Shown: in pieces, positions 1-43,114 of the stretch
Layout of the letters: each line of letters opens with the position of its first letter
Position numbering within the stretch: the first letter of the stretch is position 1
Origin: an uncultured Pseudomonadota bacterium
GTDB lineage: Bacteria; Pseudomonadota; Zetaproteobacteria; Mariprofundales; Mariprofundaceae
Length of the DNA stretch: 43,114 bases
Direction of reading: 5' to 3'
Assembly (NCBI GenBank): GCA_913055645.1
Contig: CAJXLC010000017.1
Span: 1 to 43,114 of the forward strand
Made by a program: the position numbers and the translations under genes
Notes under the pieces: generated by a model
What the model was told of the DNA's origin: nothing
The model's input: the letters and a program-made list of their open reading frames with translations, nothing else
Database searches by the model: none

Positions 1-30
1 CTGACTGTCTGAATATCGTGATTTCTTCAT
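1..30 (-). CDS. IS3-family transposase OrfA, first ten codons (partial)
   Basis: The minus strand from 30 to 1 encodes MKKSRYSDSQ, the typical opening of IS3-family (IS407/IS3-like group) OrfA proteins, which carry a helix-turn-helix and are made together with OrfB by programmed frameshifting. An AGGAG sits 7 bases before the ATG. Too little is present to tell whether the transposase is intact. Confidence 0.7.
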   Translation of the reverse strand, partial: MKKSRYSDSQ

Positions 31-102
31 GTAAAATCTCCTGTTTAAATGATAATAGAAAATTCTACTTATGACTCCTGTTACTTTTCGGGGGGATTAC
101 CA
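1..102 (-). mobile_element. End of an IS3-family insertion sequence (continues off the left edge)
   Basis: The minus strand from position 102 begins TGGTAATCCCCCCGAAAAG, a TG-starting, C-run terminus of the kind seen at IS3-family ends. It is followed by a short leader, an AGGAG ribosome site (plus positions 38-42) and an ATG at 30. The integrase gene to the right loses its reading frame content exactly at this boundary. Only the transposase-proximal end is in the window, so the other inverted repeat and the target duplication cannot be seen. The exact end (102, give or take a few bases) is inferred from the junction. Confidence 0.7.
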
Positions 103-1036
103 TACCTTTGTATTGTTTTTTCTTCCGCAAGTTCCTGATGGCGCCTGTGATGCTGTCTGGATGTGAATATGTTGTAAAAACCCTGCCACGTTTCTTTATA
201 CCAATCCTATTAAAAACATCCATAGCCTTTGCACCTAATGGAACAAGCCTAGTTTCATCTTCTTCTCTCTTTTTAGTGTTCTTATTCTTAACTGTCATAA
301 GGCGCTTATCAAAATCTATATCTTCCCAGCATAAACTAAGTAATTCACCACGGCGGCAAGCCGTATAAATTGCCAGTTCAACAAAATACGCAAGTGAACC
401 ATCACCATAACTCGAACACGCTTTTAAAAACTCTTTTTCTATAGATTCGCCTGTTCGTAAATCGGTAAGGATACGACGTTTCCTTTTTGTGTTTGGAATA
501 TCTGCTATCAATGACCGAACAACAATAGGATTGATATGATTCTTGAATACTGCAATTCCCTTCCCATGTGCATAATCCAACACCCTACGAATAATATTTA
601 ATTCTTCTTTGATGGTTGACCTTGAAATGTACTTGTTACCACGTCCTTTATGTTTCCTGCGTATATCAATAAACTCAGTCGCAACCATATTGGATGTAAG
701 TTCTGCAACTTTATTATTAACGAACTTATCAAATTTGTTAATGATATTATCAACCCTGTTTTGTTCTGTTTTAACATAGGTGCATTTGACTGGAATGACT
801 TTATCTCGCCAAAGTAACAAGCAATCTTTAATTGTAGCATTTTGATTATGGGTTGTTAGGTGTTCGTTATCTTTTGCCTTGTTAATTAAGTCTTGTTTAC
901 CTTGTTTGGCTTCTGCTAATGATGCATAAGTACCTGATATACTTTTACCATTATATGTAGTCCGAACACGGTATTTTTTACCACGTTTATAAATACCTTC
1001 AGGCAATCTTTTTGAAACCGTTCTTTCTCTTGCCAT
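65..1036 (-). pseudogene. int: Tyrosine-recombinase integrase of a genomic island, truncated by an IS
   Basis: A phage/island-type tyrosine integrase with an N-terminal arm-binding region, a core-binding SAM-like region in the middle, and the start of the catalytic domain. Box I is visible as TACRRGELL, whose first Arg is the catalytic Arg I. The beta-hairpin region follows, then the frame runs into the IS end after RKKKQYKG. The HxxR box, the second His/Trp and the nucleophilic Tyr are all missing, and the last dozen or so codons are IS DNA. The protein should therefore be inactive. The start at 1036 (MARERTVSK) is preferred over 1075 because it has GAGG eight bases upstream; the 1075 ATG lies inside a repeat with no ribosome site. 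It sits about 260 bp from a tRNA-fMet 3' end, the probable attachment site. Confidence 0.85.
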
Positions 1037-1182
1037 TGACCATTCCTCACTCTTTATATCACTTTCATTGACCATTTTCGGTTTTTTACACTATTTTACA
1101 GAACCCTTAGTGTAGTAACGCCTCGTAGGGAATAATGGTCAATAGAAGGTCAATGGTCAATGAAAAACCGAAAATGGTCAAT
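1035..1182. repeat. Six copies of GGTCAAT(G) around the integrase start
   Basis: The heptamer GGTCAAT occurs on the plus strand at 1137-1143, 1148-1154, 1155-1161 and 1176-1182. It occurs on the minus strand at 1035-1041 and 1067-1073. The 1035 copy overlaps the ribosome-site-to-start interval of int. Such clusters next to an integrase are typical of arm-type recombinase sites or of a repressor operator. Which protein binds is not visible. Confidence 0.6.
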
Positions 1183-1183
1183 G
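1066..1183. repeat. Perfect 21-bp inverted repeat flanking the integrase upstream region
   Basis: Positions 1066-1086 and 1163-1183 are exact reverse complements over 21 bp, separated by 76 bp. Each arm contains one GGTCAATG box next to an AAAACCG tract. The intervening DNA holds three of the plus-strand boxes' spacing context and probably the int promoter. This may be a paired operator or an integration-complex arm region. Confidence 0.7.
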
Positions 1184-1259
1184 TAATCTTAAACTTTACA
1201 CTCCTTACAAAATAAAGGTGATATGCCTTATATATCAATATGTTATTGTCAATATAAGG

Positions 1260-1289
1260 TTGACATACGCTTATATAAAAGGCTATATT
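1260..1289 (+). promoter_or_regulatory. Sigma-70-like promoter pointing into the attachment site
   Basis: TTGACA (1260-1265) and TATATT (1284-1289) are separated by 18 bp. Transcription would start near 1296, at the first base of the tRNA-derived segment, and run rightwards to the terminator at 1347-1382. It is overlapped by a CCTTATAT/ATATAAGG inverted repeat just upstream. In an excised circle it would instead read across the attachment site into the other island end. Confidence 0.4.
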
Positions 1290-1295
1290 TAATTA

Positions 1296-1340
1296 CTCAT
1301 AACCCGAAGGTCGTAGGTTCAAGTCCTGCCCCCGCAACCA
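1296..1340 (+). other. 3' half of a tRNA-fMet gene: island attachment site
   Basis: The sequence from CTCATAACCCGAAGG to CCGCAACCA matches the anticodon arm (CAT at 1298-1300), variable loop, T arm (GGTTCAAG) and acceptor end of initiator tRNA, including the encoded CCA. The 5' half is absent: the upstream DNA is an AT-rich non-tRNA sequence. This is the usual footprint of integration into a tRNA 3' end, in which the intact tRNA is rebuilt at the other island end, here off the left edge. Confidence 0.85.
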
Positions 1341-1346
1341 AACAAT

Positions 1347-1382
1347 AAAAGGGTTCGTAGTTTTTGCTACGAGCCCTTTTTC
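1347..1382 (+). terminator. Intrinsic terminator of the original tRNA-fMet unit
   Basis: An 11-bp stem (AGGGTTCGTAG at 1350-1360 with CTACGAGCCCT at 1367-1377, one G-T pair) has a 6-base loop and is followed by a T-run. It lies 10 bp after the tRNA CCA, so it is the native tRNA terminator. It marks the DNA to the right as chromosome rather than island. Confidence 0.8.
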
Positions 1383-1471
1383 TTTTCATTTCTCTTAACA
1401 CTACAAACCTATAAATTTGTCGCACATTCATGCTACCCATGCAGTCTAAGTATATGTTATAGTTTGGATTC

Positions 1472-2152
1472 ATGAATAACGATTCATCCTATTCGGTTCT
1501 GCTTCTTGAAGATGAGAAGCCAACACGCCAACACCTTGTTAGCGTGATTGAAAGAACACCACAACTCAAACTATTTGCTGAAACATCAAATTGCGCCGAG
1601 GCAAAAGCCGCATTGATGCTTGGAAAGCCAGATGTTCTTGTTGCCGACATTAATTTGCCCGATGGTTGCGGCATTGATGTGATTGATTATGCGTTCAACA
1701 AATACTCAAGCTTAGAAGCCATGGTTCTTACAGTGTGTGGTGATGAAGAACATGTCGTCAACGCACTTGAGGCTGGTGCAACGGGTTACCTACTCAAAGA
1801 ACAAGCTCTTGAGGGCATTGGCGATGCTATTCTTGCACTGCTACGTGGTGAAACTGCTATTAGCCCCAAGGTGGCACGATTCCTTCTCAAACGCTTCAAA
1901 AAAGTACCGCCCAAGATAGATATTCATCATATTTCCAATAAAACCGAAAATGATTTTTCTCTTACCTCACGTGAACATGAAGTCCTAGAAATGATTTCAA
2001 AAGGCTACCGCTATAACGAAATAGCCGACTCTTTAGGTATTTCTACCAACACAATTCGTGCCCATATCCGTAACATTTACCGCAAAATGGCTGTTAAATC
2101 GCGCTCTGAAGCTGTTTTTGAGGCCACAAAAGCAGGACTTATTTCTTTATAG
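1472..2152 (+). CDS. NarL/FixJ-family response regulator (receiver plus LuxR-type HTH)
   Basis: A 226-residue two-component response regulator. The receiver spans about residues 8-125, with acidic pocket E13-D14, phospho-acceptor D59 (VADINLP), switch Thr87 and conserved Lys109 (YLLKEQ). A LuxR-type helix-turn-helix follows at about 162-222 (LTSREHEVLEMISKGY ... IADSLGISTNTIRAHIRNIY). Phosphorylation is expected to allow dimer formation and DNA binding. No histidine kinase gene is adjacent, so it is an orphan here and its signal and targets are unknown. It lies between the tRNA terminator and the convergent helicase gene, whose stop codon is 12 bp away. The family assignment is firm; the physiological role is not inferable. 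Confidence 0.9.
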   Translation: MNNDSSYSVLLLEDEKPTRQHLVSVIERTPQLKLFAETSNCAEAKAALMLGKPDVLVADINLPDGCGIDVIDYAFNKYSSLEAMVLTVCGDEEHVVNALEAGATGYLLKEQALEGIGDAILALLRGETAISPKVARFLLKRFKKVPPKIDIHHISNKTENDFSLTSREHEVLEMISKGYRYNEIADSLGISTNTIRAHIRNIYRKMAVKSRSEAVFEATKAGLISL

Positions 2153-2164
2153 GAGAGGCAAGGT

Positions 2165-4135
2165 TTATTGTAAATCCTTCTGCTTGGCTTGTTCAGCAAT
2201 CGCCTTAAACATCGCCATCGCATCATCGACTTCTTCTTTTGCCTCTTCTGAATTCAAATCTTTATCCACCCAACGTAATACAGATTGATCGGGCTCTTTT
2301 AAAAACAATGATGGCGTAGTTTTTTCTTTCACACCATATCGTGAACGAACACGCACATAAGCCATGGTTAGGCGATAGCGTGCCCGTGTCATCGCTACAT
2401 ACATCAAACGCCGTTCTTCTTCCAAACGCTTCTCTTCTAAGGCATTTTTATGTGGGAAAAGCCCATCTTCGACACCAATAATATACACATGATCAAATTC
2501 CAAGCCTTTAGCAGCATGCACAGTCATCAAGCGCACCTGACCTTCGGGGTCATCATCATCCTGATTGGATGCCAAAAACACGTGTTGCAAGAAACTTGTT
2601 AAATCACCACCATCTTCACGGTGACGTAACCACCAGCGGCGTAGCTCCATCACATTATTCATACGTCGTTCGGCTTCATCTTCATCGGCGGCTTCAGCTC
2701 GAATCGCTGCTTCCAACTGTGTACGTTCAAGCAGTGCATCAAAAGCATCATCAGGCTCACCATGAATTAAAAGGTGCTCAATACCTGTCACCATCTCACC
2801 AAACTCACGCAAGGTATGACTCAAACGATGCTCCAACTCATCATGCAAACATGCTTCAAGCAACGAACACTTATGCTGATGGGCAAATTCGCCCAATAAA
2901 CCCAAGGCCTTCGCACCTACCCCACGACGCGGTCTTGCAACAGCACGCATAAATGCCAAATCATCGGCAGGATTTGCCATCAAACGCAAATACGCCAAGG
3001 TATCTTGAATTTCCGCCCTATCAAAAAAAGATAAACCACCGCTCACATGATAAGGAATACCTGCTTCTCGCAAGGCTATTTCAATAGGGCGAGATAAAAA
3101 CGAAGCGCGATACAAGATGCAAAAGTCATCCCAGCCTTTGGCTTCGGCAGTTGCACGGCGTGCTTTAATATCAGCTGCCACACGATGCCCTTCTTCATCA
3201 CCATTGGGTGATTCCCAGATTCGGACAGCTTTTCCCTGCCCCAAGTTTGAACGTAATGTTTTGCCCAAGCGTTCGCCATTATTGGCAATCAAGGTATTGG
3301 CTGCTGCTAAAATCGAATTGGTTGAACGGTAATTCTCTTCCAGTCTCACCGTATGCAAGGTGGGGAAATCCTGCTCAAGTTGAAATAGGTTTTTTACCTC
3401 AGCACCACGCCAGCCATAAATCGACTGATCATCATCACCCACAACCGTTAAATTACCCTTTGCTTCAGTAAGCAAACCAATAAATTCATACTGTACACGA
3501 CTCGAATCTTGGTATTCATCCACCAAAAGATGTCTACAACGTGCTTGCCATAAAGCTTGCACATCACGATGCTCTGAAAGTAAGCGAATCGGTAAAATCA
3601 TCAAATCATCAAAATCCACCGCATTCATACGCGTTAACAAAGCATCATAAGCTTCGCGCACCACGGACAACTGATTTTCAGCAGCATCCAACAAGCCATT
3701 TTTCAACAATGACACACGCCCCAACAAACGTTCCACCTGATCGCTATCACTGGGCAGTTTCATATCAGATAATACTGAACGCATGGCAGATTTTTGTTCT
3801 GAAATAGAAAAAATCGACACATTACTTTTACGCTCCAAAAGAGCGGCGTGCTCACGCAACATAGCTAAACCCAACGCATGAAAGGTACAAATACGCAATG
3901 TTTTGGCTGTATCGCCCAAACGATTAAACAAACGCTCACGCATTTCTTTCGCAGCTTTGTTGGTAAATGTTACCGCAGTAATCGCATCATGCGGCACATC
4001 CCGCTCAATCAATGCTGCAATACGCTCCGTAATCACGCGTGTTTTACCCGAACCTGCGCCTGCTAAAACCAGCATCGGACCGCCACGGTAAAAGACAGCT
4101 TCATATTGTGCTTGGTTAAGTTGGTTATCAGACAT
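2165..4135 (-). CDS. UvrD/Rep/PcrA-type superfamily 1 DNA helicase
   Basis: A 656-residue 3'-to-5' SF1A helicase. Walker A is GAGSGKT (about 26-32), Walker B/motif II is DEYQD (206-210) and motif III is GDDDQSIYGWRG (233-244). Motif V is TVHAAKGLEFDHVYI and motif VI is VAMTRARYRL near the C-terminus. Length and motif spelling suit Rep or UvrD; it lacks a long C-terminal extension, which favours Rep or a short UvrD. The enzyme unwinds DNA in repair or restarts stalled forks. The start at MSDNQLNQAQ (4135) is chosen because the family begins just before the Q-motif; longer versions add 47 non-conserved residues running into the divergent mutase gene. The last residues (KQKDLQ) end 12 bp from the response regulator. 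Confidence 0.93.
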   Translation of the reverse strand: MSDNQLNQAQYEAVFYRGGPMLVLAGAGSGKTRVITERIAALIERDVPHDAITAVTFTNKAAKEMRERLFNRLGDTAKTLRICTFHALGLAMLREHAALLERKSNVSIFSISEQKSAMRSVLSDMKLPSDSDQVERLLGRVSLLKNGLLDAAENQLSVVREAYDALLTRMNAVDFDDLMILPIRLLSEHRDVQALWQARCRHLLVDEYQDSSRVQYEFIGLLTEAKGNLTVVGDDDQSIYGWRGAEVKNLFQLEQDFPTLHTVRLEENYRSTNSILAAANTLIANNGERLGKTLRSNLGQGKAVRIWESPNGDEEGHRVAADIKARRATAEAKGWDDFCILYRASFLSRPIEIALREAGIPYHVSGGLSFFDRAEIQDTLAYLRLMANPADDLAFMRAVARPRRGVGAKALGLLGEFAHQHKCSLLEACLHDELEHRLSHTLREFGEMVTGIEHLLIHGEPDDAFDALLERTQLEAAIRAEAADEDEAERRMNNVMELRRWWLRHREDGGDLTSFLQHVFLASNQDDDDPEGQVRLMTVHAAKGLEFDHVYIIGVEDGLFPHKNALEEKRLEEERRLMYVAMTRARYRLTMAYVRVRSRYGVKEKTTPSLFLKEPDQSVLRWVDKDLNSEEAKEEVDDAMAMFKAIAEQAKQKDLQ

Positions 4136-4193
4136 GGCGGCAGCATAAACAGAGGCTTTCTTATCGCAAGCATAGCTTTTATGCTTCGTTCCA

Positions 4194-5594
4194 ATGACCC
4201 TAAATTCAGAACATGATTTCCCCCACCACGTATTCCGCGAATATGATATTCGTGGTAATGCTGAAAGTGAAATCAATGAAGAGCTAGCTTACCGTTTAGG
4301 CAAAGCCTTTGCTGCTATATTGCCCGAGCACGATCATCGTGCTGTGAGCGTCGCCCGTGATGTACGCCTTTCAGGTGAAAGGTTACAGACCGCTGTCATG
4401 CGTGGTTTAAATGATGCAGGGAAAGATGTGATTGACCTTGGCACCATTCCGACTCCACTCGCCTATTATTCTGTTTTTCACTTGGACACTGCAGGCTGTA
4501 TAATGGTGACTGCCAGTCATAACCCTAGCAAAGACAATGGATTTAAACTGATGAAAGGTCAGAAAAGCCTGCATGGGCAAGATATTCAACAGCTTAAGTG
4601 CCTTATTCAGCAAGATTTAGAACCCTCTGATATACATGGCACAATCACAACATATAATATTCAAAGTGATTATGAGGATTTTGTCGTTACAGACTGCCCT
4701 CTTTCCAATCTTTTATCACATCCATTACGGGTTGTCATTGATGCGGGCAATGGCCCTTCTGGTATCATTGCAGCACCACTGTATCGTAGGATGGGTTGTG
4801 AAGTCTTTGAGCTCTATTGCCAACCCGATGGCACATTCCCCAACCATCACCCCGATCCAACCATTGAAGAAAATATGCACGACCTTGCTGAAAAAGTTTG
4901 TTCAACTCATAGCGACCTTGGCATTGCCTTTGATGGCGATGGTGATCGCATTGGAATTGTGGATGAGTATGGCAATATGATATGGGCTGATATGCTACTT
5001 CTTTTGCTCGCACGCCACTTATTAAAAGAGCATTCGAATGCCACTATTATTTCTGAAATAAAGTCATCCCAACAGCTATATTCAGGCATCCATAAAGCGG
5101 GCGGGAAAGCCATTATGTGGCGTACCGGACACTCACTCATGAAAGCCAAAATGAAAGAAACAGGTGCATTATTGGCTGGTGAGATGTCTGGACATATATT
5201 TTTTGCAGATCGCTTTTATGGGTTTGATGATGCGGTATATGCAGGGGCTAGGGTTATGCAAATTTTAGCAGAAAGCAATCAACCCATTTCAGCATTCTTT
5301 GATGATATTCCACACACAGAAATTACGCCCGAAATACGCATTTTATGCCCAGATAAATATAAATTTCAGTGTGTTGACGATGCCATCAAACACTTTTCAA
5401 CGCTGGATTATAAGATTATTGATATTGATGGCATGCGCATTGAATTTGGCGATGCTTGGGGGCTTTTACGTGCATCGAACACCCAGCCCGCTGTCGTATT
5501 GCGTTTTGAAGCTCCCAATAAAATACGTTTAAATGAAATACAAACCATGATTGAAGGTTGGTTGCGTACCTATATAGAAACCTGTCAGACTTAG
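4194..5594 (+). CDS. algC: Phosphomannomutase/phosphoglucomutase (AlgC-type)
   Basis: A 466-residue alpha-D-phosphohexomutase that interconverts 1- and 6-phosphates of mannose or glucose via a phosphoserine. Seen in order: the N-terminal signature FREYDIRG, the phosphoserine loop TASHNP (Ser108), the metal-binding loop DGDGDR (247-252), the sugar-binding loop GEMSGH (329-334) and a C-terminal phosphate-binding region (RASNTQPAVVLRFEA). The length matches AlgC/ManB. It feeds GDP-mannose and UDP-glucose precursors to polysaccharide and lipopolysaccharide synthesis, and could supply the surface-polysaccharide genes at the right end of the window. It is divergent from the helicase with 58 bp between starts. 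The ribosome site is weak. Confidence 0.93.
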   Translation: MTLNSEHDFPHHVFREYDIRGNAESEINEELAYRLGKAFAAILPEHDHRAVSVARDVRLSGERLQTAVMRGLNDAGKDVIDLGTIPTPLAYYSVFHLDTAGCIMVTASHNPSKDNGFKLMKGQKSLHGQDIQQLKCLIQQDLEPSDIHGTITTYNIQSDYEDFVVTDCPLSNLLSHPLRVVIDAGNGPSGIIAAPLYRRMGCEVFELYCQPDGTFPNHHPDPTIEENMHDLAEKVCSTHSDLGIAFDGDGDRIGIVDEYGNMIWADMLLLLLARHLLKEHSNATIISEIKSSQQLYSGIHKAGGKAIMWRTGHSLMKAKMKETGALLAGEMSGHIFFADRFYGFDDAVYAGARVMQILAESNQPISAFFDDIPHTEITPEIRILCPDKYKFQCVDDAIKHFSTLDYKIIDIDGMRIEFGDAWGLLRASNTQPAVVLRFEAPNKIRLNEIQTMIEGWLRTYIETCQT

Positions 5595-5619
5595 GCTGAT
5601 TAACGCTATTTGACACAAT

Positions 5620-5700
5620 GGGTCATCTTGAGCGAAGTCGAAAGATCTTTGTTCTCAATGTGTTATGAAACAGATCTCTCCGCTTCGGCCGAGATAACAT
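5620..5700. repeat. REP/MITE-like imperfect inverted repeat between convergent genes
   Basis: The left arm (5620-5648) runs from GGGTCATCTTGAGCGAAG to an AGATCT end. The right arm (5672-5700) is its imperfect reverse complement, starting AGATCTCTCCGCTTCGGCC and ending in TAACAT. The arms are separated by 23 bp. The AGATCT ends and GCGAAGTCGAAAG core resemble widespread REP-like palindromes. It sits between the convergent algC and fliT-like genes and could act as a two-way terminator. Confidence 0.6.
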
Positions 5701-5738
5701 CATTCATTATCAATTCCCCAACAAAAAACAGCTTTAAT

Positions 5739-6077
5739 TCATGATGATGTTTGCAAATTATTTTCTGCAAATTCAGACATATCGCGTACTTTATTCAAAC
5801 CTTTTTCCACATATTGCAAATTTTCCTGCACCCTCTGCATATGTTGGTTTAGCTGCCGCATAACACGTCGATGTTGCAGAGATAACTGCATTAAATCATT
5901 TTGTGTGTGCCGCTCTACCACACCCTGCCCTAAATGGCTGCGCAACGTATCAGATGCTTGATCCAACAACGCTTGGCTTTTCGGTAGCTTTTCCCATTTT
6001 TTAGACTCAATATTCTCTTGAAGCTGGGTAAGCGCATGGCGATACATTTGTATCGCCATGTTTAAATCATCTTGCAT
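5739..6077 (-). CDS. FliT-like flagellar protein (probable filament-cap chaperone)
   Basis: A 112-residue, almost wholly helical and charged protein with long heptad-like stretches (MYRHALTQLQENIESKKW ... LQHRRVMRQLNQHMQRV). The sequence itself carries no catalytic motif. Position is the main evidence: it begins inside the last codons of fliS (11-bp overlap), exactly where fliT lies in many flagellar clusters. Size and helical character match FliT chaperones, which bind FliD and sometimes the master regulator. An unnamed flagellar helical protein is the alternative. It ends the filament gene run before a REP-like repeat. Confidence 0.55.
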   Translation of the reverse strand: MQDDLNMAIQMYRHALTQLQENIESKKWEKLPKSQALLDQASDTLRSHLGQGVVERHTQNDLMQLSLQHRRVMRQLNQHMQRVQENLQYVEKGLNKVRDMSEFAENNLQTSS

Positions 6078-6516
6078 AAGCCATAGCCATTTGTGGCACT
6101 ACCTGTGCAGCTTTGGTTGCTGCAGGCTTATGTTGTAGTTGGACTGGTGTTTGACGATCTGGCGACAGCCCTTCCCACCCTTCACGCAGCGTTAATACCA
6201 ACTGCATCACTTCTACCACAGCATCGGTGGAACATGAACACATACCTTCATTTAAACGACGCATCATATAAGCGTAAAGACTGGCTAAGTCATAGGCAAC
6301 ATCGCCTCCAAGTTCAATATTTAAACTGCTCGAAAGCTCAATCAAGGCTTCAACAGCACGCCCCGTATGATCGGCTTCAGCTGCTAAATCTCCGCCCTCA
6401 ATTGCATGTTGTGCACGTCCAAGTGCTTTATACAGTGCATCATAACTTAATATAACAAGCCCCAATGGACTTGCTGTGTTTACATGATTTCCTTGATATG
6501 CCTTATAACCACCCAT
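6067..6516 (-). CDS. fliS: Flagellin export chaperone FliS
   Basis: A 149-residue FliS. The N-terminus GGYKAYQGNHVNTASPLGLVILSYDALYKALGRA is the recognisable FliS opening (YxxxxVxTASPxxLVxMLYDG pattern). It is followed by the four-helix bundle with RAxxALxEL and YMMRRLNEG. FliS binds the C-terminus of flagellin in the cytoplasm to stop premature polymerisation and hand it to the export gate. The C-terminal 30 residues (Q/P/A rich, to YAR) extend beyond the usual 125-135 residue fold. GGAGG lies 6 bp upstream of the ATG. It follows fliD after a 245-bp gap in which I see no other gene. Confidence 0.92.
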   Translation of the reverse strand: MGGYKAYQGNHVNTASPLGLVILSYDALYKALGRAQHAIEGGDLAAEADHTGRAVEALIELSSSLNIELGGDVAYDLASLYAYMMRRLNEGMCSCSTDAVVEVMQLVLTLREGWEGLSPDRQTPVQLQHKPAATKAAQVVPQMAMAYAR

Positions 6517-6737
6517 AACTGCCTCCTTGCTTTTCTTTGCTGCGGTAGCGCATTCCTCGCACTACTTCTATGACCCTTATATCTATCGCAAAAAAAGTCG
6601 CCGACTAAAGTAAAAATTGAAAAAAATATTCATCATCGAAGTCTTCTTTACATGCGTAATCATAACAATCAATAACCCGACACATATCGCATATATCATC
6701 AGAAAATAACTTAGAAATGAACTAAGCAAGCTACCTA

Positions 6738-6756
6738 AAGTTTTTTAGAAAAACTT
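6738..6756 (-). terminator. Weak hairpin after fliD
   Basis: AAGTTTTT and AAAAACTT (8 bp each) with a 3-base loop lie just beyond the fliD stop codon. The stem is all A/T apart from one G-C pair. It is a possible weak terminator or mRNA-end structure between fliD and fliS. Confidence 0.35.
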
Positions 6757-6761
6757 AATTA

Positions 6762-9101
6762 CTACTGCTTGGAGAGCCCAGCATTCACTTGAGCAGTAAG
6801 GAAATTACCCGTACTTTGCAAAGATGCCATGGTTGTTTGCATCAAGGTGAATGATTTGGTCAACGAAACCCTTTGTTGCTCCATCTGAAGATTTAGATCT
6901 TCAATCGTTTTGGTTAAATCATCAAAAGTTGATTGTGAAGATGCAATACTTCCTTGAATCAGACCCGTAAATGGGTTGGAAAACAAATCAAGGACACCTT
7001 CCATCTTGGCACCCAAACCAACACCCAAAGTAATATCTCCAATTGCCCCAGTTGTCGTCCCTGTATAAAAAACACCCAAGCCATCGACATTACCAGAGTT
7101 ACCAATTAACAACTGCCCCGACCCAGTCGCAGGAGAGCCATTAATCGTGCCCGCAATACTGCTACCATTATAAGAACCATCAGTAATACCAAGGCCATCC
7201 ACACTCTGTACAACACTGAAATCTGAACTTGTGCCAAAATTCTTAGACTCAATCGTAACGCCAGTACCCGTTGCTAATGCTGTTAAGCTCATCGCATAGC
7301 GCCCTTCTGTTACCACTGTATCAGTGCCCAAGTTAAGCGTTCCACCACCTTCATTATTGGCAGTTAAGTTGATTGTTAAAAGGCTATCGCCACTTTGAGC
7401 ATCGGTCACTTGAATATGCCCACTCGCATCCAAGCTCGCTACCACCTGTTGGTCAAAAGCTGTTTGAATCGATGACAATAGCGTGCCTACCGTATCTGTC
7501 GCAGGATCAAGTACTGCAAACGATGAACTTACAGCCGCTCCCAACCTATTGGTTCCAGATATGCTAATGGTATCACCCGCTGCGACTGCAAAACCTAAAC
7601 TTGATAGGGTTGAAGATGTTGTTACACCTGTAGCTCCTAAACTCCCCGATAATTGATGCTGTTCAGTAGCCACCTTATCAAATTCTGTATTCAAAGCAGA
7701 TACAATGGATGCTTGACTTTGCCCAAGTTTTAAATTCGCAATCGCCTGACGTCCACTCGCAATATCAGTGAATGTGATGGATTCATTGGCCGCTAAACCA
7801 GCAGTTAAATCCGTAGTTCCCAACACAGAAGCCTTGCTTGCTGCTTGCGTCACATTTACTTGATACGTTCCCGAAGGCGTATTCAAACCCGGAGTCATAA
7901 ACTGCAATTGACTATTGGATGAACTGCCATTGGCAACAAACACGTCTCGAATGGCAGTCGGATCAGTCGTTAAAAAAGTATCAAAACGGGTATTATTAAT
8001 TGTCAGCTGACCTTTCTCATCAGGCTCAACACCAATCATCACCATACTGTTTCTATCACTTGCCAACCCAGGCACACTTTGAAGAAGACTATTAGATAGT
8101 GTGCTTTGAATCGACTTAAGAATTCCCTCACTAGCTAATACACCAGTTGTATTAGTATTTGAATCAAAAACAAACTGATCATTCACCAACGATTGCACTT
8201 TGTTATAAGCATCCACAAAGGACTGCACATTGGCTGTTAATGCTGTGGTATCAACGGAAATATTCATATTTACAGTCACCGTTGGGTCTGCTTGTTTTAA
8301 GTTAAGCGTCACACCAGCTAGAGCATCTGAAATACTATTGCTACTGCGGGTTAAGGATAGTCCATCAATACTTACCTGTGCATCCTGAGGTGCTTGCAAA
8401 GATTGCCGTGCATTGGTCTGTCCTACGGCACCCAATTGCAAGTTCGCAAGTGTACCTCCACTATCTAGCGCAGCACCCGATAAAGAAAAACCAGTTGCTC
8501 CCGTAGCATCTGAAGCCAATACAAGTCGATAATCATTGTTTGCAACTTTTAATACTGATGCTGAAACCCCTGTCGCTGACGCTCCAGTATTTTGCTGATT
8601 AATGCTGGCGGCAATATCTTGTAGTGTATCGCCTGCTGCAACATTCACCGTAGATGTGCCAATCTGGAAACTACCAGTTAAACCTAACGAGCTGGTATCA
8701 CTGGTAATGGCTGTGCCTGCACTATCTTTCACACCCACCGATGAAGATAAGCGCTCTGCCTGCGCCACTTGTTGCACGATAATGCTATGCTTTCCAGCTG
8801 AAACACTATCCGTACCTGTTACATCTAATAAACTAGAAGCAGAAACAGTGGAAGAACTACTACCTAAACTTGCTGAATAAGAAAAAAACTTCGCACTGTC
8901 AGCCATCGCCACTGCTGTGGATTTAAACGATAACATCGCATCATTAATCGCTGTAAAAGCATCCTGTTTAGCTGTTTGAGCATCTTGCTTTTTCTGGGCT
9001 TGAGAAATTCCCAGCTTATCAAATGCTAACAAGCCATCCACTGCTTTGGTAACATCAAAACCAGCAACGCCTGTAACAGAACTGGATATAACATTAGCCA
9101 T
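6762..9101 (-). CDS. fliD: Flagellar filament cap protein FliD (HAP2), unusually long
   Basis: A 779-residue FliD, the pentameric cap that folds flagellin at the filament tip. The HAP2 N-terminal domain covers about residues 8-115 (GVAGFDVTKAVDGLLAFDK ...), followed by a flagellin-hook IN-like motif near 155-200. The C-terminal HAP2 domain is split: 240-390 (VDAYNKVQSLVND ... TTDPTAIRDVFV) and 674-779, with the coiled-coil end TIEDLNLQMEQQRVSLTKSFTLMQTTM. Residues of about 391-672 form an extra Ser/Thr/Gly-rich beta region absent from the 468-residue E. coli protein, and it contains a second IN-like stretch (DTVGTLLSSIQTAFDQQV). Such insertions are expected to be surface exposed. It starts 6 bp after flaG, so the two are co-transcribed. 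Confidence 0.95.
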   Translation of the reverse strand: MANVISSSVTGVAGFDVTKAVDGLLAFDKLGISQAQKKQDAQTAKQDAFTAINDAMLSFKSTAVAMADSAKFFSYSASLGSSSSTVSASSLLDVTGTDSVSAGKHSIIVQQVAQAERLSSSVGVKDSAGTAITSDTSSLGLTGSFQIGTSTVNVAAGDTLQDIAASINQQNTGASATGVSASVLKVANNDYRLVLASDATGATGFSLSGAALDSGGTLANLQLGAVGQTNARQSLQAPQDAQVSIDGLSLTRSSNSISDALAGVTLNLKQADPTVTVNMNISVDTTALTANVQSFVDAYNKVQSLVNDQFVFDSNTNTTGVLASEGILKSIQSTLSNSLLQSVPGLASDRNSMVMIGVEPDEKGQLTINNTRFDTFLTTDPTAIRDVFVANGSSSNSQLQFMTPGLNTPSGTYQVNVTQAASKASVLGTTDLTAGLAANESITFTDIASGRQAIANLKLGQSQASIVSALNTEFDKVATEQHQLSGSLGATGVTTSSTLSSLGFAVAAGDTISISGTNRLGAAVSSSFAVLDPATDTVGTLLSSIQTAFDQQVVASLDASGHIQVTDAQSGDSLLTINLTANNEGGGTLNLGTDTVVTEGRYAMSLTALATGTGVTIESKNFGTSSDFSVVQSVDGLGITDGSYNGSSIAGTINGSPATGSGQLLIGNSGNVDGLGVFYTGTTTGAIGDITLGVGLGAKMEGVLDLFSNPFTGLIQGSIASSQSTFDDLTKTIEDLNLQMEQQRVSLTKSFTLMQTTMASLQSTGNFLTAQVNAGLSKQ

Positions 9102-9107
9102 AATAAA

Positions 9108-9488
9108 TTACGCTTTTTTATCCAAAATAAGACCAATCATTTCACGCAGCGCAATTTGATGACGAATAAAATCCTTGGATGGTATTTCGCGTACAACAGC
9201 ACCACTATTTTGATCAATGATCTTTACATACAATAGATTCAACTTGGATTCATAAGCAAAACTAATCGTCTCATTCGAGCCTGCCGATGCCAGCATCTGA
9301 TTTGCCTTATTCACTGCTGCTTGCACGCTTTTTTCAGTCACTGCGGGTTCTCTTTGAATATTCTGCACATTGGATGACTGAGGTGCAACACGCTGCTGAA
9401 CTGGTGCGGTTGATACAGCCGCAGTAGCGTTCACCATTGGCGTTGAAGCCACAGGTGCTTGTGTAGTAATTGGGGTAATAACAGCCAT
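9108..9488 (-). CDS. flaG: FlaG-family flagellar protein
   Basis: A 126-residue protein with a low-complexity Ala/Val/Pro/Thr N-terminal half and a conserved C-terminal FlaG domain (about 65-126: NETISFAYESKLNLLYVKIIDQNSGAVVREIPSKDFIRHQIALREMIGLILD). FlaG proteins influence filament length in polar flagella; the biochemical role is not settled. It lies between fliC and fliD, the normal FlaG place in Vibrio, Pseudomonas and Aeromonas clusters. A strong AAAGGAGG ribosome site precedes the ATG. Confidence 0.9.
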   Translation of the reverse strand: MAVITPITTQAPVASTPMVNATAAVSTAPVQQRVAPQSSNVQNIQREPAVTEKSVQAAVNKANQMLASAGSNETISFAYESKLNLLYVKIIDQNSGAVVREIPSKDFIRHQIALREMIGLILDKKA

Positions 9489-9534
9489 GATTCAACCTCC
9501 TTTGATGATTTGATGACTTTACGTAAATAAAAAC

Positions 9535-9564
9535 AGTATAGCTTCTATTTAGGTAAAATCACAA
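9535..9564 (-). promoter_or_regulatory. Possible sigma-70-like promoter for flaG-fliD
   Basis: On the minus strand TTGTGA (plus 9559-9564) and TATACT (plus 9535-9540) are 18 bp apart, 47 bp upstream of the flaG start. The -35 box lies inside the right arm of the flagellin terminator. No good sigma-28 box (TAAA-N15-GCCGATAA) is seen in this gap. Confidence 0.3.
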
Positions 9565-9588
9565 CCTCCCCCAAGGCGGGGAGGTTGT
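9561..9588 (-). terminator. Flagellin transcription terminator
   Basis: A perfect 11-bp G/C-rich stem (ACAACCTCCCC with GGGGAGGTTGT) with a 6-base loop lies 13 bp after the fliC stop. In the fliC direction it is followed by GATTTT. It separates abundant fliC transcript from flaG-fliD. Confidence 0.8.
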
Positions 9589-9601
9589 AATCTTAAACAT
9601 C

Positions 9602-10801
9602 TTATCTAAACAAAGATAATACGTTTCGTGAAGCTTGATTGGCTTGAGCAAGCATAGAAGTACTGGCTTGAGTCAAGATTTTATTCTTGGTAAAGTCAGC
9701 CATTTCGGTCGCCATATTCGCATCACGAATAGATGATACAGATGCAGTGGTTTGCTCAATACTTGTTGCCAAGTTAGCTTGAACAAAAGCCACTTGATTC
9801 TGCGTCGCACCCAAATCGGCACGTTGTTTAACCAATGTGTCCATCGCGTTCTTAGCAGTATCGATATAAGTCTGAGCACCTGCCTGAGTCGTTAAAGCGC
9901 CAGCAGTACCCGATAGACCTAAACCCGCAGTGGTATATTTATTCGTTAAATTTATGGTTACCTGATTATTGGTATTGTTATCCGCACCAACTTGGAATGA
10001 CAATGCCGCTGCATACGCGGAAGTAGTAGAAGGTGTACCAGCAGTGATAGTATTCGTATCAGCTACTCCACCTGCAGCACCACGTGTACCTAGAGTTAAG
10101 GTCATTGTCATTGTGTCACCAGCAGCATTGCTCAACGTAACAGTGTTCGCACCATTATAATTCACAGAACCAGCAGCGATACTACCTGTAAACCCAGCAG
10201 TACCAGTCACAGCAAGAGTATCAGCTGCAGCATTAGCGCCTTGGGTAATTGTAGAAACCACAGTTCCCGAAGCAACACCTGAAGTAATGGGAGTGCCAGC
10301 AAGTGTTGATGATGATGTACCTGCGGCCGTACCAGAAGCAGATGATAACGTTGATGCCACTGCGGTTGTAGTTGTAGATGAATCAAGACCATTCAATAGA
10401 TTTACACCATTAAAGTTGGTAGAATTCGCAATTTTATTAATCGCTGATTCCAATTTAACACGTTCTGCATCCAGCTTACCAAGTTCGCCTGCATTGTTCG
10501 CAGAAGCAGCCTGAACCGCTAGTGTCTGAATACGTGCTGTCATATTTTGAATTTCATTTACACCCGCATCCGCCATTTTTACCATGGCTTGTGCTTGTGA
10601 TGCATTCAAAGATGCGGCTTTCAAACGTGAAGATTGTGCATCCAATTTTGAAGAAACCGCAAAACCAGCGGCATCATCGGCTGCATTGTTAATCCGGAAG
10701 CCAGAAGATAGACGTTCCAGAGATTTGTTCATGTTCACACTATTTGTATTAATATTTTTAAGGGCCGTATTTGCACCCATATTGGTTTGTACTGATAGCA
10801 T
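9602..10801 (-). CDS. fliC: Flagellin FliC
   Basis: A 399-residue flagellin, the filament subunit. The conserved N-terminal D0/D1 region covers about 1-140 (TNMGANTALKNINTNSVNM, LERLSSGFRINNAADDAAG, then the coiled D1 helices). The central 145-310 region is a variable Ser/Thr/Ala/Gly-rich beta segment. The C-terminal D1/D0 is about 312-399 (SSIRDANMATEMADF, ILTQASTSMLAQANQASRNVLSLFR). Both conserved ends are intact, so it should polymerise. The Ser/Thr-rich middle is a plausible target for surface modification (inference). GGAGAG lies 5 bp before the ATG. It is driven by a sigma-28 promoter and closed by its own terminator; only one flagellin gene is present in the window. Confidence 0.97.
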   Translation of the reverse strand: MLSVQTNMGANTALKNINTNSVNMNKSLERLSSGFRINNAADDAAGFAVSSKLDAQSSRLKAASLNASQAQAMVKMADAGVNEIQNMTARIQTLAVQAASANNAGELGKLDAERVKLESAINKIANSTNFNGVNLLNGLDSSTTTTAVASTLSSASGTAAGTSSSTLAGTPITSGVASGTVVSTITQGANAAADTLAVTGTAGFTGSIAAGSVNYNGANTVTLSNAAGDTMTMTLTLGTRGAAGGVADTNTITAGTPSTTSAYAAALSFQVGADNNTNNQVTINLTNKYTTAGLGLSGTAGALTTQAGAQTYIDTAKNAMDTLVKQRADLGATQNQVAFVQANLATSIEQTTASVSSIRDANMATEMADFTKNKILTQASTSMLAQANQASRNVLSLFR

Positions 10802-10808
10802 AATTCTC

Positions 10809-10896
10809 TCCGTAGTATATTAATTCGTGAACGACTTCCTGCCCTGTCACGCCCTGCATCGCTGCAAGTAAGGAAGGCATCCTTGCCGTCCTAATG
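10809..10896 (-). promoter_or_regulatory. Structured fliC leader with several GGA motifs
   Basis: The leader of about 95 nt contains GGA on the transcript at plus positions 10889-10891, 10880-10882, 10837-10839 and 10809-10811; the last lies within the ribosome site. GCAAG/CTTGC arms can form a hairpin around the second GGA. GGA in a loop and in the ribosome site is the CsrA binding arrangement known for flagellin mRNAs. CsrA action here is inference. Confidence 0.3.
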
Positions 10897-10902
10897 AGTT
10901 AT

Positions 10903-10929
10903 GTATCGACGAGTGTTATCTGGACTTTA
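10903..10929 (-). promoter_or_regulatory. Sigma-28 (FliA) promoter of fliC
   Basis: On the minus strand TAAA (plus 10926-10929), 15 bp, then GTCGATAC (plus 10903-10910) match the sigma-28 consensus TAAA-N15-GCCGATAA at all four -35 bases and six of eight -10 bases. It is about 100 bp upstream of the fliC start and downstream of recG. Confidence 0.75.
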
Positions 10930-10973
10930 ATTTTTTTACATTTATTTTTTACTTTGTCACAAAACAATCAAAA

Positions 10974-12986
10974 TCAATCCACGCTATCCGCCAAAGGTCG
11001 CCAAAATTGAACCATCGCATCCGTTACCTCAAAATCAGGAAGATGCTCATGCCACTGTTGCACCCATGCTATATCTTGTGAAAGATCTAACAAACGAAAT
11101 CCTGCATCACCACTTTGGCGCGTACCAATAGCATCACCAGAGCCACGCAATTGTAAATCTTTTTCAGCCAACGCCAATCCATCATGGCTTTTCACCATCA
11201 TCTCTAAACGCTGCAAACCTGTTGCGGATATATCTTTATCGGGCAATAAAACACAATAGCCTTGCTCATGCGAGCGACCCACACGTCCACGCAGTTGATG
11301 TAATTGTGCTAAGCCATAATGATTAGCTTGATCAATCACAATCAATCTAGCCTCTGCAACATTTACACCCACTTCAACAACCGTGGTTGAAACAAGTAAA
11401 CAACAAGCCCCCTGCGTAAAAGCATCTAAAGCCTGTTGTTTATCTTTGCTTTTCATACGTCCATGTAGACCCAAAACACCTGCCGTTGGGAAGTGTTGTT
11501 TTAATGCATCCACACGCTCTGCAACAGATATGCCTTCATTATCTTCCTCGTCCTCATCAATACGCGGGACAATCCAATAAATACGTCCCCCTGTATCAAG
11601 CAAACGTTGCATACCTGCGGCTAACTGCGATAAAGAGTTCGATTTTATTACCCGTGTATCCACAGGTTTTCTACCCATAGGCATGCCTCGCATTACGGTT
11701 AAATCCATATCACCATACACCGACATCGCCAATGAACGCGGAATCGGAGTGGCAGTCATACCCAATAAATGCACTGGTGCGGAAGTCTCCGTTTTTTTCT
11801 CAGTCAAAGCCCAACGTTGCTTTACACCAAAGCGGTGTTGCTCATCCACAATCGCCAAGCCTAAATTCATATACATCACATCATCTGAAATAAGTGCATG
11901 CGTACCGACCACACACTTGACCGAACCATCCGCTAAACCAGCCAATATATTTCGACGTGCTACAGCCTTGGTACTTCCTGTTAATAGATATACTTCTATA
12001 CCCATAGGCTGAAGAAGCTCTGATAATGTTTGATAGTGTTGTGTTGCCAATACTTCCGTCGGAGCCATAAACGCGGTTTGCAAACCATGCTCAATCACCG
12101 TGACAATCGCCAATGCTGCAACCCATGTTTTACCTGCACCCACATCACCCTGCACCAAACGATGCATACGTTGCCCTGATGCTAAATCGCTTTGAATATC
12201 CTGCCATGCTGTTTGCTGACCTAGGGTTAAATCAAAGGGTAACGAGTCTACAAGTTTTTGACTCATCCGACGTTTATCCATCTTCACAGCTTCACATGTA
12301 GCAGTACGCCGTTGCGCTTGCATTAACTTTAAATAAACCAATAACTCTTCTGATTTCAGACGCTGCAATGCTTTTTTTACATGCCCATCATCAAGTTCTT
12401 TGGGCTGATGCACTATGCATAATGCCTCTCGTAACAGCATATTCGTCACATCATCAAGCGGACTTATCGACGTATTTGGAAGCATTGCCAAGATTTGCTC
12501 AATAAAGCTGCCCAAACGCTTACCAGTCAAACCTGCTACACTGCCATACACTGCGCTCACACCGGCAACAAACTGCTCTGCAACACACCAGTCAGGATGT
12601 ACCATCTGGCATTGCTGCCGCCAAAATTTCACGGTACCGCGTACGGAAATCTCTCGACCTTCCTGCAAACGAGCATCGCCCATCATATAGCCTGCATGAA
12701 AAAAGTTTAACGTTATGTCACCTGTTTCATCGGCTAAAATCATCGAAACCTGTTTTTTTCGCCCAAAGCCATGCGAACGCTTACGCACAATGCGCCCTTG
12801 AATACGGGCTTCCATACCTTCTTTTAACGTGGCAATCGGATGAATCTGGCGATCATCTATGTAAGTACGCGGCAGATGAAAAAGCAAATCCCCCAATGTA
12901 TTTACATCACGTGCAGCCAAACGTTTTTCTAACGCAGGACCAACACCTGAAAGTTTATTCAAAGGCAACAATAATAATGAGTACAC
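10974..12986 (-). CDS. recG: ATP-dependent DNA helicase RecG
   Basis: About 670 residues, close to the usual 690. RecG regresses stalled replication forks and processes branched DNA. The N-terminal wedge domain with an OB fold covers about 50-150. The SF2 helicase core has Walker A GDVGAGKT (about 280-287), DEQHRFG as motif II (about 381), TATPIPRS as motif III, and VVEVGVN and QLRGRVGR further on. The RecG-type C-terminus (AEKDLQLRGSGDAIGTRQSG) is present. The start is uncertain: GTG at 12986 gives VYSLLLLPLNKLSGVG, aligning with the family N-terminus and following an AGGA; a longer GTG start at 13013 adds nine non-conserved residues without a ribosome site. It is upstream of fliC on the same strand. 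Confidence 0.95.
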   Translation of the reverse strand: MYSLLLLPLNKLSGVGPALEKRLAARDVNTLGDLLFHLPRTYIDDRQIHPIATLKEGMEARIQGRIVRKRSHGFGRKKQVSMILADETGDITLNFFHAGYMMGDARLQEGREISVRGTVKFWRQQCQMVHPDWCVAEQFVAGVSAVYGSVAGLTGKRLGSFIEQILAMLPNTSISPLDDVTNMLLREALCIVHQPKELDDGHVKKALQRLKSEELLVYLKLMQAQRRTATCEAVKMDKRRMSQKLVDSLPFDLTLGQQTAWQDIQSDLASGQRMHRLVQGDVGAGKTWVAALAIVTVIEHGLQTAFMAPTEVLATQHYQTLSELLQPMGIEVYLLTGSTKAVARRNILAGLADGSVKCVVGTHALISDDVMYMNLGLAIVDEQHRFGVKQRWALTEKKTETSAPVHLLGMTATPIPRSLAMSVYGDMDLTVMRGMPMGRKPVDTRVIKSNSLSQLAAGMQRLLDTGGRIYWIVPRIDEDEEDNEGISVAERVDALKQHFPTAGVLGLHGRMKSKDKQQALDAFTQGACCLLVSTTVVEVGVNVAEARLIVIDQANHYGLAQLHQLRGRVGRSHEQGYCVLLPDKDISATGLQRLEMMVKSHDGLALAEKDLQLRGSGDAIGTRQSGDAGFRLLDLSQDIAWVQQWHEHLPDFEVTDAMVQFWRPLADSVD

Positions 12987-13013
12987 GCCGTTATTTTGTC
13001 CTGAAAAACACAC

Positions 13014-13544
13014 ACACTCAAGTCATTTAAGACTTTTTTCAGGTCATGGCATTTTATATGCAACATTATATCCATAGCATGAATACCCTTTGCAAGGAGA
13101 GATGATGGAAAATACGTAAGCTATTGATTCAGTGTGATATATATCATTGCATGGAAATACCCTACCATCATGGTTAGGGGAAGAATGTGCCGTGCTTGGG
13201 AAAAATATACCCATGCTCAATGATAAAATAAATATAATGAGAGAGGTAACGACCAATATTATATGGGTTTAACGTTGGCTCTAGGTCTAAAATACGAACC
13301 CTCACAAAGGGCTGAATTCTTACCATCACGGCAGGAAGCTACGTCCTTTAACCTAAAGCAAGGGCTTACAAGCAATGATACAAACGTAAAAAATAACCCT
13401 GTGATTGATGTTAAGCCCATTGAAATCAACACACCACCTACCACACGGATAAATAATCAACATTACGATTATCTCACCTATAATATACGTGCAACACTGG
13501 ATATCATGCATGCTATTGGCACACAGCTTCATATAACTATATAG
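13014..13544. other. Gene-poor stretch upstream of recG
   Basis: Apart from the weak reading frame at 13263-13544, this AT-rich stretch shows no recognisable gene. A minus-strand frame at 13044-13256 starts with TTG and has a hydrophobic, signal-peptide-like start ending in AHS. It has no ribosome site and no family resemblance, so I do not call it. Confidence 0.4.
13263..13544 (+). CDS. Hypothetical small protein, doubtful
   Basis: A 93-residue frame with protein-like composition (GLTLALGLKYEP ... HYDYLTYNIRATLDIMHAIG) and no family I recognise. The only nearby purine-rich stretch (GAGAGG) is about 15 bp before the ATG, too far for a good ribosome site. Its stop codon TAG falls immediately before the first base of the MITE-like element, so the original gene, if real, may have been cut short by that insertion. 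It could equally be chance coding in AT-rich DNA. Confidence 0.25.
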   Translation: MGLTLALGLKYEPSQRAEFLPSRQEATSFNLKQGLTSNDTNVKNNPVIDVKPIEINTPPTTRINNQHYDYLTYNIRATLDIMHAIGTQLHITI

Positions 13545-13641
13545 CCCGCATGATTCATAAATACTGTCGCGCCCTTGCTTGCCCCTTAATTCGCAACAAA
13601 TCTTCTGCGCAATCATCCCGACGATTTATGAATCATGCGGG
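13545..13641. mobile_element. 97-bp MITE-like element with 18-bp terminal inverted repeats
   Basis: CCCGCATGATTCATAAAT (13545-13562) and its exact reverse complement (13624-13641) bound a 61-bp interior without coding capacity. The similarity continues inward imperfectly (ACTGTCG against CGACG). Size, perfect ends and lack of a gene suggest a non-autonomous transposon or solo IS-end pair. The flanks show TAG on the left and TTAG on the right, too short to call a target duplication. The parent IS family is not determined. Confidence 0.65.
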
Positions 13642-13772
13642 TTAGCTTCTCAAGGTCTTATAAAGCAAGTCAATATTGATACTTTTATACATTAAATATT
13701 CTTTCATTATTTTTTTCTTGTATGATGCACAACAATACCCTAAAGTGCGCCGCGTTTGACGGAGGTTATGTA

Positions 13773-13964
13773 ATGGCAAAGCGTTGTGAAGTATGCGGAA
13801 AAGGTCCTATGAGCGGCAATAATGTGAGTCACGCTCACAATACGACTCGTCGTCGTTTTTTGCCTAACCTGAAAAGTGTTCGTGCACTGGTTTCTGGTCA
13901 AGTTAAAAAGGTTCGTGTTTGTACACGTTGCCTACGCTCTGGCAAGGTTACAAAAGCGGCTTAA
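13773..13964 (+). CDS. rpmB: 50S ribosomal protein L28, zinc-binding form
   Basis: A 63-residue L28 of the large ribosomal subunit. The family core [19 protein letters not shown] is clear. Two CxxC pairs (C5/C8 and C50/C53) would bind zinc, unlike E. coli L28 (78 residues, no CxxC pairs). The start at MAKRCEVCG follows GGAGG by a few bases; an upstream ATG would add 17 non-conserved residues. rpmG, the usual partner downstream, is absent and a terminator follows 17 bp after the stop, so the gene is monocistronic. It is convergent with ridA. Confidence 0.95.
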
Positions 13965-13981
13965 ACCATCTCTTTTTCTTA

Positions 13982-14009
13982 AAAGGCATCCTTTTGGGTG
14001 CCTTTTTTT
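13982..14009 (+). terminator. rpmB intrinsic terminator
   Basis: AAAGGCATCC (13982-13991), a TTTT loop and GGGTGCCTTT (13996-14005, one G-T pair) are followed by more T. It ends the rpmB transcript and lies 24 bp from the convergent ridA stop. Confidence 0.85.
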
Positions 14010-14033
14010 ATGCACTAAATCATATAACCTTGA

Positions 14034-14417
14034 TTAAGCAAGCCGTGCGATTAAATCCATCTCCACCTTGGCTCCCAAAGGAAGAGCTGCAACAGCAACC
14101 GTTGCACGTGCAGGTCTATGTTCACCCAACCATTCAGCATAAATAGTATTCACCAACGGAAAGTCTGTCATATCCACCAAAAAGATATTCACTTTTAAAA
14201 TATCTTCTGTACTTGCACCTGCCTCTTGCAATACCGCAGTAAGATTCTTTGTTACCTGCTCTGCTTGCGCCTCAACATCATCAGCGACCATCTTTCCAAG
14301 CTTGGGGTCAAGTCCAATCTGCCCAGAAGCATATAATATATCTGCATGTACCGTTGCCTGACTATAAGGTCCAACTGCCTTGGGTGCTGACTCTGAATGA
14401 ATCACTTGAATACTCAT
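14034..14417 (-). CDS. ridA: RidA family enamine/imine deaminase
   Basis: A 127-residue RidA/YjgF protein. It hydrolyses reactive 2-aminoacrylate-type enamines made by PLP enzymes, acting as a trimer in the cytosol. Visible landmarks are APKAVGPYSQATV near the N-terminus, LYASGQIGLDP, and the C-terminal region RPARATVAVAALPLGAKVEMDLIA with the catalytic-type Arg (HRPARATV) and Glu (KVEMD). The start codon overlaps the spoT stop by 4 bp (ATGA), so the two are translationally coupled. The spoT-ridA order is common in proteobacteria. Confidence 0.95.
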   Translation of the reverse strand: MSIQVIHSESAPKAVGPYSQATVHADILYASGQIGLDPKLGKMVADDVEAQAEQVTKNLTAVLQEAGASTEDILKVNIFLVDMTDFPLVNTIYAEWLGEHRPARATVAVAALPLGAKVEMDLIARLA

Positions 14418-16567
14418 GAATGCTTTCCTTTTGATTTATTTTTTGTCTTAAAGAATGAACGGCGCCCTCTATTGACCATACCACGCAACACATCACCAAT
14501 GCCATGCGTATAATTTTTCCCCAAACCAACCTGATTTTGACGTTTGACCGTTGCAACACCATCCAAAGCTTTCAACATCTTCAAAACAGTTGCTAAATGT
14601 TTACGATCATGAACACTAACAAGTATACGCAATACCGTCATTTTACCAGCTCGCTGATCCAATTTTAAATCATCAATATTGGCGTCGGCTTTGGCAATAC
14701 AGGCTGATACTTGAGCCAACATGCCACGTCGCTCCTCTGCTCGCACTTCAATACCTGTAGCATATAACAATCCTTTATCAGCTTTCCAATCTACTTCCAA
14801 CCAGCGATAACGATTTAATGAGGAGAGTTCCTTACAATCACGGTAATGCAACTCCATACCCTTACCTGCAACCACACGCCCCAGCACCGAATCGCCAGGA
14901 ATTGGATAGCAACAATTGGCTCCATACATATATCTTGCCCGCATACTTTTTAATTTAACATGCGAAACATCTTCATCAATAAGCTGTTTCAGCAACATAT
15001 CCAATGATATATCACCCTTACCAAGTTTTTCTTGTAAGTCTTCAAGGCTATCGCAGTTCAACGCCTTTAAAAGCTCTATAGGTGGCTCACCAATTAACAC
15101 TTCATTGAGCAGCCCCATACCAATATGGATACTTGTTTCACGCTCTTGACGACGATAATACTGCCGAATCGCCTGACGTGCTTTGGGTGTTTTAACGTAT
15201 TTCAACCATTGCCTACTAGGCTCCTGATCGGGACTGGTTAAAATCTCAATTTGATCACCATTGTGTAGCCTAGCTCGAAAATCTCTCATTTCACCATTGA
15301 TACGCACACCAATACTATGGTGTCCAATATCTGTATGCACAGCATAGGCAAAATCTAAAGGCCGCGCACCACGTGGTAGCGCATAAATATCACCATCGCG
15401 ACTAAACACATATACTTCTTGCACAAACAAATCCAGACGAACATTTTCCATCAATTCATTGGGATTCTGTGCTTCTTGTAATAATTCGGTTAACTGACTT
15501 AACCATAAAAACTCATTCTGCCCAATCGCATCAGCATTGTCTTTATACAACCAATGTGCAGCCACCCCATCTTCGGCATGCCTATGCATGGATTCAGCGC
15601 GAATTTGAACTTCAATACGGTGATGTTCAGGACCAATCACCGATGTATGCAAGGATTGATAACCATTGGGTTTTGGTAGAGCTATATAATCTTTAAAACG
15701 TCCAGGAACAGGTCTGTACAAACTATGAATCAGACCCAATGCCTGATAACACGATGCTGCATCTTTCACAATCAGACGAAAGGCAACAATGTCGTAGATT
15801 TCTTCAAAATCAATATGCTTACGCTGCATCTTTTGATGTAGGCTATAAAGGTGTTTCATCCTGCCTTGCACAGCGGCTTCCAAGCCTTGTCGACTCAATG
15901 CCTCCTGTAACAAATGCTCCAAATTAGCTTGTGTTTGCTGTAAAAATTCCAACTTATCTTTAAGCTTATTTTTGACTAATTCATAGCCTTCCGAATCAAG
16001 ATACGAAAAAGCAATATCTTCCATTTCCTGCTTGATCCAGTGAATACCCAAACGGTGTGCCAATGGCGCATAAATCTGTATGGTTTCTTCTGATATTCTT
16101 CGAGCTTTTTCTTTGGATACAAAACCAAGTGTGCGCATATTATGCATACGATCTGCCAGCTTCACGAGTAAAACACGTAAATCTTGAGCCGTTGCAAGAA
16201 TCATTTTTCGGAAGTTTTCAGCCTGTTTGTGTTCAGAAGAATTGAAATGAATTTTACCAATCTTGGTAACACCATCAACCAACTTGGCAATATCTTCGCC
16301 AAAGCGTTCCCGAATATCATCAAGACCGATATGCGTATCTTCCACCGTATCGTGCAACAAACCTGTTGCAACAGTGGCCACATCTAATTTGAGACTGGCT
16401 AGAATATCCGCCACAGCCAACGGATGGGTAATATACATTTCGCCCGAACTTCGGCGTTGCTCGGCATGTGCCTGTGCTGCAAAAACATAAGCGCGATTAA
16501 GTAATTCGATATCACCCTTTGAACCATAACGGCCGACTTTTTCTGTGACTTCAAAAATGCGACTCAT
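14414..16567 (-). CDS. spoT: Bifunctional (p)ppGpp synthetase/hydrolase SpoT/Rel
   Basis: A 717-residue RelA/SpoT homologue controlling the stringent-response alarmone. The N-terminal HD hydrolase keeps the HDxxED motif (LLHDTVEDT, His72-Asp73 and Glu76-Asp77) and THPLAVA. The synthetase follows with RFKDYIALPKPNGYQSLHT (about 290-308). A TGS domain (VYVFSRDGDIYALPRGARPLDFAYAVHTDIG), a zinc-finger/helical region (GANCCYPIPGD) and a C-terminal ACT domain complete it. Both catalytic sites look intact, so it should both make and degrade (p)ppGpp; RelA-only enzymes lose the HD motif. It follows rpoZ by 49 bp and couples to ridA. Confidence 0.96.
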   Translation of the reverse strand: MSRIFEVTEKVGRYGSKGDIELLNRAYVFAAQAHAEQRRSSGEMYITHPLAVADILASLKLDVATVATGLLHDTVEDTHIGLDDIRERFGEDIAKLVDGVTKIGKIHFNSSEHKQAENFRKMILATAQDLRVLLVKLADRMHNMRTLGFVSKEKARRISEETIQIYAPLAHRLGIHWIKQEMEDIAFSYLDSEGYELVKNKLKDKLEFLQQTQANLEHLLQEALSRQGLEAAVQGRMKHLYSLHQKMQRKHIDFEEIYDIVAFRLIVKDAASCYQALGLIHSLYRPVPGRFKDYIALPKPNGYQSLHTSVIGPEHHRIEVQIRAESMHRHAEDGVAAHWLYKDNADAIGQNEFLWLSQLTELLQEAQNPNELMENVRLDLFVQEVYVFSRDGDIYALPRGARPLDFAYAVHTDIGHHSIGVRINGEMRDFRARLHNGDQIEILTSPDQEPSRQWLKYVKTPKARQAIRQYYRRQERETSIHIGMGLLNEVLIGEPPIELLKALNCDSLEDLQEKLGKGDISLDMLLKQLIDEDVSHVKLKSMRARYMYGANCCYPIPGDSVLGRVVAGKGMELHYRDCKELSSLNRYRWLEVDWKADKGLLYATGIEVRAEERRGMLAQVSACIAKADANIDDLKLDQRAGKMTVLRILVSVHDRKHLATVLKMLKALDGVATVKRQNQVGLGKNYTHGIGDVLRGMVNRGRRSFFKTKNKSKGKHS

Positions 16568-16616
16568 AATGCTTCATCACTACCAAACACAAAAATACAA
16601 GCCGTCTTCAATTGAT

Positions 16617-16868
16617 TTATTCGATTTCTTCCTCAGCAGCACCCTGCAAACGAAGCTTTTCCTGCTCATCCATATCAAATAATAATTCCCATGACACATG
16701 ACCTTCACCCATTTCACGTAATGCCTGAACTGCTGGTTTGTGCCCCTCATCATCCAAAAGCAATGGCAAACCATTTAATACCTGACGAGCACGCTTGGAT
16801 GCCAACACAATCATTTCAAAACGATTAGGGTAATAACGAACACAATCTTCTACAGTTACACGAGCCAT
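16617..16868 (-). CDS. rpoZ: RNA polymerase omega subunit
   Basis: An 83-residue omega subunit, which helps beta-prime assembly and ppGpp response. The conserved N-terminus MARVTVEDCVRYYPNRFEMIVLASKRARQV is diagnostic. The C-terminal part is acidic and variable (EEEIE). It precedes spoT as in most proteobacteria, but gmk, which normally lies directly upstream in the same operon, is nearly 2 kb away behind an opposing gene. Its own promoter-like boxes at 16898-16925 fit that separation. Confidence 0.95.
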   Translation of the reverse strand: MARVTVEDCVRYYPNRFEMIVLASKRARQVLNGLPLLLDDEGHKPAVQALREMGEGHVSWELLFDMDEQEKLRLQGAAEEEIE

Positions 16869-16897
16869 AACAAAAACCTCTTCAAGGATAAATCAAT

Positions 16898-16925
16898 ATA
16901 ATATTGCGCGAGCATAGCAAGACAA
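16898..16925 (-). promoter_or_regulatory. Sigma-70-like promoter for rpoZ-spoT-ridA
   Basis: On the minus strand TTGTCT (plus 16920-16925), 16 bp and TATTAT (plus 16898-16903) lie 30 bp before the rpoZ start. Confidence 0.5.
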
Positions 16926-17017
16926 ATATAAATGTCACGATACAAACAACATTGGTATTCACTATCACCATAATAATAACCCTGACTATTTGGATTGACT
17001 TTGATGATCATTCTTTT

Positions 17018-17031
17018 GGCATCAGATTTGC
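17018..17031 (+). promoter_or_regulatory. Sigma-54 (RpoN) promoter of the TPR-sulfotransferase gene
   Basis: TTGGCATCAGATTTGCA matches the sigma-54 consensus TGGCAC-N5-TTGCA with the invariant GG (17018-17019) and GC (17030-17031) exactly 10 bp apart. Transcription would begin near 17043, leaving a leader of about 29 nt with AAAGGTG before the ATG at 17072. An enhancer-binding activator is therefore expected; its site was not identified. Confidence 0.75.
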
Positions 17032-17071
17032 AACCCTGCTTCCAATGTAATGTTTTAATAAAGGTGTATTC

Positions 17072-18769
17072 ATGAAAAAAATTAGTCTCTCAAACAATAA
17101 AAAACGAAAAGTAAAAAACTTGATGGGCTCAGCAAACAATTTATTTAACGAACAAAAGGTTAATGAGGCAGGAGAGCTTTGCCAAAAAGCCCTAAAAATA
17201 GACCCTAACCATGCCGATTCTTTTAATTTATTAGGTCTAATATCTTCTCACTTAAAAAAGTATGATTCAGCCGAAATATTCCATAAAAAGGCATGTGAAC
17301 TTATGCCCAACAATCCTTTATACTGGAATAACCTCGGCGCACTATGTTTAACACTAAAACGTTACACTGAAGCTCAGAACTATTTAAATAAAAGTTTAGA
17401 AGTAGAGCCAGGTTATTTTCATGCCTTATCAAATATGAGCGCACTTCTCTTAGAGTTAAAACAGCCCGAGAAGGCCTATGAAATACTCCAACATGTCTTG
17501 GCCGCACAGCCCAAATCCTCTTTCATTCAATGCCTTATGGGAGAAGCTCTAGGGCAACTAAACTTACCCCATAAAGCAACCCAATATTTTTTAAAAGCGT
17601 TACAGCTTAACCCAAATGAGAAAAATGCAAATATCAAGCTAGGCCAAATATATCTCAATAATGGTGAGCTAAGTAAAGCAGAGGAATATTTACGCAAAGA
17701 GCTGTATTACTACCCTGAAACAGGCGCCTGTTACCAAGCTCTAGTCATGAGTAAGTTACATAATGACCAAGACATCAGTAAGCTACAAAGGTTATATAAA
17801 CAGTCTAATCTCCCTTTAGATGACAGAATCAGTGTTATATTTTCCCTAGCAAGAATAAAAGAGTATGAAAAAGACTACGAACAATCCTTCACTTACCTTA
17901 ACCAAGCTAATAAACTTAGGAGAGACTCTCTTCAGTGCGACCTAAATCAACATGCCGCGTATTTTGAGCGGTTAAAAGAAAGTTTTTCCATTTCTTTTAT
18001 TCAAAACAAGTCCCGCATAAGTCACTCAAGTGCCACACCTATTTTCATTCTCGGCTTGCCACGCTCTGGAACCTCTCTGGTCGAACAAATATTGGTCTCT
18101 CACCCTAGTGTCGCAGGCTGCGGGGAGCTAGATAATTTAGGAGCTATTACACAGCAGATTTGCAACATTGCCAACACTCAAACCGATAATAAAAACACTT
18201 GGAATTTTGATAGCATACAATGGGAAGAAGCTGGCCAAGCCTACCTAGATGTTTTATATAAATTAGCAGAGAGCAAAGCACCATTTATTACAGATAAAAC
18301 GCCATTAAACTTCCAGTATATCGGCTTTATTCATAGCATATTTCCAAACGCAAAAATTATTCACTGCCATCGTAATCGCATGGACAATTGCCTATCTATC
18401 TATAAAGAGGGTTTTACTGGAACAGCATATAATTATGCATACAACCTTGAAGAGCTTGGTGCTTATTACCTCTTATATGAAGATTTGATGGCACATTGGC
18501 GTAGCGTTTTACCAGATGGTACAATGTACGAGCTCGAGTATGAAACACTTGTTAATCATCAAGAAAGTGAAACAAGGGCATTACTTCAGCACTGTAATAT
18601 TGAGTGGGATAATGCATGCCTTTCTTTCCATCAAACAAAACGACATGTCAACACCGCCAGCACAGCTCAAGTAAGGCAACCTATATATAAAACATCCATT
18701 GAAGGTTGGCGCCGTTATGAAAAACAACTGCAACCACTAGCGAAAATATTACTCGGTAATAATGAATAA
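17072..18769 (+). CDS. TPR-repeat sulfotransferase
   Basis: A 565-residue protein with a tetratricopeptide-repeat N-terminal half and a sulfotransferase C-terminal half. TPR-like units run from about residue 15 to 215 (for example AGELCQKALKIDPNHADSFNLLG and AQNYLNKSLEVEPGYFHALSNM). The catalytic domain begins with the PAPS 5'-phosphosulfate loop TPIFILGLPRSGTSLVEQIL (about 322-341), followed by the 3'-phosphate region (CHRNRMDNCLSIYKEGF). It should transfer sulfate from PAPS to a protein or glycan held by the TPR domain; the substrate is unknown. There is no signal peptide. It has a sigma-54 promoter, faces the opposite way to gmk and rpoZ, and separates those normally adjacent genes. Its codon and base use look more AT-rich than its neighbours, suggesting acquisition (by eye only). 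Confidence 0.9.
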   Translation: MKKISLSNNKKRKVKNLMGSANNLFNEQKVNEAGELCQKALKIDPNHADSFNLLGLISSHLKKYDSAEIFHKKACELMPNNPLYWNNLGALCLTLKRYTEAQNYLNKSLEVEPGYFHALSNMSALLLELKQPEKAYEILQHVLAAQPKSSFIQCLMGEALGQLNLPHKATQYFLKALQLNPNEKNANIKLGQIYLNNGELSKAEEYLRKELYYYPETGACYQALVMSKLHNDQDISKLQRLYKQSNLPLDDRISVIFSLARIKEYEKDYEQSFTYLNQANKLRRDSLQCDLNQHAAYFERLKESFSISFIQNKSRISHSSATPIFILGLPRSGTSLVEQILVSHPSVAGCGELDNLGAITQQICNIANTQTDNKNTWNFDSIQWEEAGQAYLDVLYKLAESKAPFITDKTPLNFQYIGFIHSIFPNAKIIHCHRNRMDNCLSIYKEGFTGTAYNYAYNLEELGAYYLLYEDLMAHWRSVLPDGTMYELEYETLVNHQESETRALLQHCNIEWDNACLSFHQTKRHVNTASTAQVRQPIYKTSIEGWRRYEKQLQPLAKILLGNNE

Positions 18770-18794
18770 TTTATACTACGCAGTTGCAAGCACA

Positions 18795-21117
<2,323 letters not shown>

Positions 21118-21218
21118 TTTACCCTCCCCTAGTCCCCGAAGATATACTGCAACACTGACATCCAACAAATGGCGAGGGAAGTGTTGGTTTAATTTCATAG
21201 TTAATAAGAAGAAAAGAA

Positions 21219-21249
21219 AAAGGCGCCCGTGAAAGCCACGAACGCCTTT
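21219..21249 (-). terminator. tRNA-Ser terminator
   Basis: AAAGGCGCCCGTG (21219-21231) and CACGAACGCCTTT (21237-21249) form a 13-bp imperfect stem with a 5-base loop. On the minus strand it is followed by TTTTTCTTTTC. It lies 10 bp after the tRNA CCA. Confidence 0.8.
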
Positions 21250-21259
21250 AACATCAATA

Positions 21260-21347
21260 TGGCGGAAGGGGTGGGATTTGAACCCACGGTAGGTTTCCCT
21301 ACGCCGGTTTTCAAGACCGGTACATTCAGCCGCTCTGTCACCCTTCC
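21260..21347 (-). tRNA. serT: tRNA-Ser(UGA)
   Basis: An 88-nt class II tRNA. The acceptor GGAAGGG pairs with CCCTTCC, followed by a G discriminator and encoded CCA. The anticodon stem CCGGT/ACCGG flanks loop CTTGAAA with anticodon TGA (plus 21311-21313). The long variable arm GTAGGGAAACCTAC and the T loop GGTTCAAATCC are clear. Confidence 0.97.
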
Positions 21348-21387
21348 GAACTCACTCAGCTACAAGGTCACCCCCGTAGCGCCGCGA

Positions 21388-21415
21388 ACCATAGCAGCAA
21401 GCTTTCACATGGCAA
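21388..21415 (-). promoter_or_regulatory. tRNA-Ser promoter with G/C-rich discriminator
   Basis: On the minus strand TTGCCA (plus 21410-21415), 16 bp and TATGGT (plus 21388-21393) are followed by TCGCGGCGC. A G/C-rich discriminator is typical of stable-RNA promoters repressed by ppGpp and DksA. The start would lie about 35 bp before the tRNA. Confidence 0.55.
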
Positions 21416-21445
21416 TAGTTCGTAGCACCAACACAGGAAAAAGTA

Positions 21446-22627
21446 TTAAAAAAGCTGACCTATCTTAGGTAAAGCACCCACCAATGGTGACACATAATCA
21501 AGCCAAGCTTGTGTGACATCATTGCCTGCTTCATTGATATATTCATCTTTCAATTCAGTTGCTTCACGCGCTACCGTTGAAAGTGGTGTGATAAAGCATT
21601 CACTCTTGTATGGGGAGCTTGATAAACGGCGAATTGCAACTGACCCTGGCTCGGCATTTGCAACGGCATGATGAACACCAAAGTCACCTACCATCCGTGC
21701 TTCTTGCGCATCCACTTCCGATACAATACTTGGAAAACTACGCTGCAAATAACCAAAAGTATCAGCCCGCACACGCACAACTTCATCACCATAGGCTTCC
21801 TTTACTTTTCCAGATAAGAAATCACCCAAAGCCCCAGTACCTGATAGTTGCAAGTTGCCATGTGAATCACGCTCACCACTGGTCATCACAGGTTGCCCTT
21901 CTGCATCAGTAATTCCTTCCGAAACAGCAACCACACAACGACCATATTTTGCCATCACAGCTTTCACATCAGATTGAAACTTCGCCACATCAAATGTTTT
22001 CTCTGGCACATAAATCAAATGTGGCCCTTGACCTTCATCTTGGCGAGCCAATGCCGAAGCTGCTGTTAAGAATCCAGCATCACGTCCCATCACCACATTA
22101 ATCTTTACGCCTGATAAAGCTGCATTATCCCTATCATCCCCCATAAATGCTAATGCCACAAAACGCGCTGCTGATGCAAAACCTGGACAGTGATCGGTTA
22201 CTCTCAAATCGTTATCAATAGTTTTAGGAATATGCACGGTACAAAAGTCATAATTTTCTTGTTTTGCCATCTCGGCAATAATATGTGCCGTTTCTGCCGA
22301 ATCGTTACCACCTATATAAAAGAAATAGCGTACATCATGTTTTTTAAATACTTCAAAAACTTTTTCACACTCTGCTCTGCCAGGTTTCAAACGCACCGAA
22401 CCCAAAGCCGCAGCAGGCGTATTTGCTACATCTTCAAGCTGCTCTACTGATTGCGTGGTTAAATCGATAAAGTCTTCATTCATAATACCTGCAAGACCAT
22501 GATGAGCTCCAAGAATCCCTGTAATCGCATCCTGCTGACGTGCCGCCAAAATCGCGCCAACCAATGATTGATTTATCACCGTAGTTGGACCACCAGACTG
22601 TCCAATAACCATTTTTCCCTTGAGCAT
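21446..22627 (-). CDS. pfp: Pyrophosphate-type 6-phosphofructokinase
   Basis: A 393-residue phosphofructokinase. N-terminal GQSGGPTTVINQSL and GAHHGLAGI mark the family. The donor site reads GGNDSAE and PKTIDND: Asp in place of the second Gly of ATP enzymes (GGDGS) and Lys in place of Gly (PGTIDND). Both changes are the accepted signature of PPi-dependent enzymes. The reaction is reversible, so it can serve glycolysis or gluconeogenesis, and in some autotrophs and methylotrophs it also handles sedoheptulose phosphates (family knowledge). The start at 22627 follows AAGGAG. It is divergent from the inositol-phosphatase-like gene and Calvin-type block. Confidence 0.93.
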   Translation of the reverse strand: MLKGKMVIGQSGGPTTVINQSLVGAILAARQQDAITGILGAHHGLAGIMNEDFIDLTTQSVEQLEDVANTPAAALGSVRLKPGRAECEKVFEVFKKHDVRYFFYIGGNDSAETAHIIAEMAKQENYDFCTVHIPKTIDNDLRVTDHCPGFASAARFVALAFMGDDRDNAALSGVKINVVMGRDAGFLTAASALARQDEGQGPHLIYVPEKTFDVAKFQSDVKAVMAKYGRCVVAVSEGITDAEGQPVMTSGERDSHGNLQLSGTGALGDFLSGKVKEAYGDEVVRVRADTFGYLQRSFPSIVSEVDAQEARMVGDFGVHHAVANAEPGSVAIRRLSSSPYKSECFITPLSTVAREATELKDEYINEAGNDVTQAWLDYVSPLVGALPKIGQLF

Positions 22628-22710
22628 AATACTTCTCCTTATTAGCATGAGACAACGAGCAATAAAATTACCGTCTACCCTTCCCGCAGTATAACACTAG
22701 GAGCATACAT

Positions 22711-23493
22711 TTGGCACCCGATATTCAGAAAGTCATTTACATCGCCCAAACTGCAGGCGAAAACATCCTGCTACCAGGTTTCAAACAACAAGCAATCATA
22801 TCCACCAAAGATGATGGTTCTGTGGTTACAGAAACCGACTTAAAATGCCAAGATTTTTTGCAAGAAGAGCTTTCTTTATTAGCCCCTAACATTGCCTTTT
22901 TAGGCGAAGAAATGACCCAAGACGAGCAATTACACTGTCTTCAATCCAATCAATCGTTTTGGTGTGTAGACCCATTGGATGGAACCAGCAATTTCGCCAC
23001 ACCCATCCCTCTGTTTGCCATATCCATTGCGCTTATTGAAAACGGTCAACCTACTCTAGCCTGTATTTACGACCCTATTCGACAAGAAACGTTTACAGCC
23101 GTACAAGGGCAAGGCTTTCACCTTAATCAACAACATCTTAAAAATCGCCGTAGCGAACAATTATCTCAAGCCGTTGGCTTTGTGGATTTTAAACGTTTAA
23201 CACCAAAACTTGCCAATCTTCTCTCTACAAAAAAGATATATCACAGCCAACGTAATATTGGCAGCTGCGCATTGGAATGGGCATGGCTAGCAGCAGGTCG
23301 CGGACATTTCATTATTCATGGGCAAGAAAAAATATGGGATTATGCCGCAGGCTCACTGCTCGCAACAGAAGCAAAATGCTTGGTAAGCGACTTTCATGGC
23401 AACTTTCCATTTAACAAACCTCAACTAAGCAGCCCTATTGTAGCCGCACACTCAACGGTTCATAAACAACTACTATTAACCCTTACAACATAA
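22711..23493 (+). CDS. Inositol monophosphatase family phosphatase (SuhB/CysQ-like)
   Basis: A 260-residue Mg-dependent phosphatase. Metal-site motifs are GEEM (about 68-71), WCVDPLDGTSNF (about 84-95) and WDYAAGSLLATEAK (near 210-223). Possible substrates are inositol phosphate, histidinol phosphate or 3'-phosphoadenosine 5'-phosphate; the sequence does not decide. Because a PAPS-using sulfotransferase lies 4 kb away, PAP removal is an attractive idea, but it is inference only. The start is TTG at 22711, 8 bp after AGGAG. It precedes glpX by about 100 bp on the same strand. Confidence 0.88.
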   Translation: MAPDIQKVIYIAQTAGENILLPGFKQQAIISTKDDGSVVTETDLKCQDFLQEELSLLAPNIAFLGEEMTQDEQLHCLQSNQSFWCVDPLDGTSNFATPIPLFAISIALIENGQPTLACIYDPIRQETFTAVQGQGFHLNQQHLKNRRSEQLSQAVGFVDFKRLTPKLANLLSTKKIYHSQRNIGSCALEWAWLAAGRGHFIIHGQEKIWDYAAGSLLATEAKCLVSDFHGNFPFNKPQLSSPIVAAHSTVHKQLLLTLTT

Positions 23494-23595
23494 GTCTTTT
23501 GCATCCAAACACATCTCCAGTCGCTTTTTCACAGCAATTCCGCTAGCATGCCGCCGCATTAGTTGTTTTTCTGTAAAAAAATGGGAGGGAAACCA

Positions 23596-24549
23596 ATGAA
23601 CACAGTTGCAGATCTTAAAATTGATCTAGTCGAAGTTTGTGAAGCAGCAGCACGCGCATGCGCTCCATATGTAGGCTCTGGACAAAAAGATGAAGGTGAT
23701 GGCTTGGCTGTTGATGCCATGCGTACACGCATCAATGAAGTAAAAATGAAGGGTGTGATTGTGATTGGCGAAGGAGCGAAAGATGAAGCCCCTGCCCTTT
23801 ATGATGATGAAGAAGTTGGCGATGGTCGCGGCATCGGTGTTGATATTGCTGTTGATCCAATTGAAGGAACCAACCTTTTTGCCCGTGATGCAGCTGGTTC
23901 TATTGTAACATTGGCTGCGGCTCCTGCGGGTAGCATGTTTCGTCCTGGCTCTTGTTTTTATATGGAAAAACAAGTGTATCCAAAAGCGGCACGTGGCAAG
24001 ATTGATCCAGAGGCGCCGGTTGCAGATCGTTTGGCGCAGCTTGCTTTGATTTTGGGAAAAACTGTTGAAGAAATTACAGTGTTTGTATTAGATAAACCTC
24101 GCCATCAAAGTTTAATGCAAGAAATATATGCTTGCGGTGCGAAAGTTCGCTTGGCAACCGATGGTGATGTAAATGGTGCAATTCAAGCGGTGTTAAACAA
24201 AGGTTCTGATGCCTTGTTTGGTATTGGCGGCACCCCTGAAGGTATCGTAACGGCTTGTGCAGCACGCGCTATGGGTGCTGAAATGTTTGGTCGCATGGCT
24301 CCGCAAAAAGATTTTGAAATCGAATTATGCAAAAAAGAAAATATCGACACCAAACGCATTATTACGCGTGATGAATTGGTGACATCCGATGATTGCATGT
24401 TTATTGCCACAGGTTTGACCAGCGGTGAATATGTGGATCATGTTAAAGTTGGCGTGGATGCTGATGGCAAATATATGACAACAGATACCGTCGTTCTTTC
24501 GGGTTCTGTGGGTAATATTCGCCGCGTTCAAACCACACTGCACGTTTAA
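23596..24549 (+). CDS. glpX: Fructose-1,6-bisphosphatase class II (GlpX)
   Basis: A 317-residue class II FBPase, a Li-sensitive phosphatase fold. It is recognised by GDGLAVDAMRTRIN, VIVIGEGAKDEAPALYDDEEVG, VDIAVDPIEGTNLFA and LATDGDVNGAIQAV. It dephosphorylates fructose 1,6-bisphosphate; in several autotrophs the same enzyme also acts on sedoheptulose 1,7-bisphosphate. The ATG at 23596 follows GGAGGG; an upstream start would add eleven non-conserved residues. First gene of the block glpX-tkt-gap-pgk-pyk-fba, with a 35-bp gap to tkt, matching Calvin-cycle operon content. Confidence 0.95.
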   Translation: MNTVADLKIDLVEVCEAAARACAPYVGSGQKDEGDGLAVDAMRTRINEVKMKGVIVIGEGAKDEAPALYDDEEVGDGRGIGVDIAVDPIEGTNLFARDAAGSIVTLAAAPAGSMFRPGSCFYMEKQVYPKAARGKIDPEAPVADRLAQLALILGKTVEEITVFVLDKPRHQSLMQEIYACGAKVRLATDGDVNGAIQAVLNKGSDALFGIGGTPEGIVTACAARAMGAEMFGRMAPQKDFEIELCKKENIDTKRIITRDELVTSDDCMFIATGLTSGEYVDHVKVGVDADGKYMTTDTVVLSGSVGNIRRVQTTLHV

Positions 24550-24584
24550 GTTTTTAATTTTTAATAATCGAAGGAGTAGTATAA

Positions 24585-26573
24585 ATGAGTAATCGTAGAC
24601 ATTTGGCTAATGCAGTTCGTGCTTTAGCTATGGATTCAGTACAAAAGGCAAACTCTGGTCACCCAGGCGCGCCGATGGGTATGGCAGATATTGCCGAAGT
24701 TCTTTGGAATGATTATATGAAACACAACCCGAACAACCCACAATGGGCTGATCGTGACCGTTTCATCTTGTCCAATGGACATGGCTCCATGTTGATTTAT
24801 TCCTTATTGCACCTTACAGGTTACGACTTGGGCATCGAAGATTTGAAACAGTTCCGTCAATTGCACTCGCGCACACCAGGTCATCCAGAATATGGTTATG
24901 CGCCAGGCGTTGAAACAACCACAGGTCCATTGGGTCAAGGTATCACCAATGGTGTTGGTATGGCATTGGCTGAAAAGACTTTGGCTGCACAGTTTAATAA
25001 AGAAGGTCACAATATTATTGACCATAACACCTACGTATTCTTGGGTGATGGCTGTTTGATGGAAGGTATTTCTCACGAAGCATGCTCTTTGGCGGGCACA
25101 TTGGGCTTGGGCAAATTGATTGCATTCTGGGATGACAACGGCATTTCTATTGATGGTGAAGTTGAAGGCTGGTTCACCGATGATACTGCTGGTCGCTTTG
25201 AAGCTTATGGCTGGCAAGTGATTCGCAATGTTGATGGTCACAGTGCTGATGAAATCAAGGCTGCGATTGAAACTGCGAAAGCTGAAACAGGCAAACCAAC
25301 CATGATATGCTGCAAAACAATCATTGGTTTTGGTTCTCCAAACAAAGCAGGTTCACATGATTGTCATGGTGCTGCTTTGGGTGATGAAGAAATCGCTTTG
25401 GTTCGTAAAGAATTGGGCTGGGAATATGCGCCATTTGAAATTCCTGATGATGTTTATGCTGGTTGGGATAACAAAAACGCTGGTGCTGCTGCAGAATCTG
25501 ATTGGGATGCGCGTTTTGAAGCTTATGCTGCTGCTTATCCAGCAGAGGCGGCTGAATTAAAACGTCGCTTGAACAACGAATTGTCTGCAAACTGGGAAGC
25601 TGATGTAGATGCATTTATCGCAGAAGTTGATGCCAAAGGTGAAAGCATTGCATCTCGTCAAGCATCTCAAAAGACTATTGCTGCTCTAGCTAAAATTACC
25701 CCTGAATTCTTGGGTGGTTCTGCGGATTTAGCAGGCTCAAACCTAACATTGTGGCCAGAAGCCAAACCTGTCACCAATCATGATGATGGTAACTATGTGA
25801 ATTATGGCGTACGTGAATTCGGCATGGCTGCGATGATCAATGGTATTTCATTGCATGGTGGTTTTGTTCCTTACGGTGCTACATTCTTGATGTTCTCTGA
25901 ATATGCTCGTAATGCATTGCGCATGGCTGCATTGATGAAGGTTCGTCATATCGAAGTATTCACTCATGACTCGATTGGTCTTGGTGAAGATGGTCCTACC
26001 CATCAACCTGTTGAGCAAACTTCAACCTTGCGCATGATTCCAAATATGGATGTATGGCGCCCATGTGATGCAGTTGAATCAGCTGTATCTTGGAAAGCTG
26101 CGGTTCAAAACCTTACCGGACCAACATCGTTGATTTATTCTCGTCAAGGTTTACCACACCAAACACGTACCGCTAATCAAATTAAATTGATTGAACGTGG
26201 TGGTTATATCTTGAAAGACTGTGAAGGTACGCCTGATGCCATCATTATCGGTACAGGTTCTGAGGTTTCTTTAGCGATGGAAGCAGCTGCTGCTATCACT
26301 GATAAGAAAGTTCGTGTGGTTTCTATGCCATCAACCAACACCTTCGACAAACAAGATGCCGCTTATAAAGAATCTGTATTACCTGCCTCTGTCACTGCAC
26401 GTGTTGCAGTGGAAGCTGGTGTCACTGATTTCTGGATGAAATATATCGGTTTGAATGGTAAAGCTGTTGGTATTAATACATTTGGTGAGTCTGCGCCAAT
26501 CAAAGACTTGTATAAATTGTTTGGCATCACCACAGAAGCCGTTGTTGCGGCTGTAAATGAAGTTTCAAAATAA
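24585..26573 (+). CDS. tkt: Transketolase
   Basis: A 662-residue transketolase moving two-carbon units between sugar phosphates with thiamine diphosphate. Seen are [19 protein letters not shown], the [16 protein letters not shown] segment, the diphosphate site [14 protein letters not shown] with D-N ([10 protein letters not shown]), [17 protein letters not shown] in the pyrimidine domain, and the C-terminal domain with GTGSEVSLA. Length matches E. coli TktA. AAGGAGTAG precedes the ATG, and the codon use is strongly biased (GGT, GAA, TTG, GCT), which suggests high expression. It serves ribulose phosphate regeneration with glpX and fba. Confidence 0.97.
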
Positions 26574-26583
26574 TTAATAATAA

Positions 26584-27600
<1,017 letters not shown>

Positions 27601-27612
27601 AGCTGAAAATGT

Positions 27613-27645
27613 TAGGGGTTATCTTCGGATAGCTCCTACGTTTTT
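27613..27645 (+). terminator. UUCG-capped terminator or attenuator between gap and pgk
   Basis: TAGGGGTTATC (27613-27623), a TTCG loop and GATAGCTCCTA (27628-27638) pair along all 11 positions with two G-T pairs. CGTTTTTC follows. It lies 12 bp after the gap stop, inside the operon, so it probably ends part of the transcription or stabilises the gap mRNA end. Confidence 0.65.
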
Positions 27646-27680
27646 CACTGCCTGCTTGAATAAGCAAACAGCGAAAAACG
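27639..27680 (+). promoter_or_regulatory. Second hairpin whose left arm is the terminator T-tract
   Basis: CGTTTTTC (27639-27646) pairs with GAAAAACG (27673-27680), with an inner TGCTT/AAGCA pairing. It can form only after polymerase has passed the first hairpin and would sequester its U-run, so it may protect the 5' end of pgk mRNA. Function is inference. Confidence 0.5.
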
Positions 27681-27707
27681 TATATTAAATAAAATAGAGG
27701 GGAAAAT

Positions 27708-28889
27708 ATGTCTGTAATTAAAATGACCGACCTAGATCTAGCAGGTAAACGCGTATTGATTCGTCAGGATTTGAATGTGCCAATCGCTGATGGCAAAGTT
27801 TCATCTGATAAACGTATCCGCGCATCATTGCCAACCATCGAGCATTGCGTAAAAGCTGGTGCAAAAGTAATGATTATGTCTCATTTGGGTCGCCCTACTG
27901 AAGGCTCACCAGAAACAGAATTCTCATTGGCTCCTGTTGCTGCGCATATGTCTGGTCTTTTGGGTCAAGATGTTCGTCTTGTTGATAATTATTTAGATGT
28001 TGATGTTGCTGTCGCTGATGGTGAAGTTATATTGCTTGAAAATGTTCGTTTCAATGTGGGCGAAAAGAAAAACGAAGAAACATTATCCAAACAATACGCG
28101 GCATTGTGCGATGTATATGTGATGGATGCATTCGGTACAGCGCATCGCGCACAAGCCTCTACACATGGTGCTGGCACATATGCACCGATTGCATGTGCAG
28201 GTCCATTGTTGGCTGGTGAATTGGAAGCATTAGGTAAAGCATTGGATAACCCAGCACGTCCAATGGTTGCCATTGTCGGTGGCTCTAAAGTTTCTACTAA
28301 ATTAACTGTGCTTGAATCACTTTCCACTATTGTTGATCAATTGGTTGTTGGCGGTGGTATTGCCAATACATTCATCGCAGCCGCAGGCTTACCAGTAGGC
28401 AAATCATTGTATGAAGCTGACTTGGTGGAAACTTGTAAAACGTTGACTGCCAATGCAGAAGCCAAAGGCGGCAGCATTCCTGTGCCTACTGATATTGTTT
28501 GCGCTAAAGAGTTTTCACCAACCGCAGAAGCTACATTGAAAAAAGCAGATGAGTGCCTTGATGATGATATGATTTTTGATATCGGTCCAGACTCAGCTGC
28601 GGCTTTGGCAGAAATTCTTAAAAATGCAGGTACTATTGTATGGAACGGCCCTGTTGGCGTATTTGAATTTGACCAATTCGGTGAAGGAACCAAAGCTATT
28701 TCTTTGGCGATTGCTGAATCTTCTGCATTTTCTATTGCAGGTGGCGGCGACACCTTGGCAGCTGTGGATAAATATAATATTTCAGACAAAGTATCTTACA
28801 TTTCAACAGGTGGCGGTGCGTTCCTTGAATTCTTGGAAGGTAAGAAATTGCCAGCAGTGGCTATGTTAGAGGAGCGCGCATCTAAGTGA
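27708..28889 (+). CDS. pgk: Phosphoglycerate kinase
   Basis: A 393-residue PGK (3-phosphoglycerate + ATP to 1,3-bisphosphoglycerate + ADP). The substrate region [20 protein letters not shown] and [10 protein letters not shown] is intact. The nucleotide side has [23 protein letters not shown] and a Gly-rich [18 protein letters not shown] end. Length is typical. GAGGGG lies before the ATG. The stop overlaps the pyruvate kinase GTG start by 4 bp. Confidence 0.97.
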
Positions 28890-30334
28890 GTAAACACATT
28901 CGTAGAACAAAAATTGTAGCAACATTAGGTCCTGCCTCAGAATCACCAGAGATGTTGGAAAAAATGATTGCCGCTGGTGTAAACGTGGTTCGTTTGAACT
29001 TTTCACATGGTACACCTGAAGATCATCAAATGCGTGCCAACAATGTGCGTGCAGCAGCAGCCAAGCTTGGCGTTGTTGTAGGTATCCTTGGGGATATGCA
29101 AGGCCCTAAAATTCGTTGTGGTAAGTTCAAAACAGGCAAAACCATGCTTGAAGTTGGGCAAAAGTTCATTCTTGATGCAGATATGCCGTTGGATGCTGGT
29201 GATGATGAGCGCGTTGGGCTAACTTATAAAGAGCTTGTTGGTGATGTTGAGCCTGGTGCTCGTTTATTGCTTAATGATGGTCTATTGGTCATGGATGTGG
29301 ATGAAGTCATTGGTCAAGCTATTCATTGTACTGTCGTGGTTGGCGGTGTGTTGTCCAATAACAAAGGTATCAACCGTGCTGGCGGCGGCTTATCGGCTGA
29401 TGCATTAACAGATAAAGATAAAGAAGATATTAAAACAGCTTGTGCTATTGGTGTGGATTATGTTGCTATTTCTTTCCCACGTGATGGTAAAGATATGGAC
29501 TATGCGCGCTCTTTGGTTGAAGCTGAAGGCAGTAAGGCCGGCATGGTTGCCAAAGTTGAACGTGCTGAAGCTGTGCTTGATGACAACCTAAAAGCTATTA
29601 TGGAAGCATCTGATGCAGTGATGGTTGCACGTGGTGATTTGGGTGTTGAAGTTGGTGATGCTGCTGTACCACCTATTCAAAAGAAAATGCTGCGTATGGC
29701 GCCGAAATATAACTGCCCTGTAATTGTTGCTACGCAAATGATGGAATCCATGTGTGAAAACCCGATTCCAACACGTGCGGAAGTTAATGATTGCGCCAAT
29801 GCAGTTCTCGATGGTACTGATGCAGTCATGCTCTCTGGTGAATCAGCAGCAGGTAAATACCCAGTTGAGGCTGTTCTGGCTATGCATCGCACTTGTATCG
29901 AAACAGAAAGGCAACGTGTGTTGCCATCCAAGCAAACCCGCGACCCTCGTTTCCCTCCGCTATCTGTGGATGAGTGTATTGCCCATCAAGCGATGGAAGT
30001 AGCTAGGTCTATGCCTATTAAAGCTATTACTGCTTTCACCCATAGTGGTAACACTGTTTTGTATATGTCTAGGCATTTGGGCGATGTGCCCATTTATGCG
30101 CTTACAACCGAAGAGCATACTTTAGGACGAGTTACCCTATTCCGTAACGTTATTCCGCTATGCATGCCTATCAATTACAACGCGACTGAGGCACCCAAAG
30201 CAACAGTCGACATGAAGCAAAAAATGTTTAACGATGGCTTGGCAGATAAAGGTGATTTAATCATCATGACGTTTGGCACACCCATGGGTGAATCTGGCGG
30301 CACCAATGCGATGAAAATCGTGAGTATTGATTAA
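28886..30334 (+). CDS. pyk: Pyruvate kinase
   Basis: A 482-residue pyruvate kinase (phosphoenolpyruvate + ADP to pyruvate + ATP). Motifs are [15 protein letters not shown] with VVRLNFSHG, the active-site [22 protein letters not shown], and the [45 protein letters not shown] region. A regulatory C-terminal domain completes it. The start is GTG overlapping pgk. Placing pyk inside an otherwise Calvin/gluconeogenic operon links triose phosphate output directly to pyruvate, the substrate of the carboxylase downstream. Confidence 0.96.
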
Positions 30335-30377
30335 TACATATTTTAGCAAGACGATTTAAAATAAAAGGAGAAAGACA

Positions 30378-31415
30378 ATGGCATTAATTTCATTACGTCA
30401 ATTACTGGATCATGCAGCTGAAGAAAGCTACGGCATGCCAGCATTCAATGTAAACAATATGGAGCAGGTTCATGCAATCATGGAAGCTGCCGATGAAGTA
30501 AATTCACCTGTAATCATGCAGGGTTCTGCAGGCGCTCGCGGTTATGCGGGTGAGCCTTTTTTACGTCATATGATTGATGCAGCGATTGAACAATACCCTC
30601 ATATCCCTGTTGTAATGCATCAGGATCACGGTTCTGAGCCTGCTGTTTGCTTGCGCTCAATCCAGTCTGGATTTTCATCAGTCATGATGGATGGTTCACT
30701 GGAAGCTGATTGCAAAACTCCAGGTTCTTTTGAATACAATGTAGGCGTTACCAAAACTGTGGTTGATATGGCGCATGCTGGTGGTGTTTCTGTAGAGGGC
30801 GAACTTGGTTGCCTAGGTTCATTGGAAACTGGGGAAATGGGTGAAGAAGACGGTCATGGCGCTGAAGGTAAGCTTGATTTGGATATGCTTTTGACTGGTG
30901 TTGACGAAGCAGTTGATTTTGTAGCAGCAACCAATGTTGATGCTTTAGCAATTGCTATCGGTACATCTCATGGCGCTTATAAATTCACCAAGCCACCAAC
31001 AGGTGAAGTATTGCGTATTGACCGTATTGAAGAAATTCATGCAGCTCTACCAAACACCCATCTTGTTATGCACGGTTCATCTTCAGTACCGCAAGACTGG
31101 TTGGCTATCATCAATGAATATGGTGGCGACATGGGCGAAACTTACGGTGTTCCTGTTGAAGAAATTGTCCAAGGTATTAAATCTGGTGTTCGTAAAGTCA
31201 ATATCGATACTGATTTGCGCATGGCTTCTACAGGTGCTATTCGTAAGCATTTGGCTGAAAATACATCAAACTTTGATCCACGTAAATTCTACAAGGCAGC
31301 TAAAGATGCAATGAAAGACATCTGTAAAGCTCGCTTTGAAGCATTTGGTTCTGCTGGAAATGCTTCAAAAATCAAAGTTCGTTCTTTGGAAAGCATGATT
31401 GACTACTACAAATAA
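30378..31415 (+). CDS. fba: Fructose-bisphosphate aldolase class II, Calvin-cycle subtype
   Basis: A 345-residue zinc aldolase. The opening [29 protein letters not shown] is that of the Calvin-cycle subtype (CbbA-like). Zinc and substrate motifs include [44 protein letters not shown] and [10 protein letters not shown]. It condenses dihydroxyacetone phosphate with glyceraldehyde 3-phosphate, and with erythrose 4-phosphate in autotrophs. AAAGGAGAAAG precedes the ATG. Last gene of the block, followed by a strong terminator. Confidence 0.96.
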
Positions 31416-31448
31416 TTAGAAGATACCTTCTAACTTTTGTCTATATAA

Positions 31449-31478
31449 AAAGGCGGTCTTCGGATCGCCTTTTTTTCG
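31449..31478 (+). terminator. Terminator of the central carbon block
   Basis: AAAGGCGGTC (31449-31458), a TTCG loop and GATCGCCTTT (31463-31472, one G-T pair) run into a T-tract. It uses the same TTCG loop as the gap/pgk hairpin. Confidence 0.9.
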
Positions 31479-31800
31479 TTAAATACTACCTCCCTGCCCT
31501 AGCTGCGCCGAAACGTCAGTTATTAAAAGGAAAAAGCGCAGTAACACGCGCCCTTTTTATAGCTGTAAGTGTAGGATACAAGCAGATAGCTAGGGTGCCT
31601 TTCTTTGATTCGTTTCTTTTGCAGAAAAGAAATGAATAGCAATATCAAAAAATCCCCTATCTATATTAGAAATATAATCCCTAACATCCTTACTGCTTAC
31701 AAGCTTGGCATTGAAAAAGACTGCTTTGGGTAATGCTTTTGCGTTTGTCGAACGCATCAAAATTCGCTATCATGCAGCCCCTACTAGGAGGGCTATTCAT
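31479..31800. other. Intergenic region before pycA
   Basis: This stretch between the fba terminator and the pycA start contains the long palindromic repeat (31497-31637) and an AT-rich stretch. The frame continues upstream of 31801 to 31705 but without conserved residues. I see no other gene. Confidence 0.6.
31497..31637. repeat. Long palindromic repeat, left copy (before pycA)
   Basis: Outer arms CCCTAGCT (31497-31504) and AGCTAGGG (31588-31595) enclose an imperfect A/T-rich and GCGC palindrome. A second hairpin follows: ATTCGTTTCTTTT (31608-31620), GCAG loop, AAAAGAAATGAAT (31625-31637). The AGGGTGCCTTTCTTTG...CGTTTCTTT segment recurs at 35240-35267, on the far side of pycAB. Confidence 0.55.
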
Positions 31801-33219
31801 TTGTTTAAACGTATTCTGATTGCCAACCGTGGCGAATGTGCCATTCGTGTGATTCGTGCCTGTAATGAGTTAGGTATTGAATCTGTGGCTATCTATTCCG
31901 AGCCTGACAGTCATGCCTTACACGTAAAAAAAGCAGATCAGGCGATTCTTATTGGCCCTGACCCTGTTAAAAGTTATCTAAACATCCATCGTATTGTTGA
32001 TATTGCCATTAAAACTGATTGTGATGCTATTCACCCTGGTTATGGTTTTTTATCTGAAAACTCCGAATTTGCACAAGCTGTGCTTGATGCTGGCATCACC
32101 TATATTGGTCCCTCCCCTGACGCTATTGAAAATATGGGCAGCAAAACCAATGCCCGTACAGCCATGTTGGCAGCCGATATCCCTTGTATTCCAGGTACAG
32201 AAGCCTCGCTGGTTAGTGTAGAAGAAGCTGTTGAAACAGCACAAAGCATGGGTTATCCAGTCATGCTTAAAGCCGCAGCTGGTGGTGGTGGACGAGGTAT
32301 TCGCCGCTGCGATTCCGATGATGAAGTCGTTGAAAACTATGAGTTAACAACCCGTGAAGCCACCGCTGCTTTTGGCAATGGCGAGTTATTCATGGAAAAG
32401 TGCATTGTTGAACCACGCCATATTGAATTCCAAATATTGGCAGATGCTCATGGTCACTGTGTACATTTGTACGAACGTGACTGCTCTATCCAACGTCGCA
32501 ATCAAAAGCTTATTGAAATTGCGCCGTCCAATTATATTAATGATGATTTACGCCAACGCATGGGTGATACTGCCGTTAAAGCAGCTCTCGCTGTTGGTTA
32601 TGTGAGTGCTGGCACGGTAGAATTCTTAGTTGATAAAAATCATGATTTCTATTTCATGGAAATGAATACACGTTTGCAAGTGGAGCATACCATCACCGAA
32701 GCCATTACAGGTGTTGATATTGTTGCCAAACAAATCTCCATTGCAGCAGGCAACCCACTACCATTCAAACAAGAAGATATTAGCATTCGTGGTCATGCTG
32801 TGGAATTTCGCATTAATGCCGAAGATCCACACAATGACTTCTTCCCTACCCCAGGTCGCATCACACGTTATCACTCAGCCGGTGGTCCTGGCGTACGTGT
32901 TGATGGTTGTGTATATCCAGGTTATGTGATTCCGCCGCATTATGATTCTATGTGTGCCAAGCTCACTGTCTGGGGACCGAACTGGGAGCATACGGTGATG
33001 CGTTGCCAACGTGCCCTTAAAGAATATGACATCCGTGGCGTAAAGACCACACTGCCTTTTTATCGCCATATTGCTGCCTCAGATGTTTTCCTTGGTGGCC
33101 AATTTGACACTGGATTTCTAGAAAATTATTCAGAACTTCTTGATTACAAAGACTTTGAAGCACGTGAAAATATTGCTGTCGCCGTTGCAATCGCCATTGC
33201 TGCACACGCTGGTCTGTAA
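31801..33219 (+). CDS. pycA: Pyruvate carboxylase subunit A (biotin carboxylase)
   Basis: About 472 residues, an ATP-grasp biotin carboxylase. The start FKRILIANRGECAIRVIRACNELGI is the family N-terminus. It is followed by HPGYGFLSENSEFA, the ATP lid KAAAGGGGRGIRR, HIEFQILADAHGHCVHLYERDCSIQRRNQK and the active-site EMNTRLQVEHTITE. TTG at 31801 is chosen because AGGAGGG precedes it and the family begins here. The longer frame upstream is non-conserved. It could be AccC, but the partner 29 bp downstream is a carboxyltransferase of the pyruvate type with its own biotin domain, which argues for a two-subunit pyruvate carboxylase. Confidence 0.92.
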   Translation: MFKRILIANRGECAIRVIRACNELGIESVAIYSEPDSHALHVKKADQAILIGPDPVKSYLNIHRIVDIAIKTDCDAIHPGYGFLSENSEFAQAVLDAGITYIGPSPDAIENMGSKTNARTAMLAADIPCIPGTEASLVSVEEAVETAQSMGYPVMLKAAAGGGGRGIRRCDSDDEVVENYELTTREATAAFGNGELFMEKCIVEPRHIEFQILADAHGHCVHLYERDCSIQRRNQKLIEIAPSNYINDDLRQRMGDTAVKAALAVGYVSAGTVEFLVDKNHDFYFMEMNTRLQVEHTITEAITGVDIVAKQISIAAGNPLPFKQEDISIRGHAVEFRINAEDPHNDFFPTPGRITRYHSAGGPGVRVDGCVYPGYVIPPHYDSMCAKLTVWGPNWEHTVMRCQRALKEYDIRGVKTTLPFYRHIAASDVFLGGQFDTGFLENYSELLDYKDFEARENIAVAVAIAIAAHAGL

Positions 33220-33248
33220 AAACACGAATCGTAGGAAAAGGATTTAAC

Positions 33249-35093
33249 ATGACTCAAAAGAAAAAACTCGCTATTACTGAACTTGCCCTACGTGATGGAC
33301 ACCAATCTCTCTTAGCCACACGCATGCGCTTGGATGATATGCTACCCATTTGTGAAAAGCTTGATGCCATTGGTTATTGGTCGATTGAAGCATGGGGCGG
33401 TGCTACCTTTGATACTTGTCTTCGTTATTTAAAAGAAGGTCCTTGGCTTCGTTTGCGTGAACTGAAAAAAGCTTTGCCAAACACACCTATACAGATGCTT
33501 TTGCGCGGCCAAAACCTATTGGGTTACCGTCATTATGCTGATGATGTCGTGCGTAAATTCGTAGATATGGCTGCTGCCAATGGGGTTGATGTTTTCCGCA
33601 CCTTTGATGCCATGAATGACTTACGCAATGTGCGCACTGCGATTACGCAAGTCAAAGCCAATGGTAAAACTGCAGAAGGCACGATTTGTTATACCACCAG
33701 CCCTGCCCACACTTTAGAATATTTTATTGATCTTGCTAAAGGCTTTGAAGATATGGGTTGTGATACTTTGGCAATCAAGGATATGGCGGGTCTATTAACG
33801 CCAGTAGAAACACGTAAATTGGTAAGCGAACTTAAAAAATCCATCGCTATTCCATTGCACTTGCATTGCCATTCCACATCGGGGGTGTCTGAGATGGTTC
33901 AGTGGGAAGCTGTTCATGCTGGTTGTGATATCATTGATACAGCGATTTCACCTTTAGCTGGTGGAACATCGCATCCAGCTACAGAATCCATGGTAGCCAC
34001 TTTTGCAGAAACTGAATTTGATACTGGTTTGAATCTAGAAGCATTACAAGATGTTGCTGCCTACTTCCGCGAAGTACGTAAGAAATATGCTCGTTTTGAG
34101 TCCGATGTGACAGGTGTGGATACCCGTGTATTTATCAACCAAATACCTGGCGGCATGATTTCAAACCTTGCAAATCAATTAAACGAACAAGATGCTTTGG
34201 ATAAAATGGATCAAGTATTGGAAGAAATTCCATGCGTTCGTAAAGATTTCGGTTATCCACCTTTGGTTACCCCAACAAGTCAGATTGTTGGTACGCAGGC
34301 TGTATTAAATGTCGTATCAGGCAAAAAATACAAGGTCATCACCAATGAAACCAAAGGTTATTTAAAAGGTATGTACGGCAAAGCATTGGGCGAGATCAAT
34401 CAAGATGTGCGTAAACTTGCACTCGGTGATGAAGAGCCAATCACTGTACGCCCTGCTGATCTTATCCCAGATGAATTGGATGCATTAACACGTGAAGTCG
34501 GTGACAAAGCGAAGTCTGTTGAAGATGTGCTTTCCTACGCCATGTTTCCAGCCATTGCATTGGAATTTTTCGCCGAACGTGAAACAGGCGAATTCAAACC
34601 TGAACCATTGCAAGCACCTAACGAAACTATGGAGCACCATGCTTCTGCACCAAGCTTGGCACCGACCGAATTCAATATCACCATTCATGGTGAAGAATAT
34701 CATATTAAGGTGGATGGTTCTGGACATAAGAGCGAAGAGATTCGTCCATTCTTTGTAAAAATTGACAATGTATTGGAAGAAGTGTTTGTTGAAACACTCA
34801 CTGAAGTGGTCCCAACAGCAGATGGTCAGATTGATGCCAAACGTGCCTCCAAAGGCTCGAAGCGCCCTAAAGCAACCAAAGACAGTGATGTTACATCACC
34901 CATGCCAGGACGTATTGTCGCTATCAATGTCACTGTTGGTGATGAAGTAACAGCTGGTGATACTGTACTCACGGTCGAAGCGATGAAAATGGAAAATCCT
35001 GTGCATGCACCTGAATCAGGTACAGTCAAAACCATTCATGTTGTAGAAGGTGATACGGTTAACCCTGATGAATGCTTGATTGAGCTTGAATAG
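33249..35093 (+). CDS. pycB: Pyruvate carboxylase subunit B (carboxyltransferase plus biotin domain)
   Basis: A 614-residue protein. The HMGL-like TIM barrel starts ITELALRDGHQSLLATRMRL (metal Asp in LRDG) and continues to LHLHCHSTSG with the metal His pair. The PYC_OADA domain spans about 300-460. A biotinyl domain ends it, with the biotin Lys580 in EAMKMENP. It forms oxaloacetate from pyruvate with carboxybiotin made by PycA. The same architecture occurs in oxaloacetate decarboxylase alpha (OadA), but no membrane OadB or OadG gene is nearby, so anaplerotic carboxylation is favoured. It ends close to the right-hand palindromic repeat. Confidence 0.92.
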   Translation: MTQKKKLAITELALRDGHQSLLATRMRLDDMLPICEKLDAIGYWSIEAWGGATFDTCLRYLKEGPWLRLRELKKALPNTPIQMLLRGQNLLGYRHYADDVVRKFVDMAAANGVDVFRTFDAMNDLRNVRTAITQVKANGKTAEGTICYTTSPAHTLEYFIDLAKGFEDMGCDTLAIKDMAGLLTPVETRKLVSELKKSIAIPLHLHCHSTSGVSEMVQWEAVHAGCDIIDTAISPLAGGTSHPATESMVATFAETEFDTGLNLEALQDVAAYFREVRKKYARFESDVTGVDTRVFINQIPGGMISNLANQLNEQDALDKMDQVLEEIPCVRKDFGYPPLVTPTSQIVGTQAVLNVVSGKKYKVITNETKGYLKGMYGKALGEINQDVRKLALGDEEPITVRPADLIPDELDALTREVGDKAKSVEDVLSYAMFPAIALEFFAERETGEFKPEPLQAPNETMEHHASAPSLAPTEFNITIHGEEYHIKVDGSGHKSEEIRPFFVKIDNVLEEVFVETLTEVVPTADGQIDAKRASKGSKRPKATKDSDVTSPMPGRIVAINVTVGDEVTAGDTVLTVEAMKMENPVHAPESGTVKTIHVVEGDTVNPDECLIELE

Positions 35094-35136
35094 CATCCAG
35101 CTTCTATAGGAACAAGCATACATATGAATTACCTAG

Positions 35137-35285
35137 CCCTTGTTGTACTGCGCTGGAGTATTCACTGGAAAAAGGGATAAAAGCGAAAAAGTTTCGCTCC
35201 CTTTTGATAGTGAATACGGAGGAAACAAACAGTATTTCCAAGGGTGCTTTCTTTGCATCGTTTCTTTGGCAGCAACGAAATGATG
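35137..35285. repeat. Long palindromic repeat, right copy (after pycB)
   Basis: Outer arms CCCTTG (35137-35142) and CAAGGG (35239-35244) enclose an imperfect palindrome with perfect ends TATTCACT (35159-35166) and AGTGAATA (35209-35216). A second hairpin follows (CATCGTTTC 35256-35264 with GAAATGATG 35277-35285). Layout and the AGGGTGC...TTTCTTTG segment match the copy at 31497-31637. It may also terminate pycB. Confidence 0.55.
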
Positions 35286-35303
35286 AATTTACAGTCTAAA
35301 CCT

Positions 35304-35783
35304 TCACCTATCGCTCAATTCCAAAAGAAAACTTATAGCTGCATCCACCGCTTGCGCTTGTATCTTTGCCCGCTCACCATAAAAGAGAAACTTCTTACTC
35401 TGAACACCTTGCTCTGGATATGACACTGCCATCCATACTGTGCCAACAGGTTTCTCATCCGTACCGCCACCAGGTCCAGCAATACCACTGATTGCAATGC
35501 AAATGCAATCTTCATCTCTTCCTGTTCCACCTGTTGCCATCGCTTTCACTACAGGTTCACTGACTGCACCATGTTTTTCTAACAGACTGGAAAAAACACC
35601 CAATTCATCCATCTTCGCCTGATTACTATAAGTTACCCAACCTCTATCCAATACATCCGATGCGCCCGATACACTGGCAATTTCCGCTGCGACAGCTCCT
35701 GCTGTGCATGATTCCGCAGTACGCAGTTTAAGGTCTAATTCTCGGCAACGTTGCAGCAATCGTTCAACATGTTTAGATGCCAT
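35304..35783 (-). CDS. pncC: CinA C-terminal domain protein, nicotinamide-nucleotide amidase (PncC)
   Basis: About 159 residues comprising only the CinA C-terminal amidase domain. Motifs: RTAESCTAGAVAAEI near the N-terminus (catalytic Ser in ESCT), GWVTYSNQAKMDELGV, AISGIAGPGGGTDEKPVGTVWMAV. It converts nicotinamide mononucleotide to nicotinate mononucleotide in NAD salvage. The ATG at 35783 overlaps the end of pgpA by 11 bp; a TTG at 35798 is possible but lacks family support. Confidence 0.93.
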   Translation of the reverse strand: MASKHVERLLQRCRELDLKLRTAESCTAGAVAAEIASVSGASDVLDRGWVTYSNQAKMDELGVFSSLLEKHGAVSEPVVKAMATGGTGRDEDCICIAISGIAGPGGGTDEKPVGTVWMAVSYPEQGVQSKKFLFYGERAKIQAQAVDAAISFLLELSDR

Positions 35784-36279
35784 AAAATGCCCAACCAAGC
35801 AGTAATAATAAACCAGCCCCCATCACACCTGCCACCACATCATCAAACATAATAGACCACCAACTAGGCCCCCAATGCTCTAGCTGTCGAATAGGAAAGG
35901 GTTTCCAAATATCGAATAGTCTAAATGCTAAAAATGCCATAAAAATAGTAAAAAGTGACAAATCAGCATAAATTGCAATCATTGCCATGCAAAACCACTG
36001 CCCAACCCACTCATCCACGACAATCCAACCTGGATCTTGTTCCTTCATATTCCGCAATACAGGTACACAAGCAGCACATCCCAAAACAAGCAGTATCACA
36101 CTGGCAATAAACAATCCCTGCCACTGCCATTCTATCCAAATCCAAGCACCCACAGGCAATGCCGCTAAACTGCCCCATGTGCCGGGCGCTTTGGGCAACC
36201 AGCCGCTACCAAAACCTGCGACAAACCAGCGCAAGAAAGTTAAACATTTACTATGCGAATTATACTGCAAAATGATCAT
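35773..36279 (-). CDS. pgpA: Phosphatidylglycerophosphatase A
   Basis: A 168-residue inner-membrane phosphatase that makes phosphatidylglycerol. Family landmarks are GFGSGWLPKAPGTWGSLAALP, WIVVDEWVGQW (the catalytic Asp/Glu region), FRLFDIWKPFPIRQLE and IMFDDVVAGVMGA, with four or so hydrophobic segments. The start overlaps the thiL end by 20 bp and its end overlaps pncC, a thiL-pgpA-cinA order common in proteobacteria. Confidence 0.95.
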   Translation of the reverse strand: MIILQYNSHSKCLTFLRWFVAGFGSGWLPKAPGTWGSLAALPVGAWIWIEWQWQGLFIASVILLVLGCAACVPVLRNMKEQDPGWIVVDEWVGQWFCMAMIAIYADLSLFTIFMAFLAFRLFDIWKPFPIRQLEHWGPSWWSIMFDDVVAGVMGAGLLLLLGWAFYGI

Positions 36280-37192
36280 ACCCCGACTTTACTAGCTGAA
36301 CATCTTCACCCTTATATTGCACTTTTACACCTGAACCTTGCAGACTAACACCAACACACGTTGCCAATGCATCCAAACCCTCCATATCAGTGGGGGCAGT
36401 AAATAATAACCCGTAATCTTCGCCACCAGAAAGCATCACTTGCATCGCCTTATCAGTACCCAATTCCTCACACAATGATTGCCAATTTGGAAATTCTTCA
36501 ACGTCCAGTTCCATCAAAACATTAGAGGCTTTAGCAATATGATTCGCATCCTGAATAATGCCATCACTGACATCAATGCAACAGCGCACCCCCAACTCTC
36601 GTAACACTCTGCCTTGCTGAATTTTAGGAAAAACATCACTAAAATGCGAAATAAATTCGCCGTCTTTCTCTCCATTTAACCATTGTTGCAAACCCAATGC
36701 TGCAAGACCTGCTTGACCCAGAAACCAAACCTTATCGCCTATATTTGCTTTATTTCGCTGCATTGCAGTGCCTTTGTCCAATATACCAGCCACTGTAATA
36801 TTCAAACTGTTCAGCGCTGCATGTACAGTATCCCCACCTGAAAGCTCAACCTCATAACGATTCAGAGCATTCGTCACGCCCTGCCCCATAGATTGTAATG
36901 CTTCTTTATGTTCAGCAATCACAGAGACCCATGCCCAACAGGCATCGGCACCCATGGCTGCCAAATCTGATAGTGACGCACAGACCGCACGGTCAGCCGC
37001 TTTCTCAAGCGGAAAATCATGTGGCCAATGTACGCCTTGCACAGCCGTATCGGTGCTTACCACCAGTTCGTGATTTGAGGGAAGGTTATGCACTGAAGCA
37101 TCATCGCCATTCGTAATCACCGTATGTTTATGTTGATGCATAGCCTTGGATACAAAGCATTGTTCAATCAATGAGAATTCACCTATGGGCAT
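36260..37192 (-). CDS. thiL: Thiamine-monophosphate kinase
   Basis: A 310-residue ATP-dependent kinase forming thiamine diphosphate from thiamine phosphate; transketolase in this window needs that cofactor. Motifs: GEFSLIEQCF, TNGDDASVH, VVSTDTAVQGVHWP with DRAVCASLSDLAAMGA, VELSGGDTV, CIDVSDGIIQDANHIA and MLSGGEDYGLLFTAP. It starts at the base where acpS ends (1-bp overlap). Confidence 0.95.
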   Translation of the reverse strand: MPIGEFSLIEQCFVSKAMHQHKHTVITNGDDASVHNLPSNHELVVSTDTAVQGVHWPHDFPLEKAADRAVCASLSDLAAMGADACWAWVSVIAEHKEALQSMGQGVTNALNRYEVELSGGDTVHAALNSLNITVAGILDKGTAMQRNKANIGDKVWFLGQAGLAALGLQQWLNGEKDGEFISHFSDVFPKIQQGRVLRELGVRCCIDVSDGIIQDANHIAKASNVLMELDVEEFPNWQSLCEELGTDKAMQVMLSGGEDYGLLFTAPTDMEGLDALATCVGVSLQGSGVKVQYKGEDVQLVKSGYDHFAV

Positions 37193-37566
37193 TAAGCAGA
37201 CTCGGCAATAGAAAAAGCCAATGCCGTGCCATCCTCATCACTTAAAGAAAGGTGAATATGCGCAACTCCCAAAGCTTTGGCTTGAGCTAACGCACCACCA
37301 TGCAGCACCACATCGGGCTTACCTGATGACTGATAAATCACTTCAATATCACGCATACCAAAACCTACAAAGCCTGTGCCCAATGCCTTAGAAACTGCTT
37401 CTTTGGCAGCAAAGAACATGGCTAGTCTCCGCGCGACACCTTTGGCTTTTGCCAACTCATATTCAGCATCGGTATATACCCGTTGAACGAACTTATCCGC
37501 AAAGCGAGAAAGTGAATTTTCGATGCGTGAAATAGCCACTTTATCAATGCCAATGCCGATAATCAT
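37192..37566 (-). CDS. acpS: Holo-[acyl-carrier-protein] synthase
   Basis: A 124-residue 4'-phosphopantetheinyl transferase that activates acyl carrier protein. The N-terminal IIGIGIDKVAISRIE carries the metal Asp8. The second motif RRLAMFFAAKEAVSKALGTGF carries the catalytic Glu/Lys. C-terminal HIHLSLSDEDGTALAFSIAE is typical. The residue after Asp8 is Lys where many have Ile, without obvious consequence. It follows pdxJ by 57 bp. Confidence 0.95.
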   Translation of the reverse strand: MIIGIGIDKVAISRIENSLSRFADKFVQRVYTDAEYELAKAKGVARRLAMFFAAKEAVSKALGTGFVGFGMRDIEVIYQSSGKPDVVLHGGALAQAKALGVAHIHLSLSDEDGTALAFSIAESA

Positions 37567-37623
37567 TGTAAAAAACCATTCAAATTTCTTTTCAATCGAA
37601 AAAATAACATATCTTTCAACGTG

Positions 37624-38346
37624 TTAGAATAATTGAATCAATGATTTAAAGTCAGATGTCGCTTGCTTCAAACCTTTGAACACCGCATCCGCCACAATAG
37701 CGTGCCCAATATTCAAACCTACAATTTCAGGAATATCCACCATCGCTGATGTATTTTCCAAGGTTAACCCATGTCCGGCATGCACGATTAAACCCAAAGA
37801 CTTGGCATAAGCAGCCGCTTCACGAATGGTCTGCAACTCCTGCGCTTGGGATTCCCCTTCAAGATTTGCAAAATGCCCTGTATGCAATTCAACCACTGGC
37901 GCACCCACGGCTTTGGATGCATCCAATTGCTCTTGTGTAGGGTCAATAAACATGGAAGCACGACAACCCGCACCCGTCAGTTTTTCTACTGCCGATGCCA
38001 TACGCGCTTGATGCCCTGCTACATCCAAGCCACCTTCTGTGGTTAATTCTTCGCGTTTTTCGGGCACAAGGCACACTGCTTGTGGTTTTAACTTACAAGC
38101 AATACTTACCATTTCATTGGTCACTGCCATTTCCATGTTTAGATGCAGTTTTCCAGCATGTGCTAGCTCTGCAAGACGTTCCATATCCGCATCCTGAATA
38201 TGGCGGCGATCTTCACGCAAATGTGCCGTAATACCATCCGCACCACCTTCCAAACACAATAATGCCGCCGCTATGGGATCAGGATACGTGGTTAAACGTG
38301 CCTGACGTAATGTTGCAATATGATCAATGTTTACACCCAAATGCAT
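37624..38346 (-). CDS. pdxJ: Pyridoxine 5'-phosphate synthase
   Basis: A 240-residue TIM-barrel enzyme closing the pyridoxine ring in the DXP-dependent vitamin B6 route. Motifs: LGVNIDHIATLRQARLTTYPDP, GITAHLREDRRHI, LNMEMAVTNEM, VCLVPEKREELTTEGGLDV and VHAGHGLTLEN. It ends the recO-pdxJ pair and precedes acpS, a conserved proteobacterial order. Confidence 0.96.
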   Translation of the reverse strand: MHLGVNIDHIATLRQARLTTYPDPIAAALLCLEGGADGITAHLREDRRHIQDADMERLAELAHAGKLHLNMEMAVTNEMVSIACKLKPQAVCLVPEKREELTTEGGLDVAGHQARMASAVEKLTGAGCRASMFIDPTQEQLDASKAVGAPVVELHTGHFANLEGESQAQELQTIREAAAYAKSLGLIVHAGHGLTLENTSAMVDIPEIVGLNIGHAIVADAVFKGLKQATSDFKSLIQLF

Positions 38347-38375
38347 CTTCTCACCTCAAACTTCAAATAATATCA

Positions 38376-39053
38376 CTACTGAAAACTTTCTGGAATTTTG
38401 ACACCATGCTCTCGCAACACAAGCCCAATCATCTTACGCCACTGCATCGCATCACCCACTGGCAACCGCACATGATCATTCTGCAAGACCCCATGCATCC
38501 CACGCCTCAAACCTGCCGATACACTACGACCACCACCACATGACTCACATAATAGTTGTGATGATTTCCAGTCCATGGGCAAATGAGCTTCCACATCTTC
38601 GCCACAATGCCAGCAATGCGACAAATCACCAATCCAACCCGCTTCATGCAGCAAAACCCAAGCAGATGCACAAACACCTTCCGACTCATGGCGCTTATCT
38701 AATAAAGCGATTGCTTGCAAAAGTTCATGATAACCATGTGGGTCACCCTCTTGAAACAAACCCGATGCAATACTCAATAATTCTAGACCTACAAGGCTTT
38801 TGTTCTCTTCAAGCAAGCTTTTAGCTCGGTGAATATCCACCAAAGTTCCCATACCAGTACGACCTGGTCGCCATGTAATAGATAAAGGATAAAGCGGTGC
38901 CAGTGCTGCTCGAAATGGGCTTTTATCTCGCCTCGCGCCTTTTACCATCAAAGAAATACGCCCATGCTCAGATGTTAAAAAATGACAAATAAGCGACGTT
39001 TCACTGTAAGGGATGCGCCGCAAAAGCAACGCATGATCTCGATTCTCAGCCAT
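38376..39053 (-). CDS. recO: DNA repair protein RecO
   Basis: A 225-residue recombination mediator that helps RecA load onto SSB-coated DNA. The N-terminal OB fold is visible (LLLRRIPYSETSLICHFLTSEHGRISLMVKGARR). The helical domain has the zinc-like cysteine set CWHCGEDV ... LLCESCGGG. It lies 15 bp after era and 29 bp before pdxJ. Confidence 0.94.
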   Translation of the reverse strand: MAENRDHALLLRRIPYSETSLICHFLTSEHGRISLMVKGARRDKSPFRAALAPLYPLSITWRPGRTGMGTLVDIHRAKSLLEENKSLVGLELLSIASGLFQEGDPHGYHELLQAIALLDKRHESEGVCASAWVLLHEAGWIGDLSHCWHCGEDVEAHLPMDWKSSQLLCESCGGGRSVSAGLRRGMHGVLQNDHVRLPVGDAMQWRKMIGLVLREHGVKIPESFQ

Positions 39054-39068
39054 GATTAGCGAACGCTA

Positions 39069-39974
39069 TCAGCCGTCCAAACCTAACTCATTTAGCTTGG
39101 CAGGTTTATCAAACCATCCAGTATCCACTTTCACCCAAAGTTTCAAATTCACTTTACAATCCAACAACTCTTCCAAGCCCTCACGCGTACGAATACCAAT
39201 ATTCTTCATGCCCTCGCCACCCTTACCAATCAACATTGGTTTATGCCGTTCATTTCCCACCAAAATTACTGCCTCAATTTCTACTTTGCCGTGTCCTAAA
39301 TCAGTAAACTGCTCAATATCCACCGCCGTTTGAAATGGAATTTCATCATGCATGGACATAAATACCTGCTCTCGCACATATTCAGCCGCCAACTGCCGCT
39401 GGCTTTGATCGGTAAACCAATCAGCGTCATACAAAGGCTCACGCTCTGGCAAATGTTTCGCCAACTCCTTCAACAAAGCTTCAACCTGCTGACCTTTACG
39501 CGCTGAAATCGGAATATATGCCTTGGCTTCAGGGTCAAGCTTCTGCATTTCAAGTAAACGCGGCAAAAGTTTATCTTTATTGGCTTTATCAACTTTATTA
39601 AGCACATGAATGCGCGGTTGCTCTAGGTTTCCCTTGGCAAATTGTTCAATCAACGACTTGGTTTCACTACCCAAAGGTGTGGTGACATCTTGCATAATCG
39701 CCAGCACATCAGCTTCTTCCGCTGCTGCATATGCTACGCGCACCATATTGCGATTTAACTGTTTTGAACCTTTATGAATACCTGGAGTATCAACAAATAC
39801 CATCTGCATATCATCATCGGTATGAATCCCCAAAATACGATGGCGTGTGGTCTGTGGTTTGGGCGTAACAATCGCCACTTTCACACCAATAATGTTATTC
39901 ATCAAGGTTGATTTACCAACATTGGGTCTGCCAAGAAGTGCTACCGTGCCACTGCGAAATATTTTTTTAGTCAT
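39069..39974 (-). CDS. era: GTPase Era
   Basis: A 301-residue GTPase required for 16S rRNA maturation and 30S assembly. G1 is GRPNVGKST, G3 is DTPGIHKGSKQLN and G4 is NKVDK; SARKGQQV acts as G5. The C-terminal KH domain (GKGGEGMKNIGIRTREGLEELLDCKVNLKLWVKV) is present, though GMK replaces the usual xIK. rnc, the normal upstream neighbour, is not here; a polysaccharide sugar transferase gene ends 30 bp upstream. Confidence 0.97.
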   Translation of the reverse strand: MTKKIFRSGTVALLGRPNVGKSTLMNNIIGVKVAIVTPKPQTTRHRILGIHTDDDMQMVFVDTPGIHKGSKQLNRNMVRVAYAAAEEADVLAIMQDVTTPLGSETKSLIEQFAKGNLEQPRIHVLNKVDKANKDKLLPRLLEMQKLDPEAKAYIPISARKGQQVEALLKELAKHLPEREPLYDADWFTDQSQRQLAAEYVREQVFMSMHDEIPFQTAVDIEQFTDLGHGKVEIEAVILVGNERHKPMLIGKGGEGMKNIGIRTREGLEELLDCKVNLKLWVKVDTGWFDKPAKLNELGLDG

Positions 39975-40004
39975 GGGTGCAAGCTGTTCAATTTGTAAAG
40001 AATA

Positions 40005-40565
40005 TCAATGCGAAACACCATCTCGTCGAATTACCTTGATAAAGGTCAGCCATAAAATATACATATCAAAGAAAAAAGACTGCCGTTTTAAATATTCAAC
40101 ATCCAAATCAACCTTTTGCGGAATCGGTAGTTCGTCACGCCCATTCACCTGAGCCCAACCTGTCAAACCAACAGGCAAAACATGCACACCTTTTTCCGTG
40201 CGCAGGGCAATTAAATCATCTTGATTATACAAAGCAGGACGAGGTCCAACAAAACTCATATCCCCTTTTAAAATACACCATAATTGCGGCAACTCATCCA
40301 AGCTAGATTTACGCAAGAAATCACCAATCGGTGTAAGGACACTTTTTGGATCTTCTAACAAGTGCGTGGCAACAGCAGGTGTATCTACCTTCATACTGCG
40401 AAATTTCGGCATCTTAAATATCTGATTATCCTGCCCTACCCTATCCGACCAATACAAAGCCGAACCTTTGGATGTTAAACGCACAGTAATCGCAAGCAAC
40501 ACAATCGGAATAATCAATAAAACCGCTACAAGCAATGATAAAACAAAATCAAACAGTCGTTTCAT
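40005..40565 (-). CDS. Initiating sugar phosphotransferase (bacterial sugar transferase family)
   Basis: A 186-residue monotopic phosphoglycosyl transferase (PglC/WcaJ C-terminal type). An N-terminal hydrophobic segment (about 5-27, RLFDFVLSLLVAVLLIIPIVLLA) is a re-entrant membrane helix. Catalytic motifs are KFRSMKVDT, RKSSLDELPQLWCILKGDMSFVGPRPAL and GLTGWAQVNGRD. It transfers a sugar phosphate to undecaprenyl phosphate, starting a polysaccharide or glycan unit; the sugar is not predictable here. It overlaps the epimerase gene by 17 bp. Confidence 0.92.
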   Translation of the reverse strand: MKRLFDFVLSLLVAVLLIIPIVLLAITVRLTSKGSALYWSDRVGQDNQIFKMPKFRSMKVDTPAVATHLLEDPKSVLTPIGDFLRKSSLDELPQLWCILKGDMSFVGPRPALYNQDDLIALRTEKGVHVLPVGLTGWAQVNGRDELPIPQKVDLDVEYLKRQSFFFDMYILWLTFIKVIRRDGVSH

Positions 40566-41505
40566 GTCGATATGCTTCCACTGTTTTTGCTAACTGTTCA
40601 TCCATGCCCACCACTGGCTTCCAACCCAATAGGTCTCGTGCTTTGCTGCTATCCACCTGCAATGAACCAAACAACCGCTCTGCTACATCTGCTTTACCCA
40701 AAAGCTTGGCTACAAAGCGCATCAACCCCACTGGCACTGGCAGCAATCGTGCAGGTTTACCCAAGGCTTTTGCTACTTTTCGTAACAGCTCAGTCGTCGA
40801 TACATCTTCACCATCTGAAATCAAAAACACTTCACCTGCAGCTTTTGGATGCGAGGCACACAAGCCAATAAAATCCACCAAATTATCCAAAGCAATAAAC
40901 GAACGTTTATTATCAATCCTTCCAAATGGTAACGGAATTCCTTTATTTACCCACTTTATAAGCATCTTAAAATTTCCTGGCGCATGGCGCGCATAAACCA
41001 ATGGTGGGCGAATAATCACTATCTCTAAACCTGTTTTCTTACCCAGCTCAATCAACCCGCATTCAGCTTCATATTTTGCTATTGAGTAAGCATCGTGAGG
41101 CTGTGGTTCATCTACTTCAGTAAAAGATTTGGATGTGGTATTTCCATTCACGCCAATGGAGCTGAGAAAAATAAAACGCTGAACACCAGCGTTGACAGCT
41201 TGCTGGGCTAAATTCAATGTGCCATCCACATTCACCTTGCGAAACTCTGCCAATGGGTCTACTGCATCATCTTTCAGCATATGTACCCGTGCAGCAGCGT
41301 GAACCACTACATCAATATTCATTAAAACATCTGTATAATCAGTACTTGCAAGCAAATCACCGACAATCATTTGCTCCACATTCTCAATTATCGATTCTGA
41401 TTGTTTACGCATCGCTGCAATCAACAAATGCTCTGCCTGCGCAGACAATGTTCGTGTTAGCGAACTACCAACAAAGCCAGTTGCTCCTGTAATCAGAATC
41501 TTCAT
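40549..41505 (-). CDS. NAD-dependent sugar epimerase/dehydratase
   Basis: A 318-residue extended SDR enzyme. The Rossmann motif TGATGFVGS is at about 7-15; the catalytic YxxxK is YSIAKYE with the Ser in FLSSIGVNG. It resembles the UDP-sugar epimerase/dehydrogenase members often paired with an initiating phosphotransferase (WbpV/UDP-QuiNAc-type), but the exact substrate cannot be told. It shares a 4-bp ATGA overlap with the glycosyltransferase upstream and overlaps the sugar transferase downstream, so the locus is one operon. Confidence 0.9.
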   Translation of the reverse strand: MKILITGATGFVGSSLTRTLSAQAEHLLIAAMRKQSESIIENVEQMIVGDLLASTDYTDVLMNIDVVVHAAARVHMLKDDAVDPLAEFRKVNVDGTLNLAQQAVNAGVQRFIFLSSIGVNGNTTSKSFTEVDEPQPHDAYSIAKYEAECGLIELGKKTGLEIVIIRPPLVYARHAPGNFKMLIKWVNKGIPLPFGRIDNKRSFIALDNLVDFIGLCASHPKAAGEVFLISDGEDVSTTELLRKVAKALGKPARLLPVPVGLMRFVAKLLGKADVAERLFGSLQVDSSKARDLLGWKPVVGMDEQLAKTVEAYRHETTV

Positions 41506-42668
41506 GACTTAAACCAGCGTATATATTCACTTTCCCATGACTCGCTCATTAACTTTGAATCATACCAGTTAACAGCTCGAATATGTGCTGCCTCACCCAT
41601 TTTCTTGCGTAACTGTTCATCATTCGAGAGTTCCCGCATGGCTTCATATAAACTTTCAGAATCTTTCACAGGAATCAATATACCCGTCACTTCATTCTCA
41701 ACAGCATCCACTAATCCTGGTATGTGACTACCAATACATGGCACTCCCATTGCAGCCGCCTCAATCACCACCGTACCAAAGCCTTCTCTATAACTAGGCA
41801 AGCAAAGCACATCTGCAATTAATAAAAAATGCTCGGGCTCCTCTTGATAACCCAAGCAATGTACATTTCCCTGTTGCTTTGCCTGTTCCATGAGTTTTTT
41901 CCCATCATCATCAACTGGTCCTATCAATAGCAAATGTACTTTCGGATCATCACCATACAAATGCTCAAATGCACTTAGCAATTCACCTAATCCTTTATCA
42001 ACCGTCATTCGGCCAATATATACATAAATACAAGAAGCATCCGCCACATCCAAATTATCTTTGCATTTTCTATTCATACGCTCTGCCACAGAAGAACGTG
42101 AAAAACGTTGGGTATCAACCCCACCCAAAGACCCGCGCCCTATAACACTAATAGAGCTTAAATCCCCAATACCTTCTGCAATCAAAAAGTCACACTGACT
42201 ATGACTATCTGCATAACAATGTCGCATCAACTGCACGATAAGCCTGTCTGAGAAACGCATCATACTCCGCATAAAACCCTTACGTGTTACCCATGGCTGA
42301 CCTGTAAAAGTATGAAAGCGTAAAGGAATTTTAGCGACCCAACCCGCTACAGCACACAGTAAACCAGCTTTTGGGGTAAATGAGTGAAGTATATCAAATG
42401 ACTCTTTCTTAAAAATATCAATTAGCTTAAGCAAAGCTTTAAAATCACCCCAAGGCTCCAATTTGCGTGGAATATTGATTGTAATAACATGAATATGATC
42501 ACCTTGGGGTAATTCTAAAAGCTCTTTACCCTCTGATGTAATCACAGTTATATCCATACCCAAAGATGCAAAATATTGAATTTGAAAAGATAACTGAGTC
42601 ACCATGAAATAAGGAACTGTGGAAACCAAAACTATTTTTTTATTTTTCAGAAGGTCAACTGGCATCAA
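41502..42668 (-). CDS. GT4-family glycosyltransferase
   Basis: A 388-residue GT-B fold enzyme of the retaining GT4 family. The N-terminal acceptor domain has HSFTPKAGLLCAVAGWVAKIPLRFHTFTGQPW. The donor domain has VYIGRMTVDKGLGELLSAF, VHLLLIGPVDDD and the EX7E-type ESYREGFGTVVIEAAAMGVPCIGS (Glu pair). It adds one sugar to a lipid-linked repeat unit. Sugar identity unknown. It is coupled by overlap to genes on both sides. Confidence 0.92.
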   Translation of the reverse strand: MMPVDLLKNKKIVLVSTVPYFMVTQLSFQIQYFASLGMDITVITSEGKELLELPQGDHIHVITINIPRKLEPWGDFKALLKLIDIFKKESFDILHSFTPKAGLLCAVAGWVAKIPLRFHTFTGQPWVTRKGFMRSMMRFSDRLIVQLMRHCYADSHSQCDFLIAEGIGDLSSISVIGRGSLGGVDTQRFSRSSVAERMNRKCKDNLDVADASCIYVYIGRMTVDKGLGELLSAFEHLYGDDPKVHLLLIGPVDDDGKKLMEQAKQQGNVHCLGYQEEPEHFLLIADVLCLPSYREGFGTVVIEAAAMGVPCIGSHIPGLVDAVENEVTGILIPVKDSESLYEAMRELSNDEQLRKKMGEAAHIRAVNWYDSKLMSESWESEYIRWFKS

Positions 42669-43114
42669 AGGTTCTTATATCCATTCATGAGATCTTTTAT
42701 GCCTTTTCTTATTCCCATTGTGTGATGGTATCCCAATTCTTTTTTAATAAATTCAATCGAATAACTCGAATAGTTTGTCAGAGCCCTCACTCTGGAATAC
42801 GTCAAAGGGAATTTTGAAAACCCCGAAAACAACCCCACAAGTACTTGTACTAAGCATCTAGGAAACCTGTAAGGAAGCCTATTCAGAGTCAACTCAGAAG
42901 CAATAATCCGAACAAACTCCTCAATACTACACCTATCTGATATATTAAATATCTTTCCATGTGCATTTTTGTTCCGTCCACACAAAATAAGCGCTTCAAC
43001 AACATCATCAACATGTACATAATTTGCAGAAGCTCCCTTAGAACCTACAAAAAAGAACAATCCTTTTTCAATCATCTTAATCATACCAAACAATGACTGA
43101 TTCGTCATATCAGC
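42665..43114 (-). CDS. NAD-dependent epimerase/dehydratase, C-terminal part (cut by window edge)
   Basis: At least 149 residues of an extended-SDR C-terminal half: ANYVHVDDVVEALILCGRNKNAHGKIFNISD is the family's conserved C-terminal region, ending ELGYHHTMGIRKGIKDLMNGYKN. The reading frame is open to the window edge (GCT GAT precede the ATG at 43108), so the N-terminal NAD-binding half lies outside. It is the fourth gene of the polysaccharide operon and overlaps the glycosyltransferase by 4 bp. Confidence 0.85.
   Translation of the reverse strand, partial: ADMTNQSLFGMIKMIEKGLFFFVGSKGASANYVHVDDVVEALILCGRNKNAHGKIFNISDRCSIEEFVRIIASELTLNRLPYRFPRCLVQVLVGLFSGFSKFPLTYSRVRALTNYSSYSIEFIKKELGYHHTMGIRKGIKDLMNGYKNL

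Follow-up and report, generated by a model that had tools for sequence, protein, structure and literature searches.

Modification of bacterial flagellin is mainly known as glycosylation. One enzyme of this kind, a precedent for the design discussed below, is FlmG of Caulobacter crescentus, a cytoplasmic flagellin O-glycosyltransferase of about 600 residues which consists of a TPR half (residues 1-313) and a C-terminal transferase half. The TPR domain alone binds flagellins, flagellin glycosylation needs both halves, and in Caulobacter the glycosylation components appear ahead of the secretion chaperone (PMC7591256). Sulfate transfer to a bacterial protein is represented by RaxST from Xanthomonas, a tyrosine sulfotransferase modelled on TPST2, whose substrate is the RaxX peptide (PMC6637879). 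For the archaeon Halobacterium, glycoproteins and archaella with sulfated N-glycans are described (PMC11980604, PMC11239922). Open-access literature, which lacks most subscription journals, gave no description of a sulfotransferase acting on bacterial flagellin or of a bacterial flagellin carrying sulfate, and no paper on the function of TPR-sulfotransferases was found.

The window, a stretch of 43,114 nucleotides from an uncultured member of the Mariprofundaceae (genome G000), carries a TPR-sulfotransferase gene between gmk and rpoZ (Table 1). Studying the encoded protein supports the statement of the first-pass annotation that it is a PAPS-type sulfotransferase with TPRs. The Pfam profile Sulfotransfer_3 (PF13469) matches residues 323-513 with an E-value of 2.6e-44 and 152.5 bits compared to a cut-off of 27, and this full-length domain match, exceeding the curated cut-off, assigns the ORF to the family. 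An AlphaFold2 model based on 58 homologues reached a mean pLDDT of 95 and a pTM of 0.91. A Foldseek search with its N-terminal half finds designed TPRs as well as the TPR domains of SPINDLY and of O-GlcNAc transferase. With its catalytic half the search finds TPST1/TPST2 and a tick TPST (TMt 0.60-0.74); TPSTs are also the sole solved relatives found by sequence for this half. The residues essential for PAPS-sulfotransferases were taken from PMC6637879, and the PAPS-binding Arg and Ser motifs with the catalytic base between them are present. All 58 homologues have R331, G333, H344, E352, K409 and R434, and nearly all have S442; in an alignment with TPST1 these residues fall on its PAPS-binding and CGE-motif positions. 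The loss of PAPS-binding residues, which the first-pass annotation had considered, is thus not seen, and no sign suggests that the enzyme is dead. A hydrophobic N-terminal segment was not seen in the protein sequence. Searching the genome contig collection with the protein gave nothing useful.

Table 1. Features of the window discussed in the text, in order of position.
Feature	Position	Strand	Remarks
fliT	5739-6077	-	fliC cluster
fliS	6067-6516	-	fliC cluster
fliD	6762-9101	-	fliC cluster
flaG	9108-9488	-	comes after fliC
fliC flagellin, proposed target	9602-10801	-	6.3 kb from the sulfotransferase gene, not adjacent
sigma-28-like site TAAAGTCC-N11-GTCGATAC	10903-10929	-	before fliC; seen by eye
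rpoZ	16617-16868	-	flanks the ORF
rpoZ promoter-like site GTGACA-N16-TATGCT	16911-16938	-	kept from the ancestral intergenic region
extra segment compared with same-genus genomes, about 1.86 kb	16939-18794 (approximate)		gene-order comparison and retained intergenic sequence
-24/-12 (sigma-54) promoter-like site TGGCATCAGATTTGCA	17017-17032	+	starts 55 bp before the ATG; GG at 17018, 54 bp before
TPR-sulfotransferase ORF	17072-18769	+	565 aa; convergent with gmk, divergent from rpoZ
TPR/helical solenoid, residues 8-316	17093-18019	+	probable target-binding half; domain search, model, identity comparison
sulfotransferase domain, residues 323-561	18038-18754	+	fold nearest TPST1/TPST2
5'-phosphosulfate-binding loop LGLPRSGTS, residues 327-335	18050-18076	+	R331, G333 invariant
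3'-phosphate-binding motif	18371-18397	+	R434 invariant, S442 nearly invariant
gmk	18795-19349	-	flanks the ORF

Comparing this protein with the described systems reveals likenesses as well as differences. As in FlmG, an N-terminal TPR half is followed by a C-terminal transferase half. However, the catalytic half of FlmG is a GT-B glycosyltransferase and that of the window protein a sulfotransferase. The latter may therefore be called analogous to FlmG but not a member of its family; binding of flagellin by its TPR half is suggested only indirectly, by the flagellin neighbours of the closest homologue and by TPR conservation. With TPST1 and TPST2 the enzyme shares the catalytic fold, the Arg and Ser of the PAPS site, the glutamate of the CGE motif and a Lys, but TPSTs lack a TPR half and the identity is only about 20-23%. 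In addition, the arginines after CGEE in TPSTs (CGEETRV) are missing (CGELDNL), and few acidic residues are found near Tyr in the window flagellin. Although the fold agrees, the basic residues and the acidic surroundings of Tyr do not, and we would not assign the enzyme to the TPSTs. RaxST is likewise a bacterial enzyme sulfating a secreted protein, but PMC6637879 describes no TPR solenoid for it and it has no flagellar link. The archaellin glycan sulfotransferases of Halobacterium salinarum (PMC11980604) have in common with the proposed enzyme that sulfate is placed on glycoproteins, the swimming filament among them; they differ in being archaeal and in using an N-linked tetrasaccharide acceptor, and the archaellum is not related to the bacterial flagellum. 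Other bacterial TPR-sulfotransferases (Sulfotransfer_3 with TPRs) show the same architecture as the window protein, but differ in promoter and genetic neighborhood, as described below.

The gene order around gmk was compared with that of relatives. In all seven same-genus genomes in which the stretch was read (G001, G002, G005, G006, G007, G008, G010) fdx-gmk-rpoZ-spoT is uninterrupted, and in G007 the matching order is longer, with ridA, rpmB, recG and fliC coming next. The first-pass annotation took gmk, rpoZ and spoT to be normally contiguous, which holds for these genomes but not for genus g8 (e.g. G026), where rpoZ does not come after gmk. Because the ancestral rpoZ-proximal intergenic stretch TGACATTTATATTTGTCTTGCTATGCTCG persists beside rpoZ in the window, the extra DNA can be delimited as given in Table 1, and its size is close to that of the 1.9-kb segment noted at first, which holds the oppositely oriented gene. 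An ancestral arrangement is ruled out by the seven unbroken genomes, and the comparison supports the view that the insertion is derived. An insertion by a recognisable mobile element was considered and rejected, as neither a transposase nor convincing terminal repeats nor a duplicated target could be found at the insertion. Expression of rpoZ-spoT need not be disturbed, because rpoZ keeps its own promoter-like site, which is conserved in the relatives. Near the contig edge a tyrosine-recombinase/integrase-like ORF (window positions 65-1075, minus strand) was read from the sequence.

The canonical -24/-12 site which the first-pass annotation described as a promoter at 54 bp before the start could be verified. 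By base composition a perfect pattern is expected about 0.0002 times per 200-bp upstream region. In total 11 perfect patterns occur in the 1.88-Mb genome, compared to about 3.3 expected by base composition, and the reversed control pattern has no match. The genome contains rpoN and six clear sigma-54 activators, two of which adjoin flgB. A perfect site is located upstream of flgB, and sites with at most one mismatch are located upstream of flgF, fliN and the fliK-flgD-flgE group. In G000 the middle flagellar genes therefore seem to depend on sigma-54, and fliC has a sigma-28-like site instead. Perfect sites also precede the genes for a PilZ-like (C28), an HDOD-like (C31) and a chemoreceptor-like (C8) protein (listed as L085, L086 and L078), which suggests that the sigma-54 set covers broadly motility and signalling. 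We find the predicted RpoN-type promoter of the sulfotransferase gene convincing and, judging from sites and not from expression, this gene would belong to the sigma-54 flagellar set.

The closest homologue found (55% identity, full length) is encoded in G026 (C8:60786-62447), a genome of another genus. It has a flagellin gene on either side, with flaG, fliD, fliS and fliT coming next. Its -24/-12 site TGGCATCATACTTGC has the identical 55-bp distance to the start, so that the window gene has a conserved upstream site in addition to rpoN and activators in its genome. Aligning both regions gives promoter and leader a score that none of 500 shuffles reaches, and upstream of the promoter the two sequences are unrelated. 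Gene and promoter therefore seem to behave as a single unit in two unrelated places. This is the single full-length homologue with the promoter in common: a comparable sigma-54 site is absent from about 45 other TPR-sulfotransferases examined. In the tree the two proteins are sisters (support 100/99). Their TPR halves are 51% identical, compared to 16-28% identity of the window TPR half to 56 other homologues, and the catalytic half is 38-52% identical to the same 56 proteins. Because the TPR half is conserved with G026 only and the catalytic half broadly, both enzymes are suggested to bind the same target.

One could also imagine a gene spread by horizontal shuffling and not selected for any flagellar role, whose promoter and neighbours are coincidental or which is decaying. 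The patchy distribution would fit, since the assemblies of other genus members contain no full-length close copy and G007 has only a partial homologue. However, the reading frame is intact, at a protein identity of 55% both the promoter and the key residues have been retained, and the GC3 of 0.34 is the same as in the neighbouring genes, and we consider such a history very improbable. The partial homologue in G007 (L117, C274:3-299) comprises the final 98 residues of a 60%-identical protein at a contig edge; it adjoins a VOC-family gene and tatB/tatC and lies away from gmk. The G007 assembly lacks the remainder of this gene and whatever lies upstream of it.

TPR-sulfotransferases at flagellin loci are also found in other genomes. 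In G037, which belongs to another family of the order, the gene lies directly 5' of fliC and fliD, and tatC comes just after the three genes. G048, a member of a different family within the phylum, has it immediately 5' of a flagellin gene. In G013 (L111, C26:36000-52000) and G085 (L189, C65:45000-62000) the TPR-sulfotransferase lies beside fliC in a shared flagellin island, together with a TPR-GT41, a GT41-methyltransferase and a TPR protein whose C-terminal half was read as SGNH-like. These islands look like undescribed flagellin-modification clusters. At flagellin loci of the class, modules that transfer sugar, methyl or sulfate groups are fused to TPR proteins or encoded next to them. A strong TPR-sulfotransferase match is present in 41 of 78 class genomes, and most of these proteins are not encoded near flagellin. 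Besides the window, four lie within 10 kb of a flagellin gene compared to 0.87 expected (P about 0.01), which is a rough test because one of the four comes from a looser search. A single clade of flagellin-linked sulfotransferases was rejected, as the tree needs four changes, at least two of them forced. Therefore the association seems to be repeated or old and not due to a single recent inheritance.

G000 itself harbours two more full-length TPR-sulfotransferase paralogues, on C2 (L073) and C3 (L074), neither of them next to flagellin nor preceded by a sigma-54 site. One of the two adjoins ispD/ispF.

The first-pass annotation proposed modification of a surface structure, partly because of surface-polysaccharide genes close by. 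Such genes exist at 40-43 kb of the window but are more than 20 kb off, and a link to them is not supported, whereas flagellin as the surface structure is indicated by the G026 locus and the common promoter. An enzyme which sulfates exopolysaccharide or LPS and has only its regulation in common with motility would agree with the fact that glycans are substrates of many bacterial sulfotransferases, as well as with the position of the two paralogues; the polysaccharide-type genes of the window could be counted in its favor, too. Besides their distance, however, the flagellin locus and promoter type of the G026 homologue, a catalytic half resembling protein-tyrosine and not carbohydrate sulfotransferases, and a TPR half suggestive of a protein partner make this unlikely. 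It is also improbable, in our opinion, that the enzyme modifies not flagellin but a different protein which is flagellar or secreted (hook, cap FliD, chaperone, adhesin): sigma-54 groups the gene with hook-basal-body genes and fliD is also part of the G026 and G037 loci, but flagellin is the recurrent immediate neighbour (G026, G037, G048). We favour flagellin because the nearest homologue lies in a flagellin locus, the promoter is common to both genes, and other sigma-54 sites precede flagellar genes.

In agreement with the first-pass annotation the window flagellin is Ser/Thr-rich. Its central region of 164 residues contains 34% Ser+Thr, at the upper end for the class, about 3-4 Tyr and 4 acidic residues. 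Tyr counts show no pattern when flagellins that have a linked sulfotransferase are compared to those that have none. Tyrosine sulfation of the TPST type, in acidic surroundings, is not favoured because the enzyme has no TPST arginines in its CGE neighbourhood and Tyr as well as acidic residues are few in the flagellin. A scan of 12 genomes for GT41 gave matches in G013, G085, G027, G082 and G048; in G027 and G082 the genes are located on flagellin contigs. No GT41/OGT-type transferase was found by this GT41-only scan in G000, G026 and G037. Sulfation of an OGT-made glycan was therefore rejected for G000, and sulfate could replace the O-sugar on the filament. Ser/Thr or a non-OGT glycan are possible acceptors.

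Taken together, we think it probable that this is a flagellar-regulon enzyme of FlmG-like build which sulfates flagellin, or a glycan borne by flagellin, in the cytoplasm before export. RpoN would transcribe the gene alongside the hook-basal-body genes, and we infer that the enzyme is thereby made ahead of the sigma-28-driven flagellin. In the cytoplasm the TPR solenoid would capture flagellin, to whose side chains or glycan the sulfotransferase domain would transfer sulfate from PAPS, prior to type III export and with a possible effect on motility. The more specific idea that bacterial flagellin is itself sulfated on Ser/Thr or Tyr, by a cytosolic sulfotransferase which is guided by its TPRs and whose timing in the flagellar cascade is set by sigma-54, is put forward only tentatively. 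In this lineage gene and promoter were probably copied or moved as one unit of about 1.86 kb into the gmk-rpoZ gap.

If true, TPR-guided sulfate addition would amount to a new kind of filament chemistry, and TPR modules would recruit several chemistries to flagellin. A sulfated filament, in turn, could alter the charge of the cell surface, adhesion and the interaction with minerals.
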